This document shows positions 1-64,000 of a stretch of DNA of 64,000 nt, piece by piece. Under the pieces are notes generated by a model. The model was not told the origin of the DNA. It saw only the letters and a program-made list of their open reading frames with translations, and searched no databases. The first letter of the stretch is position 1; each line of letters begins with the position of its first letter. The DNA comes from Sneathiella sp. P13V-1 (GTDB lineage: Bacteria > Pseudomonadota > Alphaproteobacteria > Sneathiellales > Sneathiellaceae): positions 186,001 through 250,000 of the forward strand of contig NZ_WYEU01000001.1 of the NCBI RefSeq assembly GCF_015143595.1, in the 5' to 3' direction. A program made the translations under genes and the position numbers.

Positions 1-124
1 GGTTATCTGCGCCTTCTGGGACAATATCCAGAAGAACAGCGTCATATCCTGCGTTGGTGACATGTGCGGCGATCGCCGCCCCCATGACACCTGCGCCGAT
101 AACGGCTACTTTCTGAATGGCCAT
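1..124 (-). CDS. 3-hydroxyacyl-CoA dehydrogenase, N-terminal fragment (runs off the window)
   Basis: The 41 visible codons begin [20 protein letters not shown], the Rossmann GxGxxG dinucleotide-binding start of a FadB/FadN-type 3-hydroxyacyl-CoA dehydrogenase, which oxidises 3-hydroxyacyl-CoA with NAD+ in beta-oxidation. The rest lies outside the window, so it cannot be seen whether an enoyl-CoA hydratase domain is fused to it. Only two bases separate it from the stop codon of the thiolase upstream, so the two are co-transcribed as a beta-oxidation pair. A different NAD-dependent dehydrogenase cannot be excluded from the fragment alone, but the thiolase partner makes the assignment likely. 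Confidence 0.85.
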
Positions 125-126
125 GA

Positions 127-1263
127 TTAGCAGGCCTCCAGAACAGTTGCGATACCCTGACCGCCACCGATACACTGTGTTGCAAGACCCAAGGACTTAC
201 CTTCACGCTGCAGAAGGCTAGCAACTTTACCTGTGATACGCGCGCCTGTGGCACCCATTGGGTGACCCATAGCAATCGCGCCACCATCAATATTTGTATT
301 GTCGTAACTCATGCCAGCTTCTTTCAGGACAGCCAGTGACTGCGCTGCAAAAGCTTCGTTCAGCTCGATAATGTCAATATCAGACAGTTTTAAGCCAGCA
401 CGTGCCAGCGCTTTTTCTGTCGCAGGAACTGGACCAATACCCATGATTTCAGGCGCACAACCGGCAACCGCGATAGACTTAATGCGTGCCATTTTGTTCA
501 GGCCATTTGCATCAGCATATTCTTCAGAACAGATCAGTGTTGCAGACGCACCGTCAGTAAGCGGTGAAGATGTCGCCGCAGTGACTGTGCCCGCTGCATC
601 AAATGCTGGGTTCAGACCTGCAAGCGTTTCCATTGTTGTTTCAGGGCGAATACAACCGTCTTGCTCAATACGTTTGTTGCCATCAACAATTGGAATGATT
701 TCGTCATCGAACTTGCCAGCGGCGCGAGCGGCAGCAGCGCGAGCATGGCTTTCAACAGCCATCTCTTCCTGTTCTTGACGAGAAATATTGTACTGCTTCG
801 CAAGGTTTTCGGCTGTGATACCCATGGAAACATAGGCTTCTGGGTATTCTTTATAAAGACGTGGGTGCGGTGCTGGGTTAAATCCGCCCATTGGCACACG
901 TGTCATGCTTTCAATACCACCACAAATAAACACATCGCCTGCACCCATCTGGATCGCACCGGCCGCCATGTGAATGGCCTGCATGGAAGAGCCGCAGAAA
1001 CGGTTTACTGTCGTTGCCGCCGCTGTTTTTGGAATACCGGCCAGGAAACTAATGATACGGGCAACGTTCAACCCCTGCTCTGCTTCTGGAAAAGCACTGC
1101 CGATGATCACATCTTCGATATCTTCGACATTCACACCAGTTTTTTCAACAAGCCCTTTAACAACCTGACCTGTTAGTTCGTCAGGACGTACTTTTATCAG
1201 CTCTCCTTTATTCGCGAGTGTGAACGGAGAACGACTGTATCCTGCGATGACCACGTTTTTCAT
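127..1263 (-). CDS. Acetyl-CoA acyltransferase (thiolase), FadA type
   Basis: Thiolase of 378 residues, the usual family length, cleaving 3-ketoacyl-CoA with CoA at the end of each beta-oxidation cycle. The acylated cysteine is C90 in [10 protein letters not shown], the catalytic histidine is H334 in GHPMGATG, and the second cysteine is C364 in CIGGGQG; NEAFAAQ is also present. A longer in-frame start exists 11 codons upstream, but homology begins at [14 protein letters not shown] and an AAGGAAA ribosome-binding site precedes that ATG. It is the first gene of a two-gene operon with the 3-hydroxyacyl-CoA dehydrogenase. A biosynthetic acetoacetyl-CoA thiolase is less likely given that partner. 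Confidence 0.93.
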
Positions 1264-1359
1264 GATCCAGTTTCCTTTCAAATTTTCCTCTGGCAAGGTT
1301 TATTAATACAAAATAGAACGCGCCAAATCTGATTTACCGATTGGTTTAAATTTATGGGA

Positions 1360-1773
1360 TTAAGCTAACTTTTTACCTTCTGGTATTTCCCCTGAAACGC
1401 GGGCTTCCAGATAATCTTTCAAATCCGCAATTCCGGCCTCAAGCTCTTCGATTGCATCATTAATGTCTTTGCGCTGCACCAAGAGCTTTTCCAACTGATC
1501 ATTACATTTCTGCAATGTATATTTCAGTTGCTCCATTGGCTCTTCACCCGGATCGTACAGATCAATCATCTTCTTGATCTCCTGCAAACTAAACCCAAGG
1601 CGACGCCCTCTCAGGATAAGCTTCAATCGCGCGCGATCCCCTCTGGAATAGACACGCGTCAAACCCTGACGTTCTGGTGCAATCAGGCCCTTATCTTCAT
1701 AGAACCTAATCGTTCTAGAAGTTACTTCGAACTCTTCTGCGAGATCGGTTATGGAATAAGTTATTGCTTCCAT
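1360..1773 (-). CDS. MerR-family regulator, LiuR-like, of acyl-CoA/branched-chain catabolism
   Basis: A 137-residue MerR-type regulator. Residues 1-70 form the winged helix-turn-helix (TYSITDLAEEFEVTSRTIRF, then YEDKGLIAP and RVYSRGDRARL), and the C-terminal half is a predicted coiled-coil dimerisation helix without the cysteine cluster of metal sensors. The sequence resembles LiuR-type regulators of branched-chain amino-acid and fatty-acid degradation. The start MEAITYS is preferred over an ATG at 1809 because the promoter's -10 element overlaps that ATG and a GGGGAG sequence lies just upstream of 1773. It sits beside, in the same direction as, the thiolase/dehydrogenase operon and probably regulates it and itself. 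Confidence 0.82.
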   Translation of the reverse strand: MEAITYSITDLAEEFEVTSRTIRFYEDKGLIAPERQGLTRVYSRGDRARLKLILRGRRLGFSLQEIKKMIDLYDPGEEPMEQLKYTLQKCNDQLEKLLVQRKDINDAIEELEAGIADLKDYLEARVSGEIPEGKKLA

Positions 1774-1807
1774 CATCTCCCCATGCCGGGCAACATCAAT
1801 AAACAGC

Positions 1808-1836
1808 ATTCTAATTGACGTTTACGTAAACGTCAA
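1808..1836 (-). promoter_or_regulatory. Promoter of the MerR gene with a perfect 22-bp palindromic operator
   Basis: Positions 1815-1836 form a perfect 22-bp palindrome with half-site TTGACGTTTAC. Read on the minus strand, TTGACG (1836-1831) serves as a -35 and TAGAAT (1813-1808) as a -10 with 17 bp between them, so the palindrome fills the spacer as in MerR-family promoters. The core resembles published LiuR sites. It implies autoregulation and transcription starting near 1801. Confidence 0.75.
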
Positions 1837-2115
1837 CTTCACATTCCAGAAAGAAGCATGAATAGAATTCACTTTTTAACCAATACAGTTAATATTCAGG
1901 TGCATTATCAACATTTTTTGGTATACTCTCGCGCTAGCGAATCAATAAGCTGACATAACCATGTAGGCTTATAACTTCTATATAAAGCTCTGATCGATCT
2001 TTAGTAGAGGTGCTATACGGGGCGATCATTTTTGTCGGAATGCCGACATATGCCTTCGGGCGAAAGTATATTTAGTTGTTTTACATTTTGTGCCATCTGG
2101 GGGGAGGTACTTGAT
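1837..2115. other. Intergenic region between divergent MerR and ArsR genes
   Basis: AT-rich stretch with no credible gene. A short stem-loop (GTCGG at 2034-2038, CCGAC at 2043-2047) lies 68 bases before the ArsR start, and TATATT at about 2069 could be a -10 element for arsR, but no convincing -35 is visible. Nothing else is recognised. Confidence 0.4.
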
Positions 2116-2427
2116 ATGGGAAATGAATCCACTACCGGTCGGGACTTTTCTGGCCTCACTGACTCACTGGGTAAAGCCAGTAAAATCCTTAAATCTATGG
2201 GAAATCAACGCAGGCTGGAAATTCTGGCCTGTCTATCTGAACAGGAAATGTCTGTCGGGCAGCTGGAGCGGACGATTAAAATAAGCCAATCCGCCCTTTC
2301 TCAGCATTTAGGCAGGCTTCGCAGGGATGACATTGTCACAACGCGTCGAGACGCACAGACAATCTTTTATTCCCTGTATGACGATAAGATCAGGCAATTG
2401 TTAAGATCAATAGAGCTGGCTGCGTAA
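2116..2427 (+). CDS. ArsR/SmtB-family transcriptional regulator (BigR/SqrR-like context)
   Basis: A 103-residue winged-helix repressor. The helix-turn-helix spans about residues 45-80 (MSVGQLERTIKISQSALSQH) and the wing contains TTRRDAQTIFYSL, as in the BigR/SqrR/YgaV subgroup. The ATG at 2116 is chosen because GGGGAGG lies 10 bases upstream; the in-frame extension upstream has no homology. BigR/SqrR proteins sense reactive sulfur through two cysteines, but here only the one in ILACLSE is present and the C-terminal cysteine is missing. The following exporter and TIGR02186 protein support a role in sulfur detoxification, with a different or weaker sensing mechanism. Confidence 0.85.
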   Translation: MGNESTTGRDFSGLTDSLGKASKILKSMGNQRRLEILACLSEQEMSVGQLERTIKISQSALSQHLGRLRRDDIVTTRRDAQTIFYSLYDDKIRQLLRSIELAA

Positions 2428-2494
2428 TCATTTTTTACTATCGCAACTCTTTTTTTATTTGATCTTGTTACATTGACGGCAATTTTATTGTATA

Positions 2495-2516
2495 GGCAAA
2501 TATAATTATATTTGCC
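2495..2516. promoter_or_regulatory. Perfect 22-bp palindrome, likely ArsR operator in front of the TauE/SafE gene
   Basis: Positions 2495-2516 are a perfect 22-bp palindrome with half-site GGCAAATATAA. It ends 21 bases before the exporter start codon and contains TATAAT (2501-2506), a consensus -10 hexamer, so a bound repressor would block the polymerase. The ArsR gene ends only 67 bases upstream. The trailing TTTT also lets it act as a weak hairpin terminator, but the AT-rich symmetric core fits an operator better. Confidence 0.65.
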
Positions 2517-2537
2517 TTTTCCGGAAATTGAGCCCGA

Positions 2538-3458
2538 ATGCCTATTTATTTACCTATCGCCGAGATTTCAGTGAATCTTTTCCTGATACTTGGCATGGGT
2601 GGGGCTGTGGGCTTTTTATCCGGACTGTTTGGCGTTGGCGGGGGGTTTCTAATGACCCCGCTACTCATCTTTACCGGCATCCCGCCTGCAGTTGCCGTGG
2701 CGACCGGTGCCAATCAATTGGTTGCCGCCAGCGTATCCGGTGTCCTTGCACATTGGAGGCGTGGCAATGTTGATTTTAAGATGGGTACCGTCTTGTTGGT
2801 TGGCGGTGTTATCGGATCAGGCTTTGGCACCTGGATTTTTACGCTTCTGAAATCTGCAGGCCAGATCGACCTCATCATTTCCCTCTCTTACGTGATTTTC
2901 CTGGGTGTTATCGGCGGGTTGATGCTTGTAGAAAGCGTTGGGGCGCTTCTTCGAAGCCGAAAAGGAAACGCACCCCGAAAGAAACTACACCAGCATTATT
3001 GGATTCACGGCCTCCCGTTTAAAATGCGGTTTCGCAAATCCAAGCTATACATCAGCGCCCTGATGCCCATCGGCCTTGGATTTCTGGTTGGCATTTTGTC
3101 CGCCATCATGGGGGTGGGGGGCGGTTTTATCATGGTCCCCGCCATGATCTATCTGCTTGGAATGCCAACATCTGTCGTGATCGGCACTTCTTTATTCCAG
3201 ATCATTTTTGTCACTGCAAATGTGACCCTTCTGCACTCCATCGCAACTCAGACCGTTGATGTTATGCTTGCGCTCCTCTTGATGAGCAGCGCAGTTGTAG
3301 GAGCTCAGTTCGGAACACGTATCGGTGCACGATTAAGAGGTGAGCAGCTCCGCTCACTGCTCGCAGCGATCGTGCTTCTCGTCTGCGGCAAACTGTTCCT
3401 TGATCTTGTCTTGACGCCGGAGGATCTCTATTCCATCGGCTTGCTAAACGAAAGATAA
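2538..3458 (+). CDS. TauE/SafE-family sulfite/organosulfur exporter
   Basis: A 306-residue inner-membrane protein with about eight hydrophobic segments in two homologous halves. Each half carries the family signature: GLFGVGGGFLMTP near residue 31 and SAIMGVGGGFIMVP near residue 190, separated by a basic cytoplasmic loop (about 135-170). TauE/SafE proteins export sulfite, sulfoacetate and related anions. It lies between an ArsR regulator and a TIGR02186 protein whose start is four bases after its stop, the usual alphaproteobacterial arrangement. The exact substrate cannot be read from sequence. Confidence 0.9.
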   Translation: MPIYLPIAEISVNLFLILGMGGAVGFLSGLFGVGGGFLMTPLLIFTGIPPAVAVATGANQLVAASVSGVLAHWRRGNVDFKMGTVLLVGGVIGSGFGTWIFTLLKSAGQIDLIISLSYVIFLGVIGGLMLVESVGALLRSRKGNAPRKKLHQHYWIHGLPFKMRFRKSKLYISALMPIGLGFLVGILSAIMGVGGGFIMVPAMIYLLGMPTSVVIGTSLFQIIFVTANVTLLHSIATQTVDVMLALLLMSSAVVGAQFGTRIGARLRGEQLRSLLAAIVLLVCGKLFLDLVLTPEDLYSIGLLNER

Positions 3459-3462
3459 GATC

Positions 3463-4230
3463 ATGAAGAAAGCCATCCTCTTCATACTGTCGTTAAGCGC
3501 ATTGATCATCAGTAGTTTTAGCTTAGCCAAGGCAGACCAATCCCTCGTCACCGATATTTCCTCTCATTTAATCTCGGTGACATCTGATTTTACCGGCACC
3601 GAGCTTCTGCTGTTTGGAAAAATTGAATCCATTAGAGAAAACAACCCGTCTCGACATGGAGATATTATCGTTGTGGTTCGCGGCCCTTTGAAAGACCTAC
3701 TCATTCGTAAAAAGGAACGTGTGCTCGGCATTTGGGCTAACACCCAATCTTTAGATATTCAAGCCGCACCTGGCTTTTACGCCATGCTTAGCAATCGTCC
3801 CGTTATGGAAATCTCTGACGAAAGCACTTTAAGAAGGCTTAAAATCGGGCCCGACAGACTGAATCTTGAGAGCAAACAAACTCTAAAACCAAATGATGAA
3901 TATGCAGAGGCCGTTGTTCGTCAGAGAAAGCAGGAAAATCTCTTTGTACAGAATGAAAAAGGTGTTCAGTTTCTTGGTAATCAGCTTTTCCGATCTTCTG
4001 TCTATTTTCCGGCAAATGTACCCGTGGGCAACTATGTCTCTGAAGTATATTTCTTTGAAGATGGCGAACTGATTAGCGCCCAAACTTCCCCCTTATTTAT
4101 CAAAAAATTTGGATTGGGTCGGCGCATATACGACTTCGCTCAGCAATACCCGGCGATCCACGGAATTTTGGCAATTATCCTTGCACTATTTGCGGGTTGG
4201 CTGGCCTCAGCAATCTTCAGAAAAGACTGA
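3463..4230 (+). CDS. TIGR02186-family periplasmic/membrane-anchored protein
   Basis: A 255-residue protein with an N-terminal signal sequence (hydrophobic residues 4-22, ending near AKADQS), a mostly beta-rich exported domain, and one C-terminal transmembrane helix (about 231-252) followed by RKD. The segment SSHLISVTSDFTGTELLLFG is characteristic of TIGR02186, a family of unknown biochemical function that regularly follows TauE/SafE exporters. It starts four bases after the exporter and is therefore translated from the same message. A part in handling sulfur compounds at the membrane is inferred from context only. Confidence 0.85.
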   Translation: MKKAILFILSLSALIISSFSLAKADQSLVTDISSHLISVTSDFTGTELLLFGKIESIRENNPSRHGDIIVVVRGPLKDLLIRKKERVLGIWANTQSLDIQAAPGFYAMLSNRPVMEISDESTLRRLKIGPDRLNLESKQTLKPNDEYAEAVVRQRKQENLFVQNEKGVQFLGNQLFRSSVYFPANVPVGNYVSEVYFFEDGELISAQTSPLFIKKFGLGRRIYDFAQQYPAIHGILAIILALFAGWLASAIFRKD

Positions 4231-4343
4231 CCCTATCGGCAAGGTATTTGGCAAAATCGCTGCAAGCTGATAAACTTGAGGCTTCTTGGGGTAACAAAAT
4301 CAATAAAAATCCCGCTCATCGCGCCCCTTGACCGGAGATCATC

Positions 4344-5594
4344 TTGCTCGCCTCGCGCAATTCTGAATTTACAACCATGTCAGTGCTTGCCCTCATCATT
4401 TGCTTTGCCATTGGTGTCGTTGGGCGAATGCTGCTGGAACATTTCCCGAACCTAGTTCCTGAATTTTCAAGCGAATTTGGTTGGTCCCGCAGTTCCATTG
4501 CCTCCATTTTTTCGTTATGCGCCCTCACCCATGGGATCACGGGTCCGTTTGCCGGATGGATGTTCGATCGCTTCGGCCCTGTCATTGTTTTTTCTACCGG
4601 TTTTTTCTTTGCGGGCAGCGGACTGATCATAACCGGTTTTGGCAGTGAGCTTTGGCATATGTATGCGGGTCTTGGCTTGATGGTGGGGCTGTCAGCGGCA
4701 CTTTGTGGCAATGTTCCAAATTCAACGTTAATATCCAGATGGTTTGATGCAAAACTCCCCCTCGCTCTGTCAATCATCTTCTCAGCGTATGGCGCAGGAA
4801 GTTTCGTCGGCCTATCCGCATCACAGTTTTTGATCACGAAGCTCGGCTGGAGAGATGCTGAAATTTATCTTGGCCTCGGCATCCTCGCCACAATGTGTGT
4901 TTTGTGGCTTTTGCCATGGAAGAAACTGTCATCCGGACTAAGCAAAAATACGACCAGTTCTTCTGATCACACTCTCCACCAAACCCGCGACATCACCCTG
5001 AAAGAGGCTATCAAAACACCTGCTTTCTGGGGATTGAGTGGGGTCTTCTTCTTTACAGCCAATGGAACTTACGGAACTTTATTCCAAAGCGTTTCCTATC
5101 TCATCCATCGAGGCTTAGCACCTCTTGAGGCTTCCTTTAATCTTGGCTTAACCGGGATACTTGTTCCGCCAGGAATGATCTTCTGCGGCTATCTGTTGAC
5201 GCGTTTCAATATCATTGTCATCGGATACTCTACCCATATTTTCACCGCCATCGCTATAGCCAGTTTGTGGCTGTTTGACGGGGGCGAAAATCGGTTTTTC
5301 CTTTATGCCTTTATTATCTTCTTTGGACTGACCGCAGGAACCAGAGCCCCTATTGCAGGATCTCTTGCCAGCCGTTTGTTCAAAGGGCGGAATTTTGGTG
5401 TCATTTACGGAAGTATCTCGGTAGGGGGCGGTGTCGGTATTGCCATTGGCTCCTTTATGAGCGGCTTTATTTTTGATATCACTCAGAGTTACGGTGCTGC
5501 TTTTGCCTATGCTGGAACCTGTATGCTGATCGGAGGCTTACCGATTTTGCTAATACCGACTTTGCGCAAAGCCGGATCACAAAACAGAGGATAA
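4344..5594 (+). CDS. MFS transporter (oxalate/monocarboxylate-like)
   Basis: A 416-residue major facilitator with about twelve membrane segments. The loop between helices 2 and 3 has the MFS motif GWMFDRFGP, and the overall pattern (RSSIASIFSLCALTHGITGP) resembles the oxalate/formate and monocarboxylate carrier group. A TTG at 4344 is taken as start because CGGAG lies six bases upstream; the alternative ATG at 4377 has no visible ribosome-binding site. It ends seven bases before a CoA-transferase-like gene, so it probably imports the organic acid that the following enzymes activate. The substrate is unknown. Confidence 0.85.
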   Translation: MLASRNSEFTTMSVLALIICFAIGVVGRMLLEHFPNLVPEFSSEFGWSRSSIASIFSLCALTHGITGPFAGWMFDRFGPVIVFSTGFFFAGSGLIITGFGSELWHMYAGLGLMVGLSAALCGNVPNSTLISRWFDAKLPLALSIIFSAYGAGSFVGLSASQFLITKLGWRDAEIYLGLGILATMCVLWLLPWKKLSSGLSKNTTSSSDHTLHQTRDITLKEAIKTPAFWGLSGVFFFTANGTYGTLFQSVSYLIHRGLAPLEASFNLGLTGILVPPGMIFCGYLLTRFNIIVIGYSTHIFTAIAIASLWLFDGGENRFFLYAFIIFFGLTAGTRAPIAGSLASRLFKGRNFGVIYGSISVGGGVGIAIGSFMSGFIFDITQSYGAAFAYAGTCMLIGGLPILLIPTLRKAGSQNRG

Positions 5595-5601
5595 TAAGAA
5601 C

Positions 5602-6417
5602 ATGTTTGTGACATTAGAAGAAATTGCAGCCAAGATACCCGACGGTGCAAAGCTCGCCGTTCCGGCGGATTACGCAGGCATTGCGATGGCGGCAACCCGG
5701 GCACTCATCAGACGAGGCGTCAAAGATCTGCATATTGTGGGTGTCCCAACCAGCGGCTTTCAATCCGAACTACTTATCGCGGCAGGGTGTGTTAAAACCT
5801 ATGAAAGCTCAGCTTTGACGCTTGGGGAGCATAATCCCCCCTATTGTTTCAATAATGCCATCAAGGAAGGTACAATCCATATCGTTGACGCTACCTGTCC
5901 GGCTATTCATGCGGCATTGCAGGCGTCACAAAAAGGGGCACCTTTTGCGACGCTCCGCGGTATCATTGGCAGCGATATTGTCAATCATCACCCTGATTGG
6001 AAAGTTATTCAAAACCCGTTTTCAGATAGTAATGATCCCGTTGTCGCCATTCCGGCAATCCAACCAGATGTGAGCCTTTTCCATGCCCCCCTTGCCGATC
6101 GAGAGGGCAACATATGGGTTGGTCGCCGAAGAGAACTCATCAATATGGCGCAGGCCTCCAAGACGGCCTTGGTGACGGTTGAAGAAATATCGGAGACAAA
6201 CCTGCTGGAGGATGAAACCACTGCGGCAGGTACTTTGCCCGCACTTTACGTGGGCGGCATTGCACACGTTTCGAAAGGATCCTGGCCGCTAGGCTTCTGG
6301 CAGGGAGATGGTGAAGACAGTGATCATCTCCGCCTGTTTAAAGATATGAGCCGAAACGACTCCACTCTTCAGGAGTATTTAGCCGAGTATGTTTTTGGAT
6401 CAGGGAGCGCGTCATGA
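5602..6417 (+). CDS. Class I CoA-transferase-fold protein, subunit A (GctA/IpdA-like)
   Basis: A 271-residue alpha subunit of the class I CoA-transferase fold. Family landmarks are the N-terminal CoA-binding region, the segment GFQSELLIAAGCVKTYESS (about residues 53-71), PFATLRGIIGSDI, and ALADREGNIWVGRR-like sequence near residue 160. It begins after GAGGATAATAAGAAC and overlaps the B subunit by four bases (ATGA). Relatives include glutaconate CoA-transferase A and the steroid-ring hydrolase subunit IpdA. Where I recall IpdA carrying an acidic DEGM motif, this protein reads DATC, so neither a transferase nor an IpdA-type mechanism is assured. Confidence 0.83.
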   Translation: MFVTLEEIAAKIPDGAKLAVPADYAGIAMAATRALIRRGVKDLHIVGVPTSGFQSELLIAAGCVKTYESSALTLGEHNPPYCFNNAIKEGTIHIVDATCPAIHAALQASQKGAPFATLRGIIGSDIVNHHPDWKVIQNPFSDSNDPVVAIPAIQPDVSLFHAPLADREGNIWVGRRRELINMAQASKTALVTVEEISETNLLEDETTAAGTLPALYVGGIAHVSKGSWPLGFWQGDGEDSDHLRLFKDMSRNDSTLQEYLAEYVFGSGSAS

Positions 6418-7142
6418 GCGACATAGAAAACAAAAAACTACTGATCTCTTTTATTGCAGGCCTTCTGAGTGACTGCAATCATGTGGCTGTCGGCGCCTCC
6501 TCACCTATACCGGGGGCCGCTGCACTCCTAGCGAAAGAAATGTGGGGATCTCCTCGACACATCAATATTCTGGGATCGGTGAAAAACAACTTTTTCACAA
6601 ATGGCGCGCAGGAACTGTTTGACTGCGCCGCACAAGGTCGCATTGACGCTTTCTTCCTTGGTGGCGGTCAGATAGACGGATCTGCAAATATCAACCTGAT
6701 GGGACGGGGGGAATACCCCTACAACACGCCCAGATGGCCCGGCACCTTTGGCTCTGCGTATCTTTACATGCTGGTCCCAAAGGTCATTCTATTCCGCGAG
6801 GAACATTCAAAACGGGTTCTGGTCGATAAAGTGGAATTTATAAGTGCGCCGGGCGTTAGTGAGCCTGACACTTACCGAAAAGGGGGACCTTATGGTCTTC
6901 TGACCACCAAAGCCTTTTTCCTTTTTGATAAGGAAAAGCAATGTTTCAAACTTACTCATATCCACCCCGGCAGTTCGCTCGAAGATATTTTGGACAACAC
7001 CGGATTTGAGTTCGATTATGACAAAGAGACGCAGACAACACCTTTACCTTCGGAAGAGATGATGCATCTTCTTATGGCAAAGGTTGCCCCAACGTTGAAG
7101 GAAGTTTATCCTCACTTTGCCGACACGGTGCTTGCCGCCTGA
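6414..7142 (+). CDS. Class I CoA-transferase-fold protein, subunit B, lacking the usual catalytic Glu
   Basis: A 242-residue beta subunit similar to glutaconate CoA-transferase B: GGGQIDGSANINLMG matches the GGAQID.YGN region and VDKVEFISAPG matches the conserved DY..SPG segment. In true class I transferases the catalytic glutamate sits in an ESG or ENG motif after a HIIV-like strand; here the matching stretch reads HINILGSVKNN, with no glutamate. That resembles IpdB-type hydrolases, which have also lost it. Translational coupling to subunit A (four-base overlap) shows the two form one enzyme. The reaction is uncertain: a hydrolase or lyase on a CoA thioester is as likely as a CoA transferase. 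Confidence 0.82.
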   Translation: MSDIENKKLLISFIAGLLSDCNHVAVGASSPIPGAAALLAKEMWGSPRHINILGSVKNNFFTNGAQELFDCAAQGRIDAFFLGGGQIDGSANINLMGRGEYPYNTPRWPGTFGSAYLYMLVPKVILFREEHSKRVLVDKVEFISAPGVSEPDTYRKGGPYGLLTTKAFFLFDKEKQCFKLTHIHPGSSLEDILDNTGFEFDYDKETQTTPLPSEEMMHLLMAKVAPTLKEVYPHFADTVLAA

Positions 7143-7191
7143 AGGCCAACAACTAACAACGAAGACCCCGATTTCTGAAAGTATTCCTGTA

Positions 7192-8391
7192 ATGGCTTCA
7201 AAGACTGCCCTCCAAGGGTTGAAAGTAATTGATCTCTCCCGCGTACTTGGCGGACCTTTCTGCACTCAAATCCTTGCGGATCATGGCGCAGAGGTCATTA
7301 AAATCGAGCCGCCCCAAGGTGATGAAACACGCACTTGGGGCCCTCCGTTCAATGAACATGGGATTTCAGCTTACTTCTCAGGAGCCAACAGAAATAAACG
7401 CTCCATCGCTTTGGACATTCGAAGTGAACAAGGTCAGGAGATTCTCCTCAAACTTCTGGAAGATGCCGACATTATTGTTGAAAATTTCAAGACAGGTTCC
7501 ATGGAAAAGTGGGGCCTTGGCTATGATGACGTTCTCTCCCAGAAATTCCCGCGTCTTATCCATTGTCGCGTAACCGGATTTGGCGGTGATGGCCCCTTTG
7601 GAGGCTTTCCAGGATATGACGCTGTCATTCAGGCATGGGCAGGGCTAATCAGCGTAAACGGATCGCCAGAATCTGGTCCTGTTCGTGTTGGTATCCCCCT
7701 CGTTGATCTTGGCACTGGCATGAACGCCGTGATTGGCATTCTGATGGCGGTAAATGAACGCCACACTTCTGGAAAAGGTCAATCTGTTGAAGTTTCTTTG
7801 TATGATACAGGCATCCAGCTTCAGCACCCGCATGCGGCTAACAATCTGATGAGCGGGAAAGCGCCGGTTTTGACGGGCAATTCCCATCCGAACATTGCGC
7901 CTTACGATTTATATGAAACAGCAGGCACACCGATTTTCCTTGGGATTGGAAATAACGGTCAGTTCAGAAAACTCTGTACGGCGTTGGGCTACCCTGAAAT
8001 CGCTGAGGAAGAGCGGTTTATTGATAACAGTGCGCGCCTTGCGCATCGCCAAGAATTAAATGATGTTTTGGCAAAACTATTGTCTGACAAAGACGGCGTG
8101 TCTTTTGCGACCGAACTATTAGATGCTGGTGTTCCAGCTGGTGCCGCGATGTCCGTTCCCGAAGCCCTTTCACACCCTCATACAAAACATCGTGAAATGG
8201 TGGTTGAGAAAGATGGGTATCAGGGAACCGGCGTTGCCATTAAACTCAGCCGTACCCCCGGCAGTGTTAGATCCATTCCTCCTGGATTTGGCGCAAACGG
8301 TCGCGACATCCTGTCGGAAATTGGATATAGTGAAAAAGAAATATCTGATTTTGCTGAAAATGGCATATTGTGGGAGCAGCCAAAAACATAA
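7192..8391 (+). CDS. CaiB/BaiF class III CoA-transferase
   Basis: A 399-residue family III CoA-transferase, moving CoA between carboxylic acids through an aspartyl intermediate. Visible landmarks are GLKVIDLSRVLGGPFCTQ (residues 9-26), DHGAEVIKIEPP (30-41), ADIIVENFKTG and GFGGDGPFGGFPGYD, whose D143 is the expected nucleophile. The ATG at 7192 fits the family start; upstream in-frame codons overlap the previous gene and lack homology. It is the third CoA-linked gene in a row after the MFS carrier, which suggests that the imported acid is made into a CoA thioester here. The specific acid cannot be deduced. Confidence 0.9.
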   Translation: MASKTALQGLKVIDLSRVLGGPFCTQILADHGAEVIKIEPPQGDETRTWGPPFNEHGISAYFSGANRNKRSIALDIRSEQGQEILLKLLEDADIIVENFKTGSMEKWGLGYDDVLSQKFPRLIHCRVTGFGGDGPFGGFPGYDAVIQAWAGLISVNGSPESGPVRVGIPLVDLGTGMNAVIGILMAVNERHTSGKGQSVEVSLYDTGIQLQHPHAANNLMSGKAPVLTGNSHPNIAPYDLYETAGTPIFLGIGNNGQFRKLCTALGYPEIAEEERFIDNSARLAHRQELNDVLAKLLSDKDGVSFATELLDAGVPAGAAMSVPEALSHPHTKHREMVVEKDGYQGTGVAIKLSRTPGSVRSIPPGFGANGRDILSEIGYSEKEISDFAENGILWEQPKT

Positions 8392-8467
8392 CGGCAAAAT
8401 CTGTTGGGGCGCATCTACCGATTGGGGTTCTTAATCCCTTAAAATAACGAATGAATGGGACGTAGAT

Positions 8468-10798
8468 ATGGTGAAATTTGGTGTAAATCAGTCTGTAAAC
8501 CGGGTGGAAGATCAGCGGTTAATTACCGGATCCGGTGAATATACGGATGACATTAATTTACCAGGGCAGCTTTATGGCTACATGCTGCGCTCCCCTGTTG
8601 CGCATGGCAAAATCCTGTCGATTGATTTGGAAGACGCGAAATCTGCGCCAGGTGTTGTAGATATTATCACAGGGGCAGAATTGGAAGCCGACAATGCCAA
8701 CATCCGCCCTTGCATGATCCCGCTTAAAAACAAAGACGGTAGCAACCGTGCTGATCCCGGTCATCCTGTTATGACAACAGATAAGGTGCGATATGTTGGT
8801 GACAATATTGCCTTTGTGATCGCAGAAAGCTTGAACGCGGCGAAAGACGCAGCGGAATTGATCTATGTCGATATTGACGAGGAAGATGCCGTTACGTCTA
8901 CGTCTGGGGCCAACGCCGCAGGTCAACCCCAACTGCACGAGGGCGCAGCCAATAACACAGCGTTTAATTGGGAACACTGTTCAGACGGTAGTATCGATGA
9001 TGTTTTCGCTGGTGCGGCCCATGTGACAACGCTGGATATTGTAAACAACCGCGTCATTGTAAACTCGATGGAACCCCGTGGGCTGATTGCAGACTGGAAT
9101 GCGGATGACGAAAAAATGGTCATCCGAATGGGAACTCAGGGCGGCTGGGTATTACGTGGCCTGTTGGCAGCGCACATCCTGCATATTCCAGAAGAAAAAG
9201 TTCAGGTGATCACACCTGATGTAGGCGGTGCCTTTGGCATGAAGCTTTTCTTCTATTCTGAATATGCGGTCACCGTCTGGGCAAGTCGTAAGCTCGGCCG
9301 TCCTATCAAATGGATTGGGGAGCGGAGTGACGCGTTTCTGTCCGACACGCAGGGTCGTGACCATACAACCACAGCCTCACTTGCCTTTGATGCCGATAAT
9401 AAGATCCTTGGCATGAAGGTGGAAACAAATGCCAACCTTGGTGCATATCTTTCCACATTCGGCCCGATGATCCCAACGATGGCGGCTGTAAAAGTGCTGC
9501 CGGGTGTCTATGATATTCCGATGATCCGTTATAACTGCACAGGAGTGTTCACCAATACCACACCAGTGGACGCCTACCGCGGTGCGGGTCGTCCAGAAGC
9601 GATTTACGTCATTGAACGCTTGATGGATGCCGCAGCCCGCGAACTGTCCATTTCACCTGCAGAAATTCGCCGTAAAAACTTCATTGCTCCTAGCGCCATC
9701 CCGTACACCACGGCAACAGGCTGCGTATATGACAGCGGTGAATTTGAACGTCTGATGGATAAGGCGCTGGAAAATTCTGATTGGGATGGCTTTGCAAGTC
9801 GCCGCGCTTCATCTGAAGCGAGCGGAAAACTTCGCGGTATTGGTATGTGTTACTACATCGAGGCGACAGCAGGTAACCCAACAGAAACGGCAACTATTCG
9901 CTTTGAAGAGAATGGCATCGTTACTCTCGCAGTAGGAACTCAATCCTCTGGTCAGGGCCATTCAACGGCTTATGCGCAGGTCCTTGCGGACCGTTTGGGG
10001 GTGCCTTTTGAAAATATTCGCGTTATTCAAGGTGACACAGACAAGATCAAAACAGGCGGCGGCACAGGTGGCTCCCGCTCTCTCACCACTCAGGGCCCAG
10101 CCATTCACGCGGCAAGTGATGAAGTGATCGATAAGGGCACTCAACTTGCCGGTCACTTCCTGGAAGCCGCCCCGCAGGATATTGAATTTAATGCCGGCGA
10201 AGGTGAATTTTCGATCGCCGGAACAGACCGTAAGATTGGTATCCTGGAAGTAGCTGAACGTGCGCGCGGATTAGGACAGCTTCCTGAAAATCTCGCCGAA
10301 GGGTTGGATAGTGAAGCCAGCTTCACTGTGGAAGCTTTTACCTATCCAAACGGGTGTCACATCGTCGAAGTCGAAATTGATGAAAACACGGGTCAGACCG
10401 ATGTGGTGAAATATGTCATCGTTGATGATTTTGGCGTTATCATTAACCCAGCCCTTGTCCGTCATCAGGTTATTGGTGGCATCGGCCAAGGTATTGGCCA
10501 AGCGCTCACCGAAGGAGTTGTTTATGACGAAAGTGGTCAGCTCCTTACCGGTTCCTTCATGGATTATGGAATGCCTCGCGCGGATAATATCCCACTAGAT
10601 ATGCAATATGAGACCATCGAAGTACCATGCACGATGAATCCGATGGGCGTAAAAGGCTGTGGCGAAGCCGGTTGTATCGGGGCTCCCCCAGCTATCATCA
10701 ACGCAATTATCAATGCCATGGAAGATCGTGGCATTACCAAAATCGATATGCCTGCAACCCCGGCACGTGTTTGGCAAACCTTGCAGAACGCTTCCTAA
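8468..10798 (+). CDS. Xanthine-dehydrogenase-family molybdopterin-binding subunit (CoxL form II-like), stand-alone
   Basis: A 776-residue molybdenum hydroxylase large subunit. It has the aldehyde oxidase/xanthine dehydrogenase a/b hammerhead domain (about 15-150) followed by the molybdopterin-binding domain. The active-site loop is AYRGAGR (369-375), the form II motif, not the AYxCSFR of true CO dehydrogenase, and the catalytic base is E733 in GCGEAGCIG. Such enzymes normally need a [2Fe-2S] and a FAD subunit; neither is encoded beside it. It follows the CoA cluster after 76 bases and ends at a strong terminator, so it may close that operon. Hydroxylation of an N-heterocycle or other ring compound is a reasonable guess. 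Confidence 0.88.
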   Translation: MVKFGVNQSVNRVEDQRLITGSGEYTDDINLPGQLYGYMLRSPVAHGKILSIDLEDAKSAPGVVDIITGAELEADNANIRPCMIPLKNKDGSNRADPGHPVMTTDKVRYVGDNIAFVIAESLNAAKDAAELIYVDIDEEDAVTSTSGANAAGQPQLHEGAANNTAFNWEHCSDGSIDDVFAGAAHVTTLDIVNNRVIVNSMEPRGLIADWNADDEKMVIRMGTQGGWVLRGLLAAHILHIPEEKVQVITPDVGGAFGMKLFFYSEYAVTVWASRKLGRPIKWIGERSDAFLSDTQGRDHTTTASLAFDADNKILGMKVETNANLGAYLSTFGPMIPTMAAVKVLPGVYDIPMIRYNCTGVFTNTTPVDAYRGAGRPEAIYVIERLMDAAARELSISPAEIRRKNFIAPSAIPYTTATGCVYDSGEFERLMDKALENSDWDGFASRRASSEASGKLRGIGMCYYIEATAGNPTETATIRFEENGIVTLAVGTQSSGQGHSTAYAQVLADRLGVPFENIRVIQGDTDKIKTGGGTGGSRSLTTQGPAIHAASDEVIDKGTQLAGHFLEAAPQDIEFNAGEGEFSIAGTDRKIGILEVAERARGLGQLPENLAEGLDSEASFTVEAFTYPNGCHIVEVEIDENTGQTDVVKYVIVDDFGVIINPALVRHQVIGGIGQGIGQALTEGVVYDESGQLLTGSFMDYGMPRADNIPLDMQYETIEVPCTMNPMGVKGCGEAGCIGAPPAIINAIINAMEDRGITKIDMPATPARVWQTLQNAS

Positions 10799-10822
10799 GT
10801 ACACAAACATTTATCACCTAAT

Positions 10823-10866
10823 AAGGGTGTAGCTATAAATATTTTCTAGCTACACCCTTTTCTTTT
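10823..10866 (+). terminator. Rho-independent terminator after the molybdenum hydroxylase gene
   Basis: A 12-bp perfect stem (AAGGGTGTAGCT at 10823-10834, AGCTACACCCTT at 10848-10859) with a 13-base loop is followed by TTCTTTT. It begins 25 bases after the hydroxylase stop and closes the 4.3-10.8 kb unit. Confidence 0.9.
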
Positions 10867-10951
10867 GCCTCCCAAACCATTATATTATTACTTAATAATA
10901 TATTAATTTACTAATTATGGTGCGTAATATAAACAAAATGAGGAGGTTCAC

Positions 10952-11413
10952 ATGCAAGGTGAAGCACATCTTTTGCGTCAGTTCCTCACCGATCTCGCCA
11001 ACAATAAGGCGAGTGAACATCTGGACAACATAACCGAGGATTGTGAAATACATGTGTGTCTGGGCAATCAGATGTTCACAGATAGCTACTCCGCCACTTT
11101 TGTCGGCAAGGCAGGTGTGATGAACTTTATTCAAGCGTGGGATAAATTTCTTGATGAAGTGAAAATACATTTCGAAGAATTTGTTTCTGAAAAAGGGAAG
11201 GTCGTTGCCCGTGGGGAACTGAAATGTCATCTGAAACTGAGTGAGCATTATTGGTCCGCAAACTGGATGCAGATCTGCAGTTTTAATAATGGCAAGATAC
11301 TGAAACTCAGAATTTTTTCAGATTTTCAGCCTTCCATTTTGTCCTCACGCATGGATCCGGTTGCTAAAGGGGAGGTTTCAGAGGAGAAAATTCTCCCCAT
11401 TCATCGGCATTGA
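10952..11413 (+). CDS. NTF2-like (SnoaL-like) small protein
   Basis: A 153-residue protein with the cone-shaped NTF2-like pattern: N-terminal helices (HLLRQFLTDLANNKASEHLD), a short strand with charged residues, AGVMNFIQAWDKFLDEV, then curved beta strands ending IFSDFQPS. The start is firm because AGGAGG lies six bases before the ATG. Members range from ketosteroid isomerases and cyclases to ligand-binding proteins; the catalytic Asp pattern of ketosteroid isomerase is not evident. It has its own upstream AT-rich region after the terminator, including an inverted repeat (10883-10890 and 10893-10900). Function is not assignable. Confidence 0.7.
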   Translation: MQGEAHLLRQFLTDLANNKASEHLDNITEDCEIHVCLGNQMFTDSYSATFVGKAGVMNFIQAWDKFLDEVKIHFEEFVSEKGKVVARGELKCHLKLSEHYWSANWMQICSFNNGKILKLRIFSDFQPSILSSRMDPVAKGEVSEEKILPIHRH

Positions 11414-11488
11414 TCAAAATCATTTAGGTGTATTAACAATACCTGAATGATAACAGGTAGAAATCTTCTATTCTGTTCGGTGTTTAAC

Positions 11489-12010
11489 ATGTCCAATGAT
11501 ATTTCCATCAAAGCGGCCGCCATGCTGTATCCATCCGGATCGGGCGACAAAAACACGCTGGCGTCTTTTGTGAAAGCTGTAAAAGCCAAAGGGTATTCCG
11601 TCGGTGGTGTCCTACAAGAACAAATATACGACACAGACGGCACCAATATTGGCGTAGATGCCGTTGCAATCGACACTGAGGAGCGCTTCCCCATTGTAAG
11701 GCCGAGCAAAGAGGATATTGCAGCAGGTAGCTGCGGCCTCAATAGATCTGTGCTCACAGAGTCCAGCATCGCTTTGCGGCGGGCAATTTCAAAACCAGTT
11801 GACCTGCTAATTGTAGAAAAATTTGGAGAAAGAGAGCAGCTTGGCGAAGGGCTCGCTGATGACATCATGTCTGCAATGTCAGGCGGTATACCAGTAATCG
11901 TTGCAGTTCCCATGTCGGCAAAACAAAAATGGACGGAATTCACCGGCGGTTTAGCTGCCAGCCTTTCACCGGACTTAACAGAACTTGAAGACTGGTGGTC
12001 AGGCTTATAA
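11489..12010 (+). CDS. DUF2478-domain protein (molybdenum-associated, NTPase-like)
   Basis: A 173-residue protein resembling DUF2478: an N-terminal strand-loop AAAMLYPSGSGDKNTL that could bind a nucleotide, GYSVGGVLQEQ, LLIVEKFGEREQLGEGLADDI and GGIPVIVAVP. The family is commonly found beside molybdate transport or molybdoenzyme genes; its activity is not established. Its place downstream of the molybdenum hydroxylase therefore suggests a role in molybdenum or cofactor supply. The ATG at 11489 matches the domain start; an in-frame ATG at 11447 is possible but neither has a strong ribosome-binding site. Confidence 0.72.
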   Translation: MSNDISIKAAAMLYPSGSGDKNTLASFVKAVKAKGYSVGGVLQEQIYDTDGTNIGVDAVAIDTEERFPIVRPSKEDIAAGSCGLNRSVLTESSIALRRAISKPVDLLIVEKFGEREQLGEGLADDIMSAMSGGIPVIVAVPMSAKQKWTEFTGGLAASLSPDLTELEDWWSGL

Positions 12011-12076
12011 ACCTGACATCACTCCCTTACGGGAATACTCTTATGGCGCAGCGGATCTTTTCGCCGCGCCATATTC

Positions 12077-12138
12077 ATATTGACACCTTAGTTGTCGTTT
12101 TGATAACCTGTTAATAACGACAACTGAGGTGTCAATAT
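12077..12138. promoter_or_regulatory. 23-bp inverted repeat upstream of the MarR gene (probable operator)
   Basis: The arms at 12077-12099 and 12116-12138 are reverse complements over 23 bp with a single mismatch, separated by 16 bases. The left arm contains TTGACA (12080-12085), a consensus -35, and the right arm contains the GAGGTG ribosome-binding site and runs into the start codon. Repressor binding or an RNA hairpin would block both transcription and translation of the MarR gene. Confidence 0.7.
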
Positions 12139-12601
12139 GCAAAAATATGAAGATCAGTTATACGAAGTTATCAGACTCCTCCGGCCTACAGTCCGGCACA
12201 TCGGCACTCATGTAGAAATAAAAAGCCGTAACCTAGGTCTTTCTGTTGGAATGAGAGCAACCCTTGAGATCCTAGTCGAAAGCGGCCCGCAATCCGTTCC
12301 TGACATTGCGCGTCACTTGTTTGTTGAGAGACAATATATCCAGCGCAGTGTAAATGACCTATTGGCGGCGAACCTGGTGACCCGCGAACAAAACCCCAAA
12401 CACAAAAGCTCATATCTCATTAAACCAAGTGAGAAAGGGCGAAGAGCTTTCCATGAACTGAAATCTGTAGAAGGTGACGTGTTGAAAAACCTCCAATCGC
12501 TCATACCGATTGAAGATGTCCAGACAAGCTACACCACACTCAAAACTCTCACCGAACATTTTATAGACCTCAACAGAACAGAAGGGGGCTCAGATGAGTA
12601 A
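12137..12601 (+). CDS. MarR-family transcriptional regulator
   Basis: A 154-residue MarR-type dimeric repressor. The winged helix-turn-helix lies at about residues 33-100 (LSVGMRATLEILVESGPQSV, then DIARHLFVERQYIQRSVNDL, and the wing EQNPKHKSSYLI). The AGGTG before the ATG and the family start agree. It overlaps the isochorismatase-fold hydrolase gene by eight bases, so the two are translationally coupled and the repressor probably controls both through the inverted repeat at 12077-12138. The inducing ligand cannot be inferred. Confidence 0.85.
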   Translation: MQKYEDQLYEVIRLLRPTVRHIGTHVEIKSRNLGLSVGMRATLEILVESGPQSVPDIARHLFVERQYIQRSVNDLLAANLVTREQNPKHKSSYLIKPSEKGRRAFHELKSVEGDVLKNLQSLIPIEDVQTSYTTLKTLTEHFIDLNRTEGGSDE

Positions 12602-13139
12602 ATCAGCTCTCCTCATCATTGATGTGCAAATCGACAATGTAGATCCAAATGGACCCTATCCTTTTCCTGAAAAAGACGTTGAAAGTTTGATTACAACGAT
12701 TAACCAACTCTCCGAACAATGGAGGAGCAAGAGCCAACCCGTCATTTTTGTTCGGCAGGTTTTTAAAAGTGTTCTGGGAAGACTGGTCAGCCGACTTTTG
12801 CTGGGCGGCATTACAATAGAAGGTAATCCGGGCGTTGAGGTCGACCCACGCCTCAATTCCAATGGCGGGATTATCGTCGATAAGACTAAGCAAGATGCTT
12901 TTGCCAGCTCTGACATTCTGACTGTCCTGCGAGACCACGGTGTTACGGATGTCTACATTGCAGGGCTAGATGGCGCCTACTGCGTTGCTGAAACCGCCAA
13001 AGGCGCCCTCGACAACGGCTTCACCACTCATCTCATCACCAATGCCATCATCACCAACAAACCCGAAAAGGCTGCTCAGAAAATGAAACAGCTAAAACTA
13101 AAGGGCGTAAACGGTACGCTTGCAAGTGATGTCTCCTAA
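12594..13139 (+). CDS. Isochorismatase-family cysteine hydrolase
   Basis: A 181-residue isochorismatase-fold hydrolase with the complete triad: D10 in LLIIDVQ, K97 in the VDKTKQDAF segment and C130 in AGLDGAYCVAETA. This superfamily hydrolyses amides or vinyl ethers such as nicotinamide, N-carbamoyl compounds or isochorismate. It overlaps the MarR gene upstream and so belongs to a regulator-enzyme unit typical of small-molecule detoxification or scavenging. The nicotinamidase metal-binding motif DxHxxxH is not apparent, which argues against nicotinamidase; the substrate is unknown. Confidence 0.87.
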   Translation: MSKSALLIIDVQIDNVDPNGPYPFPEKDVESLITTINQLSEQWRSKSQPVIFVRQVFKSVLGRLVSRLLLGGITIEGNPGVEVDPRLNSNGGIIVDKTKQDAFASSDILTVLRDHGVTDVYIAGLDGAYCVAETAKGALDNGFTTHLITNAIITNKPEKAAQKMKQLKLKGVNGTLASDVS

Positions 13140-13185
13140 AGCATCTGGGGTCCCGAATAGAGCCACTAACTGAGAGAAAATATAT

Positions 13186-13845
13186 TTAGATTAAAGTGCT
13201 CAAAAAGGAGTTTCTAGCCACCAAAAACACTTTCAGACGATCTTCATAGTCTGAGGGAACTGAGTTTTGAATAGAGGGACGTTTTGACAAATGTAGTCTC
13301 CAGTTTTTCAAACGATCGTAACCATCTATCTGAACAAATGGGGATATTTGATCGAAAACGTCAAAGTAGCGAAATACTGGCCCAAATGCGGCATCAACCA
13401 AACTAAAAGAAGCACCATCAAACCATGGCTCTCCCTTCGCTCTTTTATTAAGCCTTGAGAACTTGTCAGTTAAATCACCAATTTTCTTTTGGAAAGCTTC
13501 TTCATCCGGCGCATTATAGAAACCGGCGATATCGTTCAGAATTGCGGAACTGTACTCTATCCAAGCCCTATGATCTGCTCGCCGCAAAGGCTCGTGGGGA
13601 TGAAGCTTGGGCGCTTGAGTATCTTCTAAGTATTCAAGTATTACAGCGGATTCAAAGACGCTAGAATTGCCAACTTGCAACACTGGTGTTTTTCCAAGTG
13701 GAGAAACCCCCAAAAACCAGTCCGGTTTATTTGATAAATCCACATATGCCCGTTCAAAATCAACACCCTTCTCAGCCAAAGAAATAGCCGCACGTTGAAC
13801 ATAAGGGCACAAATGATGAGAAACTAAAGTCAACTGTTCACCCAT
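13186..13845 (-). CDS. Glutathione S-transferase family protein
   Basis: A 219-residue soluble GST. The N-terminal thioredoxin-like domain has LCPYVQRAAI (C13 in a CPYV context, as in omega/beta-like bacterial GSTs), the cis-proline segment GKTPVLQVGN and ESAVILEYLED, which binds glutathione. The all-helical C-terminal domain follows from about residue 90. The start MGEQLTLV is preferred because GGAGAG precedes it at proper spacing; an ATG five codons earlier overlaps that site. It is divergently transcribed from a MarR regulator across a shared operator region, which suggests induction by an electrophile or phenolic compound. Confidence 0.88.
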   Translation of the reverse strand: MGEQLTLVSHHLCPYVQRAAISLAEKGVDFERAYVDLSNKPDWFLGVSPLGKTPVLQVGNSSVFESAVILEYLEDTQAPKLHPHEPLRRADHRAWIEYSSAILNDIAGFYNAPDEEAFQKKIGDLTDKFSRLNKRAKGEPWFDGASFSLVDAAFGPVFRYFDVFDQISPFVQIDGYDRLKNWRLHLSKRPSIQNSVPSDYEDRLKVFLVARNSFLSTLI

Positions 13846-13881
13846 AGTACCACTCTCCATTTTTTGACGTGAATTTGGTAT

Positions 13882-13928
13882 TTACATGCATTTGCATGCA
13901 TTGTCAACTTCCATGCAGATGCATGTAA
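13882..13928. promoter_or_regulatory. Twin palindromic operators between divergent GST and MarR genes
   Basis: Two near-identical 14-bp palindromic sites, CATGCATTTGCATG (13885-13898) and CATGCAGATGCATG (13912-13925), also form a larger 17-bp inverted repeat with one mismatch (13882-13898 against 13912-13928). Their centres are 27 bp apart, and they lie in the 97-bp gap between the two start codons, where both promoters must be. This is the expected place for MarR autorepression plus control of the GST gene. Confidence 0.78.
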
Positions 13929-13942
13929 TGTTAGAGTGACTC

Positions 13943-14392
13943 ATGCAAAATAAGCCTAATGAACAAAGCGTCTCTTCATGGGTATCTCTCGTGAGGGCGT
14001 ATCAAACAGCGATGAATACGGTGGAAACCGCGTTAAAAGAGGCAAATTTCCCTCCTCTCAATTGGTATGATGTGTTGTTGGAACTGGAAAAAGTCTCCCC
14101 TTCGGGCCTGCGTCTTATTGAGCTGGAGAAAAAACTTCTCATTGCCCAATATGGGATCTCCAGACTAGCTTCAAAAATGGAAGCAAATGGATTGATTGCA
14201 CGCCGCCAGTGCCCCGACGACAAAAGGAGTCAAATTGTTGAATTAACAGACAAGGGAAGAACACTTAGACAAGATATGTGGCCAGTGTATTCCTCCGCCG
14301 TACAGCGTTCAATCGGCTCTAGATTAACCAACTTGGAAGCCGAAACACTTACTGAAATACTCAATAAAATTATCTTACAAAAACGTAGCTAA
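13943..14392 (+). CDS. MarR-family transcriptional regulator of the divergent GST
   Basis: A 149-residue MarR regulator: the DNA-binding domain spans about residues 45-110 with LELEKVSPSGLRLIELEKKL, YGISRLASKMEANGLIARR and the wing CPDDKRSQIVELTDKGR, the classical DxRS/D-type wing tip. It is divergent from the glutathione S-transferase gene with twin palindromes between them, so local control is likely. The gene ends about 100 bases before the tRNA-Arg gene, with no clear terminator. The ligand is unknown. Confidence 0.87.
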   Translation: MQNKPNEQSVSSWVSLVRAYQTAMNTVETALKEANFPPLNWYDVLLELEKVSPSGLRLIELEKKLLIAQYGISRLASKMEANGLIARRQCPDDKRSQIVELTDKGRTLRQDMWPVYSSAVQRSIGSRLTNLEAETLTEILNKIILQKRS

Positions 14393-14498
14393 CCAAAATA
14401 TGTTAGCAGGTCAGCTCTCCACGACATGCAGGCAGTTCATAAAGTGTACGAAACACAATACTCTGTCGGCTTCTTGGATTGTTTTCTTTTGGGGGAAA

Positions 14499-14575
14499 TG
14501 GCGCACCGGGGAAGATTCGAACTCCCGACCCCTAGATTCGTAGTCTAGTGCTCTATCCAGCTGAGCTACCGGTGC
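14499..14575 (-). tRNA. tRNA-Arg(ACG)
   Basis: A 77-nt cloverleaf on the minus strand. The acceptor stem GCACCGG pairs with CCGGTGC, the D arm contains TAGCTCAGCTGGA, the anticodon arm is CTAGA-CTACGAA-TCTAG with anticodon ACG (14539-14541 on the plus strand), and the T arm contains GTTCGAATC. Discriminator G is followed by an encoded CCA. The ACG anticodon is normally deaminated to ICG and reads CGU, CGC and CGA arginine codons. Confidence 0.96.
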
Positions 14576-14713
14576 ATCCTGAAGGTTTGACAACCTTTTG
14601 AATTGTTGCAGCAATGTGTCATTGGCTGCGGATCGGGAACCTAATCAAAAGCGATGAACAATGCAAGCACTGAATCGAAAAAAAATGATAATTTTTCAAA
14701 TTGAATATCCTAC

Positions 14714-14742
14714 TTGAGGCCTAGGCTTGGAATGACTAGTAT
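14714..14742 (+). promoter_or_regulatory. Candidate sigma-70 promoter of the OmpA-like lipoprotein gene
   Basis: TTGAGG (14714-14719) and TAGTAT (14737-14742) are separated by exactly 17 bp, about 100 bases before the chosen start codon. The 268-bp gap from the tRNA to the lipoprotein gene holds no other recognisable element. Confidence 0.5.
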
Positions 14743-14843
14743 TTAAGGACGTTTTATTGTATTTAAAAACGGATTTGTTCGAACAAGGGGGCTTCGTATA
14801 CCCGCCGACGGGTAGTACGACAAAAAAAAGAGTGTTTCACGAT

Positions 14844-16109
14844 ATGTCATTTCGCATTTCACGACCAATCGCGCTGAGCGTTGCTTTGCTTGCCGCGGGG
14901 TGTTCTTTCGTAGATGAATCCCTACTGCCAGTACTCACCGGCGAAGAAGCGGGAGGAAGCGTTGGAGCGCCAGTTCCAATTCAGGCATCAGCTGCAGAAG
15001 CAAACCCAGCGCCTACTTTAAGTGCCGCAGCGGGAACAGCAAGTGCGACGGCACAAGGCGCAGCACAGGGTGCAACCAATGGCGTGACAGGTGTTAATAC
15101 TGCGCCAGTCGTTGCCGGTCAGCCTCCGATCCTTGGATCGACCAACTTCGTGACACCGGGCGTCACCCCAGCCCCGAACACAGGAACTTTTGTCGGTCAG
15201 AAAGTTGCCGTTCTTCGCTCTGAACTTGGCGCGTTGCAACAGCGCCTGCAGACACGCAACCAGCAACTTCAGCAGATCCGTACAGCGACAACTGGAAACT
15301 CACAGGCCTATCACGGTACAATTGCGGCGATTAATACACGCCTGCAAGTGGGAACAACTCCTGGTAACCCTATTCTCATCAATCAATGGAATCAGGCTCA
15401 GTTGCAGCTAGAGCGAATCGGCGCTGACATTTCTGCGATGAACAGCTTGGCAAACGCAGTGGCGAGCGATTCAAGCATGTCCGCATATCTTCTCGAATCA
15501 ACTCGGGCTGCCTATGGCCTTTCGGGCGCGATTGAAGAAGATCACCGTCAGCTAGCCATTCTGGAAGATGAAACCAACCGCACAGTTGTTCTGGTTGACC
15601 GTCTGTTGAACGAACTGTCAGAGGACATCAGCCGCCAGACAGCCTACGTGGGTAACGAGCGTGCAAACCTCACCACATTGTCACACGCGGTTAAGAATGG
15701 TGAACTTCTTGGAGCAAGCCTTGCTAATCGTGCCTACAGCGCACCTTCACCGATCGCAAGCAGTGCGCCATTTGCCGGTGCCAACACTCAGAGCTTCCAG
15801 GCAGGCAATCGTCAGCCACTGGTCGTCATTCGCTTTGACCGTCCAGATGTTCCATATGAACAGGCTCTCTACACTGCGGTGAACCGTACATTGCAGGGCC
15901 GCCCACAAAGCGTCTTTGATGTTGTTGCGGTTTCCCCAATGCAAGGTGGTGCCGCCGATGTGGCGTTGAACCAGTCCAAATCGACGCGTAACGCCCAAAA
16001 AGTGCTGCGCTCCCTTACAGATATGGGCTTGCCAGCTTCCCGCGTTAATCTGAGCGCGGCTTCAAGCGGTCAGGCGCTTACTGGTGAAGTGCACGTCTAC
16101 GTCAGATAA
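14844..16109 (+). CDS. Outer-membrane lipoprotein with coiled-coil and OmpA-like C-terminus
   Basis: A 421-residue predicted lipoprotein. Starting at MSFRISRPIAL gives a short signal peptide and a lipobox LAAGC with the lipidated cysteine at C20; the longer upstream reading frame would bury it. An Ala/Gly/Pro/Thr-rich linker (about 35-115) is followed by a Gln-rich helical stretch with heptad character (about 128-290), and then a C-terminal domain (about 320-421: VVIRFDRPDVPYEQALY, QSKSTRNAQKVLRSLTDMG) that looks like a divergent OmpA-type peptidoglycan-binding fold. A structural or tethering role in the envelope is inferred; I do not recognise a named gene. A terminator follows 23 bases after the stop. 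Confidence 0.75.
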   Translation: MSFRISRPIALSVALLAAGCSFVDESLLPVLTGEEAGGSVGAPVPIQASAAEANPAPTLSAAAGTASATAQGAAQGATNGVTGVNTAPVVAGQPPILGSTNFVTPGVTPAPNTGTFVGQKVAVLRSELGALQQRLQTRNQQLQQIRTATTGNSQAYHGTIAAINTRLQVGTTPGNPILINQWNQAQLQLERIGADISAMNSLANAVASDSSMSAYLLESTRAAYGLSGAIEEDHRQLAILEDETNRTVVLVDRLLNELSEDISRQTAYVGNERANLTTLSHAVKNGELLGASLANRAYSAPSPIASSAPFAGANTQSFQAGNRQPLVVIRFDRPDVPYEQALYTAVNRTLQGRPQSVFDVVAVSPMQGGAADVALNQSKSTRNAQKVLRSLTDMGLPASRVNLSAASSGQALTGEVHVYVR

Positions 16110-16131
16110 TTCCCTTTAACTGGGATTTTGA

Positions 16132-16161
16132 AAAGCGGTGCTTTTAGCGCCGCTTTTTTTT
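16132..16161 (+). terminator. Rho-independent terminator after the lipoprotein gene
   Basis: Stem AAAGCGGTGC (16132-16141) pairs with GCGCCGCTTT (16147-16156), including one G-U pair, with a five-base loop and a following T run to 16161. Confidence 0.88.
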
Positions 16162-16257
16162 ATGGGCTATTGAGCTTGCTCATACTTGTTGAACTCTTTC
16201 CGCTGTATATATGTAGAGCAGGAAATCAAATTTATTTGAACAGGAGAGAGGTCAAAT

Positions 16258-16989
16258 ATGCTGAAAAATATGGAAGGCCAAGCTGTACCAAATTGCTCGT
16301 TCCCTATCCGTGTTGGTGACAATTGGGGACAGGTATCCACTGAGGAGCTGTTTAAGGGCAAGAAGGTTATTGTATTCGCCCTTCCCGGTGCCTTCACCCC
16401 GACATGTTCTTCCAGCCACCTTCCTCGTTTCAATGAACTGGCGACCACTTTCAAGGAACTTGGCGTAGATGACATCATCTGCCTGTCTGTAAATGATCCA
16501 TTTGTCATGGACGAATGGCAGAAGACACAAAATGCTGAAAACATCCATTTCGTTCCTGACGGCTGCGGCACTTTCTCAGAAGGGATGGGGATGTTGGTGG
16601 ATAAATCCAATCTGGGATTTGGCAAACGCTCCTGGCGCTACTCCATGCTTGTGGATGACGGTATGGTCAAAAAGATGTTTATTGAGCCAGAAGTCGAGGG
16701 CGATCCTTTTGAAGTATCTGACGCCGATACAATGTTGAATTACATTGATCCAAATGCGAAAGCCCCAAAAGCTATTACGGTATTTGCCAAACCCGGCTGC
16801 AGCCACTGCGCCCGGGCGAAAGCTGCGCTGAAAGAGGCTAACCTGCCGTTCGAGGAAATCACGCTGGGCTCTGATGCGACCTACCGTAGTCTTGCAGCTG
16901 TCTCTGGCGCGTATACAGCCCCACAGATCTTCATTGATGGGGAACGCATTGGCGGGGCAGATGAGCTGGAAGCCTATTTAGCTGCTTAA
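16258..16989 (+). CDS. Peroxiredoxin 5-glutaredoxin fusion (hybrid Prx)
   Basis: A 243-residue hybrid peroxidase. Residues 1-155 are a Prx5-type peroxiredoxin with peroxidatic C50 in PGAFTPTCSSSHLPRF; residues 170-243 are a glutaredoxin with KPGCSHCARAK (C181 and C184), cis-proline in TAPQIFIDG and GGADELEAY. In characterised hybrids the glutaredoxin domain passes electrons from glutathione to the peroxidatic cysteine. The active site CSHC differs from the common CPYC/CPFC. AGGAGAGAGG lies well placed before the ATG. It is a single-gene unit with its own terminator, and works in peroxide detoxification in the cytoplasm. Confidence 0.94.
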   Translation: MLKNMEGQAVPNCSFPIRVGDNWGQVSTEELFKGKKVIVFALPGAFTPTCSSSHLPRFNELATTFKELGVDDIICLSVNDPFVMDEWQKTQNAENIHFVPDGCGTFSEGMGMLVDKSNLGFGKRSWRYSMLVDDGMVKKMFIEPEVEGDPFEVSDADTMLNYIDPNAKAPKAITVFAKPGCSHCARAKAALKEANLPFEEITLGSDATYRSLAAVSGAYTAPQIFIDGERIGGADELEAYLAA

Positions 16990-17010
16990 GCTCCATACCA
17001 TACATAACAA

Positions 17011-17038
17011 AAAAGCCCGCCATTTCTGGCGGGCTTTT
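17011..17038. terminator. Bidirectional terminator between the Prx-Grx and binding-protein genes
   Basis: A 12-bp perfect stem (17011-17022 with 17027-17038, core GCCCGCCA) and a TTTC loop sit between convergent genes. A-rich and T-rich flanks on each side let it work in both directions. Confidence 0.9.
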
Positions 17039-17057
17039 CAATTAATCACTTGAACGC

Positions 17058-18536
17058 TTAGTCTTCCCAGCTCATCCGTGCAACGTCAGTTGCGAAGATA
17101 TGCCAGTCTTTCCAAACACCGTTCAGTCCAGCACGTTTTACCTGAACCGCAGCCAGCTGGAACATGAAGCCGTTTACCGCATCATCAGCCAGAATTTGTT
17201 GCGCTTCTTTCAATTTTGCAGAACGAACAGCAGGTGTCAGCGCTTTTTCAGCTTCTGCGATAACTTTGTTGAAAGTCTCGTTTTCATAATTGAAGTAGTA
17301 GCCTTTACGAGCATAGATATTGATATCCATTGGCTCCACATGGCTCACAATAGACAGGTCGTAGTTTTTCTTCTTATAAACTTCGTCCAGCCATTTTGGC
17401 CAATCAACATTTTCGATTTTGATCTTGAAGCCCGCTTTTTCAAGCTGAGATGCCACGATCTGACCACCCGCACGGGCATAGTCGTCCACTGGAGGCAATT
17501 TCAAAGACAGTTCCAGACCATCCGCATAACCAGCTTCTGCAAGCAATGCTTTGGATTTTTCCGGATCATAAGGATACGTGCCAGACAGATCTACATAATC
17601 TGGGTGGTGAGGTGCGAAGTGTGATCCAATTGGAGTACCATAACCGAACATGGCACCATCAATGATTTCCTGACGGTTGATCGCATGGGCAATCGCCTGA
17701 CGGACTTTCAGCTTGGACAGCGCTTCATTTTTGTTGTTCGTGCTGAGAATGGTTTCACCGTTGGTGGTACCTTCCAGAATTTCGAACTGATCACCAATTT
17801 TAAACTGCTCCAACGTTTCGTTTGGAACAGACGTCAGATCAAGATCACCTGTCAGAAGGGATGCCATACGAGCCGCAGAATCGTTGATAAAGCGGAAGTT
17901 GACTTTTTTGATCTGGATAGCAGCTTTGTCACGGTAAGTGTCCGCGGCAACCAGCTTCACGCTATCGCCTTTAATCCAACGGGAGAATTTGTAAGGACCT
18001 GTCCCAACTGGATTTGTTGCGTTGCCGCCATCTGAGTCAGGGTCCACGATTACCGCTGTTGACTCGCCAAGCTGAGCAAGGAAATCACCGCGTGGTTCTT
18101 TCAAAGTCAAAACGACAGTGTTTGCATCAGGTGTGTCGATGCTTGCGATATTTGTGAAACGACCTTTACGTTTATTCTGGCTGCCTTCTGCGGCATTTTC
18201 TTCAAATGTGTATTTCACATCGGAGCTGTCAAAGTCAGATCCGTCGTGGAATTTCACACCTGCTTCCAGGTTAAATGTATAAACAAGACCGTCTGGGCTG
18301 ATCGTCCAGCTTTTCGCAAGTGCTGGCTTTACAGTACCGTCAGCATCAATACGTGTCAGACCTTCATAGATGTTATAAAGGGTGATACGGGAAATCGCTG
18401 CCGCTGCACCTGTACGCGGGTCCAGTCCAGGTGGTTCCAAACGCATACCATAGTTAAATGTGGTTTTTGCAGCTTCCGCAGCAATCGGCGACAGGACCGC
18501 TGATGCCAATGCAGCTGCGACAAGTACTTTTTTCAT
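17058..18536 (-). CDS. ABC transporter substrate-binding protein, family 5 (peptide/opine type)
   Basis: A 492-residue periplasmic binding protein. A Sec signal peptide covers about residues 1-23 (MKKVLVAAALASAV, cleaved near AEAAK). The family 5 (DppA/OppA) fold shows in LEPPGLDPRTG, LYNIYEGLTRID, the signature region VKFHDGSDFDSSDVKYTFEE and QAIAHAINRQEII. AGGAGAG before the ATG at 18536 fixes the start; the in-frame ATG six codons earlier lacks one. It follows a P1-type aminopeptidase gene by 14 bases, but no permease or ATPase genes are nearby, so it must use components encoded elsewhere. A peptide ligand is inferred. Confidence 0.9.
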   Translation of the reverse strand: MKKVLVAAALASAVLSPIAAEAAKTTFNYGMRLEPPGLDPRTGAAAAISRITLYNIYEGLTRIDADGTVKPALAKSWTISPDGLVYTFNLEAGVKFHDGSDFDSSDVKYTFEENAAEGSQNKRKGRFTNIASIDTPDANTVVLTLKEPRGDFLAQLGESTAVIVDPDSDGGNATNPVGTGPYKFSRWIKGDSVKLVAADTYRDKAAIQIKKVNFRFINDSAARMASLLTGDLDLTSVPNETLEQFKIGDQFEILEGTTNGETILSTNNKNEALSKLKVRQAIAHAINRQEIIDGAMFGYGTPIGSHFAPHHPDYVDLSGTYPYDPEKSKALLAEAGYADGLELSLKLPPVDDYARAGGQIVASQLEKAGFKIKIENVDWPKWLDEVYKKKNYDLSIVSHVEPMDINIYARKGYYFNYENETFNKVIAEAEKALTPAVRSAKLKEAQQILADDAVNGFMFQLAAVQVKRAGLNGVWKDWHIFATDVARMSWED

Positions 18537-18550
18537 CCCACTCTCCTGTT

Positions 18551-19552
18551 TCATTTCTTGTCAAATAGTTCGCGATAGCCGGGGTAAATCCCAAGACTAT
18601 CAGCATGGTAAACGGCGCGGGCAACTGCCCTTGCGACGCAATCCGCTGCGATGGCCCCAATTTTCGCCAACGCAAGTGGTTCTGGCTTGTCCATTTCTTT
18701 TTTCTCGGTGGACATAGCAAAGATAGTATCCCCATCAAACGGGGTATGTACAGGCCGTATTGCACGTGCGTAACCATCTTGTGCCATGATCGCAACCCGT
18801 TGTAGCTGTGATTTACTCATTGCGACATTGGTTGCCACAACACCTATTGTAGTATTTGCCCCAAGGCGACTTCCATCCAACCCGTCTAGGCTCAGGTTAC
18901 CTTCAATTTTTGGCGCTCCAAAGCCGCCAAATTCGTTATTTTGCTCCAGCTCCCAAGCCCAGAAGTTATGGGTCCCAGGAACAACAACACTGCCAACCGG
19001 GTTTACGGCGATCACGGCACCAACCTGAATACCGCCTTCTGTCACCGCGGAGCAGGATCCGAGTCCCCCTTTTAAGGTTCCCGCATTGGCACCATATCCT
19101 GCACCCACATTACCAAGTCCGAAATCTTCTCCGGCATCCAGAACCGCCTGTTTTCCAAGATCTCGGTAAGGGGGCATATCACCCCAGTTTTTATCGCCCC
19201 CATTGATCATGTCGAATAGAATAGCCGACGGCACAATGGGGATATTAAAGTCGTGGATGGCAAATCCGCGCTTTTGGGAGGCCAGTGCTGATACCGCACC
19301 AGAGGCAGCTTCAAGACCATAAACAGATCCGCCGCTCAACACGATGGCGTCAACCCGCTCAACCAGGCAATCGGGCCGCAGAACCTCGGTTTCTCGGGTT
19401 CCAGGACCACCGCCCCGCACATCAACCCCGGCAACCGCTGCGTTATCAGGAACAATTGCCGTCACCCCTGAAATAGACGTCTCATCATGGCTGTTCCCAA
19501 CCTTGATACCATCCACATCGGTAATCAGATTTTTGTGACCGGGGTTAATCAT
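18551..19552 (-). CDS. P1-family peptidase (DmpA-like aminopeptidase)
   Basis: A 333-residue member of the DmpA/ornithine acetyltransferase-like Ntn-hydrolase fold. Characteristic stretches are the N-terminal TDVDGIKVGNSHD, GVTAIVPDN, VDAIVLSGGSVYGLEAASG, PSAILFDMINGGDKNWGD and KGGLGSCSA; in DmpA the chain cleaves itself before a Ser or Thr in that last type of region. These enzymes release N-terminal L- or D-residues from small peptides or amides. ATG at 19552 and GTG two codons earlier are both possible starts. It heads an operon with the family 5 binding protein, which links peptide uptake and hydrolysis. There is no obvious signal peptide. Confidence 0.88.
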   Translation of the reverse strand: MINPGHKNLITDVDGIKVGNSHDETSISGVTAIVPDNAAVAGVDVRGGGPGTRETEVLRPDCLVERVDAIVLSGGSVYGLEAASGAVSALASQKRGFAIHDFNIPIVPSAILFDMINGGDKNWGDMPPYRDLGKQAVLDAGEDFGLGNVGAGYGANAGTLKGGLGSCSAVTEGGIQVGAVIAVNPVGSVVVPGTHNFWAWELEQNNEFGGFGAPKIEGNLSLDGLDGSRLGANTTIGVVATNVAMSKSQLQRVAIMAQDGYARAIRPVHTPFDGDTIFAMSTEKKEMDKPEPLALAKIGAIAADCVARAVARAVYHADSLGIYPGYRELFDKK

Positions 19553-19683
19553 TTGCACTTTTCTACTTCACTTTTTATGGCAACAATTTAAGCTTTTAAG
19601 TTGTTTAAAGCCTACCGTTGTTATCAGTGTACCAATAATTTTGTTTGAATAAAAACAATATTTTGTCTCATTCGGGTGATGAT

Positions 19684-21396
19684 ATGAAACTTTCACGAAG
19701 ATTGGCAAACCCAATCATTAAATTAGTTACGTTGTTCTTTTTTGTGGGATTGGCAATACCCGTCTCCGCGGGGGAACACAAAGGCAAGTTCATCATCAGC
19801 GCGGCGAACCCGCACGCGTCCCAAGCTGGGTTTGATATTCTCTCTAAGGGGGGAAGCGCGGTTGATGCAGCGATTGCCACTCAGATGGTGCTAACACTGG
19901 TAGAACCCCAATCCTCCGGCATCGGTGGGGGCGCTTTTTTTCTTCACTATGACAATAAAAGCCAAAAGGTCACAACCTTTAACGGCCGCGAAAAAGCACC
20001 GGCGGCTGTTACCCCTGACCTTTTCTTGAAATCAGATGGCACGCCCCAGAAATTCTACGATGCGGTTGTGGGCGGTAAAGCCGTAGGTGTTCCAGGCATC
20101 ATTGCCATGATGGAACTCGCTCACAAGAAGCACGGTAACCTGCCGTGGAAAGATCTTTTTGAACCTGCCATCAGGCTTGCAGAAAATGGCTTCGAGATTT
20201 CACCGCGTCTACATTTTTTGCTTAACCGCGACAAGTTCCTTAAAAATAAAGAACCTGCCCGCAGCTATTTTTACACTGCGGAGGGTGAGGCCAAACCAGT
20301 TAGGACCCTTCTTAAAAACCCGGAACTTGCAGCAAGCCTTCGCTTAATCGCCGAGCAAGGATCTGATGGATTTTATAAAGGCCCACTTGCAGAGAAAATT
20401 GTCGCTGCCGTCAAGAGCGATCCACAAAATCCGGGCCTGCTGACCATGGAAGATATGGCAAGCTACAGCGCGCAGGAGAAAGAACCTGTTTGCAGTCTCT
20501 ATCGTGGGAATAATGTTTGCGGCATGGGAATGCCCACATCTGGTGGCGTGACCAGTCAGCAAATTCTGAAACTGGTGGAACCCTTTAATTTAAGTGCCCA
20601 CAACGCCGGTAGCGAAAAAGCCGTCCATCTTATTTCTGAAGCCAGTGCCCTTGCCTTTTCAGATCGTGGATTATATCTGGCCGACGATGATTTTGTAACC
20701 GTTCCTGTCAAAGGACTTCTGTCTGACACATATCTGCAGACAAGACGATCCCTGATATCCGAAGACAGAACAGGCGTTCCATTTGAAGCTGGTGACCCGT
20801 CCAAGAAAGCAGGCCTCCTAAGTCCCGATGACGCGATCGAACTTCCCTCCACAAGTCATTTCAGCATTGTGGATGGAAATGGAAATGCCGTCTCTATTAC
20901 AACGTCAGTCGAAAATGTCTTTGGCTCTCGCTTGATGGCGGGTGGATTTATTCTCAACAATCAGCTGACTGACTTCTCCTTCCGTCCAGAGAAAGATGGC
21001 AAACTGATCAACAACCGAATTGAGCCAGGTAAACGCCCCCGAAGCTCCATGTCCCCATCGATTGTGCTGGATAGTTCAGGAAATCTGAAAATGGTGATCG
21101 GATCACCTGGGGGCAGTCGCATTATCGGATATGTGACGAAGACAATTATTGGCGTACTGGATTGGAACCTTTCCATGCAGGAAGCCATCGACCTTCCTCA
21201 TCACATCAACCGAAATGGGACATTGGATCTGGAACAGGGGACAATTCTGGAAGCCTTGCTGCCAGCTATGGAAGCCAAGGGATATAAGGTGAAAATCCGC
21301 ACCCTTAACAGCGGCCTTCATGGCATCCTTGTGACAGACCAAGGATATGAAGGCGGCGCGGATCCTCGCCGTGAAGGTGTTGTTTTACAGAACTAA
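19684..21396 (+). CDS. Gamma-glutamyltransferase
   Basis: A 570-residue proenzyme of gamma-glutamyltranspeptidase, which hydrolyses glutathione and gamma-glutamyl amides in the periplasm. A signal peptide is visible at residues 1-32 (LVTLFFFVGLAIPVSAGEHK). The small subunit would begin at T390 in LPSTSHFSIVD, the self-cleavage and catalytic threonine; GGGAFFLHY, RPRSSMSPSIV and GSPGGSRII are other substrate-site signatures. The start is placed at MKLSRRLAN because the upstream extension has no homology. Its stop codon overlaps that of the convergent SAM hydrolase gene by four bases. Confidence 0.93.
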   Translation: MKLSRRLANPIIKLVTLFFFVGLAIPVSAGEHKGKFIISAANPHASQAGFDILSKGGSAVDAAIATQMVLTLVEPQSSGIGGGAFFLHYDNKSQKVTTFNGREKAPAAVTPDLFLKSDGTPQKFYDAVVGGKAVGVPGIIAMMELAHKKHGNLPWKDLFEPAIRLAENGFEISPRLHFLLNRDKFLKNKEPARSYFYTAEGEAKPVRTLLKNPELAASLRLIAEQGSDGFYKGPLAEKIVAAVKSDPQNPGLLTMEDMASYSAQEKEPVCSLYRGNNVCGMGMPTSGGVTSQQILKLVEPFNLSAHNAGSEKAVHLISEASALAFSDRGLYLADDDFVTVPVKGLLSDTYLQTRRSLISEDRTGVPFEAGDPSKKAGLLSPDDAIELPSTSHFSIVDGNGNAVSITTSVENVFGSRLMAGGFILNNQLTDFSFRPEKDGKLINNRIEPGKRPRSSMSPSIVLDSSGNLKMVIGSPGGSRIIGYVTKTIIGVLDWNLSMQEAIDLPHHINRNGTLDLEQGTILEALLPAMEAKGYKVKIRTLNSGLHGILVTDQGYEGGADPRREGVVLQN

Positions 21397-22121
21397 CCTC
21401 TAATTACGTTAATCGGGCTGCCAACGGATAAGTCAAACCGTTGGTCAGCTCGCCCTTGGTTGACGGAAATCTCAAGAAGGCCGTTGGCGTTTTTGTATGC
21501 CAGCGAAGCCCCTTTATCGGCATCAGAAAAGGTTCTGAGGAGAGGGATTATATCGCCTCCAATTCTGACACCTTGAACATCTTCCAGATCATCAACTCCG
21601 GTCATAGCATTGCCGTAATGATCGATGTAGATAATCTCTTGCATTTGCTCAGGCCAAGGGTGACGCACAATTTCTGAAAGTTGTAGCTTGGATAACACCT
21701 CTACCGCCTCCCCCAACGCGATCTTGGCCGCAACCGGTGCAAATAAATCCCGTCCATGAAAACTGGAGGACAGTTTTTCCGGTCTCCACGATATTTGATA
21801 AATCTCTGCTTCCGGATCTTGGCGAATGACATATTCAAACAAGCCGTTGTCAGGACCAACGAACCACTGCCCCAAGCTTTTGATGGCAATTGCGCCCCTA
21901 TCGCTTCCGACACCCGGATCAACTACGCTTAGGAAAACTGATCGCCTTGGAAAGTCCGGGGAATAAGCCCCCAGCAAACGTGCCGCACATTTGGAATCAA
22001 AACTTGGCGCATCAGAAAACAGGTCCCAAATATCCCCTTTAAATCCGTGTTTACGGATCGCGGCCTTCATTTGGGTAAGATAGGGTCCCCGCCCGCCGAA
22101 ATCCGTAAATGTCAGGATCAT
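21393..22121 (-). CDS. SAM hydroxide adenosyltransferase (DUF62, SAM hydrolase)
   Basis: A 242-residue DUF62 protein related to the fluorinase/chlorinase fold but of the widespread hydrolytic type that splits S-adenosylmethionine to adenosine and methionine. Signatures are MILTFTDFGGRGPYLTQMKA, SVVDPGVGSDRGAIA, GPDNGLFEY and SSSFHGRDLFAPVAA; the Asp-Arg-His set used to activate water is present across these motifs. It starts three bases after the stop of the tam-like methyltransferase, so two SAM-using genes form one operon. Halogenation is unlikely because the hydrolase-type residues are conserved. Confidence 0.88.
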   Translation of the reverse strand: MILTFTDFGGRGPYLTQMKAAIRKHGFKGDIWDLFSDAPSFDSKCAARLLGAYSPDFPRRSVFLSVVDPGVGSDRGAIAIKSLGQWFVGPDNGLFEYVIRQDPEAEIYQISWRPEKLSSSFHGRDLFAPVAAKIALGEAVEVLSKLQLSEIVRHPWPEQMQEIIYIDHYGNAMTGVDDLEDVQGVRIGGDIIPLLRTFSDADKGASLAYKNANGLLEISVNQGRADQRFDLSVGSPINVIRG

Positions 22122-22124
22122 GAC

Positions 22125-22901
22125 TTAATCGCTTTCGGTTTCCGCCACGATAAAGAGACGAGAGAAAGGATATATAGTGGAGCCATCTTCCTGTTGCGGA
22201 TAGGCATCAAGAAGGAGATCTGCATATTCCTGCTCAAAAGTGTTGCGCTCTTCATCGCTATCAAGCGCCGCCAAGAAGGGGCGAAGAGCCGTTCCACGCG
22301 TCCATTCAAGAACCGCGTTCTTGCCGCCCAACACCTGAAAATAGGTAGTCTCCCACAGGTTCAGGTTTGCGACTTTTGAAGACAGTAGATCATAGTACCA
22401 TTCAAGTTTATGGACTGGGGCAGGACGCACAAGACTGCCCACCTTATCTCGCCACCCATTGGAAAGGGCGAGATCATACAATAACTGGTGAGAAGGCGCC
22501 TGAAAGTTATTTGGCATTTGGACAGCCAAGACGCCACCCGGAATCAATTGCTCCAACAAAGACGGGATCAACTCGTCATGTTTGTCCAGCCAATGAAGCG
22601 CGGCGTTACTGAAAATCAGATGGCCCTTGCTTGTAGGTTCAAAATGCTGAATATCTGCCTGTTTCCACTCCAGCGCGGGGTGGTCATTTTTTGCTTTTTC
22701 CAACATCTCAGCAGAGCTGTCCACACCAACGATAATGGAATCACCCCACCGCTTTGAAAGAAGTGATGTTACGTTTCCTGTGCCGCACCCGAGATCATAT
22801 ATGACACGTGGCGTCGTGAGGTGAACTTGGGACAACAAGTCCAGCGCCGGGCGCAATCTGTGATCTGAAAACAAGTGATATTGGTCAGGATTCCATACCA
22901 T
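22125..22901 (-). CDS. tam: Trans-aconitate 2-methyltransferase
   Basis: A 258-residue class I SAM methyltransferase matching E. coli Tam closely: WNPDQYHLFSDHRLRPALDL at the N-terminus, DLGCGTGNVTSLL (SAM-binding loop), GVDSSAEML, IFSNAALHWL, GVLAVQMPNN and LRPFLAAL. It methylates trans-aconitate, a spontaneous isomerisation product that inhibits aconitase. The ATG at 22901 is preferred: it has GGGAG nine bases upstream and gives the family start. It is followed closely by the SAM hydrolase gene. Confidence 0.9.
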   Translation of the reverse strand: MVWNPDQYHLFSDHRLRPALDLLSQVHLTTPRVIYDLGCGTGNVTSLLSKRWGDSIIVGVDSSAEMLEKAKNDHPALEWKQADIQHFEPTSKGHLIFSNAALHWLDKHDELIPSLLEQLIPGGVLAVQMPNNFQAPSHQLLYDLALSNGWRDKVGSLVRPAPVHKLEWYYDLLSSKVANLNLWETTYFQVLGGKNAVLEWTRGTALRPFLAALDSDEERNTFEQEYADLLLDAYPQQEDGSTIYPFSRLFIVAETESD

Positions 22902-22947
22902 TCGACATAACTCCCAAACATAGAAATGACATACGACAACCACTAAT

Positions 22948-22976
22948 ATAATAGGCCAGTGGGTCTCTTATTGTAA
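22948..22976 (-). promoter_or_regulatory. Candidate sigma-70 promoter of the tam-SAM hydrolase operon
   Basis: On the minus strand TTACAA (22976-22971) and TATTAT (22953-22948) are 17 bp apart, placing a start about 40 bases before the tam ATG. Confidence 0.5.
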
Positions 22977-22992
22977 GGGATGAAATTTGATC

Positions 22993-23388
22993 TTAGTCGA
23001 CTTCGGCTGTCTCAGAGTTGTCTTTTCCGAACAACCATGACAATGGTCCTGAAGATTGCTCCGACTGGCCAATATAGGTCACTTTTGCCCCATCTGAACC
23101 CAAGGCGCTGGCTTCACGCACCCGCTCGCTGGAGCTGGCTTCATATGGATCCTTTGTGGCGTAGCAGTCAATCCCGCCAAGTGTTTTATAGCAATATACC
23201 TGCTCTTGTTTGATTTGGCGTTTCTTGTCCCGACAATAATCTTCACCCAGCATGATATTAACGGTCGTGCAGTCCTTATCCGTCATCTGAGAAATTTTCT
23301 CATCAATAACGGCAACAGCCGCAGTCGTGCAGCCGCTTGTAAGCGACATCAGCGCAAGCAATAACCCAACTGTGAATAGACGCAACAT
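22993..23388 (-). CDS. Small cysteine-containing lipoprotein of unknown function
   Basis: A 131-residue predicted lipoprotein: MLRLFTVGLLLALMSLTSGC gives a signal peptide with lipobox LTSGC and lipidated C20. The mature part has four further cysteines in DKDCTTVNIMLGEDYCRD and QVYCYKTLGGIDCYA, spaced to allow two disulfides, and then a Ser/Gly-rich tail. GAGG eight bases before the ATG at 23388 supports this start. It lies 77 bases downstream of an orphan histidine kinase in the same direction and may be co-transcribed. The family is not recognised. Confidence 0.68.
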   Translation of the reverse strand: MLRLFTVGLLLALMSLTSGCTTAAVAVIDEKISQMTDKDCTTVNIMLGEDYCRDKKRQIKQEQVYCYKTLGGIDCYATKDPYEASSSERVREASALGSDGAKVTYIGQSEQSSGPLSWLFGKDNSETAEVD

Positions 23389-23465
23389 ACCCAAGACCTC
23401 GCGCTTCATTTTGAACGCAACATTATTCCAGAATGAAGAATAATTGCGAGGGAGTTTCCATTTCC

Positions 23466-24857
23466 TTAACAAGGAAGGTTAATAACGAAAATAGTTCCGC
23501 TGTTATCTGAGCGTAAAAGCCTTACATCACCACCATGGGACTGCATCAGCTCTCGGGCAATTGATAGCCCAAGGCCGGTACCGCCACTTTTCACAGACCC
23601 TGCGAAAGGCTCAAACAAGAGCTCTTTTGCTTGGTCAGGTATTCCTGGTCCGTTATCTGCTACCCTGATTTCAATCAGATTACCGTTGTAAATTGCAGAA
23701 ACCTGGATTTCGCCATTGCCGTTAATTGCTTCCGCCGCATTACGCACCAGGTTCATCAACACACGATAGAGCTGCTCCCTATCTGCAAAAACCTGCATGT
23801 CTTCGGGAATGCCGTTTTTCCAAACAACTTTCTGATCAGGGTGGTTCGACACCATTCCCCCCACTTCCTCCACAAGGGGTCTTAATGGGAAATTGGCCCG
23901 GTCTGGCGCACGTTCGTCTGCCTTGCCATATTTCAGCGTTTCGGTACAAAGCTGAATTGCCCGGTTAATACTGTCCACCAATCGCGGAACCACTTTCTGA
24001 ACCCGTGGATCATCCACTTGAGACAGACCATCACTTACGATGTGGGAAGTGGACAGAATATTTCTGAGGTCATGACTGATTTTTGTAACCGCCGTTCCAA
24101 GGGCCGCCAGATGTTCTTTTTGCTTGAGCGCAAAACGGAGACGGGCCTGAAGAATGTTAAGCTCTCTCTCCGCGACCCCAATTTCATCAAGACGATCAGA
24201 CGCCTTGATACCCGCATCTACATTTTCCGGATTACGCCTAAACGCGATCATGCTCGCACTTAACCGGCCCATAGGACGGACAATAAACCAGTGCAGTGAC
24301 AGATACACAAGGAAAGCGGTTAGCAGGGAAATCACCAGAGAAAGCCAGAAGATGTTGGACGCATATTCCAACATCGCATCTTTTAATGGGGCTTCATCAA
24401 TGACCATTTCCAAAGAAGACGTTGGCACATCTTTAATCGGAGCCGTCACCCGAATGATCCGATCCTTCGTCTGCAACAACGCTTCCAAGGCGTCTTCTAT
24501 GAGTTTAACCGGCCCCATTTCATTCAAGTCAAATACCGCATCCACATGAGTAGGCATATCTTCAGCGAGCATCAGCATTTTCGAGTTAGGGCTTCTGAAA
24601 ACCACCGATCTGGCACCTACCCGGAAGAGGAGTTCTTCTTTCAGTTCTTTAGAAACCATATTGTCTGGCGCCGCCAGCACGGACAGCGCTGCCAAATGGG
24701 CAAATTCAGCTTTTTTGTCCAGATAATTAAGCCGATAGAACGCTACAGAAGGCACAAAAATTAATACCTCTGCCAGCATGACAAAGAGGATTGTCAAAAG
24801 CAGAAGTCGTGCTGAAAGGCTTCGAAAGATGCCCAATATGGATTTGATCATAGCCAT
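23466..24857 (-). CDS. Sensor histidine kinase (orphan)
   Basis: A 463-residue membrane kinase. Helices at about 16-38 and 170-190 flank a periplasmic sensor of about 130 residues, followed by a HAMP-like linker (FIVRPMGRL onward), the phosphoacceptor H262 in KISHDLRNILS, and the ATPase domain with N box VLMNLVRNAAEAI, G1 VADNGPGIP and G2 GGTGLGLSIA. All catalytic motifs are intact. No response regulator is adjacent, so its partner is elsewhere. The ligand is unknown; the next gene downstream encodes a small lipoprotein. Confidence 0.9.
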   Translation of the reverse strand: MAMIKSILGIFRSLSARLLLLTILFVMLAEVLIFVPSVAFYRLNYLDKKAEFAHLAALSVLAAPDNMVSKELKEELLFRVGARSVVFRSPNSKMLMLAEDMPTHVDAVFDLNEMGPVKLIEDALEALLQTKDRIIRVTAPIKDVPTSSLEMVIDEAPLKDAMLEYASNIFWLSLVISLLTAFLVYLSLHWFIVRPMGRLSASMIAFRRNPENVDAGIKASDRLDEIGVAERELNILQARLRFALKQKEHLAALGTAVTKISHDLRNILSTSHIVSDGLSQVDDPRVQKVVPRLVDSINRAIQLCTETLKYGKADERAPDRANFPLRPLVEEVGGMVSNHPDQKVVWKNGIPEDMQVFADREQLYRVLMNLVRNAAEAINGNGEIQVSAIYNGNLIEIRVADNGPGIPDQAKELLFEPFAGSVKSGGTGLGLSIARELMQSHGGDVRLLRSDNSGTIFVINLPC

Positions 24858-24900
24858 GGGTCAGGAGAATATACCCTATGCCGTTGCCCCACAATGAAAG

Positions 24901-24922
24901 AGGGAGGTTTTTATGCCTCCCT
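24901..24922 (-). terminator. Hairpin after the flavoprotein gene
   Basis: A 7-bp stem (AGGGAGG 24901-24907, CCTCCCT 24916-24922) lies ten bases past the reductase stop on the minus strand. The following CTTTCATT is only weakly T-rich, so it may be a leaky terminator between the reductase and the kinase genes. Confidence 0.5.
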
Positions 24923-24931
24923 ACACCACAA

Positions 24932-26362
24932 CTACCCGAATTTAGAGAGAAAACGGACAATCTTCCTGGTTTTCTCACTAAATAATGAAGGTGTATAGAA
25001 ACTGCCTGCGGCCCTTTTATTTAGCTCGCCCAATGTTGGGTAAGGGGCAATAAAACTCGCCATCGCAGATATTTTCAAACCACCTGAAATGGCAAGGGTC
25101 CACGGATGAATAAGTTCACCGGCCTGCAGGCCTACAATACCTGCACCAAGGATTTTGCCTTTCTTTGTCGTAATTGCCTTCACCATGCCTTCGGTGCGAA
25201 GTTCTGCGCGGGCACGATCATTTTCTTTATAGTCAAAAGTCAGCACCCGGATATCATCCCCAAATTTCTCCCGTGCCTGCACTTCGGTAAGGCCCACATT
25301 GGCAATTTCAGGATCTGTATAGGTCACCCATGGCACTGCGTCATAGTTGACTTTAGCAGGGAGCCGGAACAAGGCGTTTCGAATAACAATGCCTGCATGA
25401 TATCCGGCCATGTGGGTAAACTGATATCCGCCAGCCACATCGCCGATGGCAAAAACCTTCTTGTTACTGGTTCGAAGACGGGCATCAACTTTAATGCCCG
25501 GACGGTCATACTCAATACCCGCCGCTTCAAGATTAAGACGATCAATGTTTGGCTTGCGACCCGCCGCGACCAACAAATGCGATCCAGAGATCACTTCGCC
25601 GCCTTGCTCACTCTCCAAGTGGATCTGAACACCGTCCACATCCCGGCTCACGTTCGCAATTTTGACGCCTTCACGAATATCAATACCTTCACCCCGCAAG
25701 GCTTCAAGTGCGATGGAGGTAAGATCGGGATCATCTTTACCCAAAGCCTTAAAGGCTTCAAGTACAGTTACCTTGCACCCAAGGCGGCGATGCGCTTGTG
25801 CCATCTCCATACCAATGGGCCCCCCGCCGATCACGATCAAATGTTCTGGCATCTCGCGATTTTCAAAAAGGGTTTCATTGGTCAGATACCCCGCGTCTTC
25901 CAATCCAGGGATTGGAGGAGCGGTTGGGGATGAGCCTGTAGAGATGATAAAACGCCGCGCTTCCACGATCGTATCATTAACTTCAACCTGACGGGGACTG
26001 ATAAAGCGTCCATATCCTTCCTGAACATTGACACCAAGTCCTTCAAACCGCTCTACAGAATCATGAGGGGCGATACCCGCAATGACGGAGGCAACGTGAT
26101 CCATCACGGCGCCATAATCCACATTCGGGCGCTCTCCTTTCACACCGAAATCGGACGCGTGATCGAGTGATGCCGCTTTCTTAGCGGCTGCGATCAAGGC
26201 TTTAGAGGGAACACAGCCATAATTCAGGCAATCTCCCCCCATTTTGCCGCCTTCAATAAGGACCGTATCCGCCCCCATTTGAACAGCACCTGCGGCAACA
26301 CTTAAACCACCTGATCCACCGCCTATCACGCACAGATCCGTCTTGATAACTTTTTGCGCCAT
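24932..26362 (-). CDS. Mercuric reductase/dihydrolipoamide dehydrogenase-like FAD-dependent oxidoreductase
   Basis: A 476-residue pyridine nucleotide-disulfide oxidoreductase. It has the FAD-binding CVIGGGSGGLSVAAGA (11-26), the redox disulfide C45/C50 in GGDCLNYGCVPSKAL, the NAD(P)-binding IGGGPIGMEMAQAHRRLGC, the second FAD motif FAIGDVAGGYQFTH, and a C-terminal dimer domain. The terminal His-Glu pair of dihydrolipoamide dehydrogenase and the C-terminal vicinal cysteines of MerA are not seen, so its disulfide or metal substrate is open. The ATG at 26362 has AGGAGATTGGAA before it. It follows the TVP38-family membrane protein by 20 bases; this pair recurs in bacteria. Confidence 0.88.
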   Translation of the reverse strand: MAQKVIKTDLCVIGGGSGGLSVAAGAVQMGADTVLIEGGKMGGDCLNYGCVPSKALIAAAKKAASLDHASDFGVKGERPNVDYGAVMDHVASVIAGIAPHDSVERFEGLGVNVQEGYGRFISPRQVEVNDTIVEARRFIISTGSSPTAPPIPGLEDAGYLTNETLFENREMPEHLIVIGGGPIGMEMAQAHRRLGCKVTVLEAFKALGKDDPDLTSIALEALRGEGIDIREGVKIANVSRDVDGVQIHLESEQGGEVISGSHLLVAAGRKPNIDRLNLEAAGIEYDRPGIKVDARLRTSNKKVFAIGDVAGGYQFTHMAGYHAGIVIRNALFRLPAKVNYDAVPWVTYTDPEIANVGLTEVQAREKFGDDIRVLTFDYKENDRARAELRTEGMVKAITTKKGKILGAGIVGLQAGELIHPWTLAISGGLKISAMASFIAPYPTLGELNKRAAGSFYTPSLFSEKTRKIVRFLSKFG

Positions 26363-26382
26363 TTCCAATCTCCTGACTATTC

Positions 26383-27162
26383 TTACGCGGACCGCTTTAC
26401 GCGCTTGATAATAATTGGAATGAGAGAAATGACACCCAAAGCAACAAAGGCCCAAATTATCTCGGTGGTGATTAAGGAGCCAAGTTCAAAATTCTCATTG
26501 CAAACAGCGGCGCCACTTGCCTTACAGGCAGCAACTTTTTCCTGCTGTTCCACAATAATGCTATCAAGCCCAGTCCCCAGGAAGGCGAAAACAAAAGTTC
26601 CCGGAATAATACCAACAAACGTTCCGATAATATAAGTACGAAGCGAAACCCCGAGAAAAGCGGGTGCAATATTGACGAGCCAAAATGGAAATGCTGGTAC
26701 GAGCCTTAAAAAGAGTAGGTAGCTAAGCGCATTGTCTTGAAAACCATGTTCCAGCCGCTTCAACCATGGTCCTGCTTTCTGGCGCAGCACTTCACCAACA
26801 GACGTTGCTGCAACCATAAACAGGATTGTCGCACCGACCGTTGCAGCAATAACGGTAACCAGCCCGCCAACAAACCATCCAAACAAGAACCCTCCTGAGA
26901 TTGTCAGAAGCAAGCCACCTGGCAAAGATGCTGCCACAGCGATTGTATAAAGAACTGAATAGATCAGCAGAGCGATCACATAGTTTTCCGCGACAAATTC
27001 CAGCAATTTGTCTCTGTTGTCGCTCAACGCATTAAAAGAAAGATATTCGTCCAGCCCCAAAATAAAAAATAAAGCAAAAACTGCCACAATTATTAGAAGC
27101 GGTAGAAACCTCTTAATCTTACTGACTGCTTCGACCGTCTGACCGTTTGCCGTGTTGCTCAT
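26383..27162 (-). CDS. TVP38/TMEM64 (DedA-superfamily) membrane protein
   Basis: A 259-residue integral membrane protein with five to six hydrophobic segments. The family core is visible as ASLPGGLLLTISGGFLFG, then GATILFMVAATSVGEVL, and FLRLVPAFPFWLVNIAPAFLGVSL with the conserved R-x-x-P-x-x-P. DedA/TVP38 proteins are implicated in lipid scrambling and transport. The ATG at 27162 follows GGGAT at workable spacing; the upstream in-frame extension is not conserved. It is first in an operon with the mercuric reductase-like enzyme. Confidence 0.87.
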   Translation of the reverse strand: MSNTANGQTVEAVSKIKRFLPLLIIVAVFALFFILGLDEYLSFNALSDNRDKLLEFVAENYVIALLIYSVLYTIAVAASLPGGLLLTISGGFLFGWFVGGLVTVIAATVGATILFMVAATSVGEVLRQKAGPWLKRLEHGFQDNALSYLLFLRLVPAFPFWLVNIAPAFLGVSLRTYIIGTFVGIIPGTFVFAFLGTGLDSIIVEQQEKVAACKASGAAVCNENFELGSLITTEIIWAFVALGVISLIPIIIKRVKRSA

Positions 27163-27562
27163 AGTCGAATCATCCCTTCCTCGTAAATTCAACTCCACCC
27201 CAGGCGCCGCGACACGCCAAAAACCAAAATCGCACTGAAAACCCTTTAAAAAGCAGGCCAATTCTGATCAGTCGCTTGACTATACACTTCGAATCCCGAA
27301 AAAATCCGTTAAATTGGCTCATTTCCAATCTTTTTGAGCCCTTTAACAAAAGATCCGTTGCTTCAACATAGTCATAACTCTGTGTCCGTTAAGCTCTGAT
27401 CACCCAAATGTGAGACGAGTTTATGTGAGCAAATCCACGGCTCCCTAACAATTGTCATCAAAAGTAACTTGATCCATTGACTTCGTGAGGATCACCCCGT
27501 ATACAGCGGGGCTTGAATTTCTCTTCGTGCAATTTGGTACGAATGATAGTCGGAGAAGACAC
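27163..27562. other. 400-bp intergenic region upstream of rpmH
   Basis: No gene is credible here. It holds a GGCTCA/TGAGCC stem-loop near 27315-27342 and the strong rpmH promoter at 27477-27505. I saw no cluster of DnaA boxes, so it does not look like a replication origin even though oriC lies near rpmH in some bacteria. Confidence 0.5.
27477..27505 (+). promoter_or_regulatory. Strong sigma-70 promoter of the rpmH-rnpA operon
   Basis: TTGACT (27477-27482) and TATACA (27500-27505) are 17 bp apart, five of six consensus bases in each hexamer. The start codon of rpmH is 58 bases further, leaving a short leader. Confidence 0.75.
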
Positions 27563-27697
27563 GTGAAACGTACATATCAACCAAGTAAACTTGTGCGCGC
27601 TCGTCGCCACGGTTTCCGCGCTCGCCGTGCAACAGTAGGCGGTCGTCGCGTTCTTTCTAATCGTCGCTCTAAAGGCCGCAAGAGCCTTTCTGCGTAA
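27563..27697 (+). CDS. rpmH: 50S ribosomal protein L34
   Basis: The 44-residue sequence (V/M)[18 protein letters not shown] to [10 protein letters not shown] is a complete L34, a basic protein of the large ribosomal subunit. Translation begins at GTG 27563, with GGAGAAG just upstream; an in-frame ATG 26 codons earlier adds unrelated sequence. It heads the conserved rpmH-rnpA-yidD-yidC cluster and is driven by the promoter at 27477. The GTG start may lower its yield relative to the message. Confidence 0.97.
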
Positions 27698-27701
27698 TAT
27701 C

Positions 27702-28073
27702 ATGCCGAAAGGCGTCGAACGACTAAAGAAGCGCGCGGATTTTTTACGCGTTGCGGGAGTTCGGCGCAGATGGGCAACTCCCGGAATGGTCCTGCAAGCT
27801 GCGTATGATCCGTCATGCGCGGATGCGGGCCGTTTGCGTGTGGGCTTTACGGCAACAAAGAAAACCGGCAATGCTGTTGTGCGGAACCGGATCAAAAGAC
27901 GGCTTCGCGCCATCGCTGATGAATTGTTGCCCCTTCACGCCAAGCCGGGCTGGGACTATGTGCTCATAGGCAGAAAAGACACCCCCGAACGAGAGCATAA
28001 CGACCTCAAAGCTGACCTGATAACAGCTTTGAAAAAGGTAGGTGCTTACGAAGAAAGGGGGGTACATGCGTAA
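27702..28073 (+). CDS. rnpA: Ribonuclease P protein component
   Basis: A 123-residue basic protein with the RnpA fold and the conserved RNR motif ([22 protein letters not shown], residues about 53-74), which binds the RNase P RNA during 5' maturation of tRNAs. It begins four bases after rpmH, the universal order, and its 3' end overlaps yidD by eight bases. Length and motif are normal. Confidence 0.96.
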
Positions 28074-28347
28074 TTTTGTGACTTTTCTGCTAAAGGTGCC
28101 AATAAAGGTTTACCAATACTGCATATCCCCTTATCTTCCTGCCAATTGCCGGTACCAACCGACTTGCTCCGCCTATGCTATTGAGGCATTGCAGCGTCAT
28201 GGACCTATAAAAGGGTTATGGCTGGCCGCGCGGCGTATTGGCAGGTGTCATCCATGGGGTGGACACGGATACGATCCGGTTCCACCTTTGAAACATAAAC
28301 AACATCAATGTGGGGCACATTCGTCCGACGGCGTCACCACTGAGTAG
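28066..28347 (+). CDS. yidD: Membrane protein insertion efficiency factor
   Basis: A 93-residue YidD protein with an amphipathic N-terminal helix ([16 protein letters not shown]) and the cysteine motif [15 protein letters not shown], followed by [17 protein letters not shown]. It assists YidC-dependent insertion of membrane proteins. GGGGGG precedes the ATG at 28066, inside the end of rnpA, so the two are coupled; yidC follows 16 bases later. Confidence 0.95.
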
Positions 28348-28363
28348 AATTAGGGTTTAAATA

Positions 28364-30088
28364 ATGTCAGATCAGAAGAATGTGTTTCTTGCGGTCATCC
28401 TTTGCCTTGCCATTATCCTAGGCTGGCAATATTTCTTCCCGTCCCCTGTCCCAGAACAAACCGCTGAACAACAGGCAATAGCGACGGACAGCTCTACTCC
28501 GGCCCCGACAGGGGTAACACCGGGCAACGCCAGCGCCCCCTCTAGCGGCGCGGCTCCGGCTCAAGTCCTCTCGCGCGAAGAAGTTCTGGGTAAAGCTGCA
28601 CGTGTAAAAATCAACACCCCTTCATTGCACGGCTCCATTTCCTTGAAAGGTGCACGTTTCGATGATGTAACCTTGATCAACTATCGCCAGGAAGTAGACC
28701 CGAACAGTGGCGAAATTGTCCTTTTTGCCCCTTCAGGTTCACCTAACCCCTATTACGCTGATTTTGGCTGGAGCATAGCACCTGGAACAAATGTCAAACT
28801 TCCAACACCTGACACGATTTGGTCCACCTCTGCAAAGGAAATAACACCAGACAAACCACTTGTCCTTACATGGGATAATGGTGAGGGCCTTGTCTTCACG
28901 CGTACCATCGCTGTCGACGACAAATTTCTGTTTACCGTTGAACAAAAGGTTCAGAACAACACAAGCGCAGACGTAACGTTGTTTCCATACGGTCTGATTT
29001 CACGGACAGGCATGCCAGAGGTTGAAGGTTTCTACATCCTTCACGAAGGTCTTATTGGTGTCTTCAACGAAACTCTTGAAGAAATTGATTATGACGACCT
29101 CATGGAAGGCGATTCCAAAGAAATCAGTTCCACAGGCGGTTGGCTTGGTATCACAGACAAATTCTGGCTGGCAGCGCTGCTTCCAGATCAGAACGCGAAC
29201 TTGAAAAGCCGCTTTAACTACATCAAATCTAACGGTCGTTTCCAAACAGACTATCTGAACCAGACAGGCGTTACAATTGCCGCAGGCCAATCAGCCTCCG
29301 CAACAAACAACCTGTTTACTGGTGCGAAGGAAGTTGATCTTCTTGATGATTACGAAAAGAACCTTGAAGTCGACCGCCTGGAACTGGCGATTGACTGGGG
29401 TTGGTTCTACTTCCTGACCAAGCCACTTTACATGGCGCTGGACTTCATGCACGGCCATGTTGGAAATATGGGTATCGCGATCCTGATCATTACCGTTTTC
29501 ATCAAGCTGTTCTTGTTGCCATTGGCCCACAAGTCTTATGTGTCCATGTCGAAGATGAAAAAACTGCAGCCTGAAATGACAAAACTTCGTGAGCGTTTTG
29601 GCGATGACCGTCAAAAGCTGAACGAAGAAATGATGGCGCTTTACAAGAAAGAGAAGGCAAATCCAGCGGCAGGCTGTTTGCCGATTATCATTCAGATCCC
29701 TATCTTCTTCGCCCTTTATAAGGTTCTGTACGTAACACTGCTTATGCGCCACGAACCATTCTATGGCTGGATTAAAGATTTGTCTGCGCCAGACCCAACC
29801 AGCATGTTCAATCTGTTTGGCCTGATCCCGTGGGATCCGCCGCAAATGCTGATGATCGGGGTCCTGCCGGTCCTGATGGGCCTTAGCATGTTCTTGCAGC
29901 AGAAATTTAACCCGCAGCCAGCAGACCCTGTACAGGCAAAGATCTTCCTGTTTATGCCGATCTTCTTTACAGCACTGCTTGCAAGTTTCCCTGCGGGTCT
30001 TGTGATTTACTGGACATGGAACAACATCCTTAGCATTGCCCAACAATGGTATATTATGCGTCGGATGGGAGTTTCCGTTAATAGCTGA
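28364..30088 (+). CDS. yidC: Membrane protein insertase YidC
   Basis: A 574-residue Gram-negative-type YidC. The N-terminal anchor (FLAVILCLAIILGWQYF) is followed by a large periplasmic beta domain (about 60-345) and the five-helix core starting near 355 (FLTKPLYMALDFMHGHVGN), with cytoplasmic hairpin MSKMKKLQPEMTKLRERFGDD and GCLPIIIQIPIFFALY. It inserts and folds inner-membrane proteins alone or with SecYEG. Order and length match other alphaproteobacteria. Confidence 0.97.
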   Translation: MSDQKNVFLAVILCLAIILGWQYFFPSPVPEQTAEQQAIATDSSTPAPTGVTPGNASAPSSGAAPAQVLSREEVLGKAARVKINTPSLHGSISLKGARFDDVTLINYRQEVDPNSGEIVLFAPSGSPNPYYADFGWSIAPGTNVKLPTPDTIWSTSAKEITPDKPLVLTWDNGEGLVFTRTIAVDDKFLFTVEQKVQNNTSADVTLFPYGLISRTGMPEVEGFYILHEGLIGVFNETLEEIDYDDLMEGDSKEISSTGGWLGITDKFWLAALLPDQNANLKSRFNYIKSNGRFQTDYLNQTGVTIAAGQSASATNNLFTGAKEVDLLDDYEKNLEVDRLELAIDWGWFYFLTKPLYMALDFMHGHVGNMGIAILIITVFIKLFLLPLAHKSYVSMSKMKKLQPEMTKLRERFGDDRQKLNEEMMALYKKEKANPAAGCLPIIIQIPIFFALYKVLYVTLLMRHEPFYGWIKDLSAPDPTSMFNLFGLIPWDPPQMLMIGVLPVLMGLSMFLQQKFNPQPADPVQAKIFLFMPIFFTALLASFPAGLVIYWTWNNILSIAQQWYIMRRMGVSVNS

Positions 30089-30111
30089 GGATAAGGGAGG
30101 CTTTTAAAGCC

Positions 30112-30762
30112 ATGACACATCCAACAGAGCAAAATGAAGCAGAGGCGGCCCGCATTGAAAAGGGCCGCCTCCTTTTTGCGCAAGAATGCAAATTTGTGGC
30201 AGGAGCAGCAACCCTAACAATGTTGCCTGACTTGCCACTTAACGAGGTTGCCTTTGCGGGCAGATCGAACGTGGGTAAATCCAGCCTGATCAATGCGCTG
30301 ACAAATCGCAATACGCTGGCAAGAACATCCAACACTCCGGGACGCACCCAACAGATCAACTTTTTCGAACTGGGCGGGGAACTTTACCTTGTTGACTTGC
30401 CTGGGCACGGATATGCGAAAGCCTCCAAAAGCAAAATTGAAGCGTGGACAGGTCTGGTAAATACCTACTTAAGGGGTCGCCCGAAACTACGACGGGTTTG
30501 CTTATTGATTGATTGCCGTCACGGATTAAAAGATGTAGACCGCGACGTGATGAAAATGCTGGATACAGCGGCAGTGAATTACCAGATCATTCTGACGAAA
30601 TCGGATAAATCCAAAAAGTCAGAACTCGACAAAGTCATTGAAAAAACCGAGCAAGAATTGTCCAAACGTCCAGCAGCACACCCTGTTGTTCTCTTGACAA
30701 GTTCTGCAAAAGGGACCGGTATTGAAGAATTAAGGGCAGAGATCGCCAGCTTGGCCGAGTAA
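30112..30762 (+). CDS. ysxC: Ribosome biogenesis GTP-binding protein (EngB/YsxC)
   Basis: A 216-residue small GTPase with G1 GRSNVGKSS (50-58), switch region [13 protein letters not shown]3 [12 protein letters not shown]4 TKSDK and a C-terminal SSAKGTG. EngB/YsxC/YihA acts in large-subunit ribosome assembly. GGGAGG precedes the start. It lies between yidC and argB with short gaps, as in related genomes. Confidence 0.95.
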
Positions 30763-30772
30763 GGACGAGAAA

Positions 30773-31690
30773 ATGACAAATGAAAATATGAGTGTGGAAG
30801 AGCAACTTAAAAAAGCACAGATCCTGTCTGAAGCTCTGCCATATATGCATCAATTTGCTGGCCAGACATTTGTGATCAAATACGGCGGTCATGCGATGGG
30901 TGACAAAAAACTTGCGGAAGACTTCGCAAGAGACATCGCTCTGATGAAACAGGTCGGCATTCATCCGATTATCGTGCATGGCGGCGGCCCACAGATTGGT
31001 AATATGCTGGATCGCCTGAAAATCAAAAGCTCCTTCATTGATGGCTTGCGGGTGACAGACACGGCCACTGTTGAAATCGCGGAAATGGTCCTCTCCGGTT
31101 CTCTCAACAAGAATATCGTGATGGATATTAATGCGGCAGGCGGCCTTGCTGTTGGCCTTTCCGGTAAAGATGGCAATCTTATCCAGGTCAACAAACTGAA
31201 GCGGACAAAGCGCGACCCAGACAGTAATATCGAACGGATTGTTGACCTTGGCTTTGTCGGAGAGCCTAGCCACATCAATCCGGAACTATTGCAGAGTCTG
31301 GAAGAAATTGATGTTATTCCTGTCATTGCCCCTATTGGCGTGGGCCCAGATGGTCAGACATATAACATCAACGCCGATACCGCGGCTGGTCATATCGCTG
31401 CGGCCATGGGTGCCAGCAAGCTTATTATGATGACGGACGTGGAAGGTGTTCTGGATAAGGATAAAAAACTTATCAACCGTCTGACACCGCAGAAAGTGAA
31501 CGCATTGCAAAATGACGGAACGATCGTAGGCGGTATGATCCCGAAACTGGAAACCTGCCTGTATGCCTTGGAAAGCGGTGTGGAAGCAGCTCACATCCTT
31601 GACGGGCGTATTCCCCATGTCTTGCTGCTGGAAACATTCACAGCACATGGCATCGGCACAATGATCCATCAGGAAAATGTGAGGGGCTAA
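30773..31690 (+). CDS. argB: Acetylglutamate kinase
   Basis: A 305-residue amino-acid kinase for the second step of arginine synthesis. Motifs are [23 protein letters not shown], the [10 protein letters not shown] segment, [28 protein letters not shown] and [15 protein letters not shown]. An N-terminal helix before the kinase core ([20 protein letters not shown]) is the type found in arginine-sensitive hexameric enzymes. It starts ten bases after ysxC. Its stop abuts that of the convergent DUF2336 gene, and a GGGGCT/AGCCCC hairpin spans both stops (31683-31698). Confidence 0.96.
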
Positions 31691-32944
31691 CTAGCCCCCT
31701 GTAAAGAAGGACAGTTGCCAGTCCATTTCCTTTTCATCAAATGGGTAGGCAACACCGTCCTTGGCGTTCACAATATCCCGCGGTGGCACATGTGCAATAT
31801 CCTGCTGAATTTTCATGGCAAGGCGCATGGAAAGGCCGGCTTTCCAGCATAGTGCTGTCACCACTTTACCATTCCGGGAATTTAGGATCGACTTACCCGT
31901 TGTCACCGGAATATCAGCCATTAAGGCCAAACCAGCCTGAATAAACTCAACGTCCTTATTCGCAACCGCTTCGGTAATGGTATCTTCGTTCAGTTTCCGG
32001 ACTTTGTGGGCAGCGATCGCACGGTCAACACCAGTCTCCTCTTCTTCCTCAGAAAAAGTGTTTTTCTTGCCGATACGATCGCGCACCTGTTTCTTCAGCT
32101 CTTTTTCAACATCCTTGGAAAGTTTGTTCTTTTCGACCAGCTTGTCCACCAGAGACACAGCAACAAACCCAGCAATTCTGCGCATTGCCCTTATGGAAAG
32201 ATCCACCCGCATCACCAAAGGTTCATGCAATTGTTCAATCCCCTGCGCCTGATCAATGATCTGATCCAGAGTTTCCTCGCGAACCTGCGCGGATTTATTG
32301 GCAAGTAAGGCCGCAACAGCAGGGACATCCAGACTGGCGGCAACCGCCTCAGAAATATCCTCAGAGATATTCGCGCGGCGTGCGATAGATGACATAGCTC
32401 CAGAAGCTACACCGCCCGCGATAATTTCAAGAAGGTCCGCTTCTGAAAGCAGCGGCGAAAACTCAAGAACAGGACCGGCAACGATTTCTTCAACATCCTG
32501 CGCAAGAGATTTGATCACGTGCTTAGGTGCATCCAGACTGTCTTTTAAGGACTGAGACAGAATTGCCCGTATAGTAGGAAGCTGGTCTTGCGCTAGTATT
32601 TCCAACACTTCGATGGTTTGCTCACGCAACTGCGCAGCTTCTTCGCCGCTTAGTGAAGGCAGTAATCTGCATATCTTTCGCGCCAATTCACCGCGAACTT
32701 CCTGATCCTCATCCGTTGCCAGAATATTGTTCGCCTGATGGGGAGTATTACTGTTACCCGCCACATTCTTACGAACGTCAGCATTGGTGTCTTCCGCCAG
32801 AAAATAAAGGACCTCAGGACGCGCAGTTGGATTAGACGCAAGTTTTGCGCGCACCTTTGGATTGTTATCCTTGGCTAATAGTTTGCTATCTTCGTAGCTA
32901 ACCTCTTTGACCTTCTTACGTCCGAACAATTTGCCCAGAACCAT
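31691..32944 (-). CDS. DUF2336-domain protein with HEAT-like repeats
   Basis: A 417-residue cytoplasmic protein. The N-terminal 100 residues show repeated NPTARPEVLYFLAEDTNADV- and NSNTPHQANNILATDEDQEV-type units typical of HEAT/DUF2336, with further helical repeats after. AAGGGG before ATG 32944 supports the start. It begins ten bases after a diguanylate cyclase gene on the same strand and is probably co-transcribed. DUF2336 proteins are mostly alphaproteobacterial and of unknown biochemical role; the association with c-di-GMP signalling is the only clue here. Confidence 0.8.
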   Translation of the reverse strand: MVLGKLFGRKKVKEVSYEDSKLLAKDNNPKVRAKLASNPTARPEVLYFLAEDTNADVRKNVAGNSNTPHQANNILATDEDQEVRGELARKICRLLPSLSGEEAAQLREQTIEVLEILAQDQLPTIRAILSQSLKDSLDAPKHVIKSLAQDVEEIVAGPVLEFSPLLSEADLLEIIAGGVASGAMSSIARRANISEDISEAVAASLDVPAVAALLANKSAQVREETLDQIIDQAQGIEQLHEPLVMRVDLSIRAMRRIAGFVAVSLVDKLVEKNKLSKDVEKELKKQVRDRIGKKNTFSEEEEETGVDRAIAAHKVRKLNEDTITEAVANKDVEFIQAGLALMADIPVTTGKSILNSRNGKVVTALCWKAGLSMRLAMKIQQDIAHVPPRDIVNAKDGVAYPFDEKEMDWQLSFFTGG

Positions 32945-32954
32945 ACCAAACCCC

Positions 32955-34679
32955 TTAAGTATCTTTAGCCAGGGCAAATGCTCCTTTGCCCATTTTCTTA
33001 ACCTCATACATAGCCGCATCTGCTCGGGAGAGCAGGCTTTCCAGAGTATCTTCTGTATTTCCGTGGGACATGACTATGCCAATAGAGAAACTCAAACTCG
33101 GATCATGAACATCCAACTGGTTAGAAACTTCCAAACAATCCTTTTGCAGCTTTTCAGCTTTCAAGACAGCGTCTTCCTCACTTAAGTCTTCAAGCCACAT
33201 TGAAAACTCATCACCGCCAAGACGAGACACCAGATCCCCAACGCGGCTGCTTTCTTTCAACAGATTGCTAATCGCAATCAGAACTTCATCGCCCTTTTCG
33301 TGACCAAATCGATCATTCACGGGCTTGAAGTTATCCAGATCGATATAGAAAAGAGTATTCGTCCGCTTAGTTCGCTTACCATGAGCGATGCGTTTGAGCA
33401 CATCCTCGTTAAAGGCCCTGCGATTGAGCAAACCGCTTAATTCATCAGTCCTTGAAAGTTCAACCAGCATTTCACGGGCTGTCAGTTGGATAAGCGCCAC
33501 CCCCAGATGGCCTGCAATAACCCCAAGAAGTGCTTCTTCATCATTGGTTATGGCGAGCGCAGTTCGATCACGGACCATTGCGATATAGCCGTGCAAGTTA
33601 TCTTTAAGCTGAATAGGCGCGACATGAACAAGCTGGTCTTCCTGCTGAAGCGTTATCACTTCTGACGAGGTAAGTTCTGCTTCCCTCGCCTTCCAGAACC
33701 ATTCATCAAGCATATTCTCGATCTCAGCGCTCACACCTTTTGAATAGGCAACTTCCAGATGGCTCGCCAGATTAAGGCGCCCGATCACAATTTGGGTACT
33801 GTGGAGCGCGTCACACGCTCCCTGCCCTGCAATATCAAAAAGACTATCTGCCTCCACTTCCCGGCGGATGGCATCCACAATCTTGCTTACAGTTTCTTCC
33901 TGTGCCTTCAAAAACTCCAGATACTGCTTTTGTTCAATCTCTGCAGTGAGGTCATGCCCAGCGCCCCGGCTACCCACATAGTTTCCAAGAGTGTCAAAAA
34001 CCGGAATGGAATTAATCACCATACATACAGGACTTTTGTCTTTGGCCCTCAGCCAGATTTGCTTGGCATGAACAGGTTCTTTCACTGAAAATGGGTTGAT
34101 ATTTCCCGCTTCCTGATTTGCCTGCCCCATCAAGAGGTCTGCCACATTCATCCCGTCCAGTTCGGCAGCGGAAAATCCAAATGCGCCGCGCGGGGATACA
34201 TATTGAAAATGTCCTTCCTCATCTGTTTCCCAGACAAATTCAGCCGTACAGGTAATAAGATCCTTAAAGAGCTGACGAGAAGCAACCAAGGCATCAATGA
34301 GATTATACTGCATGCTGCCGTCAAGGGCGCACACCAGGCAAAGACTTTCATCCTCATTCTCAATGGGTACCACTGCGATATCATAAGCGCTTTTTTCCCC
34401 AAGAGCATTTTCAAGTTTGAGGTTTAGCTGCTTGCTGATCCCATCTGAAATTGCTTCTTTCAGATTTTCGACACCGTTTGTTTTGGCCGACGTCAGCTCG
34501 CGCAAAATAAGGTCGGATTTTTCATTCGCGTGTAACAGGCGGCCGTCTTCAGCGACCAGAAATGCAGGGCCTGGATACTGGTCAATGACCAACCCCGGGT
34601 TCAAAAGAAGATCATCCCCCTTTTGCCCGGATTTCCCTAGCAGCCCTAATCCCGCGATCTGATTTCGCAGTTTTCCCAT
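32955..34679 (-). CDS. PAS-PAS-GAF diguanylate cyclase
   Basis: A 574-residue soluble signalling enzyme. There is a divergent PAS near residues 28-125 (YPGPAFLVAEDGRLLHANEK), a second PAS near 140-255 (AEFVWETDEEGHFQYVSPRG), a GAF-like domain near 275-405, and a GGDEF domain with intact active site GGDEF (488-492). The inhibitory site RVGD (479-482) lies exactly five residues before it, so the enzyme should be active and product-inhibited. It synthesises c-di-GMP in response to an unknown cue. The PilZ protein at the end of the window is a possible effector, though unlinked. Confidence 0.92.
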   Translation of the reverse strand: MGKLRNQIAGLGLLGKSGQKGDDLLLNPGLVIDQYPGPAFLVAEDGRLLHANEKSDLILRELTSAKTNGVENLKEAISDGISKQLNLKLENALGEKSAYDIAVVPIENEDESLCLVCALDGSMQYNLIDALVASRQLFKDLITCTAEFVWETDEEGHFQYVSPRGAFGFSAAELDGMNVADLLMGQANQEAGNINPFSVKEPVHAKQIWLRAKDKSPVCMVINSIPVFDTLGNYVGSRGAGHDLTAEIEQKQYLEFLKAQEETVSKIVDAIRREVEADSLFDIAGQGACDALHSTQIVIGRLNLASHLEVAYSKGVSAEIENMLDEWFWKAREAELTSSEVITLQQEDQLVHVAPIQLKDNLHGYIAMVRDRTALAITNDEEALLGVIAGHLGVALIQLTAREMLVELSRTDELSGLLNRRAFNEDVLKRIAHGKRTKRTNTLFYIDLDNFKPVNDRFGHEKGDEVLIAISNLLKESSRVGDLVSRLGGDEFSMWLEDLSEEDAVLKAEKLQKDCLEVSNQLDVHDPSLSFSIGIVMSHGNTEDTLESLLSRADAAMYEVKKMGKGAFALAKDT

Positions 34680-34804
34680 TCCAATACCCGTTTAAAAACA
34701 CCAAGAAGTCGTAAGACTAGAAGTTTCTGCTTAACAGGCTCTTAAAAAAGAAACATTCAGCTTAAAATCTTGCTTGAATCTGAAAAGATCGCTTTACTGA
34801 CGTC

Positions 34805-35500
34805 ATGATAAAAAAACCCAACTGGCAAGATTTTGACCATATTGATGTCTGGATTTTCGATCTGGATAACACTCTGTATCCCTCCCACTGTGATCTGTTT
34901 GTACAGATGGACAAAAAGATGGGAGAGTTCGTTTCTCAATACCTTCAGGTTGAGTATGATGAAGCCAAGAAAATCCAGAAAGAATACTTTTCGGAATATG
35001 GGACGACCCTGAACGGACTTATGCATCGTCATGGAATGGATGCAGCGGCCTATCTTGAGTATGTGCATGATCTGGAGATTGATCATATCGAGCAAGATAT
35101 CAAACTTAATGAGGCACTAGACCAGTTAGACGGGCGAAAAGTAATTTTCACCAACGCCTCCGATGCCCATGCCCGAAACATTTCCAAACAGATCGGCATT
35201 GATCATCACTTCGATGATATTTTTGATATTCACCAGTCGGATTTTATTCCGAAACCGGAGATGTCGGTTTACAAAAAATTCTTGGAAGAATTCGATATTG
35301 ATCCGACTAAATCCGTTTTCTTTGAAGATATGGCAAAGAATCTCAAACCAGCGCATGATCTGGGAATGAAGACAGTATGGATCCCAAATAAAGCCCATTG
35401 GTCTCATGAACAGTCGGAAGGGGAACATATTCATTATGTTGCAGACGATTTATCTCAATGGCTTACAGATCTAGTAAGCGATAAACCAGCCAAAAGTTAG
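34805..35500 (+). CDS. Pyrimidine 5'-nucleotidase (HAD family)
   Basis: A 231-residue HAD-superfamily phosphatase. Motif I is DLDNTLYPS (nucleophile Asp and acid Asp), motif II FTNAS, motif III KPEMSVYKKF and motif IV FFEDMAKNL; the helical cap MGEFVSQYLQVEYDEAKKIQ matches the Sdt1/Phm8-like pyrimidine 5'-nucleotidases. It dephosphorylates pyrimidine nucleoside monophosphates. No strong ribosome-binding site is visible before ATG 34805. It is divergent from the cyclase and precedes dapD, the usual neighbour in related genomes. Confidence 0.87.
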   Translation: MIKKPNWQDFDHIDVWIFDLDNTLYPSHCDLFVQMDKKMGEFVSQYLQVEYDEAKKIQKEYFSEYGTTLNGLMHRHGMDAAAYLEYVHDLEIDHIEQDIKLNEALDQLDGRKVIFTNASDAHARNISKQIGIDHHFDDIFDIHQSDFIPKPEMSVYKKFLEEFDIDPTKSVFFEDMAKNLKPAHDLGMKTVWIPNKAHWSHEQSEGEHIHYVADDLSQWLTDLVSDKPAKS

Positions 35501-35587
35501 TATTTCAGCGGGATCGGCAGTTGACTTGCGGTCCCGTGTCGCTATGTTTTTGGGCAACATTTTACAAGAAAACCCCGAGGGAAAATA

Positions 35588-36433
35588 ATGAGCCTTTTCG
35601 AATTGCAACCGGTCGTCGAAAAAGCGTGGGATGATCGTGAGAATATCTCCACCGCGACCACAGGTGAAGTCCGCGATGCCGTGGCAGAAGCCCTGAACGC
35701 ATTGGACTGCGGCAGCGCACGTGTTGCCGAAAAAGTGGATGGTGACTGGCAGGTTAATCAGTGGCTAAAGAAAGCCGTTCTTCTTTCCTTCCGTCTCAAT
35801 GACATGGAAGCAATCGCAGGTGGCCCGGGAAACAACACAAACTGGTGGGACAAGGTTCCAAGCAAGTTTGAAGGCTGGAGCGACACAGAGTTCAAAGAAG
35901 CTGGTTTCCGTGCAGTTCCAGGCACAATCGTTCGTCGCAGCGCTTATATCGCGCCAAGTGTTGTCCTGATGCCAAGCTTTGTAAATCTTGGCGCCTATGT
36001 GGACAGTGGTACCATGGTTGATACATGGGCAACTGTTGGCTCCTGCGCGCAGATCGGTAAAAACGTTCACCTCTCTGGTGGTGTTGGTATCGGTGGTGTT
36101 CTCGAACCACTTCAGGCTGGCCCGGTTATCATTGAAGACAACTGCTTCATTGGCGCCCGTTCTGAAGTTGTGGAAGGCGTGGTCGTTGAAACTGGTGCTG
36201 TGCTTTCCATGGGTGTATTCATCGGCGCTTCCACAAAAATCGTGAACCGCGAAACGGGTGAAATCCATATCGGCCGTGTTCCGGCCTACTCCGTTGTGGT
36301 TCCAGGTAGCCTGCCAGGCAAACCACTTCCAAATGGAGAGCCAGGACCAAGCCTCTACTGTGCGGTTATCGTTAAAACAGTGGACGAGCAGACACGTGCA
36401 AAAACAGATATCAACGATCTGCTGCGTGACTAA
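35588..36433 (+). CDS. dapD: 2,3,4,5-tetrahydropyridine-2,6-dicarboxylate N-succinyltransferase
   Basis: A 281-residue left-handed beta-helix acyltransferase of the succinylase branch of lysine/meso-diaminopimelate synthesis. The hexapeptide region (about 115-240) reads [54 protein letters not shown] and [18 protein letters not shown] precedes the start. The partner dapE lies about 1 kb downstream, separated by a convergent transporter gene. Its terminator lies inside that transporter's coding end. Confidence 0.96.
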
Positions 36434-37353
36434 GGCGCCGAAACGTTTTGATCTTCAGGCTCGCCTTTCGGGGCGGGCCTTTTTTTATTCTCGCGGTAAA
36501 CCATATAGAGGCCGCTTAACAAGATAACTCCGACACCAATCCAGACATGCTGCCCTGGAATTTCATCAAAGAAGAACATGCCAAACAATACCGCCCAAAG
36601 AAGGCCAGAATATTCAAACGGCGTGATGACACCCACTTCGCCAATGGTAAAGGCACGGACGATAAAGAAGTTCCCCGCCAATGACAAAAGCGCCATCAAG
36701 CCAACAACCGCAACATGTTCCAGCGGGATCGGCTTCCAGACAAACGGAACAATGACGCCTGTAAAAATGGCCGTCCAGAAGGTTACATAGAAGACAATTG
36801 TAAATGTCTTATCCGTTTGTCCAAGCCAGCGGCTTGCCAGCATCAGGAAAGAATAACAAAGGCTGGATCCCAAAACCAGAAATGCCGCGGGGTTAAAAAT
36901 ACTGCTGGTGGGTTGCATCACATAGAGAACACCGCAAAAACCAACAATGATAGCTCCCCACCGGTGAATACCCACCTGCTCCTTAAATAACGGAACAGAA
37001 ATTGCTGTCATCACAAAGGGGGAGATAAAGAAAATCACCGTCGCTTCGGCGATGGGCATACTTTGCAAGGCGCTGAAGAACAGGGCTGGCGCCCAAAATC
37101 CAAAAAAACCCCGAATACCGTGTGCGGCAAAGCGTTTCGTCTTAATCAGATCAATACCGCCCATAAACGGCATTAGCGTAGACAGGATCACGAAATTGAT
37201 ACAGGCGCGGATAAACAGGATCTGAAATACGGAATAGTCTGCCTCCACCAACCACTTCGCCACCGCGTCCATTGAGGACAGCATGAAAATGGCCGCACTG
37301 ATAAACAGAATACCATGCAGATTATTACTCTGTACGCCAATTGGGGATGACAT
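36430..37353 (-). CDS. DMT-superfamily (EamA) transporter
   Basis: A 307-residue inner-membrane protein with ten hydrophobic helices in two EamA repeats (for example [20 protein letters not shown] in the first and [20 protein letters not shown] in the second). EamA carriers export metabolites or amino acids; the substrate is not predictable. The C-terminal tail ([16 protein letters not shown]) is cytoplasmic and its codons hold the dapD terminator. The stop overlaps the dapD stop by four bases. Confidence 0.88.
36457..36486 (+). terminator. dapD terminator lying within the 3' end of the convergent transporter gene
   Basis: Stem AGGCTCGCC (36457-36465) pairs with GGCGGGCCT (36472-36480), with one G-U pair and loop TTTCGG, followed by a T run to 36486. 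It starts 24 bases after the dapD stop but lies in the last 20 codons of the opposing DMT gene. Confidence 0.83.
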
Positions 37354-37479
37354 CGCAGTGACTTTCGAAAGGAGGGATTTGATCCGGTGAGTAATTCCAC
37401 TTCTACATAGATGATTTATATAGTCAAGAATATTGCCCTAACGCCATTGACCGAAGCCATTGAGGGGAGTAACACTCAA

Positions 37480-38655
37480 ATGATGAGTTACCTTGATGAT
37501 ATAGATGAAGTGACCCTGACGCAGGATCTTATCCGCTGTCCGAGTGTCACCCCAAAAGATGCCGGTGCCCTTGATGTCTTACAGGCGGCTCTTGAAAAGC
37601 TCGGCTTCAAATGTCAGCGCCTTGTCTTCTCGGATGAGAACACGCCTGACGTTGATAATTTGTATGCGCGCTACGGCACAGAAGCGCCAAACTTCTGTTT
37701 TGCAGGACATACAGATGTTGTCCCGCCCGGCGAGCTGAGCGAGTGGTCAGTTGATCCATTTGGCTCCATCATCAAGGATGGCATGTTAATCGGCCGCGGC
37801 GCAGCTGATATGAAAGCGGCCATCGCCTGCTTTGCTGCCGCTGCCCAGCGGGTCATTAAAGCCAAAGATGGAAAGATCCCAGGCTCCATCAGTTTCCTGA
37901 TTACAGGTGATGAGGAAGGCCCCGCCATCAACGGCACCCGCAAAGTGCTGGAGTGGATGGCCGAAAATGGGGAGCGGATTGATCATTGTATCGTTGGGGA
38001 ACCCACCAATCCAAATCAGCTGGGTGAGATGGTGAAAATCGGGCGCCGTGGATCCTTTACCGGATATCTTACCGCCCTTGGAACGGAAGGCCACGTTGCT
38101 TACCCTCATCTTGCGGACAACCCAATTCCGCACCTTGTGGCAATGATGTCTGCTCTGGATCATTTAGTGCTGGATCAGGGAAGCGAGCATTTTCAGGCAA
38201 GCAACCTTGAATTTACCACCATTGATGTGGGCAACCCGGCGACGAATGTGATTCCACAGTCTGCGAAAACAACCTTCAACATCCGCTTCAATACGCATCA
38301 CAGTTTGGATGGGTTGGACCGCTTGATCCGGGAAACACTTGATAAAGTGGCCGAGGAAAGAGGCGCGAAATATCATCTGGATGCTCAGAAAAATTCTGAA
38401 CCGTTCCTGACGGAAGAAGGCGATTTCAGCCATCTGATTGCCGCTTCTATTGAAAAACACAGCGGTCAAAAACCCGTAATGTCGACAACCGGCGGGACGT
38501 CAGATGCACGCTTTATCAAGAATTACTGCCCTGTAGCGGAGTTTGGGTTAATCAGCCAAACCATGCATAAAATTGATGAACAGGTTGCCGTTGCAGATAT
38601 CAATGCACTCGCCAATATATATGAAAGTGTTCTAGACGGATATTTTGGCGACTAA
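37480..38655 (+). CDS. dapE: Succinyl-diaminopimelate desuccinylase
   Basis: A 391-residue M20 metalloenzyme releasing succinate to give LL-diaminopimelate. Zinc ligands and catalytic residues appear in order: [36 protein letters not shown] (catalytic Glu then metal Glu), [12 protein letters not shown] and the C-terminal H in [17 protein letters not shown] eleven bases upstream favours ATG 37480; an in-frame ATG at 37411 adds nonhomologous residues. It is followed directly by a small membrane protein gene. Confidence 0.95.
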
Positions 38656-38656
38656 C

Positions 38657-39238
38657 ATGACGCGATGGCAGGAAATTCAATATGCCCTTCAAGGCTGTTT
38701 CAGAATTCTGAAGCGAGACAAAAGCGCGAATGAGTATTTCAACTTAAGCGCCGATGGCTTTTGGTTTTCCTTTATCGCAATTCCAATCATGCTGGGCTTA
38801 AACTTTATTGGAAAATCCATGGAGTTTAACCTGGCAGGCCTGGAACATGTTGGCGTTGCTGAAACATTTGGCTTTGCCGCGTCCATCTTGCCCAGTATCT
38901 TCCTCTTTTTCTGCGGAATGCTAATCATTACCAGATCGATGGGTCTGTCCGGTGCGCTTCCAAGTTTCATTATTATCTACAATTGGGCACAACTAGCCGT
39001 CTATGTGGTTTGGACTGTTTTATCTACAGTCACGCTTACAGTGCTCGGAACTGAAGGCAACAGTGTCTTAGGATTACTGTTCTTCTTTGGAAGTTATTTC
39101 TACCTTTATATGGTGATCCGTTTTGCCTTGCCTGTTGATCCCGCAGCTGCGATGGGTATCTGCTTTATGGAGTTCGCCATTGCAATCCTGATCAACATGG
39201 CTGCGATCCAGATTTTCCTAAAACCTGCCGTTCAGTAA
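38657..39238 (+). CDS. Predicted inner-membrane protein of unknown function
   Basis: A 193-residue protein with about five transmembrane segments (near 35-50, 72-93, 101-125, 138-160, 168-188) after a short amphipathic N-terminus. No motif ties it firmly to a family; the layout is Yip1-like. ATG 38657 is two bases after the dapE stop; a TTG at 38645 is an alternative start. The close spacing implies co-transcription with dapE. Its 3' end overlaps the convergent truA by seven bases. Confidence 0.7.
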   Translation: MTRWQEIQYALQGCFRILKRDKSANEYFNLSADGFWFSFIAIPIMLGLNFIGKSMEFNLAGLEHVGVAETFGFAASILPSIFLFFCGMLIITRSMGLSGALPSFIIIYNWAQLAVYVVWTVLSTVTLTVLGTEGNSVLGLLFFFGSYFYLYMVIRFALPVDPAAAMGICFMEFAIAILINMAAIQIFLKPAVQ

Positions 39239-39969
39239 TCAACGTCGGTTAGATACAATCCATAAGGTGGTGCATTTGGGCCGCCGCGCTGACGATCACG
39301 AGCTTCTTTTGCATCCAGAAAATCCTGCTCTGACCACTGACCCATGCCCACCAAAGACAGACTACCAACCATTGCGCGCACCTGATTGTGCAAGAATGAC
39401 GGCGCAGAAACCCGCACCTGAATTTCCTCGTCTTCGCGGTTCACATCAAGTCGTGACAAGGTTTTTACCGGACTGTTCGACTGACATGCCGCCGCCCGGA
39501 AAGTGGAAAAATCATGTTTCCCTACCAGATGCTGCGCCACTTTATGCATCAATTCATGATCCAGATCCTGATGCACATGCCAGGCATAACCACGGTCCAA
39601 CGTCAGGCGTGCTGGGCGATTAATAATGCGATAGAGATAATGCCGCGCGGTTGCCGAAAACCGGGCGTTAAACTCATCATCTACCAATTCCGCTTCTACA
39701 ATCGCCACTTTTGCTGGTTTCGTATGTTGGTTGATAGCATTTCGAACAGTGCGCGTAGAATGATCTTTCGTCAGGTCAAAACTGGCCACCTGCCCCAAGG
39801 CGTGAACCCCTGCATCGGTGCGCCCGGCCCCTTGAATACGGACATCTTCACCGGTGAATTTAAAGATGGCTTCTTCAATATGCTGTTGAACCGAAGGACC
39901 ATTTGTCTGCCGTTGCCAGCCGACAAGTCCCGTTCCATCATATTCAATGGTCACCTTATAGCGTGGCAT
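39232..39969 (-). CDS. truA: tRNA pseudouridine(38-40) synthase
   Basis: A 245-residue TruA with catalytic D52 in GAGRTDAGVHALGQVA, the N-terminal EYDGTGLVGWQRQ, the ARFSATARHYLYRI segment and the C-terminal FLHNQVRAMVGSL. It isomerises uridines 38-40 in tRNA anticodon arms. The start codon overlaps the fmt stop by one base, giving a def-fmt-truA operon. Confidence 0.96.
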   Translation of the reverse strand: MPRYKVTIEYDGTGLVGWQRQTNGPSVQQHIEEAIFKFTGEDVRIQGAGRTDAGVHALGQVASFDLTKDHSTRTVRNAINQHTKPAKVAIVEAELVDDEFNARFSATARHYLYRIINRPARLTLDRGYAWHVHQDLDHELMHKVAQHLVGKHDFSTFRAAACQSNSPVKTLSRLDVNREDEEIQVRVSAPSFLHNQVRAMVGSLSLVGMGQWSEQDFLDAKEARDRQRGGPNAPPYGLYLTDVDY

Positions 39970-40892
39970 TACTCAAGAACCTCACCGGCTTTCAGCGGAT
40001 ATCCGTTAAGAAACGTTTTGGTATCCATTGGGGATTTTCCAGCACGCTGCAACAATGTCAGCTTTAGCGCGCCCTCCCCGCAAGCCACGGTCAGTTGATC
40101 ATCGACCAAGGAGCCCGGGGCTCCCGAGCCCTCCACAACTTCCACATTCAACAACTTGACCCGCGTACCGTCTTTTTCAAAATATGCACCCGGGAACGGG
40201 CTTAGCCCGCGAATATGGCAGCTGAGCTCTTCCGCACTCTTCCGCCAGTCAATCTTGGCTTCTGCCTTGTCGATTTTCTTGGCGTAAGTCACACCTTCGT
40301 CGGGTTGCACTTGCGGGTCTGCATCTGCTGTTCCGATAACAGGAAGTGTTTCCAGCAACAAATTTGCGCCAAGCTCCGCCAGATCATCATGAAGGCTACC
40401 TGCTGTCGTATCCGCATGAATAGGTGTGCGGGCTTCCGACAAGACATCCCCGGTATCCAGGCCTTCCGCCATTTGCATGATGCCAACACCGGTCTCCCGA
40501 TCACCTGCCATGATCGCCCGCTGGATCGGCGCCGCACCGCGCCAGCGTGGCAGCAAGGACGCGTGAATGTTAAGGCATCCATATTTTGGGGCATCAAGAA
40601 TGGCTTTTGGAAGTAATAATCCATAGGCCACAACAATCGCGGCATCCAAATTCAAATTGGTGAAATAAGCCTGCTCTTGCTCGTCTTTTAAAGAAAGCGG
40701 GGTGCGGACCTCAATGCCATTTTCTTCTGCCAATTTGTGGACAGGTGTAGGCCGCAATGACTTACCCCGCCCTGCGCGTCTTGGCGGCTGTGAATAGACA
40801 CAAACGATTTCATGCTCAGAGTTAAGCAGTGCTTGAAGAACTGTGCAGGAGAAATCGGGCGTCCCCATAAACGCCAGCCGAAGACCTGACAT
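39969..40892 (-). CDS. fmt: Methionyl-tRNA formyltransferase
   Basis: A 307-residue enzyme that formylates initiator Met-tRNA with 10-formyl-tetrahydrofolate. The formyltransferase core has FMGTPDFSCTVLQAL, SQPPRRAGRGK, the catalytic NIHASLLPRWRGAAPIQ and GDRETGVGIMQM; a C-terminal OB-like domain follows from about 205. It starts five bases after def, the classic def-fmt pairing. Confidence 0.96.
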   Translation of the reverse strand: MSGLRLAFMGTPDFSCTVLQALLNSEHEIVCVYSQPPRRAGRGKSLRPTPVHKLAEENGIEVRTPLSLKDEQEQAYFTNLNLDAAIVVAYGLLLPKAILDAPKYGCLNIHASLLPRWRGAAPIQRAIMAGDRETGVGIMQMAEGLDTGDVLSEARTPIHADTTAGSLHDDLAELGANLLLETLPVIGTADADPQVQPDEGVTYAKKIDKAEAKIDWRKSAEELSCHIRGLSPFPGAYFEKDGTRVKLLNVEVVEGSGAPGSLVDDQLTVACGEGALKLTLLQRAGKSPMDTKTFLNGYPLKAGEVLE

Positions 40893-40897
40893 CGGAT

Positions 40898-41419
40898 TTA
40901 GCTCGCCTGTTTTTTCTGTTTAAGAAGTTTACGAAGGATCATGTTGCGTTTCAGCGCGGAGAGATGATCTACAAACAGAATACCATCCAGATGGTCAATC
41001 TCATGCTGAATACAGGTCGCAAGCAGACTATCCGCGTGTAGTTCCTGTTTATTCCCGTCAACATCCAGATAACTTACTTTGATCTCTGCCGGGCGAACCA
41101 CATCTGCGTAATGGGCAGGCACGGACAAGCAACCTTCCTCATAAACGCTGTCATCGTCAGATACCCAGGTAATTTCAGGATTGATGATGGCAATCGGCTG
41201 CGGCTTGTTTCCTTCGTCGTTTTTACCAACGATATCGACAACCAGAACCCGTTTTTGCACGCCAACCTGAATGGCTGCCAGACCAATACCCGGCGCGGCA
41301 TACATGGTTTCGAACATATCGTCCACCAGCTTGCGAATTTCATCGTTCACCTCAGCGACAGGTTCTGAAATTGTCTTGAGGAAGGGATCCGGGGCTGTGA
41401 TAATCGGCAAAAGGGCCAT
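40898..41419 (-). CDS. def: Peptide deformylase
   Basis: A 173-residue metallohydrolase removing the N-formyl group from nascent chains. All three signatures are present: GIGLAAIQVG (44-53), EEGCLSVP (metal-binding Cys) and QHEIDHLDG (two metal-binding His plus catalytic Glu). It is the first gene of the def-fmt-truA operon and divergent from rmuC. Confidence 0.97.
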   Translation of the reverse strand: MALLPIITAPDPFLKTISEPVAEVNDEIRKLVDDMFETMYAAPGIGLAAIQVGVQKRVLVVDIVGKNDEGNKPQPIAIINPEITWVSDDDSVYEEGCLSVPAHYADVVRPAEIKVSYLDVDGNKQELHADSLLATCIQHEIDHLDGILFVDHLSALKRNMILRKLLKQKKQAS

Positions 41420-41541
41420 GGTCTAAACTAAATCCAACAGTTAAAATGGTTCTTAAATAAAGTCACACAGTAGGTATTACTCCGCGGCTAAAAGGTCAAG
41501 ATTAATGCGGATAATCCAATATAGGGGCAGGGGTTTCTTTG

Positions 41542-42747
41542 ATGGAATATGTATTGATCGGTCTGGTGGTTATTCTGGCTATCGCGGTTGGTCTGGCGAT
41601 CTTAAAGATTTCCAAGTCAGAGCAGATGATCCAAAACGCCACTACGAACAGTGAAAACCTGACCCGGCTTACTGAAACCCTCTTAAATCAGCAAGCGCAA
41701 CTTGAAGGTCAGTTGAAACAAATGTCATCTGATGGTGCGACAGGCCAAAGTGAAATTAACAAGACGCTGGCGGAACGGTTGGATGCCGTCTCCAAACGCC
41801 TGGGGGACAGTCTGGCCGAAAACACCGACAAAACCAGTCGCACGCTTGCGGAACGGCTCGATAAAGTCTCTCAGCTATTGGGGGAAAATCTGACCCAATC
41901 TACTGAGAAAACAAATAAATCCTTAAGTGACTTGCAAGAAAGACTGGCCGTCATCGACAAAGCGCAGGCGAACCTGACTGACCTGTCCACGCAAGTTGTG
42001 GGTTTGCAGGATATTCTTGCCAATAAACAGGCACGCGGCGCTTTTGGCGAAATTCAGCTCAATGACCTCGTTTCCGCCGCGTTGCCACCGTCGGCATATG
42101 ATTTTCAGGTGACACTTGAAAATGGCCGCCGTGCTGACTGCCTTATTCGCCTTCCAAACCCGCCTGGCCCCATTGTGGTAGACGCCAAATTTCCGCTGGA
42201 AAGTTATCACCTACTCCGGAACGCTGAGGATGACAGTGCACTCAACAATGCAAAGCGGGCCTTTATTACGGCCATGACCAAACACATCACTGATATCAGT
42301 GAAAAATACATCATCGATGGGGAAACCGCAGAATCGGCGCTACTATTCCTGCCCTCCGAAGCTGTCTACGCGGAACTTCATGCGAACTTCCCCCAGATAT
42401 TGCAAAAATCATATGAGGCCCGCGTTTGGATCGTCTCCCCGACGACGCTGATGGCAACGCTAAACACTGTTCGCGCGGTTCTTAAAGACAGCCAAATGCG
42501 AGAACAGGCCGGAGTTATTCAGAAAGAGGTTGGTGTTCTTTTGAAAGATGTGGATCGGCTTGATAAACGTGTGGACAATCTATCCCGTCACTTTGCGCAA
42601 GCGTCCAAGGACATCGCTGATATCGAAACATCCAGCCGAAAAATTGTCAGCCGCGGTGAGAAAATAGAAGACCTGCAGCTCGGCGAAGACACCTCTGACG
42701 AGGAATTACTTTCTTCTCCGCCTGATATGCTGAGCGGTTCTAGGTAA
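41542..42747 (+). CDS. rmuC: DNA recombination protein RmuC
   Basis: A 401-residue RmuC homologue: an N-terminal membrane anchor ([19 protein letters not shown]), a long coiled coil (about 30-160), and a PD-(D/E)XK nuclease-like domain with [24 protein letters not shown] and [12 protein letters not shown]. In E. coli RmuC limits inversion at short inverted repeats. An in-frame TTG immediately precedes the ATG. The last eight bases overlap recR on the other strand. Confidence 0.92.
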
Positions 42748-43336
42748 GGCTTCGGCGAGATTTAAGCGCCGTCGCGAGGGTGCCATCATCCAGATAATCA
42801 AGCTCCCCACCGACCGGGACACCATGGGCTAGATGGCTCACTTTTGCAGGATTTTCCTCCAGTCGATCGGTCAGATAGTGGGCTGTTGTCTGCCCGTCTA
42901 CCGTGGCATTTAGGGCAATGATCACTTCCTGAACATTGTCCGCCTGGACCCGCTCCAAAAGCTCCTCAACGCGAAGCTCTTCCGGCCCCACACCATCCAA
43001 TGGGGACAAGGTGCCCCCCAATACATGATACTGACCATTAAAAGCCCCGGCCCGTTCCAGCGCCCAAAGGTCGGACACATCCTCAACCACGCATATGGTG
43101 GTTATATCCCGCGATCCGTCAAGGCAGATGGCACAGGGGTCTGAGGTGTCCAGATTTCCACAAACGCTGCAGCTCTTTACATGTTCAGCAGCAGACGACA
43201 TGGCATTTCCCAAAGGCACCAGCAAGGTTTCCCGGTTTTTAATAAGATGCAGCGCCGCCCGCCTTGCAGACCGCGCACCCAACCCGGGGATTTTTGACAT
43301 CAACTGAACCAGCTGATCAATTTCGGAATTTGCCAT
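42740..43336 (-). CDS. recR: Recombination protein RecR
   Basis: A 198-residue RecR with helix-hairpin-helix [17 protein letters not shown], the four-cysteine zinc finger [16 protein letters not shown] and a Toprim domain ([20 protein letters not shown] through [18 protein letters not shown]). It works with RecF/RecO to load RecA at gaps. It is the third gene of dnaX-ybaB-recR, ten bases after ybaB. Confidence 0.96.
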
Positions 43337-43346
43337 GTATTAAGCC

Positions 43347-43670
43347 TTAGAATGGCATCTGCATGCCAGGTGGCAGATCCAGGCCACCGGTCATTTCTTT
43401 CATCTGTGCTTGTGTATAGGCTTCAACTTTCGCCCGCGCATCAGCATGCGCCGCCTTGATCAGATCCTCCAGCATTTCTGCTTCTTCCGGATCAATGAGC
43501 TTTGGATCTACGGTAAGGCCTTTCATATCCCCTTTGCCGTTCAAGGTCACCGTCACCATACCGGCGCCAGCTTCACCCGTCAGCTCATGGGTTTCCAGTT
43601 CCTTCTGCATCTCAGCCATCTTGGCCTGCATCTGTTTGGCCTGCTTCATCAGGTTGCCGAGATTTTTCAT
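43347..43670 (-). CDS. YbaB/EbfC nucleoid-associated protein
   Basis: A 107-residue DNA-binding protein with the N-terminal helix [20 protein letters not shown], the central [21 protein letters not shown] sheet and C-terminal Met/Gly/Pro-rich tail ([13 protein letters not shown]). GGAGAAAG precedes the start. It lies 13 bases after dnaX and ten before recR, the conserved order. Confidence 0.94.
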
Positions 43671-43683
43671 TTAGCTTTCTCCA

Positions 43684-45519
43684 CTACTCAAATACTTCAT
43701 CTGCGTCGATGGGCATGTCTGCGCCACCAAATTCCATATCAATATCGGGGGACAAGTCGCGCACTTCAACAACTGTCGCCCCATTAAAGGTATCCTTGAT
43801 TTTCTGTACCAGCGGGTGACGCTCCGCTGCAGCAAGCATCGCCGCACGGTCCGATTGGCGTTTTTCCGCAACGGTTGGTGCCCCTTCCGCGTCAGCAGAC
43901 AGTTCAACCTGCCAAGGCTCCCCTGTAATTTCACGAAGGCGACGTCCCAACTTCGCCGCCAGATCAACTGGTGCTCCGGGTGCCGGGCTAAATTCAAGAT
44001 AGCCTTTGTCAAATTTTACAGGGCGAACGAAATTGATCACCTGCCCCTTCAACATCACATCCGCGCGGTCTTGCAGCAGATCCACCACATCATCCATATT
44101 ACGAAGGGCATCAGGCACCATGTTTTGGACAGGCTCTTCCACTTGCGGTGCAGGGGTTTCCACAGCCACTTCTTCAGGTAGGGTGTCATTTACAATCTTT
44201 AACTGAGCCCTTGGTGCAGATGTGGGTGCTGGTGTGGGGGCTGGATTTGAAACCGCAAGTGCCGCAGCACTGCCGCCCATACGCGCAGCTGGACCTCCAT
44301 TAGGTACTCCGCCTCCACTAGAAGGAGAAGGCGCCCCTCCGCTCGTTACATTTCCATCCTGAACCTGACGGGCAAGATCACCCGGACTTGGTAAATCACT
44401 GGCGTAAGTCAAGCGCACCAACAACATTTCAGCCGCAGCAATTGCACTTGGAGCCCGCCGTGTTTCATCCAAACCTTTCAAAAGCATTTGCCAGGTACGT
44501 GCCAAAACCGGCATGGAAAGTTTTCCGGCCATCTCCTGACCACGAGTGACATCCCCGCCGCTCACCGCCACATTGTTCGCTGCTTCCGGCGTAACCTTTA
44601 AAGCTGTCATCCAATGTGTTAGTTCCAACAGATCCTGAATGATAACAACTGGGTCTGCGCCGCGGTCATATTGGCCACGTAATATATCGAGCGCCTCAGC
44701 AATGTTTCCTTGAAACACCACATCCAGCAAATCCAGCATGCGGGACCGATCCGCAAGACCCAGCATGTCGCGGGCCTGATCCGCATCCACATGCCCATCA
44801 CCATGGGCTATTGCCTGATCAAGAAGTGACAGGCCATCACGCACGGACCCTTCCGCCGCGCGTGCAATCAGTGCCAATGCCTCTTCTGAGACACTGGCAT
44901 TTTCTTTTTCTGCGATTTTTCCGAAATAATCCGCGAGCGTTGCTGCATCGACCCTTTTTAGATCGAACCGCTGACAACGCGATAAAACCGTTACAGGAAT
45001 TTTACGAATTTCTGTCGTCGCAAAGATAAACTTCACATGCTCTGGTGGCTCTTCCAGCGTCTTCAAAAGCGCATTGAACGCGTTTTTCGACAGCATATGC
45101 ACTTCGTCGATGATATAGATTTTGTACCGTGCATTGATAGGTAAATACCGAACCCCATCAATCAATTCACGGATATCATCCACTCCAGTACGGCTGGCGG
45201 CGTCCATCTCAAGAACATCCTGATGGCGATCTTCGGCAATCGCCACGCAGTTTTCACAGACACCACAAGGATGGACCGTCGGACCGCCATTACCGTCCGC
45301 CCCGATACAGTTGAGACCACGCGCGATGATTCGCGCCGTCGTTGTTTTGCCGATACCCCTTGTTCCTGTCAAAACAAAGGCGTGCGCCAGGCGGCCAGCC
45401 TCCAAGGCATTGGAAAGCGTTCTGACCATGGCTTCATGGCCAATCAGATCGTCAAAGTTGGACGGGCGGTACTTTCGCGCCAGAACACGATAGGCTGTTT
45501 TTTGCTCTTCTTCAGACAT
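43684..45519 (-). CDS. dnaX: DNA polymerase III gamma/tau subunit
   Basis: A 611-residue clamp-loader subunit. The AAA+ module has Walker A GTRGIGKTTTARI (52-64), a zinc module with the CGVCENC cysteines, Walker B IYIIDEVHML, sensor I FATTEIRKIP and SRCQRFDLKR. A Pro/Ala-rich linker (about 395-460) leads to the tau-like C-terminus that contacts the polymerase. No internal slippery A-run is seen, so a separately frameshifted gamma is not supported. The SRP RNA gene is just upstream on the same strand. Confidence 0.95.
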   Translation of the reverse strand: MSEEEQKTAYRVLARKYRPSNFDDLIGHEAMVRTLSNALEAGRLAHAFVLTGTRGIGKTTTARIIARGLNCIGADGNGGPTVHPCGVCENCVAIAEDRHQDVLEMDAASRTGVDDIRELIDGVRYLPINARYKIYIIDEVHMLSKNAFNALLKTLEEPPEHVKFIFATTEIRKIPVTVLSRCQRFDLKRVDAATLADYFGKIAEKENASVSEEALALIARAAEGSVRDGLSLLDQAIAHGDGHVDADQARDMLGLADRSRMLDLLDVVFQGNIAEALDILRGQYDRGADPVVIIQDLLELTHWMTALKVTPEAANNVAVSGGDVTRGQEMAGKLSMPVLARTWQMLLKGLDETRRAPSAIAAAEMLLVRLTYASDLPSPGDLARQVQDGNVTSGGAPSPSSGGGVPNGGPAARMGGSAAALAVSNPAPTPAPTSAPRAQLKIVNDTLPEEVAVETPAPQVEEPVQNMVPDALRNMDDVVDLLQDRADVMLKGQVINFVRPVKFDKGYLEFSPAPGAPVDLAAKLGRRLREITGEPWQVELSADAEGAPTVAEKRQSDRAAMLAAAERHPLVQKIKDTFNGATVVEVRDLSPDIDMEFGGADMPIDADEVFE

Positions 45520-45603
45520 GTCCGCAGCATAACAGACAGACCAAGTCGATCAAAGATTTATGCGCAGCTTCAAGCTGTGTTTGGAGAGATTTTTTGTGGG
45601 GAT

Positions 45604-45702
45604 TTCAAGAAGACTGGCAACGACCCGCACCAAAACTCGTTACGGCTGCTTCCTTCCGGACCTGACCGGGTTGGCGAGGGGCACGCCCATCACCAGCCTT
45701 CC
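45604..45702 (-). ncRNA. ffs: Small bacterial signal recognition particle RNA (4.5S type)
   Basis: On the minus strand the conserved domain IV is unmistakable: GTCAGGTCCGGAAGGAAGC followed by AGCC (plus-strand positions 45644-45666). The terminal helix pairs GGAAGGCTGG (45702-45693) with CCAGTCTTCT (45617-45608), including G-U pairs. A promoter fits six bases upstream, setting the 5' end near 45702; the 3' end is approximate. The RNA binds Ffh to target membrane proteins cotranslationally, and lies next to dnaX as in many bacteria. Confidence 0.93.
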
Positions 45703-45708
45703 ACCGCT

Positions 45709-45737
45709 TATATCTGATATGTTTGTGGGAATAGCAA
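45709..45737 (-). promoter_or_regulatory. Promoter of the SRP RNA
   Basis: Minus-strand TTGCTA (45737-45732) and GATATA (45714-45709) are 17 bp apart. The predicted start coincides with the first base of the terminal stem of the RNA. Confidence 0.65.
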
Positions 45738-45813
45738 GCCTTTTTCTGCAATTTTTTTTGACCGAATGCTGCATTTACAACCAGTAGGGAGTTATGCCAA
45801 AGTCAAAACCATC

Positions 45814-46737
45814 ATGAATAATCCACTCGTCTTCACCGGTAATAGCTTTGACCGGGCAAGTCACTTGCGTGGTGATGCCAACTGGCTTGCAGAACAACAA
45901 CAAAAATCCGACAGTCGATGGCTTCCCATGCATCGGCTCAAAGCACTGATCAACCTTGGAGAAGGCGCAGAGATTTGCTGGCGCCCTTACGATGAGGTCA
46001 AATCATTCGTTGAGCACAATGCCACAGTTATCTTTTTGGGCATCTTGGAAGGTGTTTCGCATTTCGCCGTAGATGTCTCTGAAATGGAAAACCCGAAAAC
46101 ACTTCCTTATGAAAGATGGGGGAAGTTTATTGATGTCCGTTCCATTTCTGCTCAGCTGAATTCACATGAAGCCGGTGTATTGGCGCAAGCACGTTCAATG
46201 ATCGCCTGGCATGACAATCACAAGTTTTGTTCAGTTTGCGGCCAACCTTCTAAGGTGCAGGAAGCTGGCTATTCACGAAAATGCAGTAGTGAAGACTGCA
46301 ACGCCCCTCACTTCCCACGTACGGACCCTGTTGCCATCATGATGGTTGTGAAGGATGACAAATGCCTTCTCGGGTATGGCCCCCACTTCCCAAAAGAGCA
46401 ATATTCCGCGCTTGCCGGCTTTATTGAACCGGGTGAGACCATTGAACAAGGGGTGCGCCGCGAGATATTTGAGGAAACAGGTGTTCAGGTGGGCGAGGTT
46501 ACCTACCATTCATCTCAGCCTTGGCCCTATCCATCATCACTGATGATCGGCTGCTTTGCCGAAGCTCTGACAGAAGAAATCACACTTGACCCAAAAGAGC
46601 TGGCGGATGCGGGCTGGTTCACAAAATCCGAAGTACAAGACATGCTGGCAAAATCCTTAACCCGGGAAACACCGCGCATGTCACCGCCGCTCGCGATTGC
46701 TCACCAACTTGCAAAGGCTTGGGCCGAAAGCGACTAA
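45814..46737 (+). CDS. nudC: NAD+ diphosphatase
   Basis: A 307-residue NudC-type hydrolase. The zinc ribbon has CSVCGQPSKVQEAGYSRKC and a further Cys in SSEDC; the Nudix box is GFIEPGETIEQGVRREIFEE followed by TG; the downstream SQPWPYPSSLM is the NudC signature SQPWPFPxS. It cleaves NAD(H) and can remove NAD caps from RNA. The ATG at 45814 suits the family start, though no strong ribosome-binding site is seen. A terminator follows. Confidence 0.93.
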   Translation: MNNPLVFTGNSFDRASHLRGDANWLAEQQQKSDSRWLPMHRLKALINLGEGAEICWRPYDEVKSFVEHNATVIFLGILEGVSHFAVDVSEMENPKTLPYERWGKFIDVRSISAQLNSHEAGVLAQARSMIAWHDNHKFCSVCGQPSKVQEAGYSRKCSSEDCNAPHFPRTDPVAIMMVVKDDKCLLGYGPHFPKEQYSALAGFIEPGETIEQGVRREIFEETGVQVGEVTYHSSQPWPYPSSLMIGCFAEALTEEITLDPKELADAGWFTKSEVQDMLAKSLTRETPRMSPPLAIAHQLAKAWAESD

Positions 46738-46762
46738 CCAAATCCGCGAATCAACAGGAATC

Positions 46763-46802
46763 AAGGAAGATTGTTCAAATTGATCAATCTTCCTTTTCTT
46801 TT
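46763..46802 (+). terminator. Rho-independent terminator after nudC
   Basis: An 11-bp stem (AAGGAAGATTG 46763-46773 with CAATCTTCCTT 46785-46795) is followed by TTCTTTT, 25 bases after the stop codon. Confidence 0.82.
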
Positions 46803-47069
46803 GGAAATTAAAGAACTCAAAAAGCGATTAGATTATTGATTTGTTGCAATGCAGCAATTTTAGAAAAATTTGATTTAGATTTTGCCGCGCCATTTTCTCT
46901 GAATCTTCAAATCTCCATCGAAAAATCTTGATTTCAAACGCTGAAGTAAATCACAGAAAAGTAACGAAATGGGCTAATTTTCGGCATTTCACGCCTACTA
47001 ATTAATCAATCAGCTTATTTCGCGAGCAGAATTTATTTTTTGGAAAAAAAGTCGGCAAAAAAAGAAAAA
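46803..47069. other. AT-rich intergenic stretch with no gene seen
   Basis: Between the nudC terminator and the small-RNA candidate lies an AT-rich region with short homopolymer runs and a small TTGC..TGC..GCAA repeat near 46839-46860. No open reading frame or RNA motif is convincing. Confidence 0.4.
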
Positions 47070-47106
47070 TTGCACTTGCGATATCATTTCGCAGGTGCAA
47101 TATAGT
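47070..47106 (+). promoter_or_regulatory. Inverted repeat and -10 element in front of the candidate small RNA
   Basis: TTGCACTTGCGA(T) at 47070-47082 is mirrored by TTCGCAGGTGCAA at 47088-47100 (13-bp arms with two mismatches). TATAGT (47101-47106) directly after it is a good -10 hexamer; TTGCGA (47076-47081) with a long 19-bp spacer is the best -35. The arrangement suggests a repressor or activator site over the promoter. Confidence 0.5.
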
Positions 47107-47107
47107 C

Positions 47108-47193
47108 CTTGTCAGCACACACACACTGACTGCCCTCAATGAGGGCGTTTCCTCCCTTACTTGGGCTGCGTTGCCGCGCAGCCCTTTTTTTTT
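47108..47193 (+). ncRNA. Candidate small regulatory RNA with CCTCCC loop
   Basis: About 85 nt with three predicted hairpins and no coding potential. Hairpin 1 is GTCAG (47111-47115)/CTGAC (47126-47130) around a ten-base CA-repeat loop; hairpin 2 is GCCCTC/GAGGGC (47132-47146); hairpin 3 is a terminator GGGCTGCG (47163-47170)/CGCAGCCC (47177-47184) with nine Ts. The unpaired segment between hairpins 2 and 3 contains CCTCCC (47151-47156), an anti-Shine-Dalgarno type sequence as in several alphaproteobacterial trans-acting RNAs. A promoter fits just upstream. No plus-strand gene precedes it to explain the terminator. Confidence 0.65.
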
Positions 47194-47204
47194 GTTCGAA
47201 AACT

Positions 47205-47768
47205 TTATCGGGCAGTACTGGCCAATGTCAATGGGTCTGTGAATTTTAATAGACCACGGAACGGAATGATCAACACTGCGATCATCGCAAGTTTCACACC
47301 ATAGTCGCCCAGCGCCCATGTCATCCATGGAAGACCTGTGCCTGCGAAAGCGAGGGAGAAGAAAATTACTGTATCCACAGAAGACGCGAAGAAAGAAGAG
47401 ATAATCGGAGCTTTCCACCAAGAACCACGGCGTAATTTGTCAAACAGAAACACGTCCAGAAGCTGGGCAGTCAAGAAGGCTGAACCGGAGGCGATTGCGA
47501 TACGCGTATCAGCAAGCCATAGAGACATGATGACCGCAGCCACAAAACCAACGAACACAACAACTTGTGCCTTCTTTGGACCAAGCGCGCGATTTGTAAG
47601 GTCAGTTACCAAGAACGCAAACGGATAGCTGAGCGCCCCCCATGTCAGCCAATCATTAATCGGCATTTCCACCAGAATATTGGAAGAGGTCACAACAATC
47701 GCCATAGCGACAACACCAAGCAGAAGAAAAACACGCTGCGCTGATGTGGTTTTGGATACGGTTTCCAT
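47205..47768 (-). CDS. VUT-family (YhhQ-like) queuosine-precursor transporter
   Basis: A 187-residue membrane protein with about six helices and the signature of the YhhQ/VUT family: SYPFAFLVTDLTNRALGPKKAQ, then SGSAFLTAQLLDVFLFDKLR and SSFFASSVDTVIFFSLAF. Members take up queuosine precursors such as preQ0 or preQ1. The ATG at 47768 is used; another ATG directly precedes it. No preQ1 riboswitch is recognisable in the 86-base leader, which instead carries the pheA terminator hairpin. Its stop lies 12 bases from the end of the candidate small RNA on the other strand. Confidence 0.86.
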   Translation of the reverse strand: METVSKTTSAQRVFLLLGVVAMAIVVTSSNILVEMPINDWLTWGALSYPFAFLVTDLTNRALGPKKAQVVVFVGFVAAVIMSLWLADTRIAIASGSAFLTAQLLDVFLFDKLRRGSWWKAPIISSFFASSVDTVIFFSLAFAGTGLPWMTWALGDYGVKLAMIAVLIIPFRGLLKFTDPLTLASTAR

Positions 47769-47782
47769 CAAATACGTCCTAC

Positions 47783-47825
47783 AAATAAAAAAGCGCTCCC
47801 AAAGCGCGTAAATTTGGGAGCGCTT
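47783..47825 (-). terminator. Terminator after pheA
   Basis: A 13-bp perfect stem (47791-47803 with 47813-47825, core GCGCTCCCAAA) is followed on the minus strand by TTTTATTT. It lies between pheA and the VUT transporter and could also act as a leader attenuator of the latter. Confidence 0.88.
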
Positions 47826-47854
47826 ATATTCTGATTTTCGCCCGGGATCAAGCG

Positions 47855-48715
47855 TTAAGCGCTGTATTCCTTGCGATATGGATGCGCAGGGTACACTCCA
47901 AGCAGCTTCAATTTAGCTGAAAAGAACTGCAACTCTTCAATCGCGCGGGAAAGATGTGCCTCATCCGGGTGCCCTTCTACATCAATATAGAACTGCGCTG
48001 CTTCGAAACTGGCGTCGGTAATGTAACTTTCCAGTTTGGTTACGTTGATCCCGTTTGTGGCAAATCCGCCCAGTGCTTTATAAAGGGCCGCTGGCTGGCT
48101 TCTTACCTGGAAAACAAAACTTGTCATGCAAGGGCCGCTTTTCATGCCAGGATCAATGCGATCACGGGAGAGAATCAAAAAGCGTGTTGTGTTACCCAAA
48201 CGATCTTCCACACGTTCGCGCAAAACATCCAAACCATAAATCTCTCCAGCGAGGCTGGAAGCGATTGAGGCTTGGGTCTTATCCCCCATCTCAGCAATCA
48301 TTTTGGCAGATCCGGCCGTATCTGCATGAATGATCGGCTCAATACCAAGCTCATGGGTGAAATTGCGGCACTGAGACAAAGCCTGTTCATGGCTGTGCAC
48401 CGCCTTTACATCTTTAAGGGTGGCGCCTTTGACACCAAGCAACTGATGTTGAACAGACTGGAAATGTTCACCAATTGTATAAAGACCCGATTCAGGCAGT
48501 AAATGGTGAATATCCGCAACGCGGCCGCCCAATGAGTTTTCAATGGGGATCATAGCATATTTGGCTTTCTCCTCACGAACGAGCGTGATGGCGTCCAAAA
48601 AAGTTTCACACGCCACCGCTTCCATGTTTGGAAACACCGCTTTACAGGACAAATGTCCGTAAGCACCCGGGACACCCTGAAAGGCGATTGAATTTTCTGG
48701 TTCTGGCGTGGTCAT
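47855..48715 (-). CDS. pheA: Prephenate dehydratase
   Basis: A 286-residue monofunctional prephenate dehydratase for phenylalanine synthesis. The catalytic domain (1-185) includes IAFQGVPGAYGHLSC, MIPIENSLGGRVADIHHLL, VHSHEQALSQC, HADTAGSAKMIAEM and GNTTRFLILSRD with the essential TTRF. The ACT regulatory domain (about 200-280) has the ESYITDA segment, so phenylalanine feedback is expected. No chorismate mutase domain is fused. Confidence 0.95.
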   Translation of the reverse strand: MTTPEPENSIAFQGVPGAYGHLSCKAVFPNMEAVACETFLDAITLVREEKAKYAMIPIENSLGGRVADIHHLLPESGLYTIGEHFQSVQHQLLGVKGATLKDVKAVHSHEQALSQCRNFTHELGIEPIIHADTAGSAKMIAEMGDKTQASIASSLAGEIYGLDVLRERVEDRLGNTTRFLILSRDRIDPGMKSGPCMTSFVFQVRSQPAALYKALGGFATNGINVTKLESYITDASFEAAQFYIDVEGHPDEAHLSRAIEELQFFSAKLKLLGVYPAHPYRKEYSA

Positions 48716-48777
48716 AATCCGATCCTGGTTTCTTTATCTTTAGGCGTTACTGTATATCGATTACTTGTTGGTCATTT

Positions 48778-49524
48778 CTAGAGGCCGCTAAATATTTCCC
48801 GCATTCTCTCTAGATCCTCGGGAGTATCAACACCAAGCGGCACGGTGTCAACGCATGCTGCACCAATTCGCATCCCAGCCTCTAATGCCCTGAGCTGTTC
48901 CAGTTTTTCACGAAGCTCAAGCGGCGACGGTGGTAAGGCGACAAAGGCCTGAAGCGCAGCGCGTTTATAGGCATAAATCCCGATATGATGATAATGAGGC
49001 CCCTCCCCCCATGGGGTTTTAAGGCGGCTGAACCACAAGGCAGGACCATATTTCTCCCCTTCTTTCAAACTCACCACAGCCTTTACAGCCGCATCGTCAT
49101 CCAACTCTGCCGGATCTTTAATTTCTGCAACTAGAGTTGCGATGTCTGCATCAGTTACTTTCAGCGCCTCCGCGGCATCTTTCACGGCCTCCGGATCCAA
49201 TTGCGGTAAATCACCCTGCAAATTTATGATGACGTCATGCTTTCCATCTGGATCAAATTTCTGAACGGCCTGATACACCCTATCTGATCCTGAAGGCAGG
49301 TCTGGATCTGTCATAATCGCCAGCCCACCAGCATTTCGAACGGCATCGGCCACCTCTTCTTCAGATACGGCAACCACAACCGGTCCCACATCTGCTTCCA
49401 TGGCCCGGCGCCAGACCTGCACAATCATCGGGGCACCATCAATGTCAGCCAATGGTTTTCCTGGTAGTCTTGTGGACGCCATACGGGCTGGGATCACCAC
49501 AACAGGATTGTTCGTGTTCGGCAT
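48778..49524 (-). CDS. kdsB: 3-deoxy-manno-octulosonate cytidylyltransferase
   Basis: A 248-residue CMP-KDO synthetase activating KDO for lipopolysaccharide. It has PARMASTRLPGKPLADIDG, NLQGDLPQLDPE, HHIGIYAYKRAALQAF and LEQLRALEAGMRI, all family landmarks. The gene precedes pheA on the same strand with a 62-base gap. Its presence shows an LPS-containing outer membrane. Confidence 0.95.
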   Translation of the reverse strand: MPNTNNPVVVIPARMASTRLPGKPLADIDGAPMIVQVWRRAMEADVGPVVVAVSEEEVADAVRNAGGLAIMTDPDLPSGSDRVYQAVQKFDPDGKHDVIINLQGDLPQLDPEAVKDAAEALKVTDADIATLVAEIKDPAELDDDAAVKAVVSLKEGEKYGPALWFSRLKTPWGEGPHYHHIGIYAYKRAALQAFVALPPSPLELREKLEQLRALEAGMRIGAACVDTVPLGVDTPEDLERMREIFSGL

Positions 49525-49677
49525 GGATTATCTCTTAATCTTTCGTGTCAGACTGTGTCAAAAAGGCAGATATTTTATACGATGACCTATTTAAAAGGAA
49601 AAGTTCCTAAATTCCCCTCGCTTTTTTTATTCGTGTTTGGTAGAGCTAGCGCCAGTATTCAAGAGCTGAGGTAAGCT

Positions 49678-50220
49678 ATGAACTCTTTTGAGCTGAACAA
49701 AATTGCCGGTGCCGTATTGGCTGGCGCCCTGACTGTTGTAGCTGTCAACGAATTTGCAAATATTGCAATTTCTCCTGAAATGCCTGAAAAAAATGCCTAT
49801 GCGATTGACACAGGCGCAGAAGAATCAGCAGGCACAGCAGCGGCTGCCACCGAAGAAGGACCATCTCTCGCCGCTTTGATGGCAAGTGCAGATGCTGCTT
49901 CTGGTGAAAAGATTTTCAAGAAATGTTCTTCCTGTCACACAGCTGAAGAAGGCGGCGCCAATAAAATCGGCCCGAACCTTTATGCCATCCTGAATAAAGC
50001 TAAAGGCTCAGTAGCAGGCTTCTCTTACTCAGGTGCCCTTATTGAAAAAGGTGGTGACTGGACTTACGAAGATCTGGACGCCTTCCTCAAGAAGCCTAAA
50101 GACTTCATTGCAGGCACAAAGATGTCCTTTGCTGGCGTGAAGAAACCAGAACAGCGCGCAGACCTGATTGCGTATCTTCGCACACTGGGTACAGCTGACG
50201 CACCGCTGCCTACCGAATAA
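49678..50220 (+). CDS. Membrane-anchored class I cytochrome c
   Basis: A 180-residue c-type cytochrome. An uncleaved N-terminal helix (about 8-30) anchors it, an Ala/Glu-rich linker follows (about 45-75), and the heme domain has C83-S-S-C86-H87 with the axial methionine M149 in GTKMSF. It resembles the CycM/c552 group that carries electrons from the bc1 complex to terminal oxidases. GAGG precedes the start. It is followed 17 bases later by the hisN-like gene. Confidence 0.93.
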   Translation: MNSFELNKIAGAVLAGALTVVAVNEFANIAISPEMPEKNAYAIDTGAEESAGTAAAATEEGPSLAALMASADAASGEKIFKKCSSCHTAEEGGANKIGPNLYAILNKAKGSVAGFSYSGALIEKGGDWTYEDLDAFLKKPKDFIAGTKMSFAGVKKPEQRADLIAYLRTLGTADAPLPTE

Positions 50221-50237
50221 GTCAGGCGTTATCTCCT

Positions 50238-51014
50238 GTGACGTGTCCTGTAGAATTTATTGACCTCGCCCACCGCCTCGCTGATGCGGCTGGCGAGGTT
50301 ATTCGTCCATTATTCCGCCAAAAACTTGATATTATCTCCAAAGATGATATGAGCCCTGTGACCATTGCAGATCGCAATGCAGAACTGGCTATGCGCAAAA
50401 TTATCGAGGCTGAATTTCCAGAACACGGTATTTACGGTGAAGAACACGGGCAGGTCAGAACCGATGCTGACTATGTGTGGGTTCTGGATCCTATTGACGG
50501 CACCCATTCTTTTGTCTCAGGACTTCCAACTTTCGCAACTCTAATCGGCCTGACCTATAAAGGCAAACCTGTCATGGGTGTGATGGACCAACCCATCAGC
50601 AACGAACGCTGGGTAGGTGCCAATGGCGAAACAACTTTTAACGGTAATGCTGTTCAATGCAACGCAGCCAGCACAGATATGGCAACAGCTTCCCTTTTCT
50701 CTTGGGGCATTGAATTGCTGCAAAGTGACCGGGGATCGGACTATGAACGTCTGATGAAGGCCGCAGGGCGTAAACGCTTTGGTTATGACAGTTACGCCTA
50801 TGGATCCGTTGCCCTCGGTTTCGTTGATATCGTTGCAGATTTCGATATGAAACCATTTGATTACTGCGCCCTTGTTCCTATCGTTGAGAATGCAGGTGGT
50901 GTGGTTTCTGATTGGGATGGCAAGCCATTAATGCTGGATACCCCTGGTTATGTATTGGCGTCTGCCAATCAGGATCTACATGACCAAGCCCTTTCACTTT
51001 TAAGTGGGAAGTAA
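50238..51014 (+). CDS. hisN: Inositol monophosphatase-family phosphatase, HisN type
   Basis: A 258-residue Mg2+-dependent phosphatase with EEHG, the metal site WVLDPIDGTHSF and the C-terminal PFDYCALVPIVENAGG. The WVLDPIDGTHSF and FDYCAL... forms match alphaproteobacterial histidinol-phosphatases of the HisN group; a general inositol monophosphatase is the alternative. The start is GTG at 50238, just after the cytochrome gene, with AGGCG upstream. Confidence 0.82.
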   Translation: MTCPVEFIDLAHRLADAAGEVIRPLFRQKLDIISKDDMSPVTIADRNAELAMRKIIEAEFPEHGIYGEEHGQVRTDADYVWVLDPIDGTHSFVSGLPTFATLIGLTYKGKPVMGVMDQPISNERWVGANGETTFNGNAVQCNAASTDMATASLFSWGIELLQSDRGSDYERLMKAAGRKRFGYDSYAYGSVALGFVDIVADFDMKPFDYCALVPIVENAGGVVSDWDGKPLMLDTPGYVLASANQDLHDQALSLLSGK

Positions 51015-51098
51015 TCCAAGGCACTCATTTCGCCTTGATGTCGCCGCGTTTTCCCCCCATCTTGTTTAAAACCATATGAAACAAGACACAGGGATGTT

Positions 51099-52952
51099 AT
51101 GGGGATCGCAAAATCTGTTGCCGCGGCACTGACCGCAATCTGTATCGTTGTTCCAAACGCACAATCAGCGGATGTCAAAGTAACGAAATCTCATGGCCTT
51201 TCGCTCGCAGGCCCTTTGAAATATCCCGCAGATTTCACCCATCTTGAATATGTTAATCCGGATGCTCCCAAAGGTGGGCAAATCAAACTATCTGCACAAG
51301 GTGGTTTTGACACCCTGAACCCACACATTGCAAAAGGACAGTCAGCAAGTGGCTTAGGCCTGACCTTTGCCACGTTGTTTTCGCAGCCAGGCGATGAAGG
51401 GTCTGCAGAATATGGGTATGCGGCGGAAAGCATCGAGGTGGCTGAAGACCTAAGCTTTGCCATCTTCAACATACGTGAAAATGCCAGCTTTCATGACGGC
51501 AGCCCTATCACTGCCGAAGACATCCAGTTCAGTCTGAAAATGGTAAAAGAAAAAGGCCGGCCTCTTTTTCGGTTCTATTATGCGGACGTGGCAAAAGCGA
51601 TCCCGTTGGGGCCAAAGCGGATAAAATTTGAATTTTCAGGGCCTCCCAACCGAGAACTCCCCCAAATCGTTGGGCAGTTGCTCCCGATCTTGTCCAAAAA
51701 GCACTTCGAGAACCGAAACTTTGAAGAGACAACACTTGAGCCCATTTTGGGCTCTGGCCCATATAAAGTGAAAGAATTTGAAGCCAACCGCTTTATTACC
51801 TATGAGCGGGTGGAGAATTTCTGGGGGGCAGATATCCCGATCAATAAAGGCCGTTTCAACTTTGACGAAGTCCGGTTTGATTTCTATCGCGATACGTCCA
51901 TCCTTTTAGAGGCCTTCCGTAAGGGTGAATATGACTACCGTGCTGAAAACAGCGCAAAAAACTGGGCCACCGGATATGACTTCCCAGCACTTAGAAAGGG
52001 TCTGGTCGTAAAAGAGGAAATTCCCAGCAACACTCCAGCCGGGCAACAGGTTTACGCCTATAATCTGCGCCGGGATAAATTTAAGGATCCTGCGATCCGC
52101 GAGGCCATGATTTACGCCTTCGATTTTGAATGGCTGAATAAAAACATCTTCTATGATCAATACACCCGTACTGACAGTTTCTTTTACAATTCTGTGATGG
52201 CCGCAAAAGGGGAACCGACAGGGAAAGAGCTGGAGATTTTGGAAGAATATCGCGGCCGCATCCCTGATCGTGTGTTTGGCCCGGCTTATAAACCTCCCGT
52301 GTCAGATGGCAGTGGCCGAGATCGCAAACCACTTCGCGCCGCCAGGAAAATTCTGAAAGACGCAGGCTGGGAAGTGAAAGATAAAAAACTGATTGATCCT
52401 GCGACAGGTCAACCGCTGGAAATTGAGTTCCTGCTTTATGATCCAAACAGCCTTCGTATCACGGGGCCCTTTATCAAAAACCTGGAACGCCTTGGTATCA
52501 CCGCAACAACCCGTGTAGTAGACGCGGCACAATATACGCAGCGTGTTCGCGATTTTGATTTCGACATTATCACCTCTGGGTTTGGCCAGTCTGCAAGCCC
52601 TGGTAATGAACAACGCGAGTTTTGGAGCTCTGCGGCCGCCAATCGACAAGGCAGCCGTAATGTGATGGGTATAGAAAACCCGGTTGTGGATGAGCTTATC
52701 GAACGCCTTATCGGTGCGCCGGACTATGAAAGCCTGAAACCAATTGTTCGGGCATTGGACCGGGTCCTTACATGGAATTTCTACGCCATCCCGCAATTCA
52801 CAGCCTCTTTTGATCGTATTGCCTATTGGAACAAGTTTGGCAAAACCGATATCAACCCGAGCCAAGGACCAGACATTCTGTCCTGGTGGGTCGATGTTGA
52901 AAAAGAGGCGCGCCTCAAAGAAGGCCTTAAAGCCCTTCCGAAGGAAAAATAA
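51099..52952 (+). CDS. Peptide ABC transporter binding protein, YejA-like (first copy)
   Basis: A 617-residue periplasmic family 5 binding protein with a signal peptide (about 1-25, cleaved near QSADVK). The YejA subgroup shows in SLAGPLKYPADFTHLEYVNP then DAPKGGQIKLS, SFHDGSPITAEDIQFSLK and YDFPALRKGLVVKEE. YejA proteins take up oligopeptides or microcin-like compounds. It is the first of two tandem paralogues followed by yejB, yejE and yejF. AGGGA precedes the start. Confidence 0.91.
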   Translation: MGIAKSVAAALTAICIVVPNAQSADVKVTKSHGLSLAGPLKYPADFTHLEYVNPDAPKGGQIKLSAQGGFDTLNPHIAKGQSASGLGLTFATLFSQPGDEGSAEYGYAAESIEVAEDLSFAIFNIRENASFHDGSPITAEDIQFSLKMVKEKGRPLFRFYYADVAKAIPLGPKRIKFEFSGPPNRELPQIVGQLLPILSKKHFENRNFEETTLEPILGSGPYKVKEFEANRFITYERVENFWGADIPINKGRFNFDEVRFDFYRDTSILLEAFRKGEYDYRAENSAKNWATGYDFPALRKGLVVKEEIPSNTPAGQQVYAYNLRRDKFKDPAIREAMIYAFDFEWLNKNIFYDQYTRTDSFFYNSVMAAKGEPTGKELEILEEYRGRIPDRVFGPAYKPPVSDGSGRDRKPLRAARKILKDAGWEVKDKKLIDPATGQPLEIEFLLYDPNSLRITGPFIKNLERLGITATTRVVDAAQYTQRVRDFDFDIITSGFGQSASPGNEQREFWSSAAANRQGSRNVMGIENPVVDELIERLIGAPDYESLKPIVRALDRVLTWNFYAIPQFTASFDRIAYWNKFGKTDINPSQGPDILSWWVDVEKEARLKEGLKALPKEK

Positions 52953-52963
52953 CCCGTTTGTCC

Positions 52964-54841
52964 ATGAACCAATTGCTCGGTAAATATTTAAAATCCTTAG
53001 CCCTTGGCCTTGCCTCAAGCGCTTTCGTGATGAATTTAGCCGCCGCGGGTGAAGTCATTACGCATGGATTGTCTTCTTTTGGGGATCTAAAATACCCAGC
53101 GGATTTTGCGCATTTCGAATACGTCAATCCTGACGCCCCCAAAGGCGGTACGGTGCGTATTCGGAATTTACAAACTTTTGACAGTGTTCATCCATTTATC
53201 CTCAAAGGCTATTTTGAAGCCATAAATACCGATACCAATGGTGATGGAGATCTCTTCTTCAATTTTGCCTCTTTAATGACACGTGCCCATGATGAACCTG
53301 ATGCGGTTTACGGACTTGTTGCAGATCGTGCGGTTGTTGATATGGCGGGTCGGTGGGTGGATTTTTTCCTTCGGGAAGGTCCCGAGTTTCATGACGGAAC
53401 CCCTATCACCGCAGAAGATATTATCTTCACCTTTGATAAATTTAAGAATGAAAGCAGCCCGAGATATCGGCTCGAATTGCAGGATGTGGAGAGCGCAGAA
53501 ATTTTAAGCCCGCGTCACATCAGGTATAATTTCAATAAAGGTGCAAACACGCGCGGCTTACCTGCCCGTATTGCACAGCTTCCCATTCTGTCCAAAGCCT
53601 CTTTCAAGGATCGGGAATTTAACAAAACAACGTTGGAGCCATTGCTCGGATCAGGCCCCTACAAAATGGTCGATGTGAAACCGGGCAGATCGGTGACATA
53701 TGAACGTGTAAAGGATCACTGGGCAGAAAACCTACCTGTGCACAAAGGCCGCTTTAACTTCGATAGGATCATTGTGGATTATTACCGTGATCGCACCGTC
53801 GCATTGGAAGCTTTCTTTGCCGGGGAGTATGATTTCCGCGAAGAATTTACATCCCGCTCCTGGGCCAAGGATTATGACCCGAAACCAGCAGTAAAATCCG
53901 GTGACATCATCCGTGAAACTTTACCCGATGCGCGTCTTACTGGATATCAGGCCTTCTTCTTTAACACGCGGCGGGCGCCCTTTGATGACATTCGGGTTCG
54001 AAAAGCACTTGCCCGTCTGTTCGATTATGAATGGACTAACAAAAACCTCTTCTACAACAGCTACAACAGGCTGACATCTTTCTTTGAAAACTCTAACTTG
54101 AAAGCAGCCGGCAAACCCTCCGCTGACGAGTTGACATTGCTTGAAAAATGGCGATCTGATGTACCAACCGCAGTTTTTGAAGACGCGTTCATCGCAGAAA
54201 AAACCGATGGATCCGGCAAAATCCGCCAGCAAATCCGTCAGTCCTTGAAGGAGCTGAAAGAAGCAGGCTGGACCATTAAAGACAAAAAACTGGTCAATGC
54301 CGCCGGGGAGCAAATGAAGGTCGAGTTCCTGCTTTACGACACCGGTTTTACTAGGATCATCAACCCTTTCATCCGCAACCTGGAAAGGGTCGGTATCGAG
54401 GCCAAGCAGCGTGTGATTGATGTAGCCAGTTGGCAGAACCGTGTGCAAGAATTTGATTTTGATATCGTTACTCGCCGTTTCGGACAACCCGCGTATCCGG
54501 GGCCGGAACTTAAAAACTGGTGGGGATCAAAAGGCGCAGATGTTGTGGGCAGCCTCAATATTGCAGGGGTCAAAAACCCGGCCGTTGACCATATGATCCA
54601 GCAAATCATTGACGCCCAAAACAAAACAGAGCTTACCATCGCGGCGAGGGCTCTTGATCGGATTATCATGACATCGCATTATACCATTCCGCAGTGGTAC
54701 AAAGCGTCTCACTTCGTCGCATACTGGGATAAATTTGGGAAACCGAACAAACCGAAACCAGGCTATAGCCGCGCCATGCTGCATAGTTGGTGGATTGATA
54801 AAGATAAAGCCGCGGCGCTCAGCGCCCGCAAAGGGAAATAG
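52964..54841 (+). CDS. Peptide ABC transporter binding protein, YejA-like (second copy)
   Basis: A 625-residue paralogue of the preceding protein, starting 11 bases after it; a signal peptide covers about 1-28 (cleaved near AAAGEV). Shared blocks include DLKYPADFAHFEYVNPDAPK, EFHDGTPITAEDIIFTFDKF and VEFLLYD, while other parts differ, so this is an old duplication rather than a fresh copy. It probably widens the ligand range of the YejBEF transporter. ATG 52964 is chosen over a TTG two codons earlier. Confidence 0.91.
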   Translation: MNQLLGKYLKSLALGLASSAFVMNLAAAGEVITHGLSSFGDLKYPADFAHFEYVNPDAPKGGTVRIRNLQTFDSVHPFILKGYFEAINTDTNGDGDLFFNFASLMTRAHDEPDAVYGLVADRAVVDMAGRWVDFFLREGPEFHDGTPITAEDIIFTFDKFKNESSPRYRLELQDVESAEILSPRHIRYNFNKGANTRGLPARIAQLPILSKASFKDREFNKTTLEPLLGSGPYKMVDVKPGRSVTYERVKDHWAENLPVHKGRFNFDRIIVDYYRDRTVALEAFFAGEYDFREEFTSRSWAKDYDPKPAVKSGDIIRETLPDARLTGYQAFFFNTRRAPFDDIRVRKALARLFDYEWTNKNLFYNSYNRLTSFFENSNLKAAGKPSADELTLLEKWRSDVPTAVFEDAFIAEKTDGSGKIRQQIRQSLKELKEAGWTIKDKKLVNAAGEQMKVEFLLYDTGFTRIINPFIRNLERVGIEAKQRVIDVASWQNRVQEFDFDIVTRRFGQPAYPGPELKNWWGSKGADVVGSLNIAGVKNPAVDHMIQQIIDAQNKTELTIAARALDRIIMTSHYTIPQWYKASHFVAYWDKFGKPNKPKPGYSRAMLHSWWIDKDKAAALSARKGK

Positions 54842-54851
54842 GGGTAAATAA

Positions 54852-55958
54852 GTGCTAGCCTATATCATCCGGCGCATACTTCTAATGATACCGACATTAT
54901 TTGGCATCATGGTGCTGAATTTCGTGGTTATTCAATTTGCTCCCGGCGGACCGATTGAACAAATCATCGCTGAAATTCAAGGCACCGCTGTTGGTGCCAC
55001 CGCGCGGATCGGGGGTTCCGCTTCCGGCGATGTGGCGGGAGGCGGCACATCGGCCTCAAGTACCGGATCTGAAAGCACCTACCGCGGGGCACAAGGTTTG
55101 GATCCTCAGTTTATCAAGGAGCTAGAGCAACAGTTCGGCTTTGATAAACCGGCCCATGAACGCTTCTTTCTGATGTTGAAGAACTATCTGGTTTTCGATT
55201 TTGGCACTAGTTATTTCCGTGATGAAACCGTGGTCAATCTGGTATTGGAAAAAATGCCGGTATCCATATCATTGGGGTTATGGACCACACTTCTTGTCTA
55301 TGCCATCTCCATCCCACTGGGCATTCGCAAAGCCGTCAAAGATGGTAGCCGCTTTGATTTGTGGACCAGTAGTCTAATCATTATCGGCAACGCCATCCCG
55401 AGCTTTATGTTCGCCGTTGCGCTCATTGTCTTTTTTGCCGGCGGGTCTTATTTCGACTGGTTCCCTCTTCGCGGGCTAACGTCCGAAAACTTTGAAGAAC
55501 TTTCTTTGCTGGGCAAGATCGGCGATTACTTCTGGCATCTGGCCTTGCCTATCACCGCGATGGTCATCGGTGGATTTGCGGCACTGACGCAGCTCACGAA
55601 AAATTCGTTTCTTGATCAGATCAGCCAGCAATATGTGCTGACTGCCCGCGCCAAGGGTTTGAGCGAGCGGCGGGTTTTGTACGGACATGTCTTCCGTAAT
55701 GCGATGCTGATTGTCATCGCCGGCTTCCCAAGTGCCTTCATCGGCATTCTCTTTACAGGATCTCTTCTAATTGAGGTTATTTTCAGCCTTGATGGTCTTG
55801 GACTTTTGGGATTTGAAGCCGCCATTAACCGCGACTATCCGGTCATTTTTGCGACGGTGTATGTGTTCGCGCTGCTTGGCCTCGTGATGAACCTTATCGG
55901 GGATCTGACCTATACCTTGATCGATCCACGGATCGATTTTGAAGCAAGGGAGGCGTGA
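54852..55958 (+). CDS. yejB: Peptide ABC transporter permease YejB
   Basis: A 368-residue inner-membrane permease. The N-terminal helix and [10 protein letters not shown] are typical of DppB-like subunits; a low-complexity Gly/Ser/Ala loop (about 43-76) is a feature of YejB proteins; the coupling region reads [20 protein letters not shown] then FRNA. The start is GTG at 54852 with AGGGG upstream. It lies ten bases after the second binding protein and is coupled to yejE. Confidence 0.92.
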
Positions 55959-55962
55959 TCTG

Positions 55963-56991
55963 ATGAAGCTGTCAGCAATTAACCGGCGCCGCCTCGATAA
56001 TTTTAAGGCCAACCGCCGCGGCTATTGGTCAATGGTGCTGTTCTTAACATTGTTTATTTTGTCGTTATTTGCGGAACTGATCGCCAACGACAAGCCACTA
56101 CTGATTTCCTATAAGGATGAGTTTTATACACCTTTTCTCGTGAGTTACCCTGAAACAGCCTTTGGCGGCGATTTTGAAACCGAAGCCGATTATCGCGACC
56201 CCTTTGTCACCGAATTGATTGAAGAAGAAGGCGGCTGGGTTCTCTGGCCTCTCATCCCTTACAGCTACAACACCATCAATTATGATCTGAAGTCGCCCGC
56301 CCCCAGTTCCCCGGACGCTGAGAACTGGCTTGGCACTGACGATCAGGGGCGCGATGTACTTGCGCGCGTTATCTACGGCTATCGCATATCAGTGGCGTTC
56401 GGTCTGATCCTCACGATTTTGAGCTCCATCATTGGAGTTATTGCTGGGGCTGTTCAGGGATATTTCGGCGGCACCACCGATCTGATTTTCCAGCGCCTGC
56501 TTGAGATTTGGGGTGGGATGCCAAGCCTCTACATTCTGATTATTCTAGCTGCGCTTATCGAGCCATCTTTTGGCATTCTTTTAGGATTACTTCTGCTCTT
56601 TAGCTGGCCAAGCCTTGTGGGTGTTGTCCGCGCAGAGTTTTTAAGGTCTCGTAATTTCGATTATGTGCGGGCAGCACGTGCCCTAGGGGTGCGCGATAGC
56701 GTGATCATGTTCAAGCATTTATTGCCAAACTCCATGGTGTCTGCCCTTACCTTCCTGCCCTTTATTCTCACGGGTTCCATCGTCAGCTTGACGTCACTGG
56801 ATTTCTTAGGATTAGGACTACCACCGGGGTCCCCATCCCTCGGGGAACTTCTGGCCCAAGGCAAAGCCAACCTTCAGGCCCCCTGGCTTGGAATTACGGC
56901 CTTTATGGTTCTCTCCATTATGCTCACCCTCGCCTTCTTCATGCAGGAAGGGATCCGCGACGCCTTTGATCCAAGGAAGACCTTCAACTGA
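55963..56991 (+). CDS. yejE: Peptide ABC transporter permease YejE
   Basis: A 342-residue permease of the DppC type: one N-terminal helix, a long periplasmic segment (DEFYTPFLVSYPETAFGG and following) peculiar to YejE, NWLGTDDQGRDVLARVIYGY, and the coupling loop FDYVRAARALGVRDSVIMFK. GGGAGG lies nine bases before ATG 55963; an earlier in-frame ATG sits inside yejB. Its stop overlaps the yejF start by one base. Confidence 0.93.
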   Translation: MKLSAINRRRLDNFKANRRGYWSMVLFLTLFILSLFAELIANDKPLLISYKDEFYTPFLVSYPETAFGGDFETEADYRDPFVTELIEEEGGWVLWPLIPYSYNTINYDLKSPAPSSPDAENWLGTDDQGRDVLARVIYGYRISVAFGLILTILSSIIGVIAGAVQGYFGGTTDLIFQRLLEIWGGMPSLYILIILAALIEPSFGILLGLLLLFSWPSLVGVVRAEFLRSRNFDYVRAARALGVRDSVIMFKHLLPNSMVSALTFLPFILTGSIVSLTSLDFLGLGLPPGSPSLGELLAQGKANLQAPWLGITAFMVLSIMLTLAFFMQEGIRDAFDPRKTFN

Positions 56992-58601
56992 TGACATTGA
57001 TTAACGTTGATAATCTGGCCATTTCCTTCAAAGTCCAAGGCAAGGACGTAGAAGTGGTGAAGCATGTCTCCTTCTCGATCGAACGCGGAGAGACGTTAGC
57101 TTTAGTTGGTGAAAGTGGTTCGGGCAAATCCATTACAGCCCTCAGTATCCTGCAGCTTCTACCTTATCCAATTGCCTCCCACCCAGATGGGTCCATCACC
57201 ATTGATGGGATGGAAGTCATTGGCAAGCCGCAAAAGGACATGCATTCCGTACGCGGCAACAAGGTTTCTATGATTTTTCAGGAACCGATGACCTCGCTTA
57301 ATCCGTTGCACAGTATTGAAAAGCAGATCAATGAAACACTGCTGGTGCACAAGGGATATACCAAGACAGAAGCAAAAGCGCGGGTTATTGAGCTATTGGA
57401 ACTCGTAGGCCTTGATACCAACGAAGAACGCTTAAAAGCCTTTCCACATCAGCTATCGGGCGGGCAGCGTCAACGTGTCATGATCGCCATGGCCTTGGCG
57501 AACGAGCCCGACCTGCTGATAGCGGATGAGCCAACCACTGCCCTTGATGTGACCATTCAGGCACAAATTCTGGAGCTTCTTCAAGATCTTCAAAAACGTC
57601 TGGGCATGGCTATTCTGCTGATTACCCATGATCTTGGCATCGTGCGTAAAATGGCAAAGAATGTCTGCGTTATGACCAACGGCGGGATTGTAGAAGCCGG
57701 ACCAACCGAAAAGCTGTTTGAAAATCCGGAACATGAATATACCCACATGCTTTTAGGGGCGGAGCCGAAGGGGCTTCCTTCTCCTAAAGATGAAAGCGCT
57801 GCAGAAGTCATGCGCGGGGACAATATCAAGGTCTACTTCCCCATCAAAAAAGGACTTCTGAAACGCACTGTGGACTATGTGCGGGCGGTCGATGATATCA
57901 GTGTGTCCGTAAAGGAAGGCCATACTGTTGGTATTGTGGGCGAGAGCGGGTCCGGTAAATCCACATTGGGGCTTGCGCTGCTTAGGCTCCTAAAATCAGA
58001 AGGGTCCATTCATTTCGTTGGCGACGAACTTCAAGGACTTGGCTGGAAAGAACTTCGTCCGCTCCGCAAACATATGCAGTTTGTCTTTCAGGACCCATAC
58101 TCTTCTTTAAGCCCACGTCTATCTGTGGGGCAAATTATTGAAGAAGGTCTTCTTGTTCATGAAGGGAAAGGCGATCCTGCCAAACGACGTCAGCAGATTT
58201 CCGATATCCTGGAAGAAGTCGGTATTGATGGGGAGGCGCAGGATCGATACCCCCACGAATTTTCCGGAGGCCAGCGTCAACGTATTTCCATTGCCCGCGC
58301 ACTTATCCTGAAGCCAAAGTTCATTGTTTTGGATGAACCTACATCCGCGCTTGATATGTCCGTACAGGCACAAATTGTTGAACTGCTTAGGGATCTTCAA
58401 GCCAAGTACAATCTGTCTTATCTGTTTATCAGTCATGACCTGAAGGTAGTTCGCGCGCTTGCGGATACTGTCCTTGTGATGAAGGGTGGCAAGGTGGTCG
58501 AGCAGGGTCCCGCCGCCAAGATCTTTGACAATCCGGAAACACACTATACAAAGATGTTAATGAAAGCTGCATTCGAGCTTTCAACCCTCGATAACAACTA
58601 A
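56991..58601 (+). CDS. yejF: Peptide ABC transporter ATP-binding protein YejF
   Basis: A 536-residue protein with two ABC domains in one chain. Domain 1 has Walker A GESGSGKSI, signature LSGGQRQRV and Walker B LLIADEPTTAL; domain 2 has Walker A GESGSGKST, signature FSGGQRQRI and Walker B FIVLDEPTSAL. It powers the YejB/YejE permease pair. It is translationally coupled to yejE and followed 16 bases later by ghrA. Confidence 0.95.
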   Translation: MTLINVDNLAISFKVQGKDVEVVKHVSFSIERGETLALVGESGSGKSITALSILQLLPYPIASHPDGSITIDGMEVIGKPQKDMHSVRGNKVSMIFQEPMTSLNPLHSIEKQINETLLVHKGYTKTEAKARVIELLELVGLDTNEERLKAFPHQLSGGQRQRVMIAMALANEPDLLIADEPTTALDVTIQAQILELLQDLQKRLGMAILLITHDLGIVRKMAKNVCVMTNGGIVEAGPTEKLFENPEHEYTHMLLGAEPKGLPSPKDESAAEVMRGDNIKVYFPIKKGLLKRTVDYVRAVDDISVSVKEGHTVGIVGESGSGKSTLGLALLRLLKSEGSIHFVGDELQGLGWKELRPLRKHMQFVFQDPYSSLSPRLSVGQIIEEGLLVHEGKGDPAKRRQQISDILEEVGIDGEAQDRYPHEFSGGQRQRISIARALILKPKFIVLDEPTSALDMSVQAQIVELLRDLQAKYNLSYLFISHDLKVVRALADTVLVMKGGKVVEQGPAAKIFDNPETHYTKMLMKAAFELSTLDNN

Positions 58602-58617
58602 AATAACGGAGGCGGCA

Positions 58618-59547
58618 GTGGCGCTTATTTTCCACAGCAAAATTAAACGGGATGACTGGTGGCGTGAGGTTTTGGGCAAAGTCCTACCCGGAATGGAGGT
58701 CCGCTTCTACCCTGAAATCGGGAACCCTGACGATATTGAATATGCCCTCTGTTTTGCAATGCCGCACGGCGTTTTATCACAATTCAAAAACCTGAAGGGT
58801 ATCTTCTCTTTGGGTGCTGGTGTGGATCATTTCTTTGCCGATCCGGATTTTCCAAAACATCTTCCTTTCGCCCGCGTAGTGGATGATGAACTAACCGCCC
58901 GCATGAGCGAATATGTTCTACAGCATGTTCTTAATCACCACCGCTATCAGGCGGATTTTGACCTTCAACAAAAAGACCATGTGTGGAAGGAGCGCTTTCC
59001 GCCAGCAGCCAGAAACCGAAAGGTTGGCATTTTGGGTCTCGGTGCTCTCGGCCAGGGAGCGGCGGAGCGACTAAAATATCTGGAATTTGATGTTGCTGGA
59101 TGGAGCCGTTCACCTAAAGAAATCGAAGGGGTGACCTGCTATCACGGCGCGGACCAACTGGATGAATTTCTTGCCCGAACTGAAATCCTTGTCTGCCTCC
59201 TGCCACTTACCGAAGAGACAACGGGCATCATCAACAAGGATCTACTAGCCAAGCTTCCTGAAGGGGCTGCGGTTATCAATCCGGGTCGAGGCCCGCATGT
59301 GGTACCCGAAGACTTAATGACGGCCATAGATAGCGGTCATATTTCAAGTGCCACACTGGATGTTTTTATTCAGGAGCCTCTTCCCGAAAATGATCCTCTG
59401 TGGGATCACCCAAAAATCCGCATTACACCCCACGTGGCAAGTGTCGCCGCACCGGAGCGTGTCGCCGCCCTCACGGCGGAGAACATTAAACGGATTGAAA
59501 ATGGGGAAGATCCACTCAATAAGGTGGATCCAGAACGCGGTTATTAA
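58618..59547 (+). CDS. ghrA: Glyoxylate/hydroxypyruvate reductase A
   Basis: A 309-residue D-2-hydroxyacid dehydrogenase of the GhrA type. It has VGILGLGALGQGAAERLKYL (NAD(P)-binding), the LLPLTEETTGIIN segment, INPGRGPHVV and the C-terminal HVASVAAPER with catalytic His. It reduces glyoxylate and hydroxypyruvate. Translation starts at GTG 58618 with GGAGG upstream. It is the last gene of the yej operon; only one base separates its stop from that of the convergent MarR gene. Confidence 0.9.
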   Translation: MALIFHSKIKRDDWWREVLGKVLPGMEVRFYPEIGNPDDIEYALCFAMPHGVLSQFKNLKGIFSLGAGVDHFFADPDFPKHLPFARVVDDELTARMSEYVLQHVLNHHRYQADFDLQQKDHVWKERFPPAARNRKVGILGLGALGQGAAERLKYLEFDVAGWSRSPKEIEGVTCYHGADQLDEFLARTEILVCLLPLTEETTGIINKDLLAKLPEGAAVINPGRGPHVVPEDLMTAIDSGHISSATLDVFIQEPLPENDPLWDHPKIRITPHVASVAAPERVAALTAENIKRIENGEDPLNKVDPERGY

Positions 59548-59548
59548 G

Positions 59549-59899
59549 TTATCCGAGGTGGCTTTTTGCCGCCTCGTTCACCACATCCGAAAACTCACTT
59601 AAGTAAACAGAGCCTTTAACGGTTCGGACAATATTAACTGACCTTTTGTCATTTTCGTCCGGTTTACGCTTCAGCAGATCCATTCGGCTGAGGGTATCCA
59701 GCGCCCGAACAACAGCGGGTTTTGAAATCTTTAAACTGCTCGCCAACCCACGAACGGTATGAGGAGGGGGATCAAGATAAACGGTGAGCATAATTGCCAT
59801 TTGGCGCGCCGAAAGATCCGGTCCACTACGCCGAACCAGTTCGCCTAAGGCTTGTTCCCACATCCGTAATGCAGCTTGAGGAGAGGCTTTATCCGTCAT
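59549..59899 (-). CDS. Short MarR-like transcriptional regulator
   Basis: A 116-residue winged-helix protein. LSARQMAIMLTVYLDPPPHT, RGLASSLKISKPAVVRALDT and LSRMDLLKRKPDENDKRSVN form the helix-turn-helix and wing of a MarR protein, but the chain is shorter than the usual 140-150 because the C-terminal dimer helix is reduced. It lies 47 bases downstream of the M17 aminopeptidase gene, same direction, so co-expression is likely. Its target is unknown. Confidence 0.8.
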   Translation of the reverse strand: MTDKASPQAALRMWEQALGELVRRSGPDLSARQMAIMLTVYLDPPPHTVRGLASSLKISKPAVVRALDTLSRMDLLKRKPDENDKRSVNIVRTVKGSVYLSEFSDVVNEAAKSHLG

Positions 59900-59946
59900 A
59901 GATAAAGTCTCTCACATCAGCCTTTATTTCGCAAGCGTAACGTTTT

Positions 59947-61326
59947 TCAGGAATACTTCTCTTTAATCGCTGAATAAAGCGCACGAATGGCAAAGGCTTC
60001 ACCGCCCACGGGACGCCCTGCGCGATCGCGGTTGTTGTAGGCCATGATGTCAAAATGAACCCAGCTTTTGGATTTCTCAACAAACTCTTTCAGGAACAAT
60101 CCTGCCGTTATTGCACCTGCAAAGGGACTGTTTCCTGAATTGTTGATATCCGCAACCTTGCTGTCGATCAGGCTACGGTATTCATCCCAAAGCGGTAGAC
60201 GCCAGACAGGATCTTTCTCCGCTTTCGCGTGCTTTTCTATCAGCGCATACAGTTCATCATCATCAGTGAATGTCGCAGAGATTTCAGCGCCCACTGCCAC
60301 ACGTGCGGCCCCTGTCAAGGTTGCCATATCAATCAGAAGATCTGGTTCTTCCTCATCGGCTGCGGTGATGGCATCCGCCATGACAAGGCGACCTTCCGCA
60401 TCTGTATTGCCGATTTCAACGGTTTTGCCTGATCGGCTGGTCAGCACATCACCAGGACGGTAAGCGTTTCCAGAAACGGCATTTTCAACTGCCGGAATCA
60501 ACAGACGAAGACGCACCGGAAGGTTTGCATCCATAATCATATAGGCAAGTGCCAAGGCATTTGCCGCACCGCCCATATCCTTCTTCATTAGCAGCATGGC
60601 AGACGACGGTTTTAAATCCAAACCACCTGTATCAAAACAAACCCCTTTGCCAACAATTGTCACTTTTGGGTGGCTGCTATCGCCCCAGACCATATCGATT
60701 AGTCTTGGGGCTTCTGCAGAGGCCCGCCCAACCGCGTGGACCATTGGGTAGTGATAAGTAAGAAGATCATTCCCAACCACATTCATCTGGCGGGCTTCAA
60801 ATTCACCCGCGATTTGCGACACAGCTGCTTCCAGAGACTTCGGCCCCATATCCCCTGCAGGAATATTAATGAGATCACGCGCCAGATTGATCGCGTGAAC
60901 CTGACGCGCCGCTTCATCCGCGTCAGCCCCTGCCGGTAAGACGAGTTTGGCAAATTCCTTGTCAGAGGATTTGTAGCGATCGAATTGGTAGGTCCCCAAA
61001 GACCAGCCGATTGTCACAGCCGTGGCTTCTTCTGCGTCCAGCGCTGCCTCAAGCACATAACTTCCAACCGGAAGGGTTTTTGGAAGGTCTGCCAAAGACC
61101 AGATATTCCAGCCGTCTTCGGACAGAATGAAAACAACACTTGCCATCTCTCCCTTTTCATTTGGAAGCGTGATGGTCTTCCCGGCCTTTTCTTCAAAACC
61201 TTGCGCAGAAATCCAATTCTGCACCAACTCAGATTGCTCTTCCAGCCAGACAGAAAAAGCTGCTTTTTCAATTACTTGTATAGGGGTTGCGTTGTCATCA
61301 CCTGACAGAATGATATGTGGAATCAA
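59947..61326 (-). CDS. Leucyl aminopeptidase-family (M17) metallopeptidase
   Basis: A 459-residue cytosolic aminopeptidase. The catalytic half (about 170-455) has VGKGVCFDTGGLDLKPSSAM and the family signature NTDAEGRLVMADA, with the metal-binding Asp/Glu set, and MKKDMGGAA. The start is an unusual TTG at 61326, backed by a perfect AAGGAGG eight bases upstream. It degrades peptides from N-termini and would suit the peptide-uptake genes nearby. The N-terminal domain is divergent, closer to PepB-like alphaproteobacterial enzymes. Confidence 0.92.
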   Translation of the reverse strand: MIPHIILSGDDNATPIQVIEKAAFSVWLEEQSELVQNWISAQGFEEKAGKTITLPNEKGEMASVVFILSEDGWNIWSLADLPKTLPVGSYVLEAALDAEEATAVTIGWSLGTYQFDRYKSSDKEFAKLVLPAGADADEAARQVHAINLARDLINIPAGDMGPKSLEAAVSQIAGEFEARQMNVVGNDLLTYHYPMVHAVGRASAEAPRLIDMVWGDSSHPKVTIVGKGVCFDTGGLDLKPSSAMLLMKKDMGGAANALALAYMIMDANLPVRLRLLIPAVENAVSGNAYRPGDVLTSRSGKTVEIGNTDAEGRLVMADAITAADEEEPDLLIDMATLTGAARVAVGAEISATFTDDDELYALIEKHAKAEKDPVWRLPLWDEYRSLIDSKVADINNSGNSPFAGAITAGLFLKEFVEKSKSWVHFDIMAYNNRDRAGRPVGGEAFAIRALYSAIKEKYS

Positions 61327-61401
61327 TGTGTGTTCCTCCTTGCTGCGAAGAAGGTATCAAAGGGCTTGTAGGGGAACAAGCACAGATAAAGGAAAACGCA
61401 T

Positions 61402-62463
61402 TTATTCTTCGTTTTCCGTATCTCTCTCCTTGTAAAAGCGCAATGCGCCAGTGTGAATGGGAATACCCACACCACGCCTTGAACTTTCATAAGTGATCAG
61501 CCGTCCTTTTTCATGACCGCCATCCAGAATTGTCCGGTTACGTGGATGCCACAACGATTTTGCCAATCCATATGCCAGCTCATCGCTCATACTGTCTTTT
61601 ACAATCCATTGTGTGCTCACTGCTAGTGTTGGCGTGGAGGCAACCCCTTCATATGTATCTTCAGGTATGACGCTTTTGGAGAAGAACTCATACAGATTAA
61701 TAATGCGGCTTGCCGCTTCACCTTCAATGGGCAGAAGGTCAACAAGGTCTGAATCTGCCAATTCTTCAACGGCACCTACCGGATAACCGGCGATAAAGAA
61801 GAAGGCATCCAGCTCCCCTTTGCGAATTAATTTGAGAGATTTATCTGAATTGGCATCAATCGGAATATAATCGTCAGACGTAATCCCATAGGCTTTCAGA
61901 ATATTGATGGCATTCTGACGGGTTCCTGATCCCGGCAAGTCAATTGAAATACGCTTTCCCTTTAAGTCCGCAATTGATTGTATCCCTGCACCTCTTCGGA
62001 CAATCAAATGCACATCTTCAGGATAAAGATTTGCAATCACTCTCAATGATTGCCCATCAGTAAATTTCTTTTGAAACTGCCCTGTTCCGTAGAAGGCCGC
62101 GAAAATAACATCCGATTGCGCCAGGGCAGATTCAAGGCTGCCATCGAGAACACCAGTGATATTCGCAACACTGCCACGTGTTGTCTGCGCCGCGGCGATC
62201 AATCCGGGTACGCCACACGATCCGCCGTCTTCACAGCTTCGGCTGCCCGGTGGACCAGTGATGGTTGACCCGATGAGAGTGCCAATGGGAAAGTAAGTAC
62301 CTGAAGTTGCTCCGGTGCCAATTCGAAAGAATGTCACGTCTTGTGCAAAAGTCGGCAAAGAGAACCCGATCAGGAAAACAAACGCAGCAAACAAAGAGGC
62401 AACCCTTTTCTCCATAAATCTGAAAATGGAGGTACTTTTCACTCTTTGATTATCTGGCGTCAT
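61402..62463 (-). CDS. TAXI-family TRAP transporter solute receptor
   Basis: A 353-residue periplasmic receptor. A signal peptide (hydrophobic about 20-40, cleaved near TFAQDV) precedes FFRIGTGATSGTYFPIGTLI, the TAXI start, and RISIDLPGSGTRQNAINILK. Two cysteines in RSCEDGGSCGVPG may form a disulfide. AAAGAGG six bases before ATG 62463 favours the long start; an internal ATG at 62415 would give a shorter signal peptide. No TRAP permease gene is adjacent. TAXI receptors bind glutamate or related acids. Confidence 0.9.
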   Translation of the reverse strand: MTPDNQRVKSTSIFRFMEKRVASLFAAFVFLIGFSLPTFAQDVTFFRIGTGATSGTYFPIGTLIGSTITGPPGSRSCEDGGSCGVPGLIAAAQTTRGSVANITGVLDGSLESALAQSDVIFAAFYGTGQFQKKFTDGQSLRVIANLYPEDVHLIVRRGAGIQSIADLKGKRISIDLPGSGTRQNAINILKAYGITSDDYIPIDANSDKSLKLIRKGELDAFFFIAGYPVGAVEELADSDLVDLLPIEGEAASRIINLYEFFSKSVIPEDTYEGVASTPTLAVSTQWIVKDSMSDELAYGLAKSLWHPRNRTILDGGHEKGRLITYESSRRGVGIPIHTGALRFYKERDTENEE

Positions 62464-62531
62464 AAATTGCCTCTTTCCTGTAGGCTCTTCCTATACTTGA
62501 TATAGAAAAAAAATGTGCCGAAAAGAAGTCT

Positions 62532-63488
62532 TCATTTCGAAAACCCGATCTTCCGAACTGGGCGCGTTTTGATTTCCTGGGACAGTCTTGCAATATCAAA
62601 CCGCATTTCCGCAGACATCCGGACCTGTTCTGACGCTTTGTGAAGGGCAAAAGGGATTTGATACATCAATTCTCTATCCTGATCAGAAAGCTCTGTCGCG
62701 CTGCCTCCCACTTTCTCAAGGACTTTGTCCAGCGCCTCTGCCAAAGGCAACAGATGTTCAAGTTCAGTTCCCTTGATCCGGTCGATCAGGTCCTCGGTCA
62801 TATTTAGCATCTGCAAGACCAGTTTCCGGCGCGTCTCCAAATCTTCAAGCCCTCCCGTCAGAGACATGACTTTTTTGGAAAGTTGCACAAATCTCTCAGT
62901 ATAAATGGAAACCTTGCGTTCATTTACAGCGCTTATAGCCAGTTTGATGTTACCGGGTGTTGCGTCCAGTTCCGGTCGGTTCTCCACCTTCGCTTTCAAA
63001 GAATTGGGGACAATCAGTTGATTGTTACCATCCACAACACGCCCAATACTTCGCCGTTCCGGCCCAACATAATCTTCTGCAACAACAAAGGGTTTTCGGG
63101 AACTTACCAATCCCGCGACCCTTTCAGAGATCTGTTGCGTAGACATGGGACGTCCCACCAGATCATCCACTCCCGACGAGATCACCTTCTGCACTTCCTC
63201 CGGTGCCGTATTCCATGTTGTCACGATGATGTTCGCGAACGGATTTTCTCCAACTTTGTGAAGACGAATTTTCTCAACGATTTCATTGACGCGACCTTCC
63301 GGCCCTTTTGTATCGGCAACAATGAGATCGTACGAGTTTTCTTTGGCCTTTCGCGTGAACTCTTCGAGGGAGCCAACCGCCTCTACTGATCCGAACCCAA
63401 CGCCAAGCAAAGCCACCCGCGTGTTATGACGCATGGTTGCTTGCGGATCATAAAGTAATACTGACGCTGGCTCGAACCGCTTATCCAT
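62532..63488 (-). CDS. Receiver-domain protein with partly degenerate active site
   Basis: A 318-residue cytoplasmic protein. Residues about 8-128 form a response-regulator receiver: one acidic residue in LLYDPQATMR instead of two, the phosphoacceptor-like Asp in DLIVADTKGP, Thr in IIVTTW, but Arg in place of the invariant Lys (VGRPM). A linker with EDYVGPERR follows, then a helical C-terminal domain (about 180-318) with no known output motif. It is followed 15 bases... on the upstream side by a PilZ gene in the same direction, suggesting joint function. The same layout is known in other alphaproteobacteria, but the output is undefined. Confidence 0.75.
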   Translation of the reverse strand: MDKRFEPASVLLYDPQATMRHNTRVALLGVGFGSVEAVGSLEEFTRKAKENSYDLIVADTKGPEGRVNEIVEKIRLHKVGENPFANIIVTTWNTAPEEVQKVISSGVDDLVGRPMSTQQISERVAGLVSSRKPFVVAEDYVGPERRSIGRVVDGNNQLIVPNSLKAKVENRPELDATPGNIKLAISAVNERKVSIYTERFVQLSKKVMSLTGGLEDLETRRKLVLQMLNMTEDLIDRIKGTELEHLLPLAEALDKVLEKVGGSATELSDQDRELMYQIPFALHKASEQVRMSAEMRFDIARLSQEIKTRPVRKIGFSK

Positions 63489-63503
63489 ATCAAGCGTTCT
63501 GGT

Positions 63504-63905
63504 TTAGGCGTTCGGCAAAACGCGGGTGAGATATTTGAAAACTGTTTCAGGGTCGTCTTTAAACTGAACACCAACCATGCAGTCATTTACCCAGACGGCG
63601 TCGCACATGAAGTGTCCCAATTTGGGAATAATAAGATCCAACCCCATGGTTTCAGAAATAGGCTCTTTCAGGACTAGTTTAGCACCATTTGCAGAAATGT
63701 CGCGCACCATGCCATGGACTTCACGCACTTCACTTTTCAGCGTCACGTCGTTGAAATAGACCTTGACCTTCGCTTCCCAGACAACTCTGCTCCGGCGGAA
63801 ATGGCGATTTTCCCGATAACGCGCTTCTGCATCGCCCTTTTCAGAGGATCGCGCCGCGTCCAACTCATCTAGCATTCGTTGTATATCTTTGCCGATTATC
63901 ATCAT
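63504..63905 (-). CDS. PilZ-domain protein (c-di-GMP receptor candidate)
   Basis: A 133-residue protein. After a short helical N-terminus (MMIIGKDIQRMLDELDAARS), the PilZ domain shows the c-di-GMP contacts: an arginine cluster in HFRRSRVVWEA and RDISANGAKL, the (D/N)xSxxG motif. An AAAGGG sequence supports ATG 63905 over an in-frame TTG at 63932. It precedes the receiver-domain gene by 15 bases on the same strand. The diguanylate cyclase at 32955-34679 could supply its ligand. Confidence 0.85.
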   Translation of the reverse strand: MMIIGKDIQRMLDELDAARSSEKGDAEARYRENRHFRRSRVVWEAKVKVYFNDVTLKSEVREVHGMVRDISANGAKLVLKEPISETMGLDLIIPKLGHFMCDAVWVNDCMVGVQFKDDPETVFKYLTRVLPNA

Positions 63906-64000
63906 TTGCCCTTTCAAGCCCCCCTTCAGCAATGTTGGAGAGCTATTAAACGCCTAATTGGTTAACGTTTTGCGAAGAAATATCACCAATTTGAACAACG
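63906..64000. other. Window end upstream of the PilZ gene
   Basis: Short AT-rich stretch, probably holding the promoter of the PilZ-receiver operon. No gene or firm promoter is recognised. Confidence 0.3.

Follow-up and report, generated by a model that had tools for sequence, protein, structure and literature searches.

The DNA analysed here, hereafter the window, is a stretch of 64,000 nucleotides from Sneathiella sp. P13V-1, in which the gap separating nudC from a queuosine-precursor transporter gene (46738-47204) is free of plus-strand genes. This agrees with the initial annotation, which had placed a candidate small RNA (sRNA) in this gap, and direct reading of the plus strand recovers most of the parts that it had described: a -10 element immediately behind a 13-bp inverted repeat, an unpaired CCTCCC, which is included in the stretch TTTCCTCCCTTACTT, and a terminator stem followed by exactly nine T (Table 1). 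The consecutive hairpins which it had listed are retained only in part, since hairpin 1, hairpin 2 and the terminator are readable as such but the upstream palindrome is very probably an operator and not an RNA stem. On the minus strand the window also contains a bacterial small SRP RNA (RF00169, 58.8 bits; 45606-45701), upstream of an apparent dnaX (43684-45519, minus strand).

Table 1. Features of the sRNA locus and its flanking genes, in window coordinates.
Feature	Position	Strand	Basis
nudC (NADH pyrophosphatase), flanking gene	45766-46737	+	Pfam PF00293, PF09296, PF09297
Operator: palindrome with 13-bp arms (one mismatch) and 7-bp spacer	47069-47081 / 47089-47101		Direct reading and conservation
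Operator core arms TTGCACTTGCGA and TCGCAGGTGCAA, abutting the -10	47070-47081 and 47089-47100		Direct reading
-10 element TATAGT	47101-47106	+	TAT invariant directly behind operator in 9/9 loci
Predicted sRNA transcript, ~80 nt	47112-47193	+	Start inferred from -10; RF00519 match; fold
Hairpin 1, stem GTCAG (47111-47115) / CTGAC (47126-47130)	47111-47130	+	Direct reading; stem invariant
(CA)5 stretch, loop of hairpin 1	47116-47125	+	Direct reading
Hairpin 2, arms 47132-47137 / 47141-47146	47132-47146	+	Two pairs with compensatory changes
10-mer TTTCCTCCCT, unpaired predicted anti-Shine-Dalgarno pairing site	47148-47157	+	Reading, RF00519 match, fold
Intrinsic terminator, 9-bp stem (47163-47184) and nine T (47185-47193)	47163-47193	+	Three pairs with compensatory changes
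Queuosine-precursor transporter gene, flanking gene	47205-47771	-	VUT1, TIGR00697

The sRNA is a further member of the already known MmgR/alpha-r8 family, as judged from its sequence. Indeed, positions 47125-47199 of the plus strand match the Rfam model RF00519 (suhB, described as MmgR) with 50.9 bits over model positions 1-77 of 77, the curated cut-off being 41 bits, and eight further Sneathiella-type loci also score above this value, so that all nine pass. The RNA carries the exact family 10-mer UUUCCUCCCU, which follows a hairpin and is itself followed by a Rho-independent terminator, and the first nine bases of the 10-mer are invariant in the nine loci; the same 10-mer is common to alpha-r8 RNAs, and in Caulobacter it has been proven to be where SisA pairs (PMC12559287). 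The initial annotation had proposed that an operator-like promoter drives a trans-acting sRNA with an anti-Shine-Dalgarno motif, together with a covariance-model search in relatives, and the scores of the nine loci, along with covariation in hairpin 2 and the terminator (see below), bear this proposal out. Two other assignments were rejected: SorY (RF02651) reaches 25.1 bits, far under its cut-off of 111, and an antisense match to the FdoG thermometer, which with 15.6 bits stays well under the cut-off of 50, is attributed to chance. In the literature searched, no paper had both 'Sneathiella' and 'small RNA'. By itself, the sRNA only adds Sneathiella to a family known across Alphaproteobacteria.

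The predicted fold of the 124-nt strand has an energy of -52.6 kcal/mol (z = -6.7), whereas for the RNA part alone (47112-47193) z is -4.7 and none of 200 shuffles was as good; the 10-mer is unpaired in this fold. In the alignment of nine sequences from Sneathiella-type loci (A1), five base pairs are changed on both sides, two in hairpin 2 and three in the terminator, and standard pairs make up 99.7% of cells, a figure that takes in the operator arms. When the partners were slid by 1-3 columns as a control, only 0-2 both-side-changed pairs were obtained. The stem of hairpin 1 is invariant, so that covariation says nothing about this element, and its loop ranges from (CA)3 to (CA)5 across loci, being once 12 nt long with an interrupting T. 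The compensatory changes by which the initial annotation had proposed to judge its stems are found in hairpin 2 and the terminator, but neither in the CA-hairpin nor in the palindrome. Similarly, the (CA)n loop that it had put forward as a marker for homologues is a Sneathiella feature, but one of variable length, and the marker of the family is UUUCCUCCCU.

Taken by its letters alone, the upstream palindrome would not be exceptional: inverted repeats with 12-bp arms and no more than one mismatch occur at about nine places in the window, as compared with 0-3 in simulated windows, and the operator is convincing because it is conserved. The arms of the pattern TTGCACTTGCGA-N7-TCGCARGTGCAA occur in all nine loci, the outermost base differing in S. 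glossodoripedis, and 10 of the 12 arm pairs never vary while none is changed on both sides; the spacer is always 7 bp long and free in sequence. Arms that lack both-side changes, unlike the adjoining RNA stems, and a free spacer of fixed length point to a protein-binding DNA site, and we consider that the palindrome is very probably a DNA operator rather than a transcribed hairpin, which places the RNA start most likely near 47112. The operator-like promoter of the initial annotation is thereby upheld. In S. meliloti, too, mmgR is controlled via a dyad between -35 and -10 (PMC8401924, PMC12542648), in line with an operator at this promoter. The palindrome does fold very stably as a single strand, as would be expected if a longer RNA began with it as its first hairpin; this reading is nevertheless highly improbable, given that the arms do not covary in the very loci where hairpin 2 and the terminator do, and that a TAT-type -10 follows at a fixed distance behind a spacer of fixed length.

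The operator appears to be restricted to this promoter. A search of the genus allowing up to three mismatches returned one site per operator genome, in front of the sRNA, and a search of the class with a slightly looser pattern found no operator outside the genus among 385 genomes, five of which are Sneathiella. The latter search added one weaker site, a 3-mismatch copy (L107, G005:C1:2341122-2341152), which lies between apparent rhodanese-type and ABC-F-type (ABC-F ATPase) genes, in front of the latter, and is seen in no other genome. Relaxed searches for more operator copies gave scattered near-chance matches and no conserved second site, and a literature search with the operator half-site returned nothing but a paper on wheat, which is unrelated. 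Since the 31-bp operator has one close match per genome, it offers a precise DNA bait for the transcription factor that would bind it.

As to the nature of this factor, PhaR is the main rival candidate. The mmgR gene of S. meliloti is a direct target of PhaR, which recognises a YGCRNYGCR box in its promoter (PMC12542648), and B. diazoefficiens PhaR likewise uses GC-N3-GC (PMC6201568, PMC10888616). A PhaR-like box (GC-N3-GC) is present within 60 nt upstream in 9 of the 14 RF00519 loci outside Sneathiella, the background in stretches of the same size being 0-18% per locus, and PhaR is encoded in all 16 genomes tested, that of the window included. On these grounds PhaR might bind two relaxed sites in the operator (TGC-N4-GCG and CGC-N4-GCA), each arm having a YGCR-N2-YGCR core, and the palindrome would be a double operator within the usual PHB-sensing circuit. 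We regard this as unlikely. The published PhaR sites have the GC-N3-GC spacing, and a scan of four Sneathiella loci found no such box (YGCRNYGCR, GC-N3-GC) within 60 nt before the sRNA match; the operator has GC-N4-GC twice instead, and the invariant arms give the same in the remaining loci. In fact, the same genome keeps canonical boxes elsewhere, with a pair at the phasin promoter, 58 bp apart, one in the region upstream of phaR and others at a second array of CUCCC RNAs (see below). This difference in spacing within one genome suggests that the sRNA is most likely controlled by a regulator other than PhaR.

The operator spans about -43 to -12, so that it covers the -35 and touches the -10, and judging from this position the protein that binds it is probably a repressor. 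Sites overlapping the core promoter, as here with a centre at about -27, are typical of repressors, and the short spacing that marks NtrC sites is absent from the arms. Both points weigh against an activator that would compensate for the poor -35 (TTGCGA, with a 19-bp spacer), a possibility that we hold to be improbable, even if a sigma70 consensus scan found no match at the sRNA promoter and NtrC is a positive regulator of mmgR in S. meliloti (PMC8401924).

The sRNA gene occupies the same place, between nudC and the queuosine-precursor transporter gene, in all nine loci; sRNA and operator are found together in 8 of the 24 genomes of the genus, L088 being the ninth locus, and the named records with the sRNA beside this transporter gene include Sneathiella glossodoripedis, S. 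chinensis and Sneathiella/Sneathiellales assemblies. A distinct arrangement is seen in other Sneathiella genomes, where at 9 of 11 nudC loci (L117-L125) the nudC and transporter gene ends are only about 20 bp apart with no RNA between them. At the other two (L126, L127) some 1.1 kb separates the genes, and an RF00519 search of the respective genomes (G022 and G014) gave no above-cut-off match anywhere. The operator genomes form one group with a support of 1.000 in both the nudC tree and the concatenated protein tree, while the group is unresolved in the transporter tree alone. Since the sister group lacks the sRNA at this place and the operator genomes form one group, the difference between the two Sneathiella lineages would go back to one event, either a gain of the gene at this place, its relocation to it or its loss. 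What the sequences show is that the RNA belongs to the family, that its structure and its operator are conserved, and that its presence is clade-specific. In one operator-less Sneathiella assembly (L089) an isolated GTTTCCTCCC, which may possibly be a remnant or possibly a chance occurrence, is located about 20-30 bp downstream of the transporter gene, with no sRNA-like terminator.

Another contig of the window genome harbours a tandem array of CUCCC RNAs (L198, G000:C3:270300-270900), composed of ACCTCCCTGTTAGACTTG and a terminator, with a further CTCCC in the loop of a 5' hairpin; relatives are L199, L201, L202, L204, L205, L207, L209, L211 and L213. The array copies that were scored fall below the RF00519 cut-off. 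One array copy, where the stretch covers it, has a sigma70-like promoter framed by two canonical PhaR boxes that are 61-62 bp apart; in the window genome (G000) this promoter is TGGAAA-N17-TATATT and the boxes are 62 bp apart, a layout as at the phasin promoter that is kept in several relatives. In operator-less Sneathiella genomes a further CUCCC RNA (GACGCCTCCCTGTTGACTTG and a terminator; L208, L210, L212, L214) lies about 6 kb from the array, and no PhaR box was seen at these four loci. The less ordinary part of the system is the promoter, which in one Sneathiella branch has a long, highly conserved operator where relatives often have a PhaR site. Tentatively, and with slightly less than even confidence, we propose that the carbon-storage circuit was rewired between sibling anti-Shine-Dalgarno RNAs in one Sneathiella clade: the MmgR-type sRNA would have left the control of the PHB sensor PhaR for that of another regulator with essentially one 31-bp operator in the genome, the PhaR boxes being found instead at the CUCCC array, in the double-box layout of the phasin promoter. 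The promoter suggests that sibling RNAs with one pairing site can pass to different regulators.

Altogether, we consider it highly likely that the locus encodes a trans-acting MmgR/suhB (alpha-r8) sRNA of about 80 nt which, from an operator-controlled promoter, acts by pairing and translation block. At the promoter of the RNA, the 31-bp palindromic operator overlies the -35 region, and the amount of RNA made would be set by a DNA-binding protein, more likely a repressor, at this site, which is not a canonical PhaR box. With UUUCCUCCCU exposed between hairpin 2 and the terminator, the RNA could pair, with the help of Hfq, with purine-rich, GGGAGGAAA-like Shine-Dalgarno regions, and so block the translation of the mRNAs bound there. 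By analogy with relatives, Hfq dependence, repression by pairing and a link to carbon storage or uptake may be expected. Few start codons are preceded by an exact complement of the core: a search for AGGGAGGAAAC before ATG gave one match in the window genome, in front of the gene for a 302-aa protein that by its sequence appears to be an alpha/beta hydrolase. The only recurrent gene is that of a molybdenum hydroxylase iron-sulfur subunit, preceded by the match in three operator genomes; it was rejected as a target, as a very similar GGGAGGA Shine-Dalgarno is largely common to genomes that lack the sRNA, and its recurrence is no evidence of targeting.

In respect to known systems, the closest comparison is S. 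meliloti MmgR, which lowers phasin protein levels and PHB accumulation and for which Hfq dependence has been reported (PMC8401924). The Sneathiella sRNA shares with it the hairpin, 10-mer core and terminator over all 77 model positions, as well as a regulator dyad near the -10; it differs in having an extra 5' hairpin with a (CA)n loop, in its location between nudC and the transporter gene, and in a promoter with the 31-bp operator where MmgR has the PhaR box CAATTGTGCACCGCAGCATTA. In Caulobacter, many mRNAs are under repression by SisA-type RNAs, for which the RNA CrfA serves as a titrating sponge, SisA being Hfq-dependent and pairing at ribosome-binding sites (PMC12559287). Caulobacter crescentus SisA-D (alpha-r8) have the identical UUUCCUCCCU core behind a weak hairpin, and these siblings are likewise under unrelated promoters (PMC12559287); however, the gene linked to sisA encodes an N-formylglutamate amidohydrolase, and no promoter motif is conserved among sisA-D, unlike in the Sneathiella loci. 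Finally, a CCUCCC between two stems is a feature that the Sneathiella RNA has in common with Rhodobacter sphaeroides SorY (RF02651).
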